From Pleurocapsales cyanobacterium LEGE 06147 (GTDB lineage Bacteria > Cyanobacteriota > Cyanobacteriia > Cyanobacteriales > Xenococcaceae): a stretch of DNA of 46,121 bases. Location: positions 1 through 46,121 of the forward strand of contig JADEWQ010000043.1 in NCBI GenBank assembly GCA_015207585.1, written 5' to 3'. Made by a program: the position numbers and the translations under genes. This document shows, piece after piece, positions 1-46,121 of the stretch. Position 1 is the stretch's first letter. Each line of letters opens with the position of its first letter. The notes under the pieces are model-generated. The model was not told where the DNA came from. It saw only the letters and a list, made by a program, of their open reading frames with translations, and searched no databases.

Positions 1-517
1 ATGCTGAAATGACCTTCCAGAACTTTTGTTGTTACCTATAAGCTCAATTTAAGTCATTTAGCGACACTAAATTTCTCATAGATCGCGATCGCTTTTCTTG
101 GATTTGTTAAGTTCGTCAGCAGTATCAGCTACTGCACTACTCGAGCAACTAGCAGTAACCAAAAAGCCTGTTTTCAAAGCTATTGAGTAAGATTTATTTT
201 AGTTTCTTTACTCCTGTACGAACGTTCCCTGTCACCGTAGGCGCAGCGCAGCGAACGTCCCTACTGATTCCTGACTCCTTCTTAGTAAAATCTCATCCTC
301 ACAGGTTTCTCAAGTTATTTGCATACCTTAAGACTGAAAGAAAAAAATGGTTAAGTAAGTTGGTAAGAATAAACCAAACTATGTTGCGAAATATAAACAA
401 GCTTGAAATCTTTACCAATGAATGATGACTAATGACAAATGACGACCTACTTAAAGGCATCTAATCTGACTAATTATTTTAGACATTAGATAGAACTGCA
501 AATGGGAGGAAAGACAA
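1..517. other. leading spacer without a supported gene
   Basis: I see no convincing gene in the first 517 bases. The forward open stretch from about 183 to 425 is poor in recognisable protein sequence and runs through repeat DNA. Positions 216-264 look like one of the window's short GTA...TAC palindromes, with arms near 216-227 and 253-264 separated by a GC-rich insert. Heptamer-type repeats (TGACTCC, AATGACA) follow at about 266-276 and 421-445. A purine-rich ribosome binding site (GGGAGGAAAG) at about 503-512 serves the next gene. Confidence 0.5.
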
Positions 518-1129
518 ATGAAAGCCTCAGAAGTCATGACTAAAGATCTAGTCACTATTCGCAGTTCGGCTACTATTGCTCAAGCAACTCAACTGATGAA
601 GGAGAAAAATATCAGTGCTTTAATTGTCGATCGCTTTGACGACGAAGATGCCTACGGTATTATTACAGAAACCGATATCGTTCAAAAAGTAGTCGCTTTT
701 GGGAATAATCCCGAGCAAGTTCGCGTCTACGAAGTCATGAGTAAGCCTTGTATTGTAATCAATCCAGAGCTTGCAATCGAATATGTAGCCAGATTATTTA
801 CCACTTATGGTATTCGTCGAGCACCTATTATCAAAGATAAATTGCTAGGTATTATCTCCGTAACCGATATCCTTACCAAAAGTAATTTTATCGAGCAACC
901 CCGAGAAATTTTGCTAGAAGAAAAAATCCAAGCTGCGATCGAACAGGCTCGCGCTCTTTGTAAGCAAGAAGGTGTTACAGCAAGAGATTGTGCTGCTGCT
1001 TGGCATATCGTTGAGGAATTGCAAGCAGCAGCAGCCTATCAGCGAGCAGAAAAATTGCCCAAAACTGCCTTCGAAGAATATCAGGAAGAAAATCCAGAGC
1101 TACTATATGACGCTTGGTGTAGTGGATAG
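518..1129 (+). CDS. CBS domain-containing protein
   Basis: The 203-residue protein carries two tandem CBS domains, roughly residues 5-60 (starting MKASEVMTKDLVTIRSSATI) and 70-120 (VYEVMSKPCIVINPELAI). CBS pairs form a Bateman module that usually binds adenine nucleotides and regulates a partner protein. No enzymatic domain is attached. The C-terminal 80 residues are charged and helical (LEEKIQAAIEQARALCKQEG) and are not assigned; they may mediate partner contact. The ATG is preceded by a strong GGGAGGAAAG ribosome binding site, so this start is well supported. The gene appears to stand alone, with repeat-containing spacers on both sides. The partner and ligand cannot be read from the sequence. 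Confidence 0.9.
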   Translation: MKASEVMTKDLVTIRSSATIAQATQLMKEKNISALIVDRFDDEDAYGIITETDIVQKVVAFGNNPEQVRVYEVMSKPCIVINPELAIEYVARLFTTYGIRRAPIIKDKLLGIISVTDILTKSNFIEQPREILLEEKIQAAIEQARALCKQEGVTARDCAAAWHIVEELQAAAAYQRAEKLPKTAFEEYQEENPELLYDAWCSG

Positions 1130-1281
1130 GAAAGCAAGACTGAGTTCTTGAGTCAAATCAAAAACGGATCGCGATCGATAGACAGCTTGCGATCGCACAA
1201 TAATACAATAGTATTATAGCAATCCTATTTGAATTGTAAATTTATTGGTGGAGCTAAAATTTTAGGTATTAGTTTCTTTAC

Positions 1282-1322
1282 TTCTGACTCCTGGCTTCTG
1301 ACTCCTGACTCCTGACTCCTGA
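1282..1322. repeat. short tandem heptamer repeat (CTGACTC type)
   Basis: Repeats of CTGACTC, with one interrupting variant, fill the spacer immediately before the nuclease-like gene. Heptamer arrays of this sort are common between cyanobacterial genes. This one ends four bases before the next ATG, so it occupies the place where a ribosome binding site would be expected. Confidence 0.85.
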
Positions 1323-1325
1323 TTA

Positions 1326-1997
1326 ATGTTTACTTATCTCAAACCCAATTTAGTAACTGTTAATTATCAAAAACATTTTCGTTTTGACGGACAAATATAT
1401 CCCTCAGTAACAACAATTTTAAGTGCGACTAAACCACAAGAAGCTCAACAAGCCCTGAAGCGATGGCGTAAAAGAATCGGGGAAAAACAAGCGCAACAGA
1501 TAGTAGCTAATGCTTGTCGTCGCGGTATTTCTATTCATTCTGCTATCAAAAATTTTTTGCTCGAGCAAGAATTACCAGAAGAGATAGAATCTAACGAATA
1601 TTGGCAATCGATTAAACCAGTTTTAAAGCAAGTCGAGCGAGTTCATTTAATTGAATCTGCTGTCTATAACTCAAAGCAGAAATATGCTGGCATTTTTGAC
1701 TGTCTGGGAGAATGGGAAGGGCAGCTTTGCTTGTTTGATTGGAAAACAGCGTCAAAACCCAAAAGACTAGAATGGATTGCCGATTACTGTCTCCAAGTTA
1801 CGGCTTATATTGCTGCTATTAATAATTTGTATGAGGTTAAGATCGCTCAAGGAATAGTAGCAGTTGCCCTAAGCGATCGCCCGGCACAAATTTTTCACTT
1901 AGATGCAGATTACTTGCTGCATTATTGGGAGCAGTTTTTAGAGCGATTAAAACTTTGGGAAGAACTGCAACAAGTAAAAGAAATTCGGGATACATAA
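1326..1997 (+). CDS. PD-(D/E)XK nuclease superfamily protein
   Basis: The 223-residue protein looks like a small stand-alone RecB/PD-(D/E)XK-fold nuclease. A G-x-FDC segment near residue 124 supplies an acidic residue. A DWKT motif near residue 140 fits the D/E-x-K signature, and a following LQVTAY helix carries the conserved Gln and Tyr seen in this fold. The N-terminus (YPSVTTILSAT) matches the usual start of cyanobacterial members. A role in DNA processing or repair is inferred from the family; no substrate is known from sequence. The ATG follows a heptamer repeat directly and has no clear ribosome binding site. It converges on ftsH, 32 bp away. Confidence 0.75.
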   Translation: MFTYLKPNLVTVNYQKHFRFDGQIYPSVTTILSATKPQEAQQALKRWRKRIGEKQAQQIVANACRRGISIHSAIKNFLLEQELPEEIESNEYWQSIKPVLKQVERVHLIESAVYNSKQKYAGIFDCLGEWEGQLCLFDWKTASKPKRLEWIADYCLQVTAYIAAINNLYEVKIAQGIVAVALSDRPAQIFHLDADYLLHYWEQFLERLKLWEELQQVKEIRDT

Positions 1998-2029
1998 ACT
2001 TCCTACGTATCCCAAATTCTTTCAACCAG

Positions 2030-3907
2030 TTAAACAGTTGCCGGAACTTGCTCGGGTAGTCGAGCGCGATCTAGCAGATTTTGTAGTTCTTCTCCCTCAA
2101 TCACTTCTACTTCAAGAATTTTTTGGGCAATCTCCTCCAATAAATCCCGATTGTGCTTGAGGATAGCTAAAGCTTTTTGATGAGCAGTTTCTACGATTTC
2201 TTTTACTTCTTCATCGATAGCTTTTGCCGTGTCATCACTCACCATGCGGCGAGGATTCATCATGCCATCCCCAAGGAAATTAGTTTGCTGTCCTTTTTCA
2301 TAAGCAAGAGGTCCTAAAACTTTACTCATACCATAGGCTGTAACCATTCTTTCTGCTAAATCGGTAGCCCGTTGCAAGTCGTTTGATGCCCCTGTAGTAA
2401 TGCTACCAAAAACAATTTCTTCTGCTGCTCGCCCACCGAGAAGAGTAGTAATTTGGTCGCGCAACTCTGACTCGGATAGTAAAAAGCGGTCTTCTGTAGG
2501 CATTTGCAAGGTGTAACCCAATGCTGCCATGCCCCGGGGAACGATAGAAATTTTTTGTACCTTGCCACCGCCAGGCATTACTGCACCGACCAAAGCGTGA
2601 CCGACTTCATGATAAGCAACGATTTGTTTTTCTTTATCATTGAGGACGCGGCTTTTCTTCTCTAAACCAGCTACTACTCGCTCGATAGCTTCGTAGAAAT
2701 CTGCTTGAGTTACCTTTTCTCGTTGATTGCGGGCTGCAAGCAAGGCAGCTTCGTTGACGAGGTTAGCTAAATCTGCCCCAGCGAAACCAGGAGTACGAGT
2801 AGCCACTTGCTTGAGGTCAACATCTACGTCTAGCTTGATCTTAGCAGCGTAGATTTCTAGAATCTTCAGGCGACCTGCTAAATCGGGGCGGTCTACCAAT
2901 ACTTGGCGGTCAAAACGTCCCGGACGCAACAATGCAGGATCCAAAGTTTCCGGACGGTTAGTTGCAGCTAAGACAATTACGGTAGCATCGCCGGCAGAAA
3001 AACCATCCAATTCAGTTAACAACTGGTTGAGGGTTTGCTCTCTTTCGTCATTACCGCCAATAAAGCCGCTGCCAGCACGTGATTTCCCAATGGCATCTAA
3101 TTCGTCGATAAAAATAATACAGGGTGCTTTCTTTTTCGCTTGTTCAAACAAGTCTCTTACTCTAGCTGCACCCGCACCGACAAATAGTTCGACAAATTCC
3201 GAACCAGAGATACTAAAAAAAGGTACTCCTGCTTCGCCAGCGACTGCTTTTGCCAGTAGAGTTTTACCCGTTCCAGGAGGTCCGACTAATAATACGCCTC
3301 GGGGAATTCGCGCACCTATAGCTTTGTAGCGTTGAGGTGTCTTTAAAAATTCAACAATTTCGGCTAATTCTGCTTTGGCTTCTTCTACACCAGCAACATC
3401 GTCAAAAGTAACTTTATTGGCATCTTCCTCTACATAAACCCTAGCCTTGCTTTTAGTAAAAGAAAGAGCCCCTTGAGGTCCGCCACCGCCAGCACGACCG
3501 AGGAAAAATTGCCAAATAGCAACAAAGATCAGGGGTGGAATTACCCAACCTAATATATTGCCTACCCAACTATTTTTCGGGGGTGGTGCCGCTGCAAACT
3601 CTATGCCTTTGGCTTCTAAACGTTTGGGTAATTCTAAATCGAAGATAGGGGTAGTTCTGAGATATTGTCCTGGTTGACCCTCTTCTCCTTTTAGTTCGTA
3701 GATAATCTCATTTTGACCTACCGAAACCCTCGATACCTTGCCATCTTCTACCTGATCGATAAAGAGGCTATAAGGAACTCGGGGAATAGGATTGCCAAAT
3801 AGTTGCGGGAACAATAAATTAATCAATAAAAATAAACCCGCGATCGAGAAGAGTATATTTGCGATCAGGCGCGATCGCGATCTCGGAGGTTTGTCTTTAA
3901 CACTCAT
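2030..3907 (-). CDS. ftsH: ATP-dependent zinc metalloprotease FtsH
   Basis: This 625-residue membrane AAA+ protease degrades damaged or misassembled membrane proteins; in cyanobacteria FtsH complexes take part in photosystem quality control. Two membrane helices lie at about residues 14-36 and 115-137, flanking a lumenal/periplasmic domain. The AAA module has Walker A GPPGTGKT at 209-216, Walker [10 protein letters not shown] at about 264-272, and a second region of homology ending RPGRFDR near 328-334. The zinc site HEVGH is at 433-437. Length and motifs are complete. The N-terminal sequence resembles the FtsH1/FtsH4-like cyanobacterial class more than FtsH2, but I am not certain of the paralogue. 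It is transcribed divergently from the alkaline phosphatase. Confidence 0.97.
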
Positions 3908-4584
3908 TGTTATGTTATTCCTTCTACAATTTAAAGATATTGTTATTTTCTTAATATTGTAAAAGTTCTTGACCCATTAAGATTGAGCAAGGTTTACCGT
4001 AACTGTTAGTTCGGTAATTACTCTATATTAAGAATATAAAACAACAATTAAAGGCAATGATTTTGTGTGTTTTTTTTAAATCGGATTAATTCCTGATTTT
4101 TTGTGAGTCGTTATAACTATTTTACTGCACTAATCCACAACAATATTCAGCTCTATAGTTTGCATTAAAAGTACAAAATAAAAAAATATATTTTGCTTTT
4201 TGGTATATTCAGTTCTCCTTTGTGACCATTCACTCCGATCGAGACAGTAATGCTCAGTGTATTTGGGAGTATTAACTCTTCTGACAGGGCTTTTGGCTTT
4301 TGCTTTTTAACTTATAACTTAAGTTTTTTGGATTTTTATTAAATTAAAAAACTATTTTTATTTTGTCTTACAAGAAAAATTTTAAATCTAAATTTAATCC
4401 AATCATAAAGTATTTAAATATTGTTTAAGATAATCAAAACTTAATTTTTTAATAGTTTTTATTTAAGATTAAAAGTCTATCGATATATCAAATAGTTGCT
4501 GTCATTTTCTCGTCACATTTGTTGTCGATACTAAAAAAACTTAAACCAATATTTTTTGTGTTTTTGTGATTAGAGGTGAATAGC
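3908..4584. other. AT-rich divergent spacer between ftsH and the alkaline phosphatase
   Basis: About 680 bases of strongly AT-rich DNA without an open frame of note. It must hold the promoters of both divergent genes. A TTTTTAACTTATAACTTAAG stretch near 4304-4323 is vaguely like direct-repeat Pho boxes but does not fit the usual 11-bp spacing, so I do not call it a site. A ribosome binding site AGAGGTGA at about 4572-4579 precedes the ATG at 4585. Confidence 0.5.
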
Positions 4585-6736
4585 ATGACTGAGCAAAATG
4601 ATGTGGCAATGGCAAAAAATGTTATTGTCATGGTTCCTGATGGCATGGGTTGGGAGATGGCTCGTGCAGCAGCGATCGCCAAGCAAATTTCTGGAGGGGA
4701 ATCAGGAAACTACTTAGAAGATTTTTACACCGAAGGCAAGGGTTCGGGTTTAAGCTTTCAAGAACTAGAAAATTTTACCTACGCCACAACGTACCCGACT
4801 GTCATCGATGGTGATGTCGGCAATTCAACCCTCGAAGGCGATCCGCTAGAACATCCGACAGGAGAAGCACCTATACGCGACGGTTTAGCAGAAGACTTTG
4901 TCTTCGATCCTAGCTTCAATCCAGAAGAAGATCCCGATGGTGGAAATTTAATTGGTTACGATCCCGAACGCGGCGGCGTTAATCCTTGGACACCAGGAAC
5001 CGATCCTGATTATATTAAATTAGGTTATACCGACTCGGCTCCAGCAGCTACTTCAATTTTTACAGGGACTAAGACTTACGGTGCTGGATTAGGAGTTGAT
5101 ATCTTCGAACAACCTGTTGAATCCATTATTGAGATTGCTGCAGCACAAGATAAATCTACTGGCACAATTTCTGACGTACCCATTAGTCATGCTACCCCAG
5201 CAGGACCGGCATCCCATGTTAACCATCGCAACAAATACGATGCAGACTATCCAGAAACTGATGCCGTCTTGCAACAGATGCTACGAATTACCCAACCAGA
5301 TATTATCTTGGGTGGCGGTCATCCACTAGATTTGGGCAATCATACATCAGAAGGTGGAGAACTCGACTTTAACTTTTATTAACGAGTCTACGTACGAAGA
5401 ACTCAGTAACAATCCGACAGACAACATCTATGACTATACTTTTTTAGAACGGGGTACAGATGCAGCAGATACTCTGTTAAACACCGCTATGAGCTTAGAT
5501 CCCGAAGCAGGCGATCGCATTCTAGGGTTATACGGTGCTAGAGGTCAAAATGGCAATCTACCCATGCGGAATGCTGATGGTAGCTACACCAATACAGGCT
5601 ACGATACCTTCGGACATCGTTCTTCTCAGCTTGATGGCAGAAGCGATCCAGAATATGTTCGCCCATTAGCACCAGGCGAAACTGAAGAAGAGTTTATCGC
5701 CAGAGAACTCAATGAGAATCCAACTCTTGCTGAGATGACTCAAGCCTCGCTAGAATTTTTGAGCCAAGATCCCGATGGATTCTTTTTGCACGTTGAGGGT
5801 GGGGATCTCGATTGGGTATTGCATGACAACAATATAGACACGACCATCGGCAGAATGTTGGATTTCGACGAGTCTGTAGAAGTTGTCATGGACTGGATTG
5901 AGGATAATGGTGGTTGGGAAGAAAACCTATTACTCATTGTCCCCGACCACGATCACTACTTAACATTAAATGATAACTTTCCGCTGCTGCTACGGGAATT
6001 TGGTGCAGATGCTTTAACAATGGAATTCGATCCTGAAGCTGCCGGACACTACTGGGGTTCCGATCCCACTGACAAATATCAATGGGGATCGCACTCCAAC
6101 CGTCCAGTTCCGATTTACTATCAAGGTGCTGGTTCAGAAATTCTCGATAGCTTTATTGGTCAAGGCTATGAAATGTACGGCGCGGAAGTTGATGGTATTC
6201 ACGATCATGTTGACCTCGTGCATATCTTTGAAACGATGAAGACTGCTATCACTGGCGAAGATCCTGATGCAGAGACACCTGTTGAAAATCAATTACTCGT
6301 TGCTAGCAGTAACGATTTTAGATTCGGTGGTCCGGACGACGATATTCTGGCTAGCGCAGGTAGTAATAACCGTTTGTACGGTGCTTATGGTAACGATACT
6401 TTATTCGCACAAAGTAACGATACCTTACTTGGTGGTGTTGGCGATGATGCGCTGTACTCTCTAGGTAACGGTAATACTTTAGTTGGTGGTTTCGGTGTTG
6501 ACCAATTTTGGATTGCGAATGGTGCCTTACCAGAGAAGACTAATACGGTGGTTGACTTTGAAGTAGGTCGAGATGTCCTTGGTATCTCTGGAGTACCTGG
6601 AATAGAAAGCTTTGACGAGCTCACGATTTCTCAAAGCGACAGCAATACCATAATTAGTGCTATGGAACGCGATATCGTGATTATAGAGGGAATTGAATCT
6701 AACTTAATTGATAGCAACAGCTTTGCCTTTGCCTAG
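4585..6736 (+). pseudogene. PhoA-type alkaline phosphatase with RTX-like tail, +1 frameshift
   Basis: Two overlapping frames (to 5382, and from about 5354 to 6736) together encode one alkaline phosphatase. Removing one T from the TTTT run at about 5374-5377 joins them as DFNFINEST and gives exactly 717 codons. The N-terminal half has the metal ligand in VPDGMG and the nucleophile serine in TDSAPAAT. The second half has VEGGDLDW, DHDHY and WGSHSN metal-site motifs. The last 150 residues contain glycine/aspartate-rich RTX-like turns (GAYGNDTLF, GGVGDDALY, GGFGVDQFW). There is no N-terminal signal peptide, which fits type I secretion by the C-terminus. The ATG at 4585 is preferred over the GTG at 4576 because AGAGGTGA is well spaced from it. 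Either a true pseudogene or a sequencing error in the homopolymer. Confidence 0.9.
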
Positions 6737-6771
6737 TTATTTGCTGTGGCGTACATCATAAAAGTTTTCAA

Positions 6772-7167
6772 TCACATCTCTTTTTCATCAATTTCTTCGC
6801 TTTCATAACGACCTTCAAATGCTTTTAATGCCGCTTGCCTTAAAGCAGATTGATAGGCATCTTCTAAAGTTTCTAATAACTCTTCTTCTGTTAAATAAGT
6901 TCCTTTAGCTTTATGACGTTGGTTAATTCACTGAATTTGCTTGACAGAGTTAAATATAGAAGTTTCCCAAGATTTAGTAGAACGTTGTTCGGCAACTTGT
7001 TTAATCAAATGTACTAACAAAATAATTCCATAGCTAAAAATTTTGTTGAGTTTATCCGATTTACTCATTTCTTCTAATTCTTCAACTATGACCAAGGCTT
7101 CAGCAACTTTGCCTTGATGCAGTAATTCTTTGAGAGTTATTAATTCTTCCATTAGTTTTGATTCCAT
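6772..7167 (-). pseudogene. DUF29-like gene with in-frame TGA
   Basis: The first 79 codons end at a TGA (6928-6930), but the same frame continues open for another 51 codons to a second TGA at 6772-6774. The full reading gives about 131 residues: an N-terminal helical part (ELEEMSKSDKLNKI, LLVHLIKQVAEQRSTKSWE), then after the stop INQRHKAKGTYLTEEELLE and a DAYQSALRQAALKAFEG helix. This matches the layout of a small cyanobacterial DUF29-like family, where an Arg normally follows the IQ dipeptide. A CGA-to-TGA transition explains the lesion. Function of the family is unknown; these genes are often multicopy in cyanobacteria. Confidence 0.75.
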
Positions 7168-7360
7168 CTCTCAATAGTCACTAATGTCAGTCTGCGGTAT
7201 TGCTTATATGAATAGCATTAGTTTTTGTACCAATTCTAATTTAGATAACAATAACTCTGAGTCATTAAAAATATGATTATTAGATACAGAAAAAAATGCG
7301 ATCGCCTTTCATCAACGACCGCACCAACTAAAGTCTTTTGTTTTTTAACTTATGGTCTTT

Positions 7361-9409
7361 TTAAGATTGCCCGTTACCGTTAGCTGAAGCTTGGGCAGCC
7401 AAAACATGATTAACTATCTTGTCGGGAACTTCTTGTAGATGATCGTATTCCCACTTGAAGAAGCCAACTCCCATCGTCAGCGATCGCAATTCTATAATGA
7501 AGTTATGCATCTCTGCTTGGGGTAGATAAGCAGTTACTTGGTCCCATCCCTTCCAACCAGACATAGCTTCATAACCAAGAATTTGTCCCCGTCGTCCCGT
7601 AATCAGTTGAAGTACTTTCGAGGTAAACTCTGAGGGAGCAGAAACATTAATAGAAACGATAGGCTCTAATAGGACTGGCTGACACTTTGGCATTCCATCG
7701 TTCATGGCAATTCGAGCAGCTTGTTTGAAAGCTTGCTCGGAACTATCGACAGAGTGGTAGGAACCATCAGTCAAAGTAACGTCAACATCTACTACGGGGA
7801 AACCTAGTGGTCCTTGTTGCAAGTATTCTCGTACTCCCGTTTCTACTCCTGGAATATATTGCTTTGGTACTACGCCTCCTACAATTGTTTCGTGGAAGTG
7901 AAAACCTTCTCCCCTTGCCAAAGGTTTGATGTTGAGATGAACATCTCCGAAAGCTCCGTGACCCCCAGTTTGATGTTTGTATCGTCCGTGAGAAGTAGCA
8001 GCTTGGCGAATAGTTTCTTTGTAGGGGATTTGAGGTAAGTGGGTATTCATCGGCAAATTATACTTGCGACGCAACCGATCTAGGGCAACTTTCAGATGAA
8101 TTTCTCCCTGTCCCCACAGAATTACTTCCCTGGTATCCCCATGTTGCTCCCAATAAAGGGAAGGATCTTCTTCGAGCAATTTACCAAGGGCAGCACTAAT
8201 TTTAACTTCATCTTTGCGATTTTCTGGGGCGATCGCCAAAGCATACACTGGTTTGAGTTGTTCTGCTCTGGGTAATTCTTTAACTTTCTTGGCTGCATTA
8301 GTCAGGGTATCCCCAGTTTGAACGCCTTCGAGACGACCGAGCGCGATAATATCACCTACCGACGCTTCAGAGATAGCTTCTTGTTGGTTCCCCATCATAC
8401 GGTAGAGTCCGCCCAGGCGAATGCCATTAAGCGTCATGCCATCTGTGACCTGACCTTGCCACACTCTTGCCAAAGAGAGTCGACCTCCTTGAGGGGTAAA
8501 ATAGGTCTTGAGTACTTGCACTACCGTCTCCCCCTCAGCCGTGGATGTTAGTCCGCGACGTTGAGCCGTAATTGAGGGAGCGGGGGCTTCTTTGACTAAA
8601 GCATCTAATAAGGGGGCTACGCCATAGTCTTGTTCGGCGATACCTAGAAATACCGGAACAATTAAATCTGCACCTAAATCTTTCTTCAAGTCTTGGAGAA
8701 TTTCTTCTTGGGGAGGGTCAATTTCTTCAATTAATTCTTCTAAAAGATGATCGTCAAAGTCTGCCAAAGTTTCTAGCATTTCATTACGGGCTGCCTTTTC
8801 CTCGTCTCTGAGGTGTTCGGGAAGAGGAACTGGCTCGGCAGGATCTCGTTGATGATAATGATAGGCTTGCTCGCTGATTAGGTCGATATAACCTACTAAA
8901 TCTTGTCCTTGACGAATGGGATATTGCTGGGGTACCAGAGGACGGCTGGATACTTCTTTTAGAGCATGAAGAACTTCCATAAAGCCGTTTTTTGACTTAT
9001 CCATCTTGTTGATGAATACTAGATGGGGAATTTCCCAATCATCGAGAAACTTGAACAAGGGTGCTAGGGTGAGCACGCGCTCGATTTCTGGTTCGCAAAC
9101 TACTATAGCTGCTCCTGCACCTACTAATGCATTGTAGGTTTCTTGGATAAATTCGATCGAACCGGGGCAGTCGAGAAAAGTGAAGCGGATATCTTGGTAC
9201 TCCGTACTGGCGGCAGATACTTCCACGCTCATTTGGCGATCGCGGGCTTCTGGAGAACTGTCTCCGACAGTATTTCCCTCTTTGATGCTACCTTTGCGGG
9301 TAGTTGCCCCTGTCATAAAAAGCAAACTTTCTAGTAGCGTGGTTTTGCCGCTAGAATAGGGACCAACAATTGCCACATTACGGGTGTTTTCTATGCCATT
9401 TTTATTCAT
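7361..9409 (-). CDS. elongation factor G-like translational GTPase (EF-G paralogue)
   Basis: The protein of about 682 residues has the complete five-domain EF-G layout. G1 is GPYSSGKTT, the switch II segment is DCPGSIEF and G4 is NKMDK. Domain IV includes the HETIVGGVVPKQYIPGVETG stretch and the RGQILG motif of domain V follows. It differs from canonical EF-G: the RGITI switch I motif is replaced by a DSSPEARDRQMSVE segment, and the catalytic His of DTPGHVDF is replaced by Ser. This places it with the EF-G-like/EF-G2 paralogues whose role in translation is unclear, not with the housekeeping fusA. The ATG at 9409 is chosen because a GGGGG ribosome binding site lies 8 bases upstream; a TTG at 9424 overlaps that site. 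Confidence 0.93.
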   Translation of the reverse strand: MNKNGIENTRNVAIVGPYSSGKTTLLESLLFMTGATTRKGSIKEGNTVGDSSPEARDRQMSVEVSAASTEYQDIRFTFLDCPGSIEFIQETYNALVGAGAAIVVCEPEIERVLTLAPLFKFLDDWEIPHLVFINKMDKSKNGFMEVLHALKEVSSRPLVPQQYPIRQGQDLVGYIDLISEQAYHYHQRDPAEPVPLPEHLRDEEKAARNEMLETLADFDDHLLEELIEEIDPPQEEILQDLKKDLGADLIVPVFLGIAEQDYGVAPLLDALVKEAPAPSITAQRRGLTSTAEGETVVQVLKTYFTPQGGRLSLARVWQGQVTDGMTLNGIRLGGLYRMMGNQQEAISEASVGDIIALGRLEGVQTGDTLTNAAKKVKELPRAEQLKPVYALAIAPENRKDEVKISAALGKLLEEDPSLYWEQHGDTREVILWGQGEIHLKVALDRLRRKYNLPMNTHLPQIPYKETIRQAATSHGRYKHQTGGHGAFGDVHLNIKPLARGEGFHFHETIVGGVVPKQYIPGVETGVREYLQQGPLGFPVVDVDVTLTDGSYHSVDSSEQAFKQAARIAMNDGMPKCQPVLLEPIVSINVSAPSEFTSKVLQLITGRRGQILGYEAMSGWKGWDQVTAYLPQAEMHNFIIELRSLTMGVGFFKWEYDHLQEVPDKIVNHVLAAQASANGNGQS

Positions 9410-9702
9410 AAATTTGACCCCCAAGTTAAAATTCTCCTTGTTTCAGAGAGACCCTTTTATCATCGATGCTTAATGCTGAAACGATAACAAGTGTCTCTTA
9501 CTGTTTGAAGGTTAAGTTTCATTTAACTGCTTCTGATTGTGAGGTTAACTTGTTCTGGGGTCAGATCTGCAAAAATTGCAATTTCTTTTAAGAGAATCTT
9601 GTTAGAAAATAAAGTTAAATAAATAAATATTAAATAACAATAATAAAAAATAACTAACATCCATTTTATTAAAAAATATTAATTATTTAACCATGATTCC
9701 TG

Positions 9703-9796
9703 TCAGTCAACTCGAATACGTTTATTCGGTTTTTGCTTTTCGATTCAAGTCAAAAACTGCATCTTTGGCTCATTTCTTAACTTTATCAAAGAGGTT
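9703..9796 (-). pseudogene. duplicated 3' end of the HNH endonuclease gene
   Basis: The reverse strand reads KLRNEPKMQFLT, a TGA, then IEKQKPNKRIRVD and a stop. This is the C-terminus of the intact HNH gene at 11628-11897 with a TGG-to-TGA change, one lost codon and a few substitutions. The DNA similarity continues past the stop codon into the downstream AT-rich sequence, to about 9666 here and 11593 in the other copy. It is therefore a DNA duplication of about 130 bp and not a shared protein motif. Confidence 0.8.
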
Positions 9797-9903
9797 GTTT
9801 GAGAAGCCGTATTAGCTACATTCGATCTCTCTAAATCCCCCTTATCCTTCCGCCTTCGCCACCTCCCTTTTCAAGGGAGCTAGGGGCAATTGCCCGTCTA
9901 TTG

Positions 9904-10106
9904 TTAGCAGTTTTGTTGGATTTCTACAATCACTAACTTCAAAGGTGGAATTCCTTCTTGAATAGTAGACCAAACCACATTAACATCAATTACATATCTC
10001 GCATCCTAGCGATCGCAGGAATCTACGGATATTGACTGCGAAACTGCTCTTGCAACAGAGGTTTGCTCTGGCAAAGAATTTGCTTGAGATCGTCTAACGT
10101 TTTCAT
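9904..10106 (-). pseudogene. fused relic of a MntA/HepT-type toxin-antitoxin pair
   Basis: The reverse strand opens with ATG and MKTLDDLKQILCQSKPLLQE, the typical start of MntA-like minimal nucleotidyltransferases, and stops after 27 codons. About 15 codons later a remnant reads MRD, then VIDVNVVWSTIQEGIPPLK in another frame, resembling the C-terminal (R)MR...VDLDLVWxTIQ..PPL end of HepT proteins. Everything between is missing, including the nucleotidyltransferase GSxxRG motif and most of HepT. The start lies three bases past the Uma2 stop codon. Assignment rests on short matches remembered for these families. Confidence 0.5.
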
Positions 10107-10109
10107 AAA

Positions 10110-10769
10110 TTACTCTGGCAATTCACCAAACCGTTGACGGTAGCGTGCAAGTTGTTCTTCAGGTGTCAAGTAACGTCTTCCTTGTTCGTTGTACCAGTAC
10201 AACACTTCCCGTTCTACCGCTCCAGAGGTGTAGCGCGATCGCCCAATTCCCAAACCTACTTCCGGCATCCAGTATGGTTCACCAATTTGTAATTCATAGG
10301 TACCATCAACTAGGCGATAGATCTCAAATGGCTGATGTTGTTCTCGTCGCCAATATTGAGGATTGTAGATCGCGTAATACAACACCCCCAATTTGGCATA
10401 GATCGTCATTTTGGTGTCATACTCTCCGCCCGGCGTTAGGGACACAACTTCCAGCATCAAAACAGGTACTACACCATCCTCTTCCCACACCACGTAGCTT
10501 TTGCGCGATTCACCATCTTTTCGACGCGCCACGCCCAAACTGAGAAATCCATCCGGTACTACAGGCACCAAAGGACTCACACCAGTTGTGTGATAAATTC
10601 CCATATCTACGCCAAAAAACCAATCGTTGCGATTTGCCCAGATAAATTCCAGCAGGAACAGGAGAAAGTTAGGAATAAAATTTTGATCTTCATTATCCAC
10701 AGGCGTATCGTCCGAACAAGGGAGTTCATCGCTGCTTGGAAGATGGAGCCAACGATCGGACTGTACCAT
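10110..10769 (-). CDS. Uma2 family endonuclease-like protein (DUF820)
   Basis: A protein of about 219 residues of the Uma2/DUF820 restriction-endonuclease-like family, which is heavily expanded in cyanobacteria. It has the FFGVDMGIYH and VPVVPDGFLSLG strands with the conserved Asp. The VPVLMLEVVS and GEYDTKMTIYAKLGVLYYAIYNP segments carry the second acidic residue and the downstream Lys of the PD-(D/E)XK-like core. The C-terminus (YLTPEEQLARYRQRFGELPE) is the usual tail. The ATG at 10769 is preferred over the TTG at 10796, since AAGGG lies about 10 bases upstream and family members begin near there. The cellular role of the family is not settled. Remnants of other accessory genes lie on both sides. 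Confidence 0.85.
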   Translation of the reverse strand: MVQSDRWLHLPSSDELPCSDDTPVDNEDQNFIPNFLLFLLEFIWANRNDWFFGVDMGIYHTTGVSPLVPVVPDGFLSLGVARRKDGESRKSYVVWEEDGVVPVLMLEVVSLTPGGEYDTKMTIYAKLGVLYYAIYNPQYWRREQHQPFEIYRLVDGTYELQIGEPYWMPEVGLGIGRSRYTSGAVEREVLYWYNEQGRRYLTPEEQLARYRQRFGELPE

Positions 10770-10928
10770 CGCAAAAGCTGCCCTTAAGAGAGTCAATGCC
10801 TCTATTTTAGCAATGTCTCATGGAAGTCAGGAAAGCTCTGGAGATTGACACCTTCACGGGCTACAGTACCCTGTGGGTATTGACGCTCCTGACGCAGTGA
10901 AAGATCTTTTATATTTAATTATGTCGAG

Positions 10929-11354
10929 CTACTTATCAGAAAATGAAACAGCGATCGCACCTTGGTAGGGACAATCTATAATTTGCTGTAATACTGTCTG
11001 CATTGTTGGAGTTATCGAGCCAGTATTGACGTAGTAAAGTTGGTCATAGGATCTAAAATAATTGTTGAAATTGATTCTCTGACCCCAAGCAAGTTTTAAC
11101 TAATTCTGGTTCATATGAAAACAAATTTCTACAGGATGGGGACGTTCCTGACCTGTAATAATTATGTTGTCCCGCAGTTGATAATTTTGGATTTCTAGTT
11201 CTATTCCCGATCGCCATTTTAAAGAACGAGAAAATCCTTGTCCTAATTGAGATGGATATGGGTAGATAGTATTAAAGCTGCCAATTTTCTGCGATTGTGA
11301 TTCGACTTCTGTAAATAAATCCCAATAAGCTTGGTGTGAAATAGTAATTGTCAT
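10929..11354 (-). pseudogene. AraC-family regulator relic lacking the DNA-binding domain
   Basis: The first 84 codons (MTITISHQAYWDLFTEVESQ, YPYPSQLGQGFSRSLKWRSG, IELEIQNYQL) match the N-terminal sensing domain of cyanobacterial AraC-type regulators and stop at 11100. Past the stop the same strand still encodes SYDQLYYVNTGSITPTMQTV and LQQIIDCPYQG, the segment that joins sensor and helix-turn-helix domains in this family, and ends at a TAG at 10929-10931. A middle piece is missing and the C-terminal DNA-binding domain is absent. No function is expected beyond, at most, a short sensor fragment. Confidence 0.7.
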
Positions 11355-11627
11355 CTTGTATCTGGCTCAATTTAACTATAATTAATTTATAATAACTATC
11401 AATAAATTCCAATTAATAGGCAATGTGCTTTACAGAACTCACCAGTCACTAGTTGGAAATACACAAAAACGAGTCGAATGCCCATCTCTTTTGAGAACAA
11501 CAGGAATAAAACTAAGAAATATATTTCAATACTTTCAATCTTTTTCCCTTAGATTAAATATTGATAATAAATAATATTTTGCTGTCCGATTGATTAAAAA
11601 AATATCAATTAATTTACCAGATTTCTA

Positions 11628-11897
11628 TCAGCGAACTCGAATACGTTTATTCGGTTTTTGCTTTTCAATCCAAGCCAAGAATTTTTGCATTTTTGGCTCA
11701 TTTCTTAACTTTTCTAAAGTATTTAAATATTTAGCTAATTCATTATTACTGTAGAGAGAGTGAATCTGACGATGACAGGCAGAACAAATATCGATTGTAG
11801 GACCGGGCTCGGCTTTTTTACGCTTCACTGCTTGCCGGGGAATGAGATGATGAACCGTTAATCGCTCCATTTCCCGTTGACATAGTTCGCATTGCAT
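11628..11897 (-). CDS. small HNH endonuclease family protein
   Basis: An 89-residue protein with a minimal HNH domain. A first CxxC pair (CELC) is followed by the LTVHHLIPRQ helix with the His pair, then a second CSACH cluster that binds zinc together with the first pair, and an RQIHSLYSN helix. Such one-domain HNH proteins are common in cyanobacteria and presumably cleave or nick DNA, but the target is unknown. The basic C-terminus ends RIRVR. The ATG at 11897 is chosen as start (MQCELC); the TTG six bases upstream is less likely. A decayed copy of its 3' end lies 1.9 kb away at 9703-9796. Confidence 0.85.
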   Translation of the reverse strand: MQCELCQREMERLTVHHLIPRQAVKRKKAEPGPTIDICSACHRQIHSLYSNNELAKYLNTLEKLRNEPKMQKFLAWIEKQKPNKRIRVR

Positions 11898-12044
11898 AAA
11901 CAAGTGTTGAATGTAGGTATATAGGTATTGGGTGTTAGGTGTTAATTAGAGTATTACTTAACCGATAAACCTAGTAAATCTGATGACTGGTGACTGATGA
12001 CTGATTCTGAGTGAACCTTTTGCTCTTATGTTTAGTCTAAACAA

Positions 12045-12680
12045 ATGAACCACTCTTCTGAAATGACGAAAGTGTTGACTAGCGATCGCCAAATGCCACC
12101 GATAGAAGCTCGAACTATTACAACAGAAAAAGAGATGGAAACAGAATTGGTTTTGCGTTCTGGACAGGGCAATCGCAGTTCCTTTCGTCAACTGTACCGC
12201 AACTACCAGCAACGGGTACGCTCAACTTTATACCAATTGTGTGGCGAGCATATGCTAGACGATTTGGTTCAAGAGGCATTTCTCAGAGCTTGGAAAGGAT
12301 TACCCACGCTACGACAAGCAAGTTATTTTTCGACCTGGCTTTATCGTATTAGTTGGAACGTAGCTAACGACCACAGACGCAAAAACTTTCCCTTGTGGCG
12401 ATCGCTAAACCAAGACGAACAAGCTTTGAGCAATACTCCTTCTCGTACGGAAGATACTCCCGACTTAATGCGTCTACATTATCAAGATTTAGTACAACGA
12501 GGGCTGCAAACTCTGAGTATAGAACAACGTGGAGTTTTAGTTTTGCACGATTTAGAAGACCTTCCTCACAAGGAAATAGCTCAGATTTTAAATATACCCG
12601 AAGGGACAGTAAAATCTCGTTTATTTCACGCTAGAAAAGCACTCAAAAAATATCTCCAACAACAAGGAGTATCGCTATGA
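12045..12680 (+). CDS. RNA polymerase ECF-type sigma factor (sigma-70 family)
   Basis: The 211-residue protein has region 2 (FRQLYRNYQQRVRSTLYQL, DDLVQEAFLRAWKGL, FSTWLYRISWNVANDHRR) and region 4 (LSIEQRGVLVLHDLEDLPHK, EIAQILNIPEGTVKSRLFHA). It has no region 1.2 or 3, which is the ECF (group 3/4) arrangement. It directs RNA polymerase to a stress regulon, typically including its own operon. The gene is followed by a membrane anti-sigma-like gene and a Spy/CpxP-like gene on the same strand, which suggests an envelope-stress circuit similar to RpoE/CpxP systems. The first 30 residues before ETELVLRSGQG are not conserved in the family, so a later start is possible. Confidence 0.93.
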   Translation: MNHSSEMTKVLTSDRQMPPIEARTITTEKEMETELVLRSGQGNRSSFRQLYRNYQQRVRSTLYQLCGEHMLDDLVQEAFLRAWKGLPTLRQASYFSTWLYRISWNVANDHRRKNFPLWRSLNQDEQALSNTPSRTEDTPDLMRLHYQDLVQRGLQTLSIEQRGVLVLHDLEDLPHKEIAQILNIPEGTVKSRLFHARKALKKYLQQQGVSL

Positions 12681-12776
12681 CAGTAAGCAGTTGTCAGGTA
12701 TTATTCTGTTTTCTGTTCCCTTTCTCCACCAGTAAATTTAATTTTGCTTAACTACTTAGATATTAAATATTCAATC

Positions 12777-13166
12777 ATGACTCACCTTCCACAAGATGAA
12801 GAGCGCAACTTAGTTAACTTCCTACGGCAGAATTATCCGGTTCCTCCTCCTGCTAAGAGCGATGAAGAAGAGCAATTAATGGAATTATTGCAGCAACAAC
12901 CTTATAGAAGCCAACAACAAAAACGTAAACCTCTCTGGATGATTTCCAGTGCGATCGTTGCGGGAATCTTACTTCTTTGGGGTAGTGATCGCTGGTTGCA
13001 ATATAAAACCCAATTAGTCATTGATGCAGATGCTCTAGCAACTTTCTTAGTCACTACTTGGAATGATGCTCTCTTAGAGACGACTTTCTCTGATGTTGAC
13101 GAAGAGGCGACTTATTCACTTCTATCTGCACTACAAAAATCCCAAGTCGCATCTTCTAGTCCTTAG
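12777..13166 (+). CDS. putative membrane anti-sigma factor
   Basis: A 129-residue protein with an acidic cytosolic N-terminus (THLPQDEERNLVNFLRQNYP), a basic stretch (QQQKRKPLW), one membrane helix at about residues 52-68 (WMISSAIVAGILLLWG) and an outer domain of about 60 residues. Its position 96 bp downstream of an ECF sigma gene and its single membrane span suggest that it holds the sigma factor at the membrane. There is no zinc-binding HxxxCxxC motif, so this would be a ZAS-independent type. The function is inferred from context. The ATG at 12777 is used because the TTG at 12744 starts in poor sequence. Confidence 0.65.
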   Translation: MTHLPQDEERNLVNFLRQNYPVPPPAKSDEEEQLMELLQQQPYRSQQQKRKPLWMISSAIVAGILLLWGSDRWLQYKTQLVIDADALATFLVTTWNDALLETTFSDVDEEATYSLLSALQKSQVASSSP

Positions 13167-13194
13167 ATTAATTCTCACTCGTGAGGTATCAATT

Positions 13195-13827
13195 ATGCTA
13201 CTACGCTATCTGCCAATTTTAGCTCTTGCAGCCATTGTTGCTCCCAGTAGCATTCTTGTTGTGATGAATGCTAATCCTTCTTTTCTTTCAAAAAATGACG
13301 GGGTGTACAAGCTGGGAGGTCGTGTTTTGAGCCAAGCTCGAAACGTCCTTCAAGGGAGCGAATTTATTTTGCCCTACAGGACTCACCCTGAGAACTCCTT
13401 CCGCTCTCCTCAAATGCTTGAGATGTCGGTAACAGAGTCAGCTCCTTCCGATTCATCCTTACAAGTAGTCACAGAAAAATCCGAGCAGTTCAGCAAGGAC
13501 AGTTGGGGAAGAAAATTGCTCCAAGAACTCAATCTTAGCCAAGATCAAAAACAACAAATCGAACAAATTCGCCGCCAGTATCAGCAAGCAATGGTTCAAG
13601 GTCAAAAAAATCTTCACTCAGCCCAGCAAGAGTTAGCAAAAATGATGGTAGGAACTGATACGACTGAGGTCATTCGTTCTCAACATCAACAAGTGGTTCA
13701 ACTTCGGCAAGAACTGGGAGAGTTGCGTTTTGAGAGTATGTTAGCCATTAGAGAGATTTTAACTCCCGAACAACGTCAAAAGTTTGCCCAAATTATGCAG
13801 TCTCATCGAGAAAATCCTGCTAATTAA
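13195..13827 (+). CDS. Spy/CpxP-family periplasmic chaperone-like protein
   Basis: A 210-residue exported protein. The N-terminus (LLRYLPILALAAIVAPSSIL) is a signal peptide or anchor. The C-terminal 90 residues are charged helices with LTxxQ-type motifs, LNLSQDQKQQIEQIRRQY and ILTPEQRQKFAQIM, as in Spy and CpxP. These proteins bind unfolded envelope proteins, and CpxP also damps its own stress pathway. A GAGG ribosome binding site 8 bases before the ATG at 13195 supports this start over upstream in-frame codons. It is third in a likely operon with the ECF sigma factor and the anti-sigma-like gene, which it may help regulate. Confidence 0.85.
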   Translation: MLLRYLPILALAAIVAPSSILVVMNANPSFLSKNDGVYKLGGRVLSQARNVLQGSEFILPYRTHPENSFRSPQMLEMSVTESAPSDSSLQVVTEKSEQFSKDSWGRKLLQELNLSQDQKQQIEQIRRQYQQAMVQGQKNLHSAQQELAKMMVGTDTTEVIRSQHQQVVQLRQELGELRFESMLAIREILTPEQRQKFAQIMQSHRENPAN

Positions 13828-13874
13828 TCAACTCCTTTTTTAAAAAAATATGATAGACTAGTATAGGTGCAAAC

Positions 13875-13956
13875 GCGGATGTGGTGGAATTGGTAGACAC
13901 GCACGTTTGAGGGGCGTGTGGCTTACGCCATGCGAGTTCAAGTCTCGCCATCCGCA
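13875..13956 (+). tRNA. tRNA-Leu, anticodon GAG
   Basis: An 82-nt class II tRNA. The acceptor stem pairs GCGGATG with CATCCGC, with discriminator A at 13956. The D arm contains GGAATTGGTAGAC. The anticodon stem CACGT/GCGTG encloses loop TTGAGGG, placing GAG at 13909-13911. A long variable arm follows, then the T loop GTTCAAGTC. It reads CUC and CUU leucine codons. CCA is not encoded, as is usual in cyanobacteria. Confidence 0.97.
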
Positions 13957-14109
13957 TAAAATATTTTTAATTGCGTATAGCTTGCCTGGACCTAGCAAGT
14001 TTTAGCCTATCTCACGCTTTTTACTTACTTATTACTCGATCTAACCTCCCAGAAAGGTAAAAAATCATCTTTACAGAAAGCGATCGAGCGCCCATTCCTT
14101 CTGGAAATA

Positions 14110-14169
14110 GTCATTTGTCTTTTGTCCCTTGTCATTTGTGCTAATGACCAATGACCAATGACAAAGGAC
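14110..14169. repeat. short tandem heptamer repeat (AATGACC type, both orientations)
   Basis: TCATTTGT/TTGTCCC units are followed by a mirror set, AATGACC AATGACC AATGACA. The opposing orientation lets the segment fold into a hairpin. The same heptamer occurs near 421, 39205, 41908, 44770 and 45910. Confidence 0.8.
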
Positions 14170-14214
14170 GTGAAATCTTCCATTTGAAGAGCGGGGGATG
14201 AGCTTAATGATGAC

Positions 14215-14352
14215 AGACCGTAAGCTTTGCCCGAATAAAAGTTTGCCGTGAACTAAAATTCCGGCTTAAAGCTCAAACCCATTGAAATGGGTTGGCTTAA
14301 CCAAATTTTGAGTTCAAGATACTCCGCCCTGCAAGGGACGGGGCTTACAACA
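14215..14352. mobile_element. possible solitary end of an IS200/IS605-type element
   Basis: This block is compactly structured. AACCCATT and AATGGGTT form a perfect hairpin at about 14277-14294, nested between AACTAAAATT and AATTTTGAGTT arms, and a CCCTGCAAGGG hairpin follows at about 14328-14338 before CGGGGCTTACAA. Subterminal hairpins near a TTACAA-like edge, without a transposase, fit a decayed IS200/IS605 (tnpB) right end or a derived MITE. No tnpA or tnpB frame is nearby, so this is only a candidate. Confidence 0.35.
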
Positions 14353-14858
14353 GTCACCTGTCATCAGTGAAAGAAAAACTGGTGACTGACGGGGCGCGTT
14401 GTTCCCGGTCGACTGGACACAGCCTCTCACCTGCTCGGACTTCGTGAGAAAATTAATTTTCTGATGGCTGTGCATAAGTACTAAAAAGTAAGAAGCCTAA
14501 TATTGAAGCTTGGCCAATATCTTTATACCACTCTTAAAAAAATCTTATTAATAATTACTTGCAATAAGCTCTCGGGGCTGGTAAATTACTTTATAGTCGA
14601 TTGATTAATTGTCATCCTCGATCCACTAACCGAGCAAATAAAAACAAAAAGCTATATCTATCAAATTTTGGTTATCAGTTTGAGTTCCTAAATGACTTGA
14701 CGAAAGTTCATGATAAGTAATTAACAAGCTCAATCAAGTATAAATTATTGCTAATTAATAATATTAGTTTTGGTTGGACTTGGGCAATCCCTAGCCAATG
14801 AGCTGTCTAAGCTTTTGTTAAGCTTCTACTTTTGTTTGTCAGACCAAAGAGATTGACT

Positions 14859-15020
14859 ATGAATATACAAAGGAGTAAGCGGAAAATCTCAACTTCCAGG
14901 CAAGATCTAGACAAGATGAAGAAAATTATTGGCACTCGCTGGGAAGAAATTTGGGAAGTTGTTGAAGCTAGAGCACATAATAAACTGAAATTAAAAGATT
15001 TAATCGGAGATTTTTGGTAA
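14859..15020 (+). CDS. small hypothetical protein, 53 residues
   Basis: A short basic frame beginning MNIQRSKRKISTSRQDLDKM and ending KLKDLIGDFW. It has a predicted helix rich in charged residues and no membrane segment. I do not recognise a family. The start codon is preceded only by a weak AGAG. A reverse-strand frame overlaps it almost fully, and the coding strand is not proven. It lies alone between repeat-rich spacers. Confidence 0.3.
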   Translation: MNIQRSKRKISTSRQDLDKMKKIIGTRWEEIWEVVEARAHNKLKLKDLIGDFW

Positions 15021-15158
15021 AGTGTCAAAAATATCAAATTTTGCGCTTTATTTACCCACTTTCCCTCTTTTCTGATAAATTGGCGAATAATACCGCAAGT
15101 GAGTTAAGTATCTAGCAATTATAATTGAAGAATAATAACTAGCACCCGATTCAATGTT

Positions 15159-15821
15159 ATGACTCACTTAGGCCGATGTCCCACGGCAATTTGGGACTTA
15201 ATAAGAGCCAAAATAATAAAATTGGGTTTAGTCTCGATGATGGCGGTGGTTGGTAGTGGACTTATCCCTCGGGTAACACTGGCGCAACAGAGCAATCTAT
15301 CTGCCAAAGCATCTACGGAACTTCCAGTGGTTGACTCAACCGCACTAGGAACTCAGATGAATGTACCTTGGTCGCAGCCAGTAAAAATTGTCGATCCTTT
15401 TGAAGGAGATTCTGTCGGCATCTTTGACAGGCACTATTTTTATAGGAATTTCCTGAATAATTATAATACTAGATTTGAGGTAGTCAGTCTTTGGCAGCCC
15501 GATTCTATTCGTCTCTTATTGACTTACGGCGAGCGCGATTGCTTTTTAAGAAACTATAGTTTCTCCCTCAGCACTCCTATAACAAGATGTGTGACTGCCA
15601 CTAATCCCCAGAACGTAAATGAACTTTTTATAAAAGTTGGCGAACAAGTATTTCGCTTAAGTGGTAAAAATAGTACTTTTAAAGTGAGCGATGAGTTGGC
15701 AACTGCCTTGAAAAATGCGCCAGCTGAAAATGTCGGCATTCGACTAGTAGCTGAAGGCGGAGCAGAAGTAGATAGCGTAATTGGCGAAAAAACAGTAGAA
15801 GCCTGGAAAACAATTTATTAA
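15159..15821 (+). CDS. exported hypothetical protein
   Basis: A 220-residue protein with a likely signal peptide. After a basic N-terminus, residues 22-42 (LGLVSMMAVVGSGLIPRVTL) are hydrophobic and are followed by AQQ, a plausible signal peptidase site. The mature part has a short acidic segment (KIVDPFEGDSVGIFDRHYFY) and a beta-rich C-terminal half (DSIRLLLTYGERDCFLRNYS; TRCVTATNPQNVNELFIKVG). Two cysteines (in DCF and TRC) may form a disulfide. I do not recognise a characterised family; similar exported proteins occur in cyanobacteria. The ATG at 15159 gives a long basic lead, and a later Met near residue 27 is an alternative start. Confidence 0.7.
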   Translation: MTHLGRCPTAIWDLIRAKIIKLGLVSMMAVVGSGLIPRVTLAQQSNLSAKASTELPVVDSTALGTQMNVPWSQPVKIVDPFEGDSVGIFDRHYFYRNFLNNYNTRFEVVSLWQPDSIRLLLTYGERDCFLRNYSFSLSTPITRCVTATNPQNVNELFIKVGEQVFRLSGKNSTFKVSDELATALKNAPAENVGIRLVAEGGAEVDSVIGEKTVEAWKTIY

Positions 15822-15974
15822 TACATTATTAATACAGTCAAAGAAAAGTAAAGTGAGGATTTTCAGGCAACTAATCTAGTAAAAGGGATAAGCGAAATTG
15901 CGCTAACTCTCTAAGATGCTACTAGCGTTCGAATAAAGGTGACGGGAGAGTAAGTAATCAAAACTGCAAAAGAG

Positions 15975-16037
15975 TTCCTTCTAACAGGATTTGGTGCTGT
16001 TATTGGTAAAGAAAGCGGCTAATCTTGTTGGAAGGAA
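15975..16037. ncRNA. candidate structured RNA: 16-bp stem with 31-nt loop
   Basis: Positions 15975-15990 (TTCCTTCTAACAGGAT) pair with 16022-16037 (ATCTTGTTGGAAGGAA). Fourteen pairs are Watson-Crick and two are G-U on the forward strand, with no bulge. G-U substitutions that keep pairing hint at a forward-strand RNA. No T-tract follows directly, so it is not a simple terminator. I do not recognise a known RNA family. Confidence 0.35.
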
Positions 16038-16260
16038 AATGTCATGATTGTTGTCGCAATTAAATAAAGTAGTCGCACTCCAAGCTATCTCGGGTTGTAA
16101 ATTAAAATTAACAGAGTCATGGTGCACGTCTTTTTTTTTGTAAAGTTTTGTATGATTTACTCATAGAGAGCCAACACTATTTCAATTTAAATTGATTAGT
16201 GAGGATAACCGTATTCCAGGTTTTTATTCGGCAAATGCTCCACTAAATTACGGATTTCTA

Positions 16261-16285
16261 CTCTCAAAAAACTGAGAGATTTTTA
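16261..16285 (+). terminator. terminator-like hairpin
   Basis: CTCTCA (16261-16266) and TGAGAG (16273-16278) form a 6-bp stem with an A-rich loop, followed by ATTTTT. It lies upstream of the small gene at 16371. It could end an RNA transcribed from the preceding spacer, or act in the leader of that gene. Confidence 0.4.
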
Positions 16286-16370
16286 TAAAAATATATATTA
16301 TCAGGTTATTTCTGATTAGAACTGAATTCTAGATCGACCAAATAACGATTAAGGTATTTAGGTTGTGGCC

Positions 16371-16610
16371 ATGTTTAGACCAACTCACCTACTTGTCTCT
16401 CGCTCAAAGCAAATTCCCGTCCACTTGGTTTCTAGTCGAAAAGGATTTTTCTTAGTTACCGAGTCAGAGTGGTATCAAAACCGCAAGCCAGCCTTTGAAA
16501 TGCATCCGCACAGAGGCTTATTCTGTCATGGCATAGCAGTTTTGGGTTACAGTTTGCAGCCGCTTGCAATTAAAGCTAGCGAAGCTACACCCGTGCCTGA
16601 GTACGATTAA
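16371..16610 (+). CDS. small conserved cyanobacterial hypothetical protein
   Basis: A 79-residue protein beginning MFRPTHLLVSRSKQIPVHLV and containing the FEMHPHRGLFCHGIAVLGYS motif. I recognise the pattern (MFRPTHLLVSR at the start, HPHRGxFC in the middle) as that of a small conserved cyanobacterial family of unknown function, but I cannot name it. It has no signal peptide. The ATG at 16371 is preferred to the GTG at 16365 because conservation begins there. Two His and one Cys cluster could bind a metal; this is speculation. Confidence 0.7.
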   Translation: MFRPTHLLVSRSKQIPVHLVSSRKGFFLVTESEWYQNRKPAFEMHPHRGLFCHGIAVLGYSLQPLAIKASEATPVPEYD

Positions 16611-16774
16611 TTTTTCTAATAGTTCTTGGTGCCTATTACGAAACTTAGCGATCGGTAATTGCTACAAGCGAAATTTAGTCAAGTAATTGCAATATATATT
16701 TAGAAACTTTAATAGTTGTTTGCATCAACTCATTGCAACCGAGAAAAGAAAAGCTAGTAAAGGAAGCATTTGTT

Positions 16775-16975
16775 ATGAATCAACCTCTCAATTTAACTTT
16801 AGAGCAAGAATTCAATCAAAGACTATTTGCTGATCAAGTGCAGCGTCTATCTCGTGAAGAGGCTCAGGAAATGCTAATCATGCTGCACGAACACATGATG
16901 CTTAAAGATAATGTGTATAAGGCTCTTCTCAGTCAAGATTGGGGAATAAAACTAGATTCAACGTCTGTGTCTTAG
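16775..16975 (+). CDS. nblA: phycobilisome degradation protein NblA
   Basis: A 66-residue protein with the NblA pattern: N-terminal LNLTLEQEFNQRLFADQVQR, a central LSREEAQEMLIMLHEHMMLK helix and a C-terminal YKALLSQDWGI. NblA dimers bind phycobiliproteins and act as adaptors that bring phycobilisomes to the Clp protease during nitrogen or other starvation. Length is normal for the family. The ATG at 16775 is used: an AGGA box lies about 10 bases upstream, and the longer frame from 16733 adds unrelated sequence. The gene is monocistronic. I could not find a canonical GTA-N8-TAC NtcA site upstream. Confidence 0.93.
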   Translation: MNQPLNLTLEQEFNQRLFADQVQRLSREEAQEMLIMLHEHMMLKDNVYKALLSQDWGIKLDSTSVS

Positions 16976-17218
16976 CCACAGCAATTAGAAGTTAGATCGT
17001 GGAATTAGGAACTATTTCGGTTCATTGGTCGATATCTTCTTTTAGTACCACAAAAACAACTCCTAATATGCAAAAATTAGCTGTTAGCGCGATGGTGCAT
17101 CCACGGCACAGTTTCCTATTTTTAGACCCAAGGAAACCGTGCCAATTTTGGTTGCACCTTAAGGAAGTACGAGCAAATTTCTCTCTTAAATAAATTCGCT
17201 AGTATGTAGTTCGAAAAG

Positions 17219-18019
17219 ATGAACTCGAATCGAGACAAACTTAGACAAATAGTCAATTTAATTGCAATTGTTGCTGCGTTTGGCACGAATATTATTGCTA
17301 ATGTTGCTCCTTTTAATGGACAAACTATAGGAGAAATTTCCAATACCCTGTTTCGAGATGTCTTAGTCACGCCAGCTAACTATGCCTTTGCCATCTGGGG
17401 TTTAATTTATCTGGGTTTAATAAGTTTTGCCATTTATCAAGCACTACCCGAACAACGGCGAAATTCTCAGCTACAACGGATGGGGTATCTGGTTGCGATC
17501 GCCAGTCTGGCTCAGATAACCTGGATTTTTTTCTTTTTATATGGTCTGTTTGCTCTGTCTTTTGTGGCAATGCTAGGAATTCTATTTCCCCTCATTGGCG
17601 CATATCAAAGTCTGAGAAATGGCGATCGCTCTTTTTGGGGACAGCAAAAATGGTTTGTCTACGTTCCTATAAGTATCTATCTTGCGTGGATTAGCGTAGC
17701 AACAATTGTGAATGGAGCAATTGTCCTCGACTATTGGAACTGGAATGGTTGGGGGATCGATCCTCAAATCTGGACGGCGATCGTGTTGCTTGTGGCTACA
17801 GTTATTGCTGCTACAGTCAGTATCCGAAGGGACGATCTTGTCTATATGGGGGTGTTTGTTTGGGCTTTCGTGGCGATCGCCGTGCGTAATTCAAATAATT
17901 TGGTAATTGCAGCAACAGCTGGAGGATTGGCGATCGTGCTAGTTCTTATAGGAATGTTTAGCAGAATGCGTCGTTACTTATCTTCTGGAGGTAAGATTAA
18001 ATCCAGTCGATCGAATTAA
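17219..18019 (+). CDS. TspO/MBR-like tryptophan-rich membrane protein
   Basis: A 266-residue integral membrane protein with about seven hydrophobic helices. After a short basic N-terminus it has a helix at 14-29, the TPANYAFAIWGLIYLGL motif at about 51-67, and repeated Trp-rich helices (ITWIFFFLYGLF, VYVPISIYLAWISVAT, LDYWNWNGWG). The A-F-x-I-W-G-x-I-Y motif is shared with the tryptophan-rich sensory (TspO) group of transmembrane proteins, though this one is longer than the 160-residue TspO proper. Ligand and function are unknown. Its last 42 bases overlap the convergent 3' end of the hybrid kinase gene. Confidence 0.75.
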   Translation: MNSNRDKLRQIVNLIAIVAAFGTNIIANVAPFNGQTIGEISNTLFRDVLVTPANYAFAIWGLIYLGLISFAIYQALPEQRRNSQLQRMGYLVAIASLAQITWIFFFLYGLFALSFVAMLGILFPLIGAYQSLRNGDRSFWGQQKWFVYVPISIYLAWISVATIVNGAIVLDYWNWNGWGIDPQIWTAIVLLVATVIAATVSIRRDDLVYMGVFVWAFVAIAVRNSNNLVIAATAGGLAIVLVLIGMFSRMRRYLSSGGKIKSSRSN

Positions 18020-20368
18020 CTTGCCAAGGCTGTCTAATAACTCTTTCGCCATGTAGGGCTTCGGCAAAAAGGCTTCGATCCCAACACCTGCAGCTTCAGC
18101 TAATTTCTTGTTTGATATTAATCCACTCGTAGCAATAATCTTAAGCTGTGGATTGATTTTGTGCAAGGCGCGGATGGTAGTCGAACCATCCATAGATGGC
18201 ATCATCATATCCATCAACACGACAGCAATTCGATCTTTATGCTGAGCGTAAATCGCGATCGCCTCAATTCCATCACTGGCAGTTAGAACGTTGTAATTAT
18301 ATTTTTCTAGCAAGGTTTTAGTAATTTCCCGAATAGCCAGTTCGTCATCTACGACGAGAATTAATTCTCCATGTCCTTTTGGCAAGTTGAGGTCTTCTGT
18401 TTGCTGTGTTTGGGTGCCTTCGGTTGCGGGCAAATACACCTTAAATTGGCTGCCTTGTCCGAGCTCGCTGTACACTTTCAGAAAACCACCATGGCTTTTG
18501 ATAATACCTAAAACTGTTGAAAGACCGAGTCCTGTCCCTTGTCCCAACTCTTTAGTGGTAAAAAATGGCTCAAAGATTCTCTCCAATATTTCTGGTCGAA
18601 TACCCGTTCCTGTATCTACGATACTAATGACAATGTAAGGACCCACTCTGGCATCGAGATCGATTCGAGCATAGTGCTCGTCAATGAAGATGTTTTCGGC
18701 AGAAATAGTTAAAGTACCGCCATGGGACATTGCATCGCGAGCGTTAATACAGAGATTCATCAACACTTGATGCAGTTGGGTGGCATCAGCCCAAACCGTC
18801 CAAAGATTTTTGGTCGAAATATCGTTAATAACTTCGATAGATTTTGGAAATGTCTGTTGGGCAATTTGCACCATTTCCGATAGCAGATGTCTGACTTGGA
18901 CTCGATGTCTCCTTCCTTCTTCTTCGCGGGCAAAAGAGAGAATTTGCTTGACCAAAGCAGCTCCACGTCTAGCACTGTTTTCTACCATCTTCAGCAATTC
19001 CTGACTCTGCTCGTCAAGGTCTGGCAACTTTAACGGCAGCAGTTGAGAGACTGCCAGCACGGGGGTGAGGATATTGTTAAAGTCGTGGGCAATGCCGCTA
19101 GCGAGAGTGCCTAGACTCTCCAGTCGCTGAGTACGGAAAAACTGTGCTTCGAGTTGTTTTTTTTCAGTAATGTCGGTATTGACCACAAGGATTGAGTTTG
19201 GTTTCCCTTCATCATCCCGCACCAGTGTCCAGCGGCTAGAGACGATTATCTCTTGACCAGATTTAGTAACTTGGTGCAGTTTATCCTGCCAAGAGCCATA
19301 CTCCATCAGACTCCCGTGAATGTTTTGGAGTTGGTCTATAATTTCCTGTTGTCGATACAAAAGCTCATTAGCATTCTTGCCGATCGCTTCAGAGGCTTTC
19401 CATCCGTATAAACGTTCGGCTCCTTTGTTCCAAAAACGGATTTTATCGTTCAATTCCCGCACCAGAATCGCATCTTTTGTAATATCAAGCAGAGCTGCTT
19501 GTTCAAAGATTTTTTGTTGTGCTTGCTTATGCTCGGTCAGATCGAGGACAAAACTGACAACATTTTGAGACCCCTCAAGAAGCGCACCCCCAATCATAAC
19601 GGGAATGCGACCACCATTTTGGCAAATAAATTCTTTCTCAAAGGGATTAGAAATTCCCGACTCCAGCAATTGGGCGATCGCCGCTTCATCCAAATGTCTA
19701 TATTCTGATGGAGTCATTTTATCCCAACGTAAAGAACCCCCTCGTAGTGCAGTGCGATCGTATCCCATCATCCTGAGAAAGGCATCGTTCGCTTCTGTAA
19801 TATTCCCGTCTAGATCGGCGCAAATAATCCCAATAATATTAGATTCAACTAATCGTCTGAACCGAGCTTCACTCTGCTGTAGTGCCCTAAAAGCTTGCTC
19901 TCGTTCCTCTTGTGCTCGTTTGCGTTTTTCGCTTTCTTCCTGCAGGCGTGTATTTTGCTCTGTTAATCTTTTGGTCAGGTTTTGTAGACGGAGGTGAATG
20001 TTGACTCGGGCTAAAACCTCTTCATGCTCTAAAGGTTTGGTGATATAATCCACTGCTCCAAGATTCAATCCTTTGACCTTATCCACGCGATCGCTCAGAG
20101 CGGTCATAAAAATAATGGGAATATCTTGAGTAGCTTGCTTTGTTTTTAAGCGACGGCAAGTTTCAAAACCGTCCATCTCGGGCATGAGTATATCTAGTAA
20201 AATCAAGTCTGGCGGAGCATACTCTGCCATCTCAATGGCACTTTCCCCTTCTTCTGAAACCACTACTTTAAAGCCGGAACTTTCTAAAAAATCGAGCAGC
20301 ATTTCTAAATTAGTGGGAGTGTCATCAACAATTAAAATGACGTTTTTTTCAGGAGTACTAACACTCAT
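17978..20368 (-). CDS. hybrid sensor histidine kinase (REC-PAS-PAS-HK-REC)
   Basis: A 796-residue soluble kinase. The N-terminal receiver has its phosphoacceptor Asp at about 59 (DLILLDILMPEMDG). A coiled coil (residues ~125-165) leads to two PAS domains (about 165-285 and 290-410). HisKA carries the active His in LASGIAHDFNNIL; the ATPase has NLCINARDAM, DTGTGI and GTGLGLSTV boxes. The C-terminal receiver ends the protein (VVLMDMMMPSMDG). There are no membrane helices, so it senses a cytosolic cue or relays another kinase. Its ATG (20368) overlaps the TGA of the upstream receiver frame as TGATG, which implies translational coupling within the Hstk locus. Confidence 0.93.
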   Translation of the reverse strand: MSVSTPEKNVILIVDDTPTNLEMLLDFLESSGFKVVVSEEGESAIEMAEYAPPDLILLDILMPEMDGFETCRRLKTKQATQDIPIIFMTALSDRVDKVKGLNLGAVDYITKPLEHEEVLARVNIHLRLQNLTKRLTEQNTRLQEESEKRKRAQEEREQAFRALQQSEARFRRLVESNIIGIICADLDGNITEANDAFLRMMGYDRTALRGGSLRWDKMTPSEYRHLDEAAIAQLLESGISNPFEKEFICQNGGRIPVMIGGALLEGSQNVVSFVLDLTEHKQAQQKIFEQAALLDITKDAILVRELNDKIRFWNKGAERLYGWKASEAIGKNANELLYRQQEIIDQLQNIHGSLMEYGSWQDKLHQVTKSGQEIIVSSRWTLVRDDEGKPNSILVVNTDITEKKQLEAQFFRTQRLESLGTLASGIAHDFNNILTPVLAVSQLLPLKLPDLDEQSQELLKMVENSARRGAALVKQILSFAREEEGRRHRVQVRHLLSEMVQIAQQTFPKSIEVINDISTKNLWTVWADATQLHQVLMNLCINARDAMSHGGTLTISAENIFIDEHYARIDLDARVGPYIVISIVDTGTGIRPEILERIFEPFFTTKELGQGTGLGLSTVLGIIKSHGGFLKVYSELGQGSQFKVYLPATEGTQTQQTEDLNLPKGHGELILVVDDELAIREITKTLLEKYNYNVLTASDGIEAIAIYAQHKDRIAVVLMDMMMPSMDGSTTIRALHKINPQLKIIATSGLISNKKLAEAAGVGIEAFLPKPYMAKELLDSLGKLIRSTGFNLTSRR

Positions 20369-21174
20369 CAATGCCTCTTAACATATTTTAAAAATTCCCG
20401 AATTTGTTTTCCTTTAAAACCTCTGACAAGTTTACGAAGATGAGTAGCAAACGGCACCCATTTCTCATCCAACTCTTCCAAGCGATTAGCTCGCGTAGCC
20501 AGACTTCTGAGGTCGCCTCTCATTGCCAAATCGAGTAAGGCAGCTATCTCCTCAGCTGGAGGAATTGGGAAAGCAGGATAAGAAGAGAAAGAAACTTCTT
20601 GTTTGTTCTCCTTATTTACCTTAGCTCCAAAAAGTTTTCTCGTCTCCTTGTTCTCATCTTCATAAACCCATTCTAATCCCAAGTGAATCCCTAACTTTTC
20701 TAAAAGATCCGCTTCCCAGAAGGGTTTGGGAAGAAAATCGTCGCAACCAATTTTCAAACTTTGCTGTCGATCGAAATTAAATACGCTAGCCGAGATAGCC
20801 ACTATCGGCACTTCTGCAAGTTCTGGCAACATTCTGAGCTGACGGGTAGTTTCAAAACCATCCATCTCTGGCATGATTAAGTCTATAAAAATTAGATCGG
20901 GTTGAAACTCACGTGCTTTATCAAGACCGTCTGAGCCATTCGTTGCTTCCACCACTTTAAACCCTAAAGGCTCCAACAGATTAACCAAAACGGAGCGATT
21001 GGCCCATTTGTCATCTACTACAAGCACTTTCTGTTTAGAGCCTTGGAACCCAATAATATTGGGCTCCCAAGCTTTGAGTGCCTCATTCCCGCAGTTTACC
21101 TCAGGCAGTTCTAGATCGAACCAAAAAACGCTACCCCGACCCGGGATGCTTTTTACCTGTATTTCGCCACCCAT
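20368..21174 (-). pseudogene. C-terminal receiver part of the split Hstk sensor kinase
   Basis: This 268-codon frame begins MGGEIQVKSIPGRGSVFWFD, which is the tail of a histidine-kinase ATPase domain. It continues with a receiver (VLVVDDKWANRSVLVNLLEP; phosphoacceptor in PDLIFIDLIMPEMDG; KPF motif) and a C-terminal helical extension. It should be joined to the preceding frame: RQLVQI then MGGEI. The junction reads ATAATATAAT, a tandem duplication of ATAAT that shifts the frame by five bases and makes a TAATG stop-start overlap. A free receiver protein could be made by reinitiation at that ATG. The following hybrid kinase gene overlaps its stop codon by one base. Confidence 0.85.
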
Positions 21175-24100
21175 TATATTATTTGGACTAATTGACGGCT
21201 AATTGCTAATCCTAATCCCGTTCCTTCTGTCTTGTAACTTTGCTCGCCCACTTGCTGGAAGGGCAAAAATATTGCTTCTAATTGATCTCTTGCAATACCC
21301 ATGCCTGTATCTTTTACCTCAAACCGAAGTTTTCCCTTGCGAGCGCCTACTTTAAAACTCACGCTGCCAGTGTCGGTAAATTTCACTGCATTACTAATTA
21401 AGTTAATCAAAACTTGCCGCAATCTTTTTTCATCAGCATGGATAAACTTAGGCAGAGATGAAAGAGGTTCATAAATCAAAGAAATTCCTTTTTGTTCGGC
21501 ACGAATGCCGCAAATTTCGATAATACTTTCCAAAAACTGTGGAAAATAAAAATCGCTGGGATGTAATTCCATTTTCTGGGCTTCAATTTTGGAGAGGTCT
21601 AATATATCTTCGATCAGAGTTAAAAGGTGCTTGCCACAACGATGAATGACGCCCAAACCATTCTGTTGCTGTTCGGTCAAAGCTTTTTCTTTTTTGAGAA
21701 TTTGGGCATAACCCAAGATCCCGTTGAGAGGAGTACGGAGTTCGTGACTCATGTTAGCTAAGAATTGACTCTTCGCTTGATTAGCTGCCTCAGCCGCTTC
21801 TTCTGCTCGTTGACGTTCGCGAATTTCTTGCTGCAGGTGCAAGTTCTTCTCCTGCAACTGAAGGGTTCGTTCTTCTACTTTCGCTTCCAAGGTTAGATTG
21901 ACCTCTTCTAAAGAGGCATAAAGACGTGCATTCTCGATCGCAATGGCTGCCTGAGACGAGAGTAGTTGAAGAACTTCCAAGCGTTCTGAGGTAAAGGCTC
22001 CAGCCGTCAAATTATTTTCTAGATAAAGGGTTCCAGTGAGCTTGCCTTGATGCAAAATTGGCATGCACAGGATCGATTTGGGTTGATGTGCAGTTATATA
22101 CTCATCGAGGGTAAAAGCTCCCTCATCAGACGCATCATTAAGAACAACAGGTTCGTGGGTTCTGGCAACGTAACTAACTATAGAGGTTGGGTAAGTGCAA
22201 GGCAATGCTCGATCTTTGATAGATTCTGTTGCGTTAGACTGCTGTATCGTGACACCATCGGTGTTGACAGATCTAAAGGCTTCAATGTGTAACTTTCCCG
22301 CCTTCTCTAGTAGCAGAAATCCCTTTTGCGCACCCGCATTTTCGAGTACAATCTGCATTAGTTTAGTCAGCAGTTTGTCTAACACAATTTCGCTAGAAAG
22401 CACTTGAGACGCTTTCATAACGGTGGCAAAATCTAGTATCTGGGAATGATTTCCACTTGTAGAACTGTGAGTTTGTTGTTTTTGGGGACTTGAATTTTTT
22501 TCCTGCTGTACCCAAGTAAAAATATCGGGATGCCGTATTTCTAAACTTCTGACTTTGGCTGTTGCACCCCAGCGTACATAACCATAATAGGCTTCACTTA
22601 AATACTCTTTGGCAAATCTGTCTTTGCCGAGGGAGAAATAAAATTCTGCTGCTAGTTCCGCTGCTAGTGCTTCTTCTTGAATATACTCCTGCTTTCTAGC
22701 GATCGCCATGGCGCGATCGTAACCTTCCATTGCTTGCCAATATTGACCCAATACCCTTGCTTTTTCTGCTTCTACAAGCTCATACTTATGCTGATAATTC
22801 ATTGGGGCATGGTCTGCCCATTTTCGCATTTTTTCCTGATTATTGCTGACTTTGCTCAGCAGCTGTTCTTGTTTTGAGGGTGACGCTGATGGATATATTG
22901 CTAGTTGTGCTAAAGAATCGTAGAAATGAAATACTGGTACGACAAAAAACGCTTTTACTCCATCTAAATACTGCTCGGCTTGAAATCCATTTTCCAATGC
23001 TTGTTGATACTCTTTAAACAAATAACAGAGGATAAGTTTGTTTAAATAAAAGTAGTGAAGTCCAGTTCTGTCATTAGCTTCTTTAAGAAGCGGTAACGAT
23101 CTTTCTTCGTTATATGCTTCACCCAGTAAAAAACAGGAATTTTGAGAAGGTTCCAGTAAATTAAGAACTGACTGCTGAAAAATTTGATTCCAACTCAAGG
23201 CATTTTTTTGTTTGAGATAAGCAATAGCATGACTGATTGTTCCCATTTCTCGTTCGAGTCTTGGCAGTTCCTGACCAGTTAAATATGAATGTAGGCATTT
23301 TTGCGCAGCGGCATAGGAACCATATTCAAACTGCCCATTTTCTAATCCACTAGAGTAACTATCTTGTAGTAATGGCAGCGTTTCCCTAGCATGAACTTTT
23401 CCATGTATCGTACACGCCCCCGTTACGAAGAATACACTTGTCTTAAACTCTAAGGCATTGAACTTTTCCACCAGACATAAGGCTAACTTACCAAATTGAT
23501 AAGCCGATTCAATATCCTCAACAATTCCGTTTAAAATGACACCGTAACAAGCATAACCATAAGCTGAGAAGGGTGAATTTCCATGTTCGATCGATAGATT
23601 CACTTGTTCGCATATAACTAAAGGAAATAATGCAGGTGCAGCTTGATAAGTAGGAGAACCCATACTTGTTAGCATTCGCATGGCTGCTAGCTTATCTATC
23701 TCCGTCATTAACGGTAGATTAATCAAATCTTCTATATTTTTCCCAACACAGCCTTTTGTCTGCTTGCACTTAGTCAAATTTGTTGCTGTTTGGCTCACTT
23801 TTTGTTGGATTTCCAGAGGGGTAGGGGACTCTGGTAACCCGATACCCAGTAACTCTAACCCTTGTAACCCAATTTTGACAGCTTCGAGTTGTCTGACTTG
23901 TGCCATGCAGGCTTGAATTTTGACCTCATAAACTTTCATTGTGTCGATAGGAGTTTTTGCCTGCTGCAAGACAACCGTTGTCCATCTTTCCATCTGCTCA
24001 AAATCGCCATTAAGATAGGCTGATTCTATTGCTGATTCATAGAGTGCCAATGTTAGTTCGTACTGATTCTGCCAGCTATTTGTTGGCAATAACTCCAATC

Positions 24101-25392
24101 CCATTTTTAGGTAGCGGATAGCAGGTTCATACGCTGTCGCTGCTTTCGCTTTCCGTCCTGCAAGCAAATTCAGTTCAGCTAGCTCAATTTTTTCCGAATC
24201 AGATGCCAGTAAGTCAATACCGTAATTGAGTTGGTTGACCAAAGCAAAAATCTTTTCTTCTCGTTCTTCAAGAGGAGTGTTTTTCAGTAGCAATTGACCA
24301 ATTTTGAGGTGAGTAGCTTTTTTCTGTGAATCTGCAATCAGAGAATAAGCCGCTTGCTGCACTCGGTCATGTAAAAACTTATACGTAATAGTTAGTTGTT
24401 CTTTATTATCTGTCAGTAATTCATTAAGAACTAAAGGAATTTTGTAAGAGTCGTCCAAAGGTAAAACTAAACCAGTTTGCAAAGATTCCCACAAATCCGC
24501 GGCTGTTTCTGATAGAGATTTTTGATAAACAATACTTAAAATATTTAAAGTAAATTTATCCCCAATACAAGCAGCTAACTTTAAAACTTCCTGCGTCTTT
24601 GATGATAGCTTCTGAATTTGACCGATTGTTAAGTCAACGACATTATCGGCGATCTTAATATCTTTAAGGGTTTCAATATCCCACTGCCAACACCCTTCTC
24701 TGAAATTAAATCTTAATAAGTTCTCTTGATAGAGAGATTTGAGCAACTGAGTTAAGAAAAAAGGATTGCCCCGAGTTTTATTAAATACTAATTCCGCTAA
24801 CGGTTGTGTTTTTATTGAGTCGGTCTGAAGAGTATCACTAACTAATTGATTGACATGATAAATTTGCAAAGGCTGAAGGACAATCTTGTTAACAACAGCA
24901 CCAGATTGTTTAATATTTTCTAAAGTTGACATCAACGGATGCGTATCATTTACTTCATTATCTCGATACGCTCCAATTAGTAATAAATATTGGCTTTCTA
25001 GATCGCTTATCAGTAATTGAATCAATTTGAGAGATGCAGAATCCGCCCACTGTAAGTCATCTAAAAAAAGTACTAATGGATGTTCTTTTTGACAAAATAC
25101 CTGAATAAATTGTTGAAATACTCGATTAAATCTATTTTGAGTTTCAGTCGCTCCTAATAAAGGTAGTGGAGGCTGAGGTTCAATAATTAGTTCAACTTCA
25201 GGAATGACATCAATAATGACTTGACCGTTTGCACCAAGAGCTTTTAAAAGTTTTGTTTTCCAATCGGCTATCTTTTCAGAACTTTCTGTTAATAGCTGTC
25301 GTATTAACTCATGAAATGCTTGAATGAAAGAAGCATAAGGTATATTTCGCTTAAATTGGTCAAACTTGCCAGAAATAAAATAACTCTGTTGG
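21174..25392 (-). pseudogene. middle part of the split Hstk: AAA-like/TPR/GAF/histidine kinase
   Basis: The frame is open from about 25390 down to the TAA at 21174-21176, roughly 1400 codons, but has no proper start. It begins inside the ATPase region ([20 protein letters not shown]), has a Walker B-like [16 protein letters not shown] segment near 25040-25075, then a long helical TPR-like region. A GAF domain follows ([20 protein letters not shown] onward), then a coiled coil and a HisKA with the active His in [15 protein letters not shown]. The ATPase boxes are [15 protein letters not shown] and GTGLGLAIS. The P-loop GYSGIGK and about 60 flanking residues expected before YFISGKF are missing. 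An internal TTG (25025) is the first available start codon and would cut the ATPase. Confidence 0.85.
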
Positions 25393-26289
25393 GTATAAAT
25401 CTAACTGTCCGACAATGAAATTTTCAATTTTCTCAGTTCCCTGCAGTTTTCTAAGACACTTTTCTAAGTCAGCTTTTAGTCCCAAAGCACTTTGATATCT
25501 CTCTTCAGCCGTTTTGGCTAGTAATTTCATGACAATAGCAGAGACTGCTTCGGAAATTTCTCGATTGAGTTCTTTTGGTGATACAGGTATTTTAGCAATG
25601 TGACAATGAACTAATTCCAAAGGATCGGTAGCTTGAAAAGGCAACTGTCCAGTCAACATTTCGTAGAAAGTAACGCCTAAAGAATAAAAGTCCGTTCGAT
25701 AGTCAATCGAACGATTCATCCTTCCAGTTTGTTCTGGTGACATATAGGCAAGAGTGCCTTCAAGTAAATTAGGATTGCTGACGGTTTGATTTTCCCGCGA
25801 AAGACGCGATGAAATGCTAAAGTCTATAATCTTAATTTGCCCGGTTTTGATATTGATAAGAATATTATGGGGTTTGATATCTTTATGAATGATATTGTTT
25901 TGATGTAGCTCGGCAAGGATTGAAGACAATTGAATAGCAATTGGCAAAAAAGTTTCTAATTCAAAATTTGACGCGGCGGTGCGGCAGCACCCGCTTTGCG
26001 GGATCGCCTTTTTGAGCGGTTCTCCTCCCAAGTCTGACAAAATCAACGCCAATCCATTTTGATAGCTTTCTAAAGCCAGGGGTTTAACAACTCCTTCTAT
26101 GGTTAAAGATTGAAGTATTTGATATTCATGTCTCAATCGAGCGAGTTGTTCTATGGTGGGATACTCGGTTTTAAGAGTTTTAATAATCACCGAGGTTTGC
26201 TTTGACTCTCTTAAAGCCCGATAGACAAGGGTTGTGCTATTCTCGCAAAGGACTTCGATGAGATTGTAGCCAGCAACAATTGTATTCAT
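25360..26289 (-). pseudogene. Ser/Thr kinase domain of the split Hstk sensor kinase
   Basis: This 309-residue frame is the N-terminal Ser/Thr kinase domain of a cyanobacterial Hstk. It has the catalytic loop IIHKDIKPHNILI, a DFS motif in IKIIDFSISSRL (DFG variant usual in this group), the SPEQTGRMNRSIDYRTDFYS segment and GVTFYEMLTGQLPF. The family linker begins FIVGQLDLY and then breaks off, and the frame ends eight codons later. An extra IPQSGCCRTAA-like stretch between the fifth strand and helix D is encoded by an inserted palindromic repeat (25972-26007). The kinase domain itself looks complete and could still be expressed, but it is no longer linked to its ATPase and histidine kinase parts. 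Confidence 0.88.
25972..26007. repeat. palindromic repeat (CGCTTTGCG family) inside the Hstk kinase frame
   Basis: It contains GGTGCGGCAGCACC and CCCGCTTTGCGGG hairpins and ends GGATCGC. The end matches the repeat at 44157-44189. It adds about 12 codons to the kinase without breaking the frame. Confidence 0.75.
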
Positions 26290-26411
26290 TTTTCTCTTTG
26301 GCTCTTGTTAAATATTATCTTTCGGTATTAAGCTGTACCAACTCACTTTACCTCTCTTGTTTTCAAGCAGTGTATAATCAGTGAACGGGAGAATGTATCA
26401 AAATGTAAAGC

Positions 26412-27368
26412 GTGTGGATTGCAGCAGCAGCAGAAAAAGTATTAAAACCAACAGCGATCGCCCTTGGTAACTTTGATGGCATCCATCGAGGGCATCAAAA
26501 GATCCTGCAACCGATTCTGTCGGCGGTTGACAGGCAGGGAGAAAAGCGCGTCTATCCAACGGTGGTTAGCTTTCATCCCCATCCCCGCGAGTTTTTTACA
26601 GGGGAAAAAATTTATCTCCTCACTCCCATAACTGAAAAAGCGAAACTACTCGAACGTTTGGGTATCGAACAATTAGTGCTGTTGCCTTTCAACCAGGAAT
26701 TAGCCTTTTTGAGTCCACAGCAATTCGTTGCCGAAATTTTGGTCAAGCAGCTACAAGCTACTCAAATTAGTGTTGGGGAAGATTTTCGCTTTGGCTATCA
26801 GCGAAGGGGAACGGTAGCAGATTTAGAAGCGATCGCCTCTAATTTTGGCATTGAAGTACACGTAAATTCTCTCTACAAATGTTTTGAAGAAGGAGAAAGC
26901 GTCCGCATCAGCAGTTCGCGCATTCGTCAAGCTTTGGAAGCAGGAAAGGTCAAAAAAGCTAAATTTATGTTAGGAAGACCATATACGCTTATGGGAACTG
27001 TGGTTCAAGGTCAACAGTTGGGAAGAACCATTGGCTTTCCTACTGCTAATCTGCAACTACCGCCGGATAAATTTCTGCCCCGCTATGGGGTTTATTCGGT
27101 CAATGTTGCGATCGATCCTACCTGCTTCCCTACGAATGATTCTCCTCTCAAAGGAGTAATGAATATTGGTCGTCGCCCAACAGTAGAAGGTAGTAATCCT
27201 ACCGTAGAAGTGCATTTGTTAGATTGGTCGGGAGATTTGTACGGTCGAACTCTAACAGTTAGTCTAGAGAGATTTTTACGTCCAGAGCAAAAATTCTCCT
27301 CTCTAGAGGCCCTCAAAAAGCAAATTGCAGCTGACTGTGAGGCAGCAAGATTTTGTCGTAGCAGTTGA
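26412..27368 (+). CDS. ribF: bifunctional riboflavin kinase/FAD synthetase
   Basis: A 318-residue RibF. It phosphorylates riboflavin to FMN and adenylates FMN to FAD in the cytosol. The N-terminal FAD synthetase domain has IALGNFDGIHRGHQ at 16-29 and VGEDFRFGYQRRGT, and ends with the SSSRIRQAL motif. The C-terminal riboflavin kinase domain has GRTIGFPTANLQLP, YGVYSVNV and VEVHLLDWSGDLYG. Length is normal. The GTG start at 26412 (MWIAAAAEKVL) matches family starts. The next gene follows 8 bases after the stop, so the two are probably cotranscribed. It is divergent from the Hstk locus. Confidence 0.95.
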   Translation: MWIAAAAEKVLKPTAIALGNFDGIHRGHQKILQPILSAVDRQGEKRVYPTVVSFHPHPREFFTGEKIYLLTPITEKAKLLERLGIEQLVLLPFNQELAFLSPQQFVAEILVKQLQATQISVGEDFRFGYQRRGTVADLEAIASNFGIEVHVNSLYKCFEEGESVRISSSRIRQALEAGKVKKAKFMLGRPYTLMGTVVQGQQLGRTIGFPTANLQLPPDKFLPRYGVYSVNVAIDPTCFPTNDSPLKGVMNIGRRPTVEGSNPTVEVHLLDWSGDLYGRTLTVSLERFLRPEQKFSSLEALKKQIAADCEAARFCRSS

Positions 27369-27376
27369 GTGGAATC

Positions 27377-28306
27377 ATGAAAGAAGACAACACTACTTCC
27401 TCTGAAAAATTATGGTTAGAACCAGGTACTTTGTGGACAAAAGTAACTCGGCAGACAGATTATGCTCGTCAATGCGGTGCACTACAATCGATTGAAACAG
27501 AATATGAATTTATCGAACAAGATGGCATTGTTTTCTTAGTACGTACTCTATCCAATTTGGCAAGAAAAGAGAAGGCTAAAATCCAGCAAAATCACTTTAA
27601 AGTCAAAACTGGTAAAGATTTTAATCCATTTCTGCCTTACGAAGAAGACTTATTTGTGACGGATCTTTCTCCCACTCATCTTTGTTTATTAAATAAATTC
27701 AATGTTGTCGATTATCACTTGCTAATCGTCACTCGTACTTTTGAGGAACAGGAAAACCTCCTCAACGAACAAGACTTTGCTGCTTTATGGGCGTGTCTGC
27801 AAGAAATTGACGGTTTAGCTTTTTACAATGGGGGCAAAATTGCTGGTGCCAGTCAACGACATAAACATCTACAATTGGTTCCCCTACCTTTTATTCCCCA
27901 AGAATCTTATCTGCCCATCGAACCAGCGATCGCTGCGGCTGTCTTTCAAAATTCTGTAGGTAAAATAAGTAGTTTTCCTTTTCGTCACGCACTTGCCAAG
28001 TTAAATTTAGATCCCACTCAAACTGTCACTGCCGTGGCCAAAAAAATGTTAAGTTACTACTATTGTTTGCTCGCAGCAGTAGGCTTACCCGTAAACGAGA
28101 ATGAGCGACGACAGCCTGGTGCCTATAACCTATTAGCTACAAGAGAATGGATGTTGATCGTACCGCGATCGCAAGAATCCTTTCACTCTATCTCCGTTAA
28201 CTCCTTGGGTTTTGCCGGATCTTTGTTCGTGCGCGATCGACGGCAGAAAAAACTATTACAAGAACTTCGTCCTATCAATCTTCTTTGTAAAGTAGCAATT
28301 AACTAG
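27377..28306 (+). CDS. ATP adenylyltransferase / Ap4A phosphorylase
   Basis: A 309-residue protein of the diadenosine tetraphosphate phosphorylase family (HIT superfamily, GalT-like branch). It cleaves Ap4A with phosphate to ATP and ADP, or runs in reverse. The substrate site appears in FNPFLPYEEDLFV and HLCLLNKFNVVDYHLLIVTR, and the catalytic motif is GASQRHKHLQLVPLP, containing the H-x-H-x-Q pattern (HKHLQ). The C-terminal part (PGAYNLLATREWMLIVPRSQ, NSLGFAGSLFV) is typical. The ATG at 27377 is preferred over the TTG at 27365, which would overlap ribF. The Ap4A gene lies 8 bp after ribF, likely in one operon. Confidence 0.92.
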   Translation: MKEDNTTSSEKLWLEPGTLWTKVTRQTDYARQCGALQSIETEYEFIEQDGIVFLVRTLSNLARKEKAKIQQNHFKVKTGKDFNPFLPYEEDLFVTDLSPTHLCLLNKFNVVDYHLLIVTRTFEEQENLLNEQDFAALWACLQEIDGLAFYNGGKIAGASQRHKHLQLVPLPFIPQESYLPIEPAIAAAVFQNSVGKISSFPFRHALAKLNLDPTQTVTAVAKKMLSYYYCLLAAVGLPVNENERRQPGAYNLLATREWMLIVPRSQESFHSISVNSLGFAGSLFVRDRRQKKLLQELRPINLLCKVAIN

Positions 28307-28734
28307 TTACAGGCGATCGAGAATATTACTGATTCAAATTATGTCCTAGTAGATGGCAAATCAGTGATTCTACTCATAAAGTTAAGATGAATTTCAACTG
28401 AGCGATCGGTAATTATTCATGAGCTATTAACCTATTGTCTAGAAAAATTTTTGACGTGGTCAAGTTTGCGCAAAAGCTTGTATTCCTTATTTGACAAGCT
28501 ATTATTCCTATTCTTCCTACCTATACAGAAAAAGTTAAGATCAAACGTCATCTAGATTACAGCAAAATTACCGCTACATTTATTAAAATTTAATGAAATT
28601 AACCCAATAGACTCAATGAAGAATAACCCCTCATATGCTACTGCAATTAACTTAACTAGCAGAGGTCAGTATATTTCCTGAGTTGTTTACAAATTGTTCA
28701 TTTTCTTAAATTAGAGGTTGGAGGAGTGAAATCA
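28307..28734. other. spacer without recognised signals
   Basis: About 430 bases between the Ap4A phosphorylase gene and the small gene at 28735. I see no gene, repeat array or convincing terminator. The GGAGGAG at 28719-28725 is the ribosome binding site of the next gene. Confidence 0.5.
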
Positions 28735-28935
28735 GTGAATCTAATTCGTGAAGTAGTCCAGCAAGCAATCAGCACTGGATATTTAACCCTCGAAGCAGAA
28801 GAAAGATTGCGTTTTTTGTTGAAAGGTAAATACGAACAAGAAGATTTTGAGGCATTTGTCGCTCTACAACAAGCAGCTATGCTCGGTCAAGTCAAGCAAG
28901 AATCGAGAGAACTATTAGCCGCTTCTAAAATTTAA
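28735..28935 (+). CDS. small conserved cyanobacterial hypothetical protein
   Basis: A 66-residue acidic, helical protein (MNLIREVVQQAISTGYLTLE, RLRFLLKGKYEQEDFEAFVA). Small proteins of this pattern are frequent in cyanobacteria, but no function is known to me. Two GTG starts are possible. The one at 28735 is chosen because GGAGGAG lies 9 bases upstream, whereas the GTG at 28726 directly abuts that box. It faces the LapA-like gene convergently. Confidence 0.7.
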   Translation: MNLIREVVQQAISTGYLTLEAEERLRFLLKGKYEQEDFEAFVALQQAAMLGQVKQESRELLAASKI

Positions 28936-28982
28936 GCGCAAAACGCCGATTAATTGATCGCAAGAGGGAAAAAATAATTTAT

Positions 28983-29651
28983 TTAAATCCAATCCTCGTC
29001 ATCCTCATCTTTTGTGTTCTCACTATCTTTAACTGATTTATAAGGCGGATTAATCATTCTATAATTAGCATCGTATATTTTTGGCTCCTCTTTTTTCTCT
29101 TGTGAGCGATCGCTAGCAACGCTAGTAGGTTCCTGATTCATTTCATAGCTCTTTTCTTGTCCTATTTGACTGGTTGTTCGAGTATCTTTAATTGTTACGG
29201 AAGATGGTTGTTCGATATTCCAGTCGTTGTCGTTTTGGCTGTCTTCCCAATCAGACCGGGTAACATTGTTATTTTCGAAAACTGAAGGGGATGGTTGCCT
29301 ATTTGATTCGAGGGGCGATCGCCTTTCTTCGTATATATTTCTCCGTTCTGGCTCGAAGCCGGACGCGTTTTCTGGCTCATAATTAAAGTTAGCTGGCTCG
29401 GAAAGCTCTCTCTTTTTAGCAGCAGGGTAACCAAAACGATTAAATAGCTGCCAGATTAAACTAGTCAAAACTCCAGCTAGGGTAAAGGAAAATAGCCATA
29501 GTGCCAGAGGTAACTGTGGAGTTTGATAAAGACAGGACTGATTAACCTCAGCACAAAATAATCTTAAAGATAGTGGTTCTTGGTTTTGTACGAACAAGAG
29601 GCTTAAAACTACTAAAATTAGCAGTACTAGCAACAACTTGAAGCGGTTCAT
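28983..29651 (-). CDS. LapA/DUF1049-domain membrane protein
   Basis: A 222-residue protein with two membrane helices at about 4-22 (FKLLLVLLILVVLSLLFVQNQ) and 46-68 (LPLALWLFSFTLAGVLTSLIW). The VQNxxPxxL motif after the first helix is the mark of the LapA (DUF1049) domain, linked in other bacteria to lipopolysaccharide assembly. The remaining 150 residues are polar, acidic and low in complexity (YEPENASGFEPERRN, KDSENTKDEDDEDWI), probably a disordered cytosolic tail. It lies 100 bp downstream of ubiX on the same strand, with heptamer repeats between. Confidence 0.8.
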   Translation of the reverse strand: MNRFKLLLVLLILVVLSLLFVQNQEPLSLRLFCAEVNQSCLYQTPQLPLALWLFSFTLAGVLTSLIWQLFNRFGYPAAKKRELSEPANFNYEPENASGFEPERRNIYEERRSPLESNRQPSPSVFENNNVTRSDWEDSQNDNDWNIEQPSSVTIKDTRTTSQIGQEKSYEMNQEPTSVASDRSQEKKEEPKIYDANYRMINPPYKSVKDSENTKDEDDEDWI

Positions 29652-29752
29652 GATGATAACTCTGCGATACCTATTGTCATTATGCCTTCATTTGATTGAC
29701 TGTTGGTCAACAGTAATCAGTCACCTAATTACTTATTACTTATTACCTAAAT

Positions 29753-30361
29753 TCAATCTCCTTGCCACCGATTGAGAGGAACACAGTCGATATCTAGTTG
29801 ATCTAACGTGCGAGCCACTACAAAATCAACTAAATCTTCTATGGTTTGAGGAGCGTGATACCAAGCCGGAATAGCGGGAACAATTTTCACGCCCGCTTCG
29901 GCTAGAGTAGTTAAATTGCGCAAATGAATGAGACTAAAAGGAGTTTCTCTCGGAACTAAGATCAGAGGACGATTTTCTTTGATTTGAACGTCGGCTGCTC
30001 TTTCCAACAAATCGGAACTCATGCCAGCCGCAATTTTGGCAATCGTACTCATGCTACAGGGAATAACGATCATGCCCAGAGTTCGAAAAGAGCCACTAGC
30101 GATCGTTGCTCCCACATCTCCCCAACGATGACAGTGAAGTTTACCTCCCTGGAATACTCCCGTCTTCTCTCGCCAAAATAGCTCCTGTTGGTCTGGTTCT
30201 GCGGGCATCCGGATATTATCTTCCGCTTGCCAGACCAGATAAGAGGCGCGGGAAGCAACTAGCTCGATCTCATAGTCTGCTGCTAACAAAAATTTGAGGG
30301 CACGCACGGCGTAAATTAAGCCAGAAGCCCCGCTAATACCAATAATTAAAGGTTTAGTCAT
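29753..30361 (-). CDS. ubiX: flavin prenyltransferase UbiX
   Basis: A 202-residue UbiX. It attaches a dimethylallyl group to FMN, making the prenyl-FMN cofactor of UbiD decarboxylases, needed in quinone biosynthesis. The flavin-binding N-terminus is IIGISGASGLIYAVRALKFL, GSFRTLGMIVIPCSMSTIAKIA supplies the central site, and the C-terminal RPLILVPRETPFSLIHLRNL is the phosphate-binding segment. Length and motifs are complete. It is in line with the HEAT-repeat gene upstream (38 bp) and the LapA-like gene downstream, possibly one transcript. Confidence 0.95.
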   Translation of the reverse strand: MTKPLIIGISGASGLIYAVRALKFLLAADYEIELVASRASYLVWQAEDNIRMPAEPDQQELFWREKTGVFQGGKLHCHRWGDVGATIASGSFRTLGMIVIPCSMSTIAKIAAGMSSDLLERAADVQIKENRPLILVPRETPFSLIHLRNLTTLAEAGVKIVPAIPAWYHAPQTIEDLVDFVVARTLDQLDIDCVPLNRWQGD

Positions 30362-30398
30362 GAAACAGTATCATGTTACATATTCTTCTTTTTTATTG

Positions 30399-31154
30399 CT
30401 AAATTAGTCCTTCAAATTCTAATTCTTCAATCATCTGCAATCCGTGAGGATCGCCCACTTTTAAAATTGCTGCCTTTGCATCTTCTTTAACTCCAAAATC
30501 TTCATCCTCCACCAAGGCTTCGATCAGCGCATCAATGGCAGTAGCGTAAACTACATTAGAAGGTAATTCTCGCGATAGTTGCCCGATCGCCCAAGCACAA
30601 TTACCGCGTACGGCAGGAGTAGGATCTCTCCTCAAACATTCAATTAAAGGGGGAATAGCCGCAATTACATCTTCGTATTCTAGCTTGGCAACCTGAGCTA
30701 AACCACTAGCCGCCCACAAACGAACAGCAGCAATATCGGTTTTTAAGGCGTGAATTAAGGGCTGTAAAGAACGGCGATCGCCACTATTGCCTAAAGCCCA
30801 CACAATCCCTTTACGAACATAGCCGTTCCATTCACTAGCGAACAGCTCAATCAGAGGCTCTACCGTTTCAGAACTAGTATTTCGTCCGAGAGCATAGGCA
30901 GCACTTACGCGTACGAGAGGACAAACATCTTTGAGTAATTGAATGAGATAGGGAATCGCTCGTTCCTCTTTTAGTTCGCAGAAAGCTCGCGCTGCTAGCA
31001 TTCTTTGTGAAGCTTCTGAGTCAGACAAGAGCGTTAGCATCTGTTCTGGATCGGGAGAAGGAGTATCCGAATCTGCTCCTACTGGTTCTAAATTGTCGAG
31101 AGGACTTGTCAGCCCCCCATCTGTGTCTAATATACTTAGGTCATCATTGTACAT
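30399..31154 (-). CDS. HEAT-repeat (PBS-lyase-like) protein
   Basis: A 251-residue protein with an acidic N-terminus (about 45 residues) followed by five to six HEAT/armadillo-like repeats of about 31 residues (ERAIPYLIQLLKDVCPLVRV, RRSLQPLIHALKTDIAAVRL, AIPPLIECLRRDPTPAVRGN). Such proteins are grouped with phycobilin lyase subunits CpcE/CpcF but many act otherwise. The layout resembles IaiH, reported in Synechocystis to stabilise the iron-sulfur cluster on an IscA protein; I recall this and cannot verify it here. It lacks obvious bilin-lyase features. It is the first gene of a possible run with ubiX. Confidence 0.85.
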   Translation of the reverse strand: MYNDDLSILDTDGGLTSPLDNLEPVGADSDTPSPDPEQMLTLLSDSEASQRMLAARAFCELKEERAIPYLIQLLKDVCPLVRVSAAYALGRNTSSETVEPLIELFASEWNGYVRKGIVWALGNSGDRRSLQPLIHALKTDIAAVRLWAASGLAQVAKLEYEDVIAAIPPLIECLRRDPTPAVRGNCAWAIGQLSRELPSNVVYATAIDALIEALVEDEDFGVKEDAKAAILKVGDPHGLQMIEELEFEGLI

Positions 31155-31407
31155 AATTGATTAAGTTATCTTATCGGCGGGAATTTCTCAAACATTAGGA
31201 GATTAAGAAATTAGAGACTGGGGTTTGGAAGTTTTAGCTCTACCAAACCCCTAGTATTGAATAAACTAAAATAGGCTTTGTGTTTAATTGTTTATAAACC
31301 TTTATAGTACTCGCCTTTGCGACAAGTAAGCTACAGTATTTAACATAGGTCGTATATCTGCAGTTTAAGAATCATACTTCTGACTGACCTACAGACGACC
31401 CGGTGGG

Positions 31408-32172
31408 TCATCTCTTCTGACTCCTGTTCGCGCAGCGACTACCGAAGGTCTTCCTGGCTGAGGGGTTGTGGGCGGAACCATTTCCGCCCTTTAAAAACCC
31501 CGTCCTGACTTCTGCTATCGATATTTTCCGCTCGATAAATTGCCACAGATTATCGCTGGTAAAATCTTTAATTACCATTGTCGCTCCTGCTTCAACTAAA
31601 CTTTCGGGAGGGTGAGTAGAGGCGACACCAATGGTAAATATTCCTGCACCGACAGCAGCACGGATACCGGAAGCAGAATCTTCAAAGGCGATCGCTTCCT
31701 TACTCTCTACATTTAGACGAGATAATGCCAACTGATAGGGAGCGGGATCTGGTTTTCCTGGAGGTGCATCTTCTGCCAGAATTACTAAAGGAAATACGGA
31801 ACTTAGCTGTAAAACATCTAGCATATGAATGGCGTTGTCACGGGGAGCGTTGGTGACTACTGCTGTTTTGAGATTATTGGTTTCTATCCACGCCAGCATC
31901 CGTTCTAAACCTGGCATTGGTTGTAATTCTTGCGCTAATTCTCGAAAACGAATTTCTTTATCTAGGGCAAATTGACTCGCTTCTTGAAAAGATAATTGAG
32001 GTAGAATGTCTTGAAGAATTTCTGCGTTGGTTCTGCCAGAAATGTGTTGCTGATAAAAATTGCGATCGATATCGAGCTTAAATTGAGTTAAGAGATCCTG
32101 CCATATGGCAAAGTGTAGTGGATCGGTGTTAACTAAAGTGCCGTCTAAATCAAATAAAATAGCTGAAAGCAT
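31408..32172 (-). CDS. HAD-superfamily phosphatase, beta-phosphoglucomutase-like
   Basis: A 254-residue HAD hydrolase. Motif I is FDLDGTLVNTD with the nucleophile Asp, motif II is VVTNAPRDN, motif III uses the Lys of PPGKPDPAPY and motif IV is AIAFEDSASGIRAA. A helical cap lies between motifs I and II, as in beta-phosphoglucomutase and phosphoglycolate-phosphatase-like enzymes. The substrate cannot be told. The last 35 residues or so (from about EVRTGFLKGG) are encoded by repeat DNA at 31408-31510, so the original stop has been lost or replaced. It lies downstream of murJ in the same direction. Confidence 0.88.
   Translation of the reverse strand: MLSAILFDLDGTLVNTDPLHFAIWQDLLTQFKLDIDRNFYQQHISGRTNAEILQDILPQLSFQEASQFALDKEIRFRELAQELQPMPGLERMLAWIETNNLKTAVVTNAPRDNAIHMLDVLQLSSVFPLVILAEDAPPGKPDPAPYQLALSRLNVESKEAIAFEDSASGIRAAVGAGIFTIGVASTHPPESLVEAGATMVIKDFTSDNLWQFIERKISIAEVRTGFLKGGNGSAHNPSARKTFGSRCANRSQKR
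31462..31500. repeat. nested palindromic repeat forming the tail of the HAD gene
   Basis: GGGCGGAA (31470-31477) and TTCCGCCC (31482-31489) form an inner stem with a 4-nt loop. GGGGTT (31462-31467) and AACCCC (31495-31500) form an outer stem. It belongs with the GC-rich palindromic repeats of the window and supplies the last codons of the HAD phosphatase on the reverse strand. Confidence 0.75.
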
Positions 32173-32327
32173 TAATATTAATATGTAATGGAGTGTTAAT
32201 TATCAGTTTTTTATTTTTAACATCCACAAAGAAACATTTCTATAAATTAAGCAACATAATTTAATCAGGAGACAGTATACAGAATCCACCGAGTCAGGAG
32301 ATTTTGTCATTCTGATTTCTGGCTTTT

Positions 32328-32355
32328 GTACGGGCGATTGGCGAATCGCCCCTAC
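32328..32355. repeat. 28-nt palindromic repeat, GTA...TAC family
   Basis: The arms GTACGGGCGATT and AATCGCCCCTAC flank a 4-nt GGCG loop. The length, GTA/TAC ends and GGGCG core equal those at 37849-37876 and 39168-39195. TGACTCC follows directly. It lies between murJ and the HAD gene. Confidence 0.85.
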
Positions 32356-32397
32356 TGACTCCGTTTAAATAAAGCGATCGCCTCCATATCAAAATAT

Positions 32398-33996
32398 TTA
32401 TATTTTTAACTTTTGGCGAATACGAGTAGTTAAAATATTTACTTCTGGTAACTTTAACTGCATTGCTAGTAAAGCAAAAATAAGAAAAGCGACTACACTT
32501 GCCAAACATACTTGTAGTAATAAAAGTAAAAAATTACTACTATTTAAAAATCTTTCAAAACCCCAACTAACACTCCAACTACCTAAACCAGCTAAACAGC
32601 TAGCAAATACTAAACCTAGAAGAGCTAATCCCCACTCAACTAAAGGTAAGCCATTTAAACGGCGGTGGAGTATCCACAAAAATAGAGCCATAGAAGTAAT
32701 ATTTACAGCAATAGTAGCAAAAACTAATCCTGGTGCCGCAAAGGCTTTAACTAAAAAATAATCAAAAATAGCATTTAAAAAAATATTAATAATACTGATA
32801 CGAAAGGGAGTTTCTCCATCCCCTAGGGCATAAAAGACTCTAACTAAAACATCTCTTCCCAAATAAAAAAACATGCCCAAGCCATAAACCATTAACAAAG
32901 GAGTTACCAAATTAGCTGCATCTTCGCCAAACTGATAGCGTTGATAAATTAAGCGCACAATCGGCATCGACAGGGAAACAAAAATTGCCGTCAGAGGCAG
33001 CATTGTTAGTGCAGTTAAAAATAATCCCTGACGGATACGGACTTTCAATTCTTGCCAATTTTCTGGTGCAGCCAGACGAGAAAAGACTGGTAAAAAAGGC
33101 ACTAAAATCATGTTAGAAATAATGCCCAAAGGAGTCAGCACGACAAAGTTAGCATAGCGCATAGCTGCCGCTGCACCAATGATATAGGAAGCAAAAAATA
33201 AATCCGTATACACGTTAATTTGCAACATTCCCGAAGAGAGAGTAGCAGGTGCCATTACCTTCAGCACGTCGGTTACTCCAGGAATGCGCCAGTCAAATCG
33301 CAATCGCAAAGTGCCCAAACCGGTTCGCCACTGGGCGATTAATTGAGCCAACCATTGTAAAATAGCACCCGATACCGTTCCTCCTGCTAAGACAAGCGCA
33401 CCTAATTGGAAGTATTGGGTTGCATTGAGTTGTTCTCCTATTTGCCAAAGAAGAACAGCTACGCCGATAACAATTGTGACGCTAGAAAAAAGAGGACTGA
33501 TACTAGGCAGCCAATACTGATCCGCAGCGTTGAGAGTACCAAAACCGATACCAATGAGTCCTGCAAATAAGGCTACGGGTGCCATAATACGTAATTGCAA
33601 AATAGCAAGGGATCTCACTTCAGCTTCTAAACCTGGTGCGAGGAGATCGATACAAGTATCCGCAAAGATTATTAAAACGATGGTAACTAACAACAGTCCA
33701 ACGCTAACTAGTGTGGTAACAGTCTCGACTAAAGGCGCAGCTTCGGATTTATTGCGCTTAGCTAAAACACTAACCAAAGCACTGTGAAACGGTCCATTAA
33801 TACCACCGAGTAAAATCAGTAAAAAGCCTGGGATAACATAAGCATAGGCATAAGCGTTGACGACTGGACCTATGCCAAAAGCCGCAGCGACAAGCTGTTC
33901 GCGTACCAAACCGAAAATTTTACTGATTAAGGTAGCAACAGCAACAATACCCGCTATGCCAGCTAGAGAACGAGAAGAGTTCTTATTTACAGACAC
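32398..33996 (-). CDS. murJ: lipid II flippase MurJ (MviN)
   Basis: A 532-residue protein with about 14 membrane helices, the MOP-superfamily flippase that carries lipid II across the plasma membrane for peptidoglycan synthesis. Family motifs include the N-terminal GLVREQLVAAAFGIGPVVNA, FLLILLGGINGPFHSALVSV, GIGFGTLNAADQYWLPSISP and the YFLGRDVLVRVFYALGDGETP-like segment (LGRDVLVRVFYALGDGETPF). Length fits. The RBS region lies within a GC-balanced spacer, and the divergent adenine methylase starts 105 bp away. Confidence 0.93.
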   Translation of the reverse strand: MSVNKNSSRSLAGIAGIVAVATLISKIFGLVREQLVAAAFGIGPVVNAYAYAYVIPGFLLILLGGINGPFHSALVSVLAKRNKSEAAPLVETVTTLVSVGLLLVTIVLIIFADTCIDLLAPGLEAEVRSLAILQLRIMAPVALFAGLIGIGFGTLNAADQYWLPSISPLFSSVTIVIGVAVLLWQIGEQLNATQYFQLGALVLAGGTVSGAILQWLAQLIAQWRTGLGTLRLRFDWRIPGVTDVLKVMAPATLSSGMLQINVYTDLFFASYIIGAAAAMRYANFVVLTPLGIISNMILVPFLPVFSRLAAPENWQELKVRIRQGLFLTALTMLPLTAIFVSLSMPIVRLIYQRYQFGEDAANLVTPLLMVYGLGMFFYLGRDVLVRVFYALGDGETPFRISIINIFLNAIFDYFLVKAFAAPGLVFATIAVNITSMALFLWILHRRLNGLPLVEWGLALLGLVFASCLAGLGSWSVSWGFERFLNSSNFLLLLLQVCLASVVAFLIFALLAMQLKLPEVNILTTRIRQKLKI

Positions 33997-34100
33997 GGGA
34001 GTTCAAGAATAAAACAATGACAGTTGAGTTTAGCACGCATAATAATGTAAGTCATCTAAAGGCGACTGCTGCGTGATTATCTGAGAGACTGCGTGGTTGG

Positions 34101-35006
34101 ATGGCTGACAAAACTGTAATTACTCAAGAAACAGTGAAAGTGTTTGACAAAGATACCGAGCAACCATTAGCTCATAAGAGCGATAAGATTAATTGTAGAC
34201 CCTTCGTAAAATGGGCGGGGGGCAAATCTCAACTTTTAGACGAACTCTCTAAAAGAGTTCCAGCAAAATTCTCACGATATTTTGAACCATTTGTTGGTGG
34301 AGGTGCTCTTTTCTTTCATCTCCAACCCAAAGAAGCTTATCTCTCCGATCTAAACCCCGAAGTCGTCAATACTTATCAAACTATTAGAAATAAAATTGAT
34401 GAGTTAATTGCAGATTTAAAAAGCCACATTCATAGTAGCGAATATTTTTATGAAATACGCAATGCTGACAGAACTAAAGATTACCAAAAGTGGAAAGATG
34501 TAAAGAAGGCAAGTCGCTTCATCTATCTAAATAAAACCTGCTATAACGGACTGTATCGTGTAAATACCAAAGGGCAGTTTAATGTACCCTTTGGTAAATA
34601 TGTCAATCCAAAAATTGTCGATGAAGATAATTTTTATGCTTGCCATAAGGTATTGCAGTCAGCACATATAAATTTGGGTTCTTTTCTTCACATCGAAGAG
34701 ATTGTTGAGAAAGATGATTTTGTCTATTTCGACCCTCCCTATGCTCCACTCAACCAAACATCCAATTTTACGGGTTATAGTCGAGACGGTTTCGATCGTT
34801 CTATGCAAAAAGAATTAAAAAACCTTTGCGATCGCCTCACAGAAGCAGGTGTTCGTTTTATGTTGTCGAATTCTTCAGCACCAACCATTCTTGAGTTATA
34901 TAAAAACTACAATATTGAGTTTATATATGCAGCTCGTGCTATCAATTCAAATGCGAAGAAGCGGGGTAAGATTGCAGAAGTGATAGTGACTAACTTTATT
35001 AATTAA
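34101..35006 (+). CDS. Dam-family DNA adenine methyltransferase
   Basis: A 301-residue N6-adenine methyltransferase of the D12/Dam class. SAM motif I is FVKWAGGKSQLL, followed by RYFEPFVGGGALFFHLQP. The catalytic motif DPPY is in DFVYFDPPYAPLNQ, and TGYSRDGFDRSMQKELKNLC follows. No restriction endonuclease gene is adjacent, so it looks like an orphan methylase. Cyanobacterial homologues methylate GATC, which is the core of the HIP1 octamer GCGATCGC common in this window; that specificity is inferred from the family. A weak lead of about 35 residues precedes the conserved start. Confidence 0.92.
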   Translation: MADKTVITQETVKVFDKDTEQPLAHKSDKINCRPFVKWAGGKSQLLDELSKRVPAKFSRYFEPFVGGGALFFHLQPKEAYLSDLNPEVVNTYQTIRNKIDELIADLKSHIHSSEYFYEIRNADRTKDYQKWKDVKKASRFIYLNKTCYNGLYRVNTKGQFNVPFGKYVNPKIVDEDNFYACHKVLQSAHINLGSFLHIEEIVEKDDFVYFDPPYAPLNQTSNFTGYSRDGFDRSMQKELKNLCDRLTEAGVRFMLSNSSAPTILELYKNYNIEFIYAARAINSNAKKRGKIAEVIVTNFIN

Positions 35007-35197
35007 CACCTCATTTTTGCTTACAACATTCGCTCTAATTTATCTAGCTGACTAAAATTTATCAGAATAGCTATACTCTCAGAAAAAAGAGTAAGGGGAA
35101 ATCTTTAAGTGCAGTAGAAAAACAATATAATTGCGAGTCAGCTAAACAGAAAATTTTTATTGAACGCGTTATTTTTTATGTAAAAATATTTAGAATT

Positions 35198-35398
35198 TTG
35201 GTACAGCCCTACTGTAATCGTCGTCGTAGAAATTTACTCTTATTAGCAATTTGCCTGGAAGCAATTTTCTACTGGATTCATAATCAAGATGAAATTCATC
35301 AACTTGTAGTATTTTTATCGAGATTAATGGCTTGGGTTTGTATCCTAGTTTTAGGTCCTACTATCGTCAAGCTTTTGTTATCCTTTTGGTCAAAATAG
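35198..35398 (+). CDS. possible small membrane protein, 66 residues
   Basis: A short frame with a TTG start, a basic N-terminus (YCNRRRRNLLLLAICLEAIF) and two hydrophobic segments at about 12-25 and 38-60 (VVFLSRLMAWVCILVLGPTI). No family is recognised and no ribosome binding site is visible. It may be real, because its composition is that of a membrane protein, but the evidence is thin. Confidence 0.3.
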   Translation: MVQPYCNRRRRNLLLLAICLEAIFYWIHNQDEIHQLVVFLSRLMAWVCILVLGPTIVKLLLSFWSK

Positions 35399-35803
35399 TT
35401 AATAAAAAATTATTAATTTTAAAAATTAAATTTTGGTATCTAAAGTGACGGTTATCAAGCATAATTTCAACTATTTTTAAGATTGAGTCAGGATACACAA
35501 CAATTAGTGAGAGTCGCGATAACAATCGCTAAGTCAGAGTAACAAGGCTAAAAAAATTTTTTAGTAGCAGACGATTTATCTAAGTGATATAGCTGGAAGA
35601 TCAAAAGTCAAAAGTTTTATTTTAATCTTTGTTTTTGAGGGCAACGCTCATGATTGTTTTTTGAAAAAGCAATCTTCAGTTTTTAGAGTTATCTGTTTTT
35701 TATCATTTGTAAAAGCGAACAGCCTTTTGTCCGTACATTGAATAAGTTAAATTGCTACCCTTTTTTTGGAGCTATCGCTCTATCTTTGGAGGTTATTTTC
35801 TCA
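35399..35803. other. spacer upstream of feoA/modA
   Basis: About 400 AT-rich bases that should hold the promoter of the feoA-modA-modBC run. A hairpin with GATTG and CAATC arms lies at about 35652-35674. GGAGG at 35788-35792 is the ribosome binding site for the ATG at 35804. I see no other signal. Confidence 0.45.
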
Positions 35804-36058
35804 ATGTTTGCTCAAGGTTTTTCTGTTGGTTATTCTCCGTTAAGTTTACTCAAGCTTAAAGGACAGGGAGTAGTAACTCGTTTGAAAAATAGCGATCGCG
35901 AAGTTGTAGACAAATTAATTGCCATAGGAATTAACCCTGGAGTAAAAATTATTCTAGAATAAAATTTTCCTTCTTTTATAGTTAAGTTCGCTCTAACTTG
36001 TTTGGTAGTAGCTCGAGAAGCTGCTAGCTCAATTCATGTCAGATTAATTAATAACTAA
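35804..36058 (+). pseudogene. feoA: FeoA-domain protein gene with in-frame TAA
   Basis: The frame starts at ATG 35804 (MFAQGFSVGYSPLSLLKLKG) behind GGAGG, and reads GQGVVTRLKNSDREVVDKLI and AIGINPGVKIILE, the first two thirds of a FeoA SH3-like domain. A TAA (35960-35962) then interrupts it, but the same frame goes on NFPSFIVKFALTCLVVAREA and ASSIHVRLINN to a TAA at 36056-36058. That continuation is the normal C-terminal half of FeoA. A CAA-to-TAA change would account for the stop. FeoA assists the FeoB ferrous iron transporter. No feoB is present here. The next gene, modA, starts 5 bp later, so feoA once led this operon. Confidence 0.85.
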
Positions 36059-36063
36059 TTTTT

Positions 36064-36876
36064 ATGAAAAAAAGAACCTTGTTGACTTGTTTAAGTTTGT
36101 TGATTTTTTCTTTTCTAGTAATAGTTAATCTTAGCAAGATTAACAGTTTTTATTCAGCTACTTTTGCTAGATCGAGTCAATCTCTAGATTTAACTGTTTC
36201 AGCAGCAACTAGTTTGCAAGATGCTCTTGAAGCAATCAAACCGATCTATAAAAATAAACAGACTGAAGTTGGTATTACCTATAACTTTGGTTCTTCTGGT
36301 TCTTTGCAACAACAGATCGAACAAGGCGCGCCTGTAGACATTTTTATTTCTGCTGCTGCCAAACAAATGGATGCTTTAGAAGAAAAAAATCGCTTGTTGC
36401 CTGGTACTCGTCGAGATTTACTGAAAAATAAAATAGTTTTAATCGTACCTAAGGATAATACTATTATCCAAAGTTTTGAAGATTTAGGCACAGATGCTTT
36501 AACTCGAATTGCTTTAGGTGAACCAGAAAGCGTTCCTGCTGGCAAGTATGCCGAGGAAGTCTTCACCTCGTTGGGAATTCTCAATGCAGTTAAACCCAAG
36601 GTAGTTTACGGTAAGGATGTGCGGCAGGTTCTTAATTATGTAGCAACGGGAAATGTGGATGCAGGGATTGTTTATAGTAGCGATGCCAAAGTTTCTGAGA
36701 ATGTAAAAGTAGTTGCTACTGCCTCTGAAGATAGTTATTCCCCTGTAGTTTATCCGATTGCTGTCCTGCAAGATAGTGCTAATCCAGAAGCAGCTAAAGA
36801 ATTAGAAGACTTCCTCTTTACTCCTGAAGCTCAAACTATCTTTGAAAAATACGGTTTTATGTCAGTTAACAGTTAG
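36064..36876 (+). CDS. modA: molybdate ABC transporter substrate-binding protein ModA
   Basis: A 270-residue periplasmic binding protein. A signal peptide or anchor (LLTCLSLLIFSFLVIVNLSK) precedes the mature start near SLDLTVSAATSLQDALEAIK, the family's first oxyanion site. Further ModA motifs are YNFGSSGSLQQQIEQGAPVD, FISAAAKQMD, IALGEPESVPAGKYAEEVF, ATGNVDAGIVYSSDA and the C-terminal FLFTPEAQTIFEKYGF. It captures molybdate (and tungstate) for the ModBC transporter. It is followed by a truncated tauE/safE and then modBC, all in one direction. Confidence 0.95.
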   Translation: MKKRTLLTCLSLLIFSFLVIVNLSKINSFYSATFARSSQSLDLTVSAATSLQDALEAIKPIYKNKQTEVGITYNFGSSGSLQQQIEQGAPVDIFISAAAKQMDALEEKNRLLPGTRRDLLKNKIVLIVPKDNTIIQSFEDLGTDALTRIALGEPESVPAGKYAEEVFTSLGILNAVKPKVVYGKDVRQVLNYVATGNVDAGIVYSSDAKVSENVKVVATASEDSYSPVVYPIAVLQDSANPEAAKELEDFLFTPEAQTIFEKYGFMSVNS

Positions 36877-36877
36877 C

Positions 36878-37138
36878 ATGAAATCTCTGTGGCAAAAATA
36901 TCATCCCCAGTTCTCCTTTGCTATAGCTATTCCCATTGCAATTTTGGGTGGGTTGATGGGTTTAGGTGGTGCAGAATTTCGTTTGCCAGTCTTAGCAAGT
37001 TATTTGGGTTATTCTGCCCGTCAAGCAGTACCCTTAAATTTAGCGATCGGTTTGGTGACGATTGTTTTCTCTCTGTTGAGTCGGAGTAAAACGCTGGCTT
37101 TCGATTCTCTGATACCTTATCAATCGATATTATTATAA
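36878..37138 (+). pseudogene. truncated TauE/SafE-family sulfite exporter
   Basis: The 86 codons encode only the N-terminal part of a TauE/SafE-type membrane transporter, which is normally about 250 residues. The sequence runs FSFAIAIPIAILGGLMGLGG, AEFRLPVLASYLGYS, then RQAVPLNLAIGLVTIVFSLL. The GGLxGxGGAxFRLPxL motif is the family mark. The frame ends at TAA 37136-37138 and no continuation is visible in any frame before modB, so the last two thirds have been deleted. It starts one base after the modA stop. Confidence 0.75.
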
Positions 37139-37178
37139 TTATTTCTGCCTTTAAAGTCTTTAATTCCCTCAAAAAAAC

Positions 37179-39083
37179 ATGATGAATCTAGATTTATCCC
37201 CAATTTGGATTTCTTTAAAAACAGCAATTACTGCCACTGCGATCGCATTTGTGTTGGGAATTACTGCTGCACGTTGGATGTTAGTCTATCGAGGCAAAGC
37301 AAAAAGTTTAATTGAGGGATTTTTTACTGCACCTTTAGTTCTTCCCCCTACCGTAGTTGGGTTTCTTCTCTTATTACTCTTCGGCAAAAACGGATTTTTA
37401 GGGCAATTCTTACAACTATTTAACTTCACAATTATTTTCTCCTGGTACGCTACAGTGATTGCTGCTACGGTAGTTGCGTTTCCTTTGATGTATAAAACTG
37501 CCCTCGGCGCATTCAAACAAATAGATGACAATCTCCTTGCTTGTGCCAGAACTTTAGGAGCTTCAGAATGGCGAGTTTTCTGGCAAATCATGCTCCCTCT
37601 AGGTAAACCTGGATTAATTGCTGGTACTTTACTCTCTTTTGCTCGCGCTTTAGGAGAATTCGGCGCAACCTTAATGTTAGCAGGTTCTATCCCTGGTAAA
37701 ACTCAAACAATTCCGATCGCCATTTTCTTTGCTGCCGAAAGTGGTGCGATGGATAAAGCCTTGTTTTGGGTATTGGTAATCTTGACGATTTCCCTGGGTG
37801 TAATTATTGCCGTTAATTATTGGACAGAGAATGCAGAAGTGCAGGGGGGTAGGGGCGGTTTGCGAACCGCCCTTACAGGGAGTTGGAGAGGTAGAAGAAG
37901 TTTTGGTTTAGTAAAAAACATTTTTGCTGGTTTAGGAAATCAAAAGATTGCGCCTCATCGAGAAAATGCGAACTATTCCCTACCACAACATCCAATCGAA
38001 TTAACTGTCGAGATTCAAAAACAACTCCGTGACTTCTTCTTAGACGTATCCTTTACAGTAGATCGAACCCCGTTAGGATTATTAGGTGCTTCTGGTTCGG
38101 GGAAAAGTACGATTGTTAGATGTATAGCAGGATTAGAATCTCCAGATCGAGGCAGAATTGTCTTAAATGGTAGAATTTTATTTGATTCTGAGAAAAGAAT
38201 TAATTTACCACCACACGATCGCGCCTGTGGATTTCTGTTTCAAAATTATGCTCTTTTTCCTCATCTGACTGTTGCCGAAAATATTGCCTTTGGAATGCCT
38301 CCTGATGCATCCTCTCGAACAATTAAACAGGAAGTAGAACAACAACTCCTAGCTGTAGACTTGGCAGAAATGGCTGACTGCTATCCAGGCGAACTCTCAG
38401 GCGGACAACAGCAAAGAGTTGCCCTAGCCAGAGCTAAAGCTAATAAACCAGAGATATTACTTTTAGATGAGCCTTTTTCTGCTTTAGATACTCACCTACG
38501 AGACAAACAAGAAAAATTACTCCAAAAAACCCTAATTACTTATCAAGGCGTAACCCTCTTTATTACCCATAACCTGGAAGAAGCCTATCGCGTTTGTCCT
38601 AATTTATTAATAATCGATCGAGGAATTGCGATCGCCCATGACTCCAAACAAAATATCTTTGAACATCCTCAAAGTTTTAGAGTCGCCCAGTTAACGGGTT
38701 GTAAAAACTTTTCTCGTGCTGTCGCTATTTCTGCTCAAATTATTCAAGCCCTTGATTGGAATTGTACCCTAGAGGCGATTGAACCAGTATCATCCTCTAT
38801 TAATTACCTGGGTATTCGCGCTCATCAACTCCTTTTTCCCGAAACAAACACAGAAGCTAATACTTTTCCCTGTTGGTGGGCAACTATTAGCGAAACCCAA
38901 CATCGCATGACTTTATATCTTAAATTACACCAGCCTCCTGAAACTCCCGAAGACTATCATCTGCAAGCAGAGGTTTTTAAAGAAAAATGGCTAGAACTTA
39001 AAAGTCGTCCCTATCCCTGGTATATTCAACTTCATCCTTTACGGTTAATGTTGTTATCCGATGAAAAATTCAAGAAATTGTAA
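37179..39083 (+). CDS. modBC: fused molybdate ABC transporter permease/ATPase ModBC
   Basis: A 634-residue fusion. Residues ~1-215 form the ModB permease with five to six helices and the EAA loop (ACARTLGASEWRVFWQIMLP LGKPG region). A linker of about 60 residues follows. From ~285 the ModC ATPase has Walker A GASGSGKST, Q-loop FQNYALFPHLT, signature LSGGQQQR, Walker B ILLLDEPFSALD and switch His in FITHNLEEAYR. The C-terminal 130 residues are a MOP/TOBE-like domain. Fused ModBC is known in cyanobacteria. The linker contains a 28-nt palindromic repeat read through in frame (around EVQGGRGGLRTALTGSWRG). It imports molybdate from ModA, for nitrate reductase or nitrogenase. Confidence 0.94.
   Translation: MMNLDLSPIWISLKTAITATAIAFVLGITAARWMLVYRGKAKSLIEGFFTAPLVLPPTVVGFLLLLLFGKNGFLGQFLQLFNFTIIFSWYATVIAATVVAFPLMYKTALGAFKQIDDNLLACARTLGASEWRVFWQIMLPLGKPGLIAGTLLSFARALGEFGATLMLAGSIPGKTQTIPIAIFFAAESGAMDKALFWVLVILTISLGVIIAVNYWTENAEVQGGRGGLRTALTGSWRGRRSFGLVKNIFAGLGNQKIAPHRENANYSLPQHPIELTVEIQKQLRDFFLDVSFTVDRTPLGLLGASGSGKSTIVRCIAGLESPDRGRIVLNGRILFDSEKRINLPPHDRACGFLFQNYALFPHLTVAENIAFGMPPDASSRTIKQEVEQQLLAVDLAEMADCYPGELSGGQQQRVALARAKANKPEILLLDEPFSALDTHLRDKQEKLLQKTLITYQGVTLFITHNLEEAYRVCPNLLIIDRGIAIAHDSKQNIFEHPQSFRVAQLTGCKNFSRAVAISAQIIQALDWNCTLEAIEPVSSSINYLGIRAHQLLFPETNTEANTFPCWWATISETQHRMTLYLKLHQPPETPEDYHLQAEVFKEKWLELKSRPYPWYIQLHPLRLMLLSDEKFKKL
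37849..37876. repeat. 28-nt palindromic repeat inside modBC
   Basis: The arms GTAGGGGCGGTT and AACCGCCCTTAC surround a 4-nt TGCG loop. It is translated in frame within the permease-ATPase linker. It has the same length and ends as the repeats at 32328-32355 and 39168-39195. Confidence 0.88.
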
Positions 39084-39167
39084 TCTTTTTTTGCAATCAA
39101 ATATTTTAAACATTAAGGAATTTCAAATATTGCGATCGGAACGTCAGAGTAAATTTGTCATTAGTTA

Positions 39168-39195
39168 GTAGGGGCGTATCGCGATACGCCTCTAC
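39168..39195. repeat. 28-nt palindromic repeat, GTA...TAC family
   Basis: The arms GTAGGGGCGTAT and ATACGCCTCTAC surround CGCG, so it is nearly self-complementary throughout. It lies in the spacer after modBC and is followed at once by AATGACC-type heptamer repeats (about 39200-39290). Confidence 0.88.
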
Positions 39196-39199
39196 ATTA

Positions 39200-39290
39200 G
39201 TCATTGGTATAAAGGACGAATGACCAATGGCAAAGGACACGCCGCTAGGCACAATACAAGTGACAAACAACAAATGACCAATGTTGCGGC
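39200..39290. repeat. heptamer repeat region (AATGACC/AAAGGAC type)
   Basis: Degenerate repeats such as TCATTGG, AATGACCAATGGCAAAGGAC and TGACAAACAACAAATGACC lie between the 28-nt palindrome and the operator-like inverted repeats upstream of the sigma factor gene. Confidence 0.7.
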
Positions 39291-39293
39291 TTG

Positions 39294-39360
39294 ACTTAAA
39301 CAACAAAAATATTGTTAAACTAAATTTTAATAACTTAAACAACAAAAATATTGTTTAAGT
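39294..39360. promoter_or_regulatory. two tandem operator-like inverted repeats
   Basis: The second copy (39333-39360) is a perfect inverted repeat, ACTTAAACAA then an 8-nt spacer CAAAAATA then TTGTTTAAGT. The first copy (39294-39321) has the identical left arm and spacer and a slightly altered right arm (TTGTTAAACT). They start 39 bp apart. No T-tract follows, so these are not terminators. They lie 190-250 bp upstream of the sigma factor gene and are candidates for the binding site of a dimeric repressor or activator. Confidence 0.5.
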
Positions 39361-39548
39361 CTGCTTCAGAAAGCGAATAAATTCAGCAGCATCATGGCTA
39401 GAGTTCTAACCAACAAAGCTTCAAGCTTTGATTTATCCAAACAGATAACAAAGAGAAACAAATTTAGAGATCTATCAATTGTGACCATAAAGCTTTTTGG
39501 TAATTGCCAAGACTGCAACTAACTACTCTCGATTGAAAAAAATTCAAA

Positions 39549-40514
39549 ATGATTCAGAACAAAAAATACTCCCAAGATTCGGTTCGGAATTATTTACAAA
39601 CAATTGGTGGAGTTCCATTGTTAAGGGGAGAAGAAGAGATTGAGCTTAGTCGTCAAGTCACCGATCTGCTACAACTAGAACGAATTCGCCAACAGTTAGC
39701 TGAGAAATTAGGGCGGCAGCCAAGCGATCGAGAATGGGCGCAAGAGGTTAATATGATGCTGCCTGCATTTCGTCGTCGTCTGTACTTTGATCGTCGAGCT
39801 AAAAACAAGATAATACAAGCGAATTTACGCTTGGTGGTGTTTATCGCTAAAAAATATCTCAAGCGTGGACTTTCATTACAAGATTTAATTCAAGAAGGTA
39901 ATTTGGGTCTGATTAAAGCCGTGGAAAAGTTTGAGCCAGAGAAAGGCTGCAAGTTTTCTACCTATGCTTATTGGTGGATTCGTCAGTCGATAATGCGAGC
40001 TATTGCCGAACAATCACGCACTATCCGCCTCCCAATTCATATTCACGATAAGCTATCGCTAATCAAGAAAACGTTCAAGCACTTATCTGAAAAACTGCAA
40101 CGTCAACCTAATGAAGTGGAGATGGCAGAATGTCTTAATATGACTGTCGAACGGCTTAGATTTCTGCTTAAAGTAGCTCAAGTACCTTTTTCTCTGGAAG
40201 TTCCTGTCGATCGAGAAGAAGATTCTCGCCTATTAAGCGAAGGTATTGAATCAGATATTCCAACACCAGAAGAGTGGATTGTTAAAGAGTTAAGACGTGA
40301 AAAGGTAAAAAATATTTTGAGTTATCTTAGCTCTCAAGAGCGAGATATTCTACGTCTGCGTTTTGGTTTAGACGACGGAGTGGTCAAGACTCCAGAAGAA
40401 ATCAGTCAAATTTTGAATCTTAGTCGAAAAGAAATTCATAAAATTCGGGGAAAGGCTATTAATAAGTTGCGCCGTCTCTGCCTTGGTTCTGATTTGGAAG
40501 AATATCTTTTCTGA
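39549..40514 (+). CDS. group 2 RNA polymerase sigma factor (RpoD family)
   Basis: A 321-residue primary-like sigma factor lacking region 1.1. Region 1.2 begins DSVRNYLQTIGGVPLLRGEE. Region 2 contains ANLRLVVFIAKKYLKRGLSL, QDLIQEGNLGLIKAVEKFEP and KFSTYAYWWIRQSIMRAIAE. Region 3 (IRLPIHIHDKLSLIKKTF) and region 4 (ERDILRLRFGLDDG) follow. Region 2.4 is conserved, so standard -10 elements should be read. The region 4.2 recognition helix is LSRKEIHKIRGKAI instead of the usual VTRERIRQIEAKAL, so -35 recognition is probably altered. Cyanobacterial group 2 sigma factors (SigB-SigE) serve nutrient and stress responses; I cannot assign which one. Tandem inverted repeats upstream suggest specific control. 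Confidence 0.93.
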   Translation: MIQNKKYSQDSVRNYLQTIGGVPLLRGEEEIELSRQVTDLLQLERIRQQLAEKLGRQPSDREWAQEVNMMLPAFRRRLYFDRRAKNKIIQANLRLVVFIAKKYLKRGLSLQDLIQEGNLGLIKAVEKFEPEKGCKFSTYAYWWIRQSIMRAIAEQSRTIRLPIHIHDKLSLIKKTFKHLSEKLQRQPNEVEMAECLNMTVERLRFLLKVAQVPFSLEVPVDREEDSRLLSEGIESDIPTPEEWIVKELRREKVKNILSYLSSQERDILRLRFGLDDGVVKTPEEISQILNLSRKEIHKIRGKAINKLRRLCLGSDLEEYLF

Positions 40515-40540
40515 AAGCAGAATTTTTGCCAGTGGTGATG

Positions 40541-40989
40541 CTAATTGAATTTTAATTGCCAACGCTGAGTTGCGATCGCTTTTTGTAAGTCTGCTAGTAT
40601 TTCTCTTGCCGATCCTCCTTCGGTTTTTTTCATGGGGTAGATCTTAGCTTGAATAACTTTTGCTGCTGCGGGTCCCCCTACAGAAACAATAAAGAAAACA
40701 TGGCAATCTTTGATTAAATTGACGTGATAACCGTTTTTATCATCAGATAGATCGGCTTTTAATGCGGACCTAATGTCAATTAATCTGGTTTCTGCGGCGG
40801 ATAATTGATAGATTTAGATAGCGCAGACAAGAACCAAAATGACCGTTTAACTGTTCGCCAATATTAGAAGCGATCGCCTAAATATTTTTGTAAGGCTTCG
40901 ATTAGTTTGCCTACGGATACTTCTGGCAATACCCTTGAAGCTAAGGCAATTCTCAGGGCTACTTCATTGGAAATAGGTTGGGTACTCAT
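40541..40989 (-). pseudogene. relic of a NifX/NafY-family FeMo-cofactor protein
   Basis: The first frame reads MSTQPISNEVALRIALASRV LPEVSVGKLIEALQKYLGDRF and stops at 40864. A second piece has the GEQLNGHFGSCLRYL motif of the dinitrogenase iron-molybdenum cofactor biosynthesis domain. A third frame continues with QLSAAETRLIDIRSALKADL, SDDKNGYHVNLIKDCHVFFI, VSVGGPAAAKVIQAKIYPMK and EGGSAREILADLQKAIAT, ending at TAG 40541-40543. About 70 residues between the first and second pieces are deleted, and there is a further frameshift after SCLRYL. The family binds FeMo-cofactor or its precursors. It is divergent from the beta-lactamase gene and stands 1.5 kb after modBC. Confidence 0.75.
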
Positions 40990-41042
40990 GATTTTATGCT
41001 CTAAAAATATAATGTCTATCGGCTTTAACGGGGAAATTTATC

Positions 41043-41885
41043 ATGAAAAAATTGCTGAGTCTGTCATTGCTGCTAGTTTTGGCTGTAGTTGGTAGTTGGT
41101 TTGTTCAAGAACATCAGGGTTATTCGCAAACTGAGCCAGCAATAGAGGAAACAGTTGATTTTAAGCAACATTTTGATGATTTAGGCGTAAATGGCTCGAT
41201 TATCATTTATGACCTCGATCGAGATAATTTTTATCAACACAATCCCAGTCGTAATAACACTGCTTTTCTTCCTGCTTCAACCTATAAAATTCCTAACTCT
41301 TTAATTGCTTTAGAAACTGGAGTCATTAAAGATGATGTCGCCGTTCTCACTTGGGATGGTATTGAAAGAGGTTTGGATGGTTCTCCCATTGAAGAATGGA
41401 ATCAAGATTTAAACCTCCGTCTTGCTTATAAGTATTCAGCCGTCTGGTTTTATCAAGTGCTGGCTCGTAGAATTGGTCATCAAAGTATGCAGGAATTTAT
41501 TAATCAAGTTCAATACGGCAATCAACAAATTGGTGCAAAAGAAGATATTGACAAGTTTTGGCTAGAGGGAGAATTAAGAATTACACCTCAACAGCAAATT
41601 GCCTTTCTTCGTCGTCTTTACCAAAATGACTTGCCTTTTTCTCAAAGAACTATCGATTTGGTGAAAGACATTATGATTGTCGAACAAACACCCGATTATG
41701 TCCTTCGCGCGAAAACGGGATGGGCTGTTTCTGTAACACCGCAAGTAGGTTGGTATGTGGGTTACTTAGAACAAAACGACAATGTTTATTTCTTTGCTAC
41801 CAATCTAGATCTGGTTTCCAAAAACGATCCAGCAGCAAGGTTAGAAGTTACTAGACTGTGTTTACAAGACTTAGGTCTTCTTTAA
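41043..41885 (+). CDS. class D (OXA-like) beta-lactamase
   Basis: A 280-residue exported serine beta-lactamase. The signal peptide spans about residues 1-29 (LLSLSLLLVLAVVGSWFVQE). All class D motifs are present: S79-T-Y-K82 (acylation Ser and the Lys that is carbamylated in the family), S132-A-V134, YGN at 158-160, a Trp at 173 and K224-T-G226-W. GWYVGYLE near 237-244 is also typical. It should hydrolyse penicillin-type or related beta-lactams in the periplasm, though cyanobacterial members could have another natural substrate. The ATG is well placed. It stands alone, without mobile-element marks, divergent from the NifX-like relic. Confidence 0.93.
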   Translation: MKKLLSLSLLLVLAVVGSWFVQEHQGYSQTEPAIEETVDFKQHFDDLGVNGSIIIYDLDRDNFYQHNPSRNNTAFLPASTYKIPNSLIALETGVIKDDVAVLTWDGIERGLDGSPIEEWNQDLNLRLAYKYSAVWFYQVLARRIGHQSMQEFINQVQYGNQQIGAKEDIDKFWLEGELRITPQQQIAFLRRLYQNDLPFSQRTIDLVKDIMIVEQTPDYVLRAKTGWAVSVTPQVGWYVGYLEQNDNVYFFATNLDLVSKNDPAARLEVTRLCLQDLGLL

Positions 41886-42162
41886 ACCAAACAAACTATC
41901 ATTAGTCCTTTGTCATTGGTTATTGGTCATTGGTTAACTGTTACTTTTTACTGTTTTCCTTGAATTACACTTATATCAGACTCCTTGAAAAATAAAGATT
42001 TTAGCTGCTTGTATTAATAGAATTAAGCCTGTACTCAAAACCATTAGCCTTATGTTTAAGACTATTGAGAAATTCGATCCAGATCGAGGGACGAGTATTT
42101 TTTTGAGTTAGTACGGGTATTTTAAAATTGCAAGTTAACTAGCTGGCGATCGCGTCTTAAAA

Positions 42163-42195
42163 GAAGGCAGAGGGCAGAAAGCAGAGGGCAGAAGG
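42163..42195. repeat. tandem purine-rich repeat (GGCAGAG/AAGCAGAG)
   Basis: AGGCAGAGGGCAGAAAGCAG followed by AGGGCAGAAGG: four imperfect copies of a purine-only heptamer with C at one position, directly before a hairpin. Confidence 0.75.
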
Positions 42196-42197
42196 TC

Positions 42198-42228
42198 AAT
42201 TAAAAGTAGATTTTGACTACTTTTAATT
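42198..42228. repeat. perfect 12-bp inverted repeat
   Basis: AATTAAAAGTAG (42198-42209) and CTACTTTTAATT (42217-42228) surround a 7-nt loop. There is no T-tract after the stem on the forward strand apart from the stem itself. It could be a bidirectional terminator between the beta-lactamase and Uma2 genes or a repeat end. Confidence 0.6.
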
Positions 42229-42350
42229 AAGCGATCGACGAGTAACCTTTTACAAGCATTATCTAAGAAATAATTTTAGTTTAATTATTCATTCTATCGA
42301 TCGGTAAAATACGATCTAGGTAACGATGACATTTAATAGCAAATGAGGCT

Positions 42351-42914
42351 ATGGTTACAACTCCATCTAAACCCATTACTCTAGAAGAGTTTTTGGCATT
42401 ACCAGAAACTAAACCCGCCAGCGAGTATATCGACGGGAAAATTATTCAAAAACCGATGCCTCAAGGAGAACACAGCACAATACAGGGAGAACTAATTATT
42501 GCTCTTAATGGCGCACTCAAACCACAGAAAATTGCTAGAGCTTTTCCAGAGTTAAGATGTACCTTTGGAGGACGTTCTATTGTCCCTGATGTAACTGTAT
42601 TTACCTGGAACAGAATTCCACGTCAAGATAACGGCAGAATAGCAAACGCTTTTAACATAGAACCAGACTGGACAATTGAAATCTTATCTCCCGAACAAAG
42701 CCAAACTAAAGTGACAAAAAATATTCTTCATTGTTTAGACAATGGCACGCAATTAGGATGGCTAATCGATCCTAAAGAACAGTCTGTATTAGTTTATTTT
42801 CGAGCGCAACAACCCGCATTTTTTGAAGCAGCAACAGATGTTTTACCCGTACCTGATTTTGCCAAAGCTTTTGAGTTAACTTTAGGAGAATTATTTGGTT
42901 GGTTATTGGAATAG
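42351..42914 (+). CDS. Uma2 family endonuclease-like protein (DUF820)
   Basis: A 187-residue Uma2/DUF820 protein, full length for the common subtype. The start is PSKPITLEEFLALPETKPAS, followed by EYIDGKIIQKPMPQGEHSTI with the conserved Glu and Asp-Gly-Lys. The PD-(D/E)XK-like core includes FGGRSIVPDVTVFTW and WTIEILSPEQSQTKVTKNI with the Glu and Lys. The ending GWLIDPKEQSVLVYFRAQQP is typical. The family is restriction-endonuclease-like in fold, but its biological role is unresolved. It is distinct in subtype from the Uma2 gene at 10110-10769. It lies beside a toxin-antitoxin pair in an accessory region. Confidence 0.9.
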   Translation: MVTTPSKPITLEEFLALPETKPASEYIDGKIIQKPMPQGEHSTIQGELIIALNGALKPQKIARAFPELRCTFGGRSIVPDVTVFTWNRIPRQDNGRIANAFNIEPDWTIEILSPEQSQTKVTKNILHCLDNGTQLGWLIDPKEQSVLVYFRAQQPAFFEAATDVLPVPDFAKAFELTLGELFGWLLE

Positions 42915-43109
42915 TAAAATTATCGATTGGAACTTTAGAAAGTTGAGTAAATTGCGACTCACTTTATCAAAAAAAAACAAATATCTTATCATTAAATGAA
43001 AAAATTGTTGGACTCGAACGAGTTTTGCTTTACCGTCTTTGGGAGACTGAAGATAAGAAGTCAAAGACAGGTAAATCAGACTTTCTTAGATGATTTTAAC
43101 TGCAAGAAA

Positions 43110-43616
43110 TTAAATTCGCTCGCGACTCGCAATAATCGTTTTGATTGGCAATATAAGCGAACATTCTGCATCTTTTAAAGGAATAAAGCCATATTTTAGG
43201 TAAAAATTTCTAGCTTCTTCATACATAGCATCTACCCTGACAGCAAATATCCCCATTTCTGAACTAATACGAACTGCACGAGATAAAACGTGCATCAGCA
43301 AAACTTTACCTAAGCCTTTCCCTTGCATCTTCTTATCCACTGCTAATTGTCCAATTAACATCACGGATGCGGGATATTTCGGTAGTTTTTGATTTAAAGA
43401 ATCTGGAATATTAGCAAATTCTATACTTAAAGCACTGGTGCAATAGTAACCTGCAATTTCTTTGCTATTCTCAAACGTCGCTACAAAAGTAATAGAATAC
43501 CGTTTTTTCTGATTTTGCCAAGCATACTTCTTTAAATAGTCGTTAAGTTGTGGTTTCCCACAGTCAAAAGCTGACTTGTCAAAACTTTTGTCAAGAGGAC
43601 TAAAAATCCATCGCAC
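43110..43616 (-). CDS. GNAT acetyltransferase toxin (TacT-like)
   Basis: A 168-residue GCN5-type acetyltransferase of the type II toxin group (TacT/AtaT-like), which in studied cases acetylates the amino group of charged tRNA and stops translation. The N-terminal part has FDCGKPQLNDYLKKYAWQNQ, the typical FxCGxxxLDxFL motif. The acetyl-CoA loop is KMQGKGLGKVLLMHVL, and the C-terminal YLKYGFIPL helix-strand follows. The catalytic Tyr would be in this last segment. It lies 5 bp downstream of the DUF1778 gene, and this pairing is what identifies it as a toxin. Confidence 0.9.
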   Translation of the reverse strand: MRWIFSPLDKSFDKSAFDCGKPQLNDYLKKYAWQNQKKRYSITFVATFENSKEIAGYYCTSALSIEFANIPDSLNQKLPKYPASVMLIGQLAVDKKMQGKGLGKVLLMHVLSRAVRISSEMGIFAVRVDAMYEEARNFYLKYGFIPLKDAECSLILPIKTIIASRERI

Positions 43617-43621
43617 CCTGT

Positions 43622-43897
43622 TTATACCTCGTACTCTTGTTGAAATCCTTTCATAGCTTCAACTAAATCTTGGTTTGGTTTTGGCGGATTGGCTATTAAG
43701 GATAAAAATAAATCTCTGTCTCGATCCGACAACACTAATTTTTGATGTTTGGCGATATCCGCTTTAGCTATTTCTAAACAGTTAGCTAGTAAATAGGCAC
43801 TTAAACTAATGCCTTTAATGGAGGCTGCGGTTTCTAATAATTCTTTCTGTTCTTTACTAACCCTGAGATCGATGCGGTTGGTTTTTGATGCAGACAT
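43622..43897 (-). CDS. DUF1778 antitoxin (TacA-like, RHH)
   Basis: A 91-residue antitoxin. The N-terminal ribbon-helix-helix (RIDLRVSKEQKELLETAASI, KGISLSAYLLANCLEIA) binds the operon's own promoter. The C-terminal tail (LSDRDRDLFLSLIANPPKPN, EAMKGFQQEYEV) wraps around and blocks the GNAT toxin in known pairs. It is first in a two-gene operon with the toxin, as is usual. The operator should lie in the AT-rich stretch just upstream, 43900-43970, where TTTTATTTTAAAATACTGG is visible. Confidence 0.92.
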   Translation of the reverse strand: MSASKTNRIDLRVSKEQKELLETAASIKGISLSAYLLANCLEIAKADIAKHQKLVLSDRDRDLFLSLIANPPKPNQDLVEAMKGFQQEYEV

Positions 43898-44156
43898 GAA
43901 AAACGCAATGGAAAATAACTACAGGTTAATTTTATTTTAAAATACTGGTAAAAGTACACACAAAATAAATTACTAAACCGCGTTTACTTTACTAATACAC
44001 CTCACGATTTGAGACGGGAACAGGCGGTCAGGCTTCGCCTGGCTGCGGAGCAGATCGCGCCTTATTAGCTCAGATTCTTCTTGAGTAGTTCGGCAGAAAC
44101 CATTTTCGGAACTTTAGGAATTTTAGTAACTTGCGTACCGTAGAGCGGATATCTTT

Positions 44157-44189
44157 GCGATCTCAGAGTGCCTCGCTTTGCGAGATCGC
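44157..44189. repeat. palindromic repeat, CGCTTTGCG family
   Basis: GCGATCTCAGAGTGCCTCGC followed by TTTGCGAGATCGC: a 33-nt element with GCGATCTC and GAGATCGC at its ends and a CTCGCTTTGCGAG hairpin. It resembles the element in the Hstk kinase frame (25972-26007) and the one at 45094-45128. Confidence 0.75.
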
Positions 44190-44325
44190 TAATTAAAAGA
44201 CAAGTAATACCAAATCCGATTCTGAAAACATACTTTTCGTTTAGGAGTTTTAATTAGGCTAAAAAGCTTCTGCCCAATAACAATTGGCAGTGCTGCTCCG
44301 CAATCTGAATGGAACGCAGTTATTA

Positions 44326-44366
44326 ATTGCGAATTGCCAACTGCGAACTGCGAACTGCGAATTGCC
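44326..44366. repeat. heptamer repeat (GCGAACT/GCGAATT type)
   Basis: GCGAATTGCCAACTGCGAAC, then two further near-identical units. About five copies of a 7-bp unit (T/A)(A/C)TGCGAA; a third heptamer class in the window. Confidence 0.75.
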
Positions 44367-44896
44367 TTTACCCAACTTTTAAATGTTGTATTTCAACAGG
44401 ATTTAGTATAAATCGGGCTTTCCCAGATTATCTTAACTGCAAGAACCTCTTAAACAAGATAAATGACCGGGATTGTTAGCTGCTAATTAGTGTTGTGGTG
44501 CACAGGAGAATACTGAATTGCCATGCATGTCATTAATCTTGCGATACCCAAGGCTTAAAATATTCTCAGCGAACCAATTGCTGCCGAGCAACGAGCTCTT
44601 TGGGTGCTTTCGCACACCACAGATCGAACTACTGTCCTAATCGATCATCTCCTGGGTGTTTTCGGACTCACCAATCACCTTGAAGAACGAGTGCAATACC
44701 TTTGTATCGAGCAAGATAACGTTCCCAATCATTAGATTTAATGCAGCGATCGCTAATTAATTTAATAACAAAAAACGAGTGACAAAGGACAAATAACAAG
44801 CAACTCAACAAAACTTTATCCCTAAACATGAGCTACCTCAGAGACGAGACTGAAACTTGATGTCACAGTAAGAGTATCGAGTTGGGGATAAGACTC

Positions 44897-45040
44897 ATGA
44901 CAGCCACTCTCAATGTGGCCACTGCACCAAGTCATCAAGTTTTAGCCGCAGCAGGTAAAAAGATTTTACATCCTGGAGGAAGAAAAGCAACCGAACAACT
45001 GTTTGCTCGGGCTAATTTTCAACCAGGACAAACAGTATAA
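44897..45040 (+). pseudogene. truncated SAM-dependent methyltransferase
   Basis: A 47-codon frame reads MTATLNVATAPSHQVLAAAG, KKILHPGGRKATEQLFARAN and FQPGQTV, then stops. This is the N-terminal lead of a class I methyltransferase found in cyanobacteria, where the next residues would be the SAM-binding LELASSFG-type motif I. Nothing resembling it follows in any frame. Only the lead is left, and the gene cannot be functional. It ends 44 bp before the cupin-globin gene, suggesting that the two once formed an operon. Confidence 0.65.
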
Positions 45041-45084
45041 GCCATTTGTGCAGGAATAACACAGAATTTATAGGAGAAAAAATT

Positions 45085-45906
45085 ATGAATACTGCGATCA
45101 CTTCGTGCCTCAGCAAAGCTGAGACCGCAACACCTAAAAATTCTTTTACTGCTACTTTGCAGGATTTAATTGAATATCCCACAAGTGGCATTTTCAGTAA
45201 AGTTTTACTCAAAGATAACAACAGTCAATATAGTTTGTTTTGTTTGGCAGCAGGTACGAAAATTGACGAACACACTTCCCCTCGCAACGCTGTCATAACA
45301 GTATTGGAAGGAACGGGAAACCTTAATTTAGAAGGAAAAGATATTGCTTTAGCACCAGGAGTATTTGTATTTATGCCAGCAAATGCACCTCACGCTTTGC
45401 AAGCAAAAGCAAATCTCGCATTTGTCCTTACTTTATCGGAACATTCTCCAGCCAAGCGGGAAATCAGTCAACAAACAATCGATATCGTCAAATCTACTGC
45501 CCCTATCCTCAAACAACACGGTCAAAAAATTACTACTCGGATGTACGAGATTATGTTTCGTAAATATCCAGAAGTGAAAGCACAGTTTGATATGTCCGCA
45601 CAAGCTAATGGTACTCAACCAGCTAAACTTGCTACCGCAGTATATAGCTATGCCACTCATATCGATAATCTCGAAGCATTAAAAGTAATGGTAGATAAAA
45701 TCGCTCATCGTCACGTACAAGCTCACGTTTTACCAGAACAATATCCCATAGTGGGGGAATGTTTATTACAAGCAATTAAAGATGTCTTGAGAAATGCAGC
45801 GACGGAAGAAGTCATGACAGCTTGGACTGAAGCCTATCAAGTATTAGCTGAGGTTTTTATTAATCGAGAATACCACATCTATCAAACTACTTCGGATTGT
45901 CATTAG
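45085..45906 (+). CDS. cupin-globin fusion protein (flavohaemoglobin-type globin without reductase)
   Basis: A 273-residue protein. Residues ~20-120 form a cupin (LAAGTKIDEHTSPRNAVITV, LEGTGNLNLEGKDIALAPGV, MPANAPHALQA) with likely ligands His63, Glu75 and His103. Residues ~127-268 form a globin of the flavohaemoglobin type (SQQTIDIVKSTAPILKQHG onward). Expected haem-pocket residues are all there: B10 Tyr154 (RMYEIMF), proximal His210 (IAHRHV), Tyr220 (PEQYPIVGE) and Glu262 (NREYHIY). The FAD/NAD reductase that normally follows is absent; the frame ends and heptamer repeats begin. The ATG at 45085 sits 8 bases after AGGAG. A role in nitric oxide handling is inferred from the globin. Whether this is a designed fusion or a product of gene wreckage is open. 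Confidence 0.88.
   Translation: MNTAITSCLSKAETATPKNSFTATLQDLIEYPTSGIFSKVLLKDNNSQYSLFCLAAGTKIDEHTSPRNAVITVLEGTGNLNLEGKDIALAPGVFVFMPANAPHALQAKANLAFVLTLSEHSPAKREISQQTIDIVKSTAPILKQHGQKITTRMYEIMFRKYPEVKAQFDMSAQANGTQPAKLATAVYSYATHIDNLEALKVMVDKIAHRHVQAHVLPEQYPIVGECLLQAIKDVLRNAATEEVMTAWTEAYQVLAEVFINREYHIYQTTSDCH
45094..45128. repeat. palindromic element overlapping the cupin-globin start
   Basis: GCGATCACTTCGTGCCTCAG followed by CAAAGCTGAGACCGC: a 35-nt stretch with a CTCAGCAAAGCTGAG hairpin. It shares the GCGATC-C-GTGCCTC arrangement with the 33-nt element at 44157-44189. It encodes residues 4-15 of the cupin-globin protein. Confidence 0.5.
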
Positions 45907-45968
45907 TTATTAGTCATTGGTCATTAGTTACTAATCAACACAAAGGACGAATGACAAAGGACAAATTA
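45901..45968. repeat. heptamer repeat region (TCATTAG/AATGACA type)
   Basis: TTAGTTATTAGTCATTGGTC followed by ATTAG and, in the other orientation, AAAGGACGAATGACAAAGGA. It starts at the stop codon of the cupin-globin gene and marks the point where the reductase domain would otherwise begin. Confidence 0.8.
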
Positions 45969-46011
45969 ATGTCAAACCAGGTAAGGAGAATTACCGGTAC
46001 TCAAACAAAAA

Positions 46012-46121
46012 TCAAGCCCAAACATAGCCTAAACTGGCTTTATAAGCAGTAAACACGTCATGATTATGATTGAGCCATTTAACAAAACGATAAGAAATAG
46101 CTGTACGAAATGCTTCTAAAG
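46012..46121 (-). CDS. partial hypothetical protein, C-terminus only
   Basis: The reverse strand is open from the window edge to a TGA at 46012-46014. It encodes the last 36 residues or so, LEAFRTAISYRFVKWLNHNH then DVFTAYKASLGYVWA. It has an amphipathic, aromatic-rich look. I do not recognise the family from this fragment. The gene continues beyond the window. Confidence 0.5.
   Translation of the reverse strand, partial: LEAFRTAISYRFVKWLNHNHDVFTAYKASLGYVWA

Follow-up and report, generated by a model that had tools for sequence, protein, structure and literature searches.

What might a cyanobacterial protein do that carries a cupin and a flavohaemoglobin-type globin in one polypeptide, without a reductase domain behind the globin? 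The question was raised by the initial annotation of a contig of Pleurocapsales cyanobacterium LEGE 06147, of which 46,121 nucleotides were analysed (the window, by which we mean this whole stretch). The features of this locus and of related loci are collected in Table 1. The gene neighbours of the fusion and the promoter signal that goes with them suggest a role for it in how the cell copes with NO.

Table 1. Positions of the features discussed, in the window unless a genome (G) or locus (L) is named
Feature	Position	Strand	Remarks
Palindromic promoter box TGAGCTACCTCA, Crp/Fnr-type half-sites	44829..44840	.	sole TGAGnTAnCTCA in the window
SAM methyltransferase remnant	44897..45040	+	47 codons, then stop; homologous to residues 1-52 of a 255-aa protein
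Cupin-globin fusion gene	45085..45906	+	ATG start, single open frame, 273 aa
Cupin domain, residues about 15-117	45127..45435	+	conserved C53, E62, H63, R67, N68, N100, H103
Linker, residues about 118-127	45436..45465	+	length constant in 23/23
Flavohaemoglobin-type globin domain, residues 128-267	45466..45885	+	Tyr154, Phe168, Gln178, His210, Tyr220, Glu262
norB near solo cupin	G029, G031, G043, G051, G088		same contig, within about 4 kb
168-aa and 111-aa families, example	L087:1662-2171 and 2238-2573		no Pfam match

Domain make-up of the fusion protein

Both Cupin_2 (residues 51–109, 41.8 bits against a cut-off of 27.2) and Globin (residues 152–257, 59.4 bits against a cut-off of 22) passed their Pfam cut-offs, which bears out the description of a complete globin joined to a cupin in one ORF. 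AraC_binding, a related cupin-type domain, was barely at its Pfam cut-off (residues 59–119, 21.1 bits). The NCBIfam flavohaemoprotein model gave 196.9 bits over residues 127–270, against a cut-off of 432, and the match was confined to positions 2–145 of its 399. Thus, the C-terminal FAD/NAD(P)H reductase domain of Hmp is absent, as had been noticed initially, and the globin stops where that domain would start. An in-frame TTG is present upstream of the ORF, at 45046. Around the linker, no ATG, GTG or TTG codon was found in 16 of 23 fused loci, the window among them, and one was found in the other 7; separate synthesis of the globin is therefore unlikely in most of these loci.

Matches of the globin part in the PDB were thermoglobin (7dih), Vitreoscilla haemoglobin (1vhb) and the globin portions of 1gvh and 1cqx, over residues 126–270. 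Thermoglobin and Vitreoscilla haemoglobin, both single-domain F-family proteins and the best structure matches over residues 126–267, stand alone, whereas the globin studied here shares its polypeptide with a cupin, in a putative NO-response operon. Globin-coupled sensors consist of an N-terminal sensor globin and a C-terminal output domain. In the present protein, it is an Hmp-type globin that occupies the C-terminal end, and Pfam identified no DNA-binding, kinase or cyclase output domain.

Tyr154, Phe168, Gln178, His210, Tyr220 and Glu262 were invariant in the globin set (34 rows, or 33 where one row, being partial, has no residue). We take Tyr154 to be B10, Gln178 to be E7, His210 to be F8, and Tyr220 and Glu262 to be the equivalents of Tyr95 and Glu137 of Hmp. 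The haem residues that had been named beforehand (B10 Tyr, proximal His, Tyr95-like and Glu137-like) were all among them. The domain is an F-type globin with a NOD haem pocket, and the B10 Tyr, E7 Gln, F8 His and Tyr95/Glu137 pair are those of the NO dioxygenase Hmp. Hmp, however, carries a FAD/NAD reductase, whereas the fusion has an N-terminal cupin attached instead.

Metal-dependent cupin enzymes have the ligands HxH...E...H in their motifs 1 and 2. In the window, motif 1 reads H63-x-S65 with Ala69 in place of the expected Glu, and motif 2 retains H103; as judged from the sequence motif, the protein keeps two of the four usual metal ligands and departs from the metal-dependent pattern. The claim of a complete cupin consequently holds for the fold match and not for a canonical metal site, which does not make the site one devoid of metal. 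When 62 cupins were compared (23 fused and 39 others), His63 and His103 were invariant, position 65 was Ser in 57 and Ala in 5, and position 69 was Ala in 61 and Ile in 1. Arg67 and Asn68 were each conserved in 61 of the 62, and Cys53, Glu62 and Asn100 each in 60. The nearest solved cupins by sequence to the N-terminal part, 3rns and 1yhf, are both small Cupin_2 proteins. They share the altered motif 1 (one His, then Ser or Ala) and the His of motif 2 (in 3rns, in domain 2), but, unlike the cupin of the fusion, they are not joined to a globin. We know of no activity for either of them.

Distribution, selection and origin

A search for the cupin plus globin architecture led to a collection of 23 fused loci, the other 22 proteins being 69–85% identical to that of the window. 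Full-length fused homologues were found in 16 of 100 genomes searched (own genome included): 14 of 27 in the family of the window versus 2 of 73 elsewhere in the order. Scanning genome contigs gave 49 loci with 12 full-length fusions, 7 of which were set aside because contigs of the same length were already represented among the relatives; the 5 that did not duplicate the first set came from Cyanomargarita, strain SU3, Cyanothece BG0011, Okeania and Trichodesmium. An even sample of the phylum (292 genomes, E limit 1e-50) contained two genomes with the fusion, one being that of the window; the fusion is thus restricted to a clade.

The linker was free of gaps in the alignment of the 23 fused proteins. 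Pairwise dN/dS ratios (NG86, pairs with dS of 0.1–1.5; one pair without usable dS fell outside these limits) had a median of 0.14 for the cupin (210 of 253 pairs), 0.12 for the globin (218 of 253) and 0.48 for the linker (136 of 253). Values above 1 were found for 18 linker pairs and for no cupin or globin pair. The two domains are both under purifying selection and the linker is relaxed. A one-off rearrangement without selection, the case against the fusion put forward by the initial annotation, is excluded by the 23 fused loci with low dN/dS.

The same source mentioned separate cupin and flavohaemoglobin genes lying near each other in cyanobacteria. We found no match above the NCBIfam Hmp cut-off in the 100 genomes (own included, several of them incomplete drafts), and hence, by that measure, no relative in which this locus holds a cupin gene and, apart from it, one for a full-length flavohaemoglobin; the cut-off is strict, being passed in 2 of 14 control genomes, and none among the matches listed spanned both globin and reductase. 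Because no relative exceeded this cut-off, there is no support for a local hmp gene that lost its reductase part.

In LEGE 10410 (G021), cupin and globin follow each other as adjacent but separate genes. The same order is found in CSU_1_1 (G023), with a frame-broken globin on a contig of low coverage. G016 has hcp immediately after the cupin, and G009 has a partial cupin match just before hcp. In a cupin tree, the 23 fused rows formed a group with the split G021 and G023, with G016, where the cupin precedes hcp, and with the solo cupin of G005; the support was 95/79 for all 27 rows and 95/98 for 24 of them, in an alignment of few columns. Since this tree groups the fused rows but has few columns, we favour, without considering it proven, a single fusion followed by splits or losses. 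The globin tree was poorly resolved for the order of fused and solo forms, solo globins being interspersed among the fused ones. The simplest reading is that a globin from within the regulon came to lie between cupin and hcp and was joined to the cupin gene, and that splits and losses occurred afterwards. In G002, a second, partial cupin copy is present just downstream of the fusion gene (L032:7162-7347), with methyltransferase remnants upstream.

A literature search that reached few subscription papers found no publication on a cupin–globin fusion, in line with the initial annotation, to which none was known. The sequence databases already contain it, e.g. as WP_015212059.1 ('globin domain-containing protein'), which is encoded on plasmid pSTA7437.01 of Stanieria cyanosphaera PCC 7437. 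Sphingomonads have pairs of globin and DUF1971, which are separate genes, unlike the fusion. A Sphingobium plasmid (pl5, L152) carries genes for an HPP protein, an Rrf2 regulator, a single-domain globin and DUF1971 side by side, a parallel proteobacterial assembly, and the order in Novosphingobium is trHb - DUF1971 - hmpA. DUF1971 was rejected as a homologue of the cupin of the fusion, as BLASTP gave no match between this cupin and the Sphingobium DUF1971 protein.

Gene neighbours and a shared promoter box

A class I SAM methyltransferase gene lies directly upstream of the fusion, intact in 15 of the 23 loci and as a remnant in 4 (including the window). It was not found within 2.5 kb in the other 4, which brings the loci with a broken or missing cis methyltransferase to 8. 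A methyltransferase gene also directly precedes the solo cupin in 25 of 29 named solo-cupin loci, and another contig of the window's own genome holds a second cluster with an intact methyltransferase–cupin–YwiC arrangement. Because genes of this cyanobacterial cupin family mostly adjoin a SAM methyltransferase, the most likely task of the cupin is to bind or process some small molecule in concert with this enzyme.

On the same strand and at most 4 kb downstream, hcp was present in 8 of the 23 fused loci, 4 of the 23 having less than 2.5 kb of downstream sequence; one of these eight genes was identified as hydroxylamine reductase/Hcp. The contig of the window ends 215 bases 3' of the fusion gene, and Hcp was not found in this genome. 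In the fully sequenced S. cyanosphaera PCC 7437, the intact methyltransferase–fusion pair adjoins HPP and Crp/Fnr genes, the latter encoding WP_015212056.1, without hcp. An association of the fusion with hcp at the genome level was not retained, as the difference was not significant either overall (hcp in 11 of 16 versus 34 of 84 genomes, p = 0.054) or within the family (10 of 14 versus 5 of 13, p = 0.13). In the first neighbourhood set (21 loci: the window, 17 fused, 2 split and the second cupin of its genome), a Crp/Fnr-family gene was present in 11 loci, an HPP-type transporter gene in 4 and a CLC-type channel gene in a single genome. The 29 named solo-cupin loci contained a Crp/Fnr gene or a piece of one in 12 cases, YwiC in 4, and a NorB-type gene or fragments in 3 (the one at L084 checked by Pfam). 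The 100 genomes have 12 norB genes, 5 of them near a solo cupin (Table 1).

Two further families recur downstream of solo cupins, one of about 168 residues (13 loci) and one of about 111 residues (4 loci). In the window, short repeat-like filler ('gtcattagt/gacaaaggacaaa', as seen by eye) flanks the locus at 44760-44820 and 45906-45970 and might be related to the methyltransferase deletion. On the minus strand, at 43110-43897, Pfam matches indicated a GNAT acetyltransferase gene with a TacA1-like antitoxin gene ahead of it, likely a TacAT-type toxin–antitoxin pair.

The majority of the upstream regions have a CATGAGCTACCTCAAAGAC-like sequence in common. In 21 of 25 fused or split operons, and in 14 of 19 solo-cupin operons examined (18 of the 29 named loci and the one of the window's own genome), the 300 bp ahead of the first gene contained the pattern TGAGnTAnCTCA; L054, one of the 4 fused or split misses, has it slightly further out. 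Across 47 named loci (636,257 bases), there were 44 such boxes versus 0 for reversed-pattern controls. All but one of them (43 of 44) lay within 500 bp upstream of a gene for the methyltransferase (27), the cupin or cupin–globin (6), a solo globin (4), NorB (2), Hcp (1), YwiC (1) or the 168-residue family (2); closeness to cupin and globin genes is partly built in, since the loci were fetched for encoding a cupin or a globin and related sequences are non-independent, and less so for norB, hcp and YwiC. The four box-bearing solo globins have no cupin in the fetched stretch.

The window's own genome contained 6 strict boxes versus 3 hits of the reversed-pattern control: that of the window, one about 190 bp upstream of norB, two within ORFs and two intergenic ones near genes without clear relevance. 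TGAG-N4-CTCA was present upstream of only 3 of the 12 norB genes, own included, one of the sites lying 830 bp before the matched domain. The lone hcp genes of G004 and G005 bear TGAGnTAnCTCA. Only 2 of 11 upstream regions of lone hcp genes scored as high as the operon sites, in a scoring whose background was raised because background windows were drawn from box-holding loci; of the 45 hcp genes, 19 had been taken, 7 of them went unscored (ORF start motif unrecognised) and 1 had a short upstream region. In a Thermosynechococcaceae MAG (L086), five TGAGnTAnCTCA boxes occur in a 9.5-kb locus, at 239, 1527, 2895, 4381 and 6179; they precede the methyltransferase–cupin pair, a gene of the 168-residue family, an unlabelled gene, the YwiC region and norB fragments, with an alternative oxidase gene among them.

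Rodionov et al. 2005 (PMC1274295) describe a cyanobacterial HcpR regulon in which a Crp/Fnr-family regulator targets hcp and norB, with the box TTGACnnnnGTCAA. In some relatives, hcp and norB, here putative targets, likewise have a Crp/Fnr-type regulator gene close by, which may be a point of resemblance to that regulon; the box differs, being TGAGCTACCTCA in the window and following TGAGnTAnCTCA as a shared pattern. A site of the HcpR type described there, TTGACTTAAGTCAA, is found at four other norB/hcp genes. The neighbouring Crp/Fnr protein gave weak matches to many Crp-family structures, DNR included, and a third contig of the window's own genome encodes a homologue that is 60% identical. 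The identity of the neighbouring protein with the regulators beside two norB genes that have the HcpR-type box amounts to only about 25%; it is therefore assigned to a separate subfamily and was dismissed as an HcpR orthologue. We infer that this neighbouring regulator probably reads TGAGnTAnCTCA.

Function of the fusion and alternative readings

The haem pocket, the company of hcp and norB and the shared box point to an NO-related function. On balance, the fusion is probably a two-domain NO-response protein under the shared box, with a globin acting as NO dioxygenase thanks to an outside reductase and a cupin working beside the methyltransferase. The C-terminal globin would most likely convert NO and O2 to nitrate and would be re-reduced by a separate cellular reductase, ferredoxin/FNR-type enzymes being the obvious candidates in a cyanobacterium, while the small molecule bound or processed by the N-terminal cupin would most likely be handled jointly with the SAM methyltransferase. 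NO would be the signal. The box, whose probable reader is the Crp/Fnr regulator with a gene close by in relatives, would turn on the operon and, with it, the hcp gene for anaerobic removal of NO, as well as norB in some of the genomes. Hcp and NorB work under low O2; in an O2-evolving cell, the globin could be the NO dioxygenase. Counting against this NO-response reading are the genome of the window, in which Hcp was not found, and its broken cis methyltransferase, and likewise the non-significant co-occurrence of fusion and hcp, the small share of norB and lone hcp genes with a site, and the three control hits in the window's own genome.

That the protein needs an outside electron donor, or else acts as a binder or sensor, had been proposed from the start and agrees with the missing reductase domain. 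No dedicated reductase gene was recognised within the operon in the fused loci examined. Several relatives without Hmp have an apparently membrane-anchored, Hmp-like FAD/NAD reductase with a C-terminal ferredoxin-like tail (L101:1198-2559, minus strand, and others; topology by eye), a possible partner of single-domain globins. It cannot be a general partner, since the window's own genome has just one counterpart, which matches weakly (6e-25). The review PMC3820574 reports that single-domain truncated globins of Synechococcus and Synechocystis give protection against NO, with FNR-type donors supplied as separate proteins; one of these globins is reportedly not induced by NO, and the same text cautions against declaring a NOD function without turnover. 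The globins described there are of the truncated type, whereas that of the fusion is of the flavohaemoglobin type.

The missing reductase domain and the lack of a recognised dedicated reductase gene in the operon would also suit a binder or sensor of NO or O2, in which gas on the globin alters the activity of the cupin or of a partner, without turnover. The constant length of the linker, which suggests a fixed arrangement of the domains, and the borderline match of the cupin part to the ligand-binding AraC_binding family go in the same direction. We nevertheless consider this role plausible but unlikely, since all proximal and distal residues of the NOD type are retained, an output domain of the DNA-binding, kinase or cyclase kind is lacking, and box-bearing solo globins exist without a cupin in the fetched stretch. 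A role in O2 supply has been proposed for Vitreoscilla haemoglobin, which is among the closest solved relatives, and by analogy the globin might deliver O2 to a cupin dioxygenase, with channelling favoured by the covalent linkage. This appears very improbable for a cupin that has only two of the four canonical metal ligands, whose closest solved relatives (3rns and 1yhf) are without named activity, and whose operon partners are hcp and norB-type genes.

The fusion might also be a historical by-product, a stop codon having been lost between co-transcribed genes of the same regulon, with domains that work independently. The separate genes of LEGE 10410 and CSU_1_1, the cupin or partial cupin ahead of hcp in G016 and G009 and the fast evolution of the linker speak for it; yet the fusion has been maintained in 23 loci from several families with a constant linker length, and we hold this explanation to be unlikely. 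A bolder reading, which seems quite doubtful to us, gives the cupin the functional place of the flavin module. The cupin would bind a metabolite that is redox-active or of the thiol/nitroso kind and that the methyltransferase next door makes or caps, and would couple its chemistry directly to the haem of the globin. This would amount to a new class of NO dioxygenase, under the control of an undescribed cyanobacterial NO regulon with the box TGAGnTAnCTCA, parallel to HcpR.

Our preferred reading remains the NO-response protein whose globin relies on an outside reductase. What had been noticed initially did not extend to the methyltransferase remnant, the promoter box or the context of hcp and norB. 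From its sequence and context, the protein looks like a globin of a known type in a new arrangement of domains, and its setting resembles an undescribed NO regulon. Oxygenic phototrophs must remove NO amid abundant O2, and none of the 100 genomes passed the NCBIfam Hmp cut-off; the fusion points to how some of these organisms may remove NO. It would also tie a family of cupin–methyltransferase pairs to NO and provide a promoter signal that is testable.
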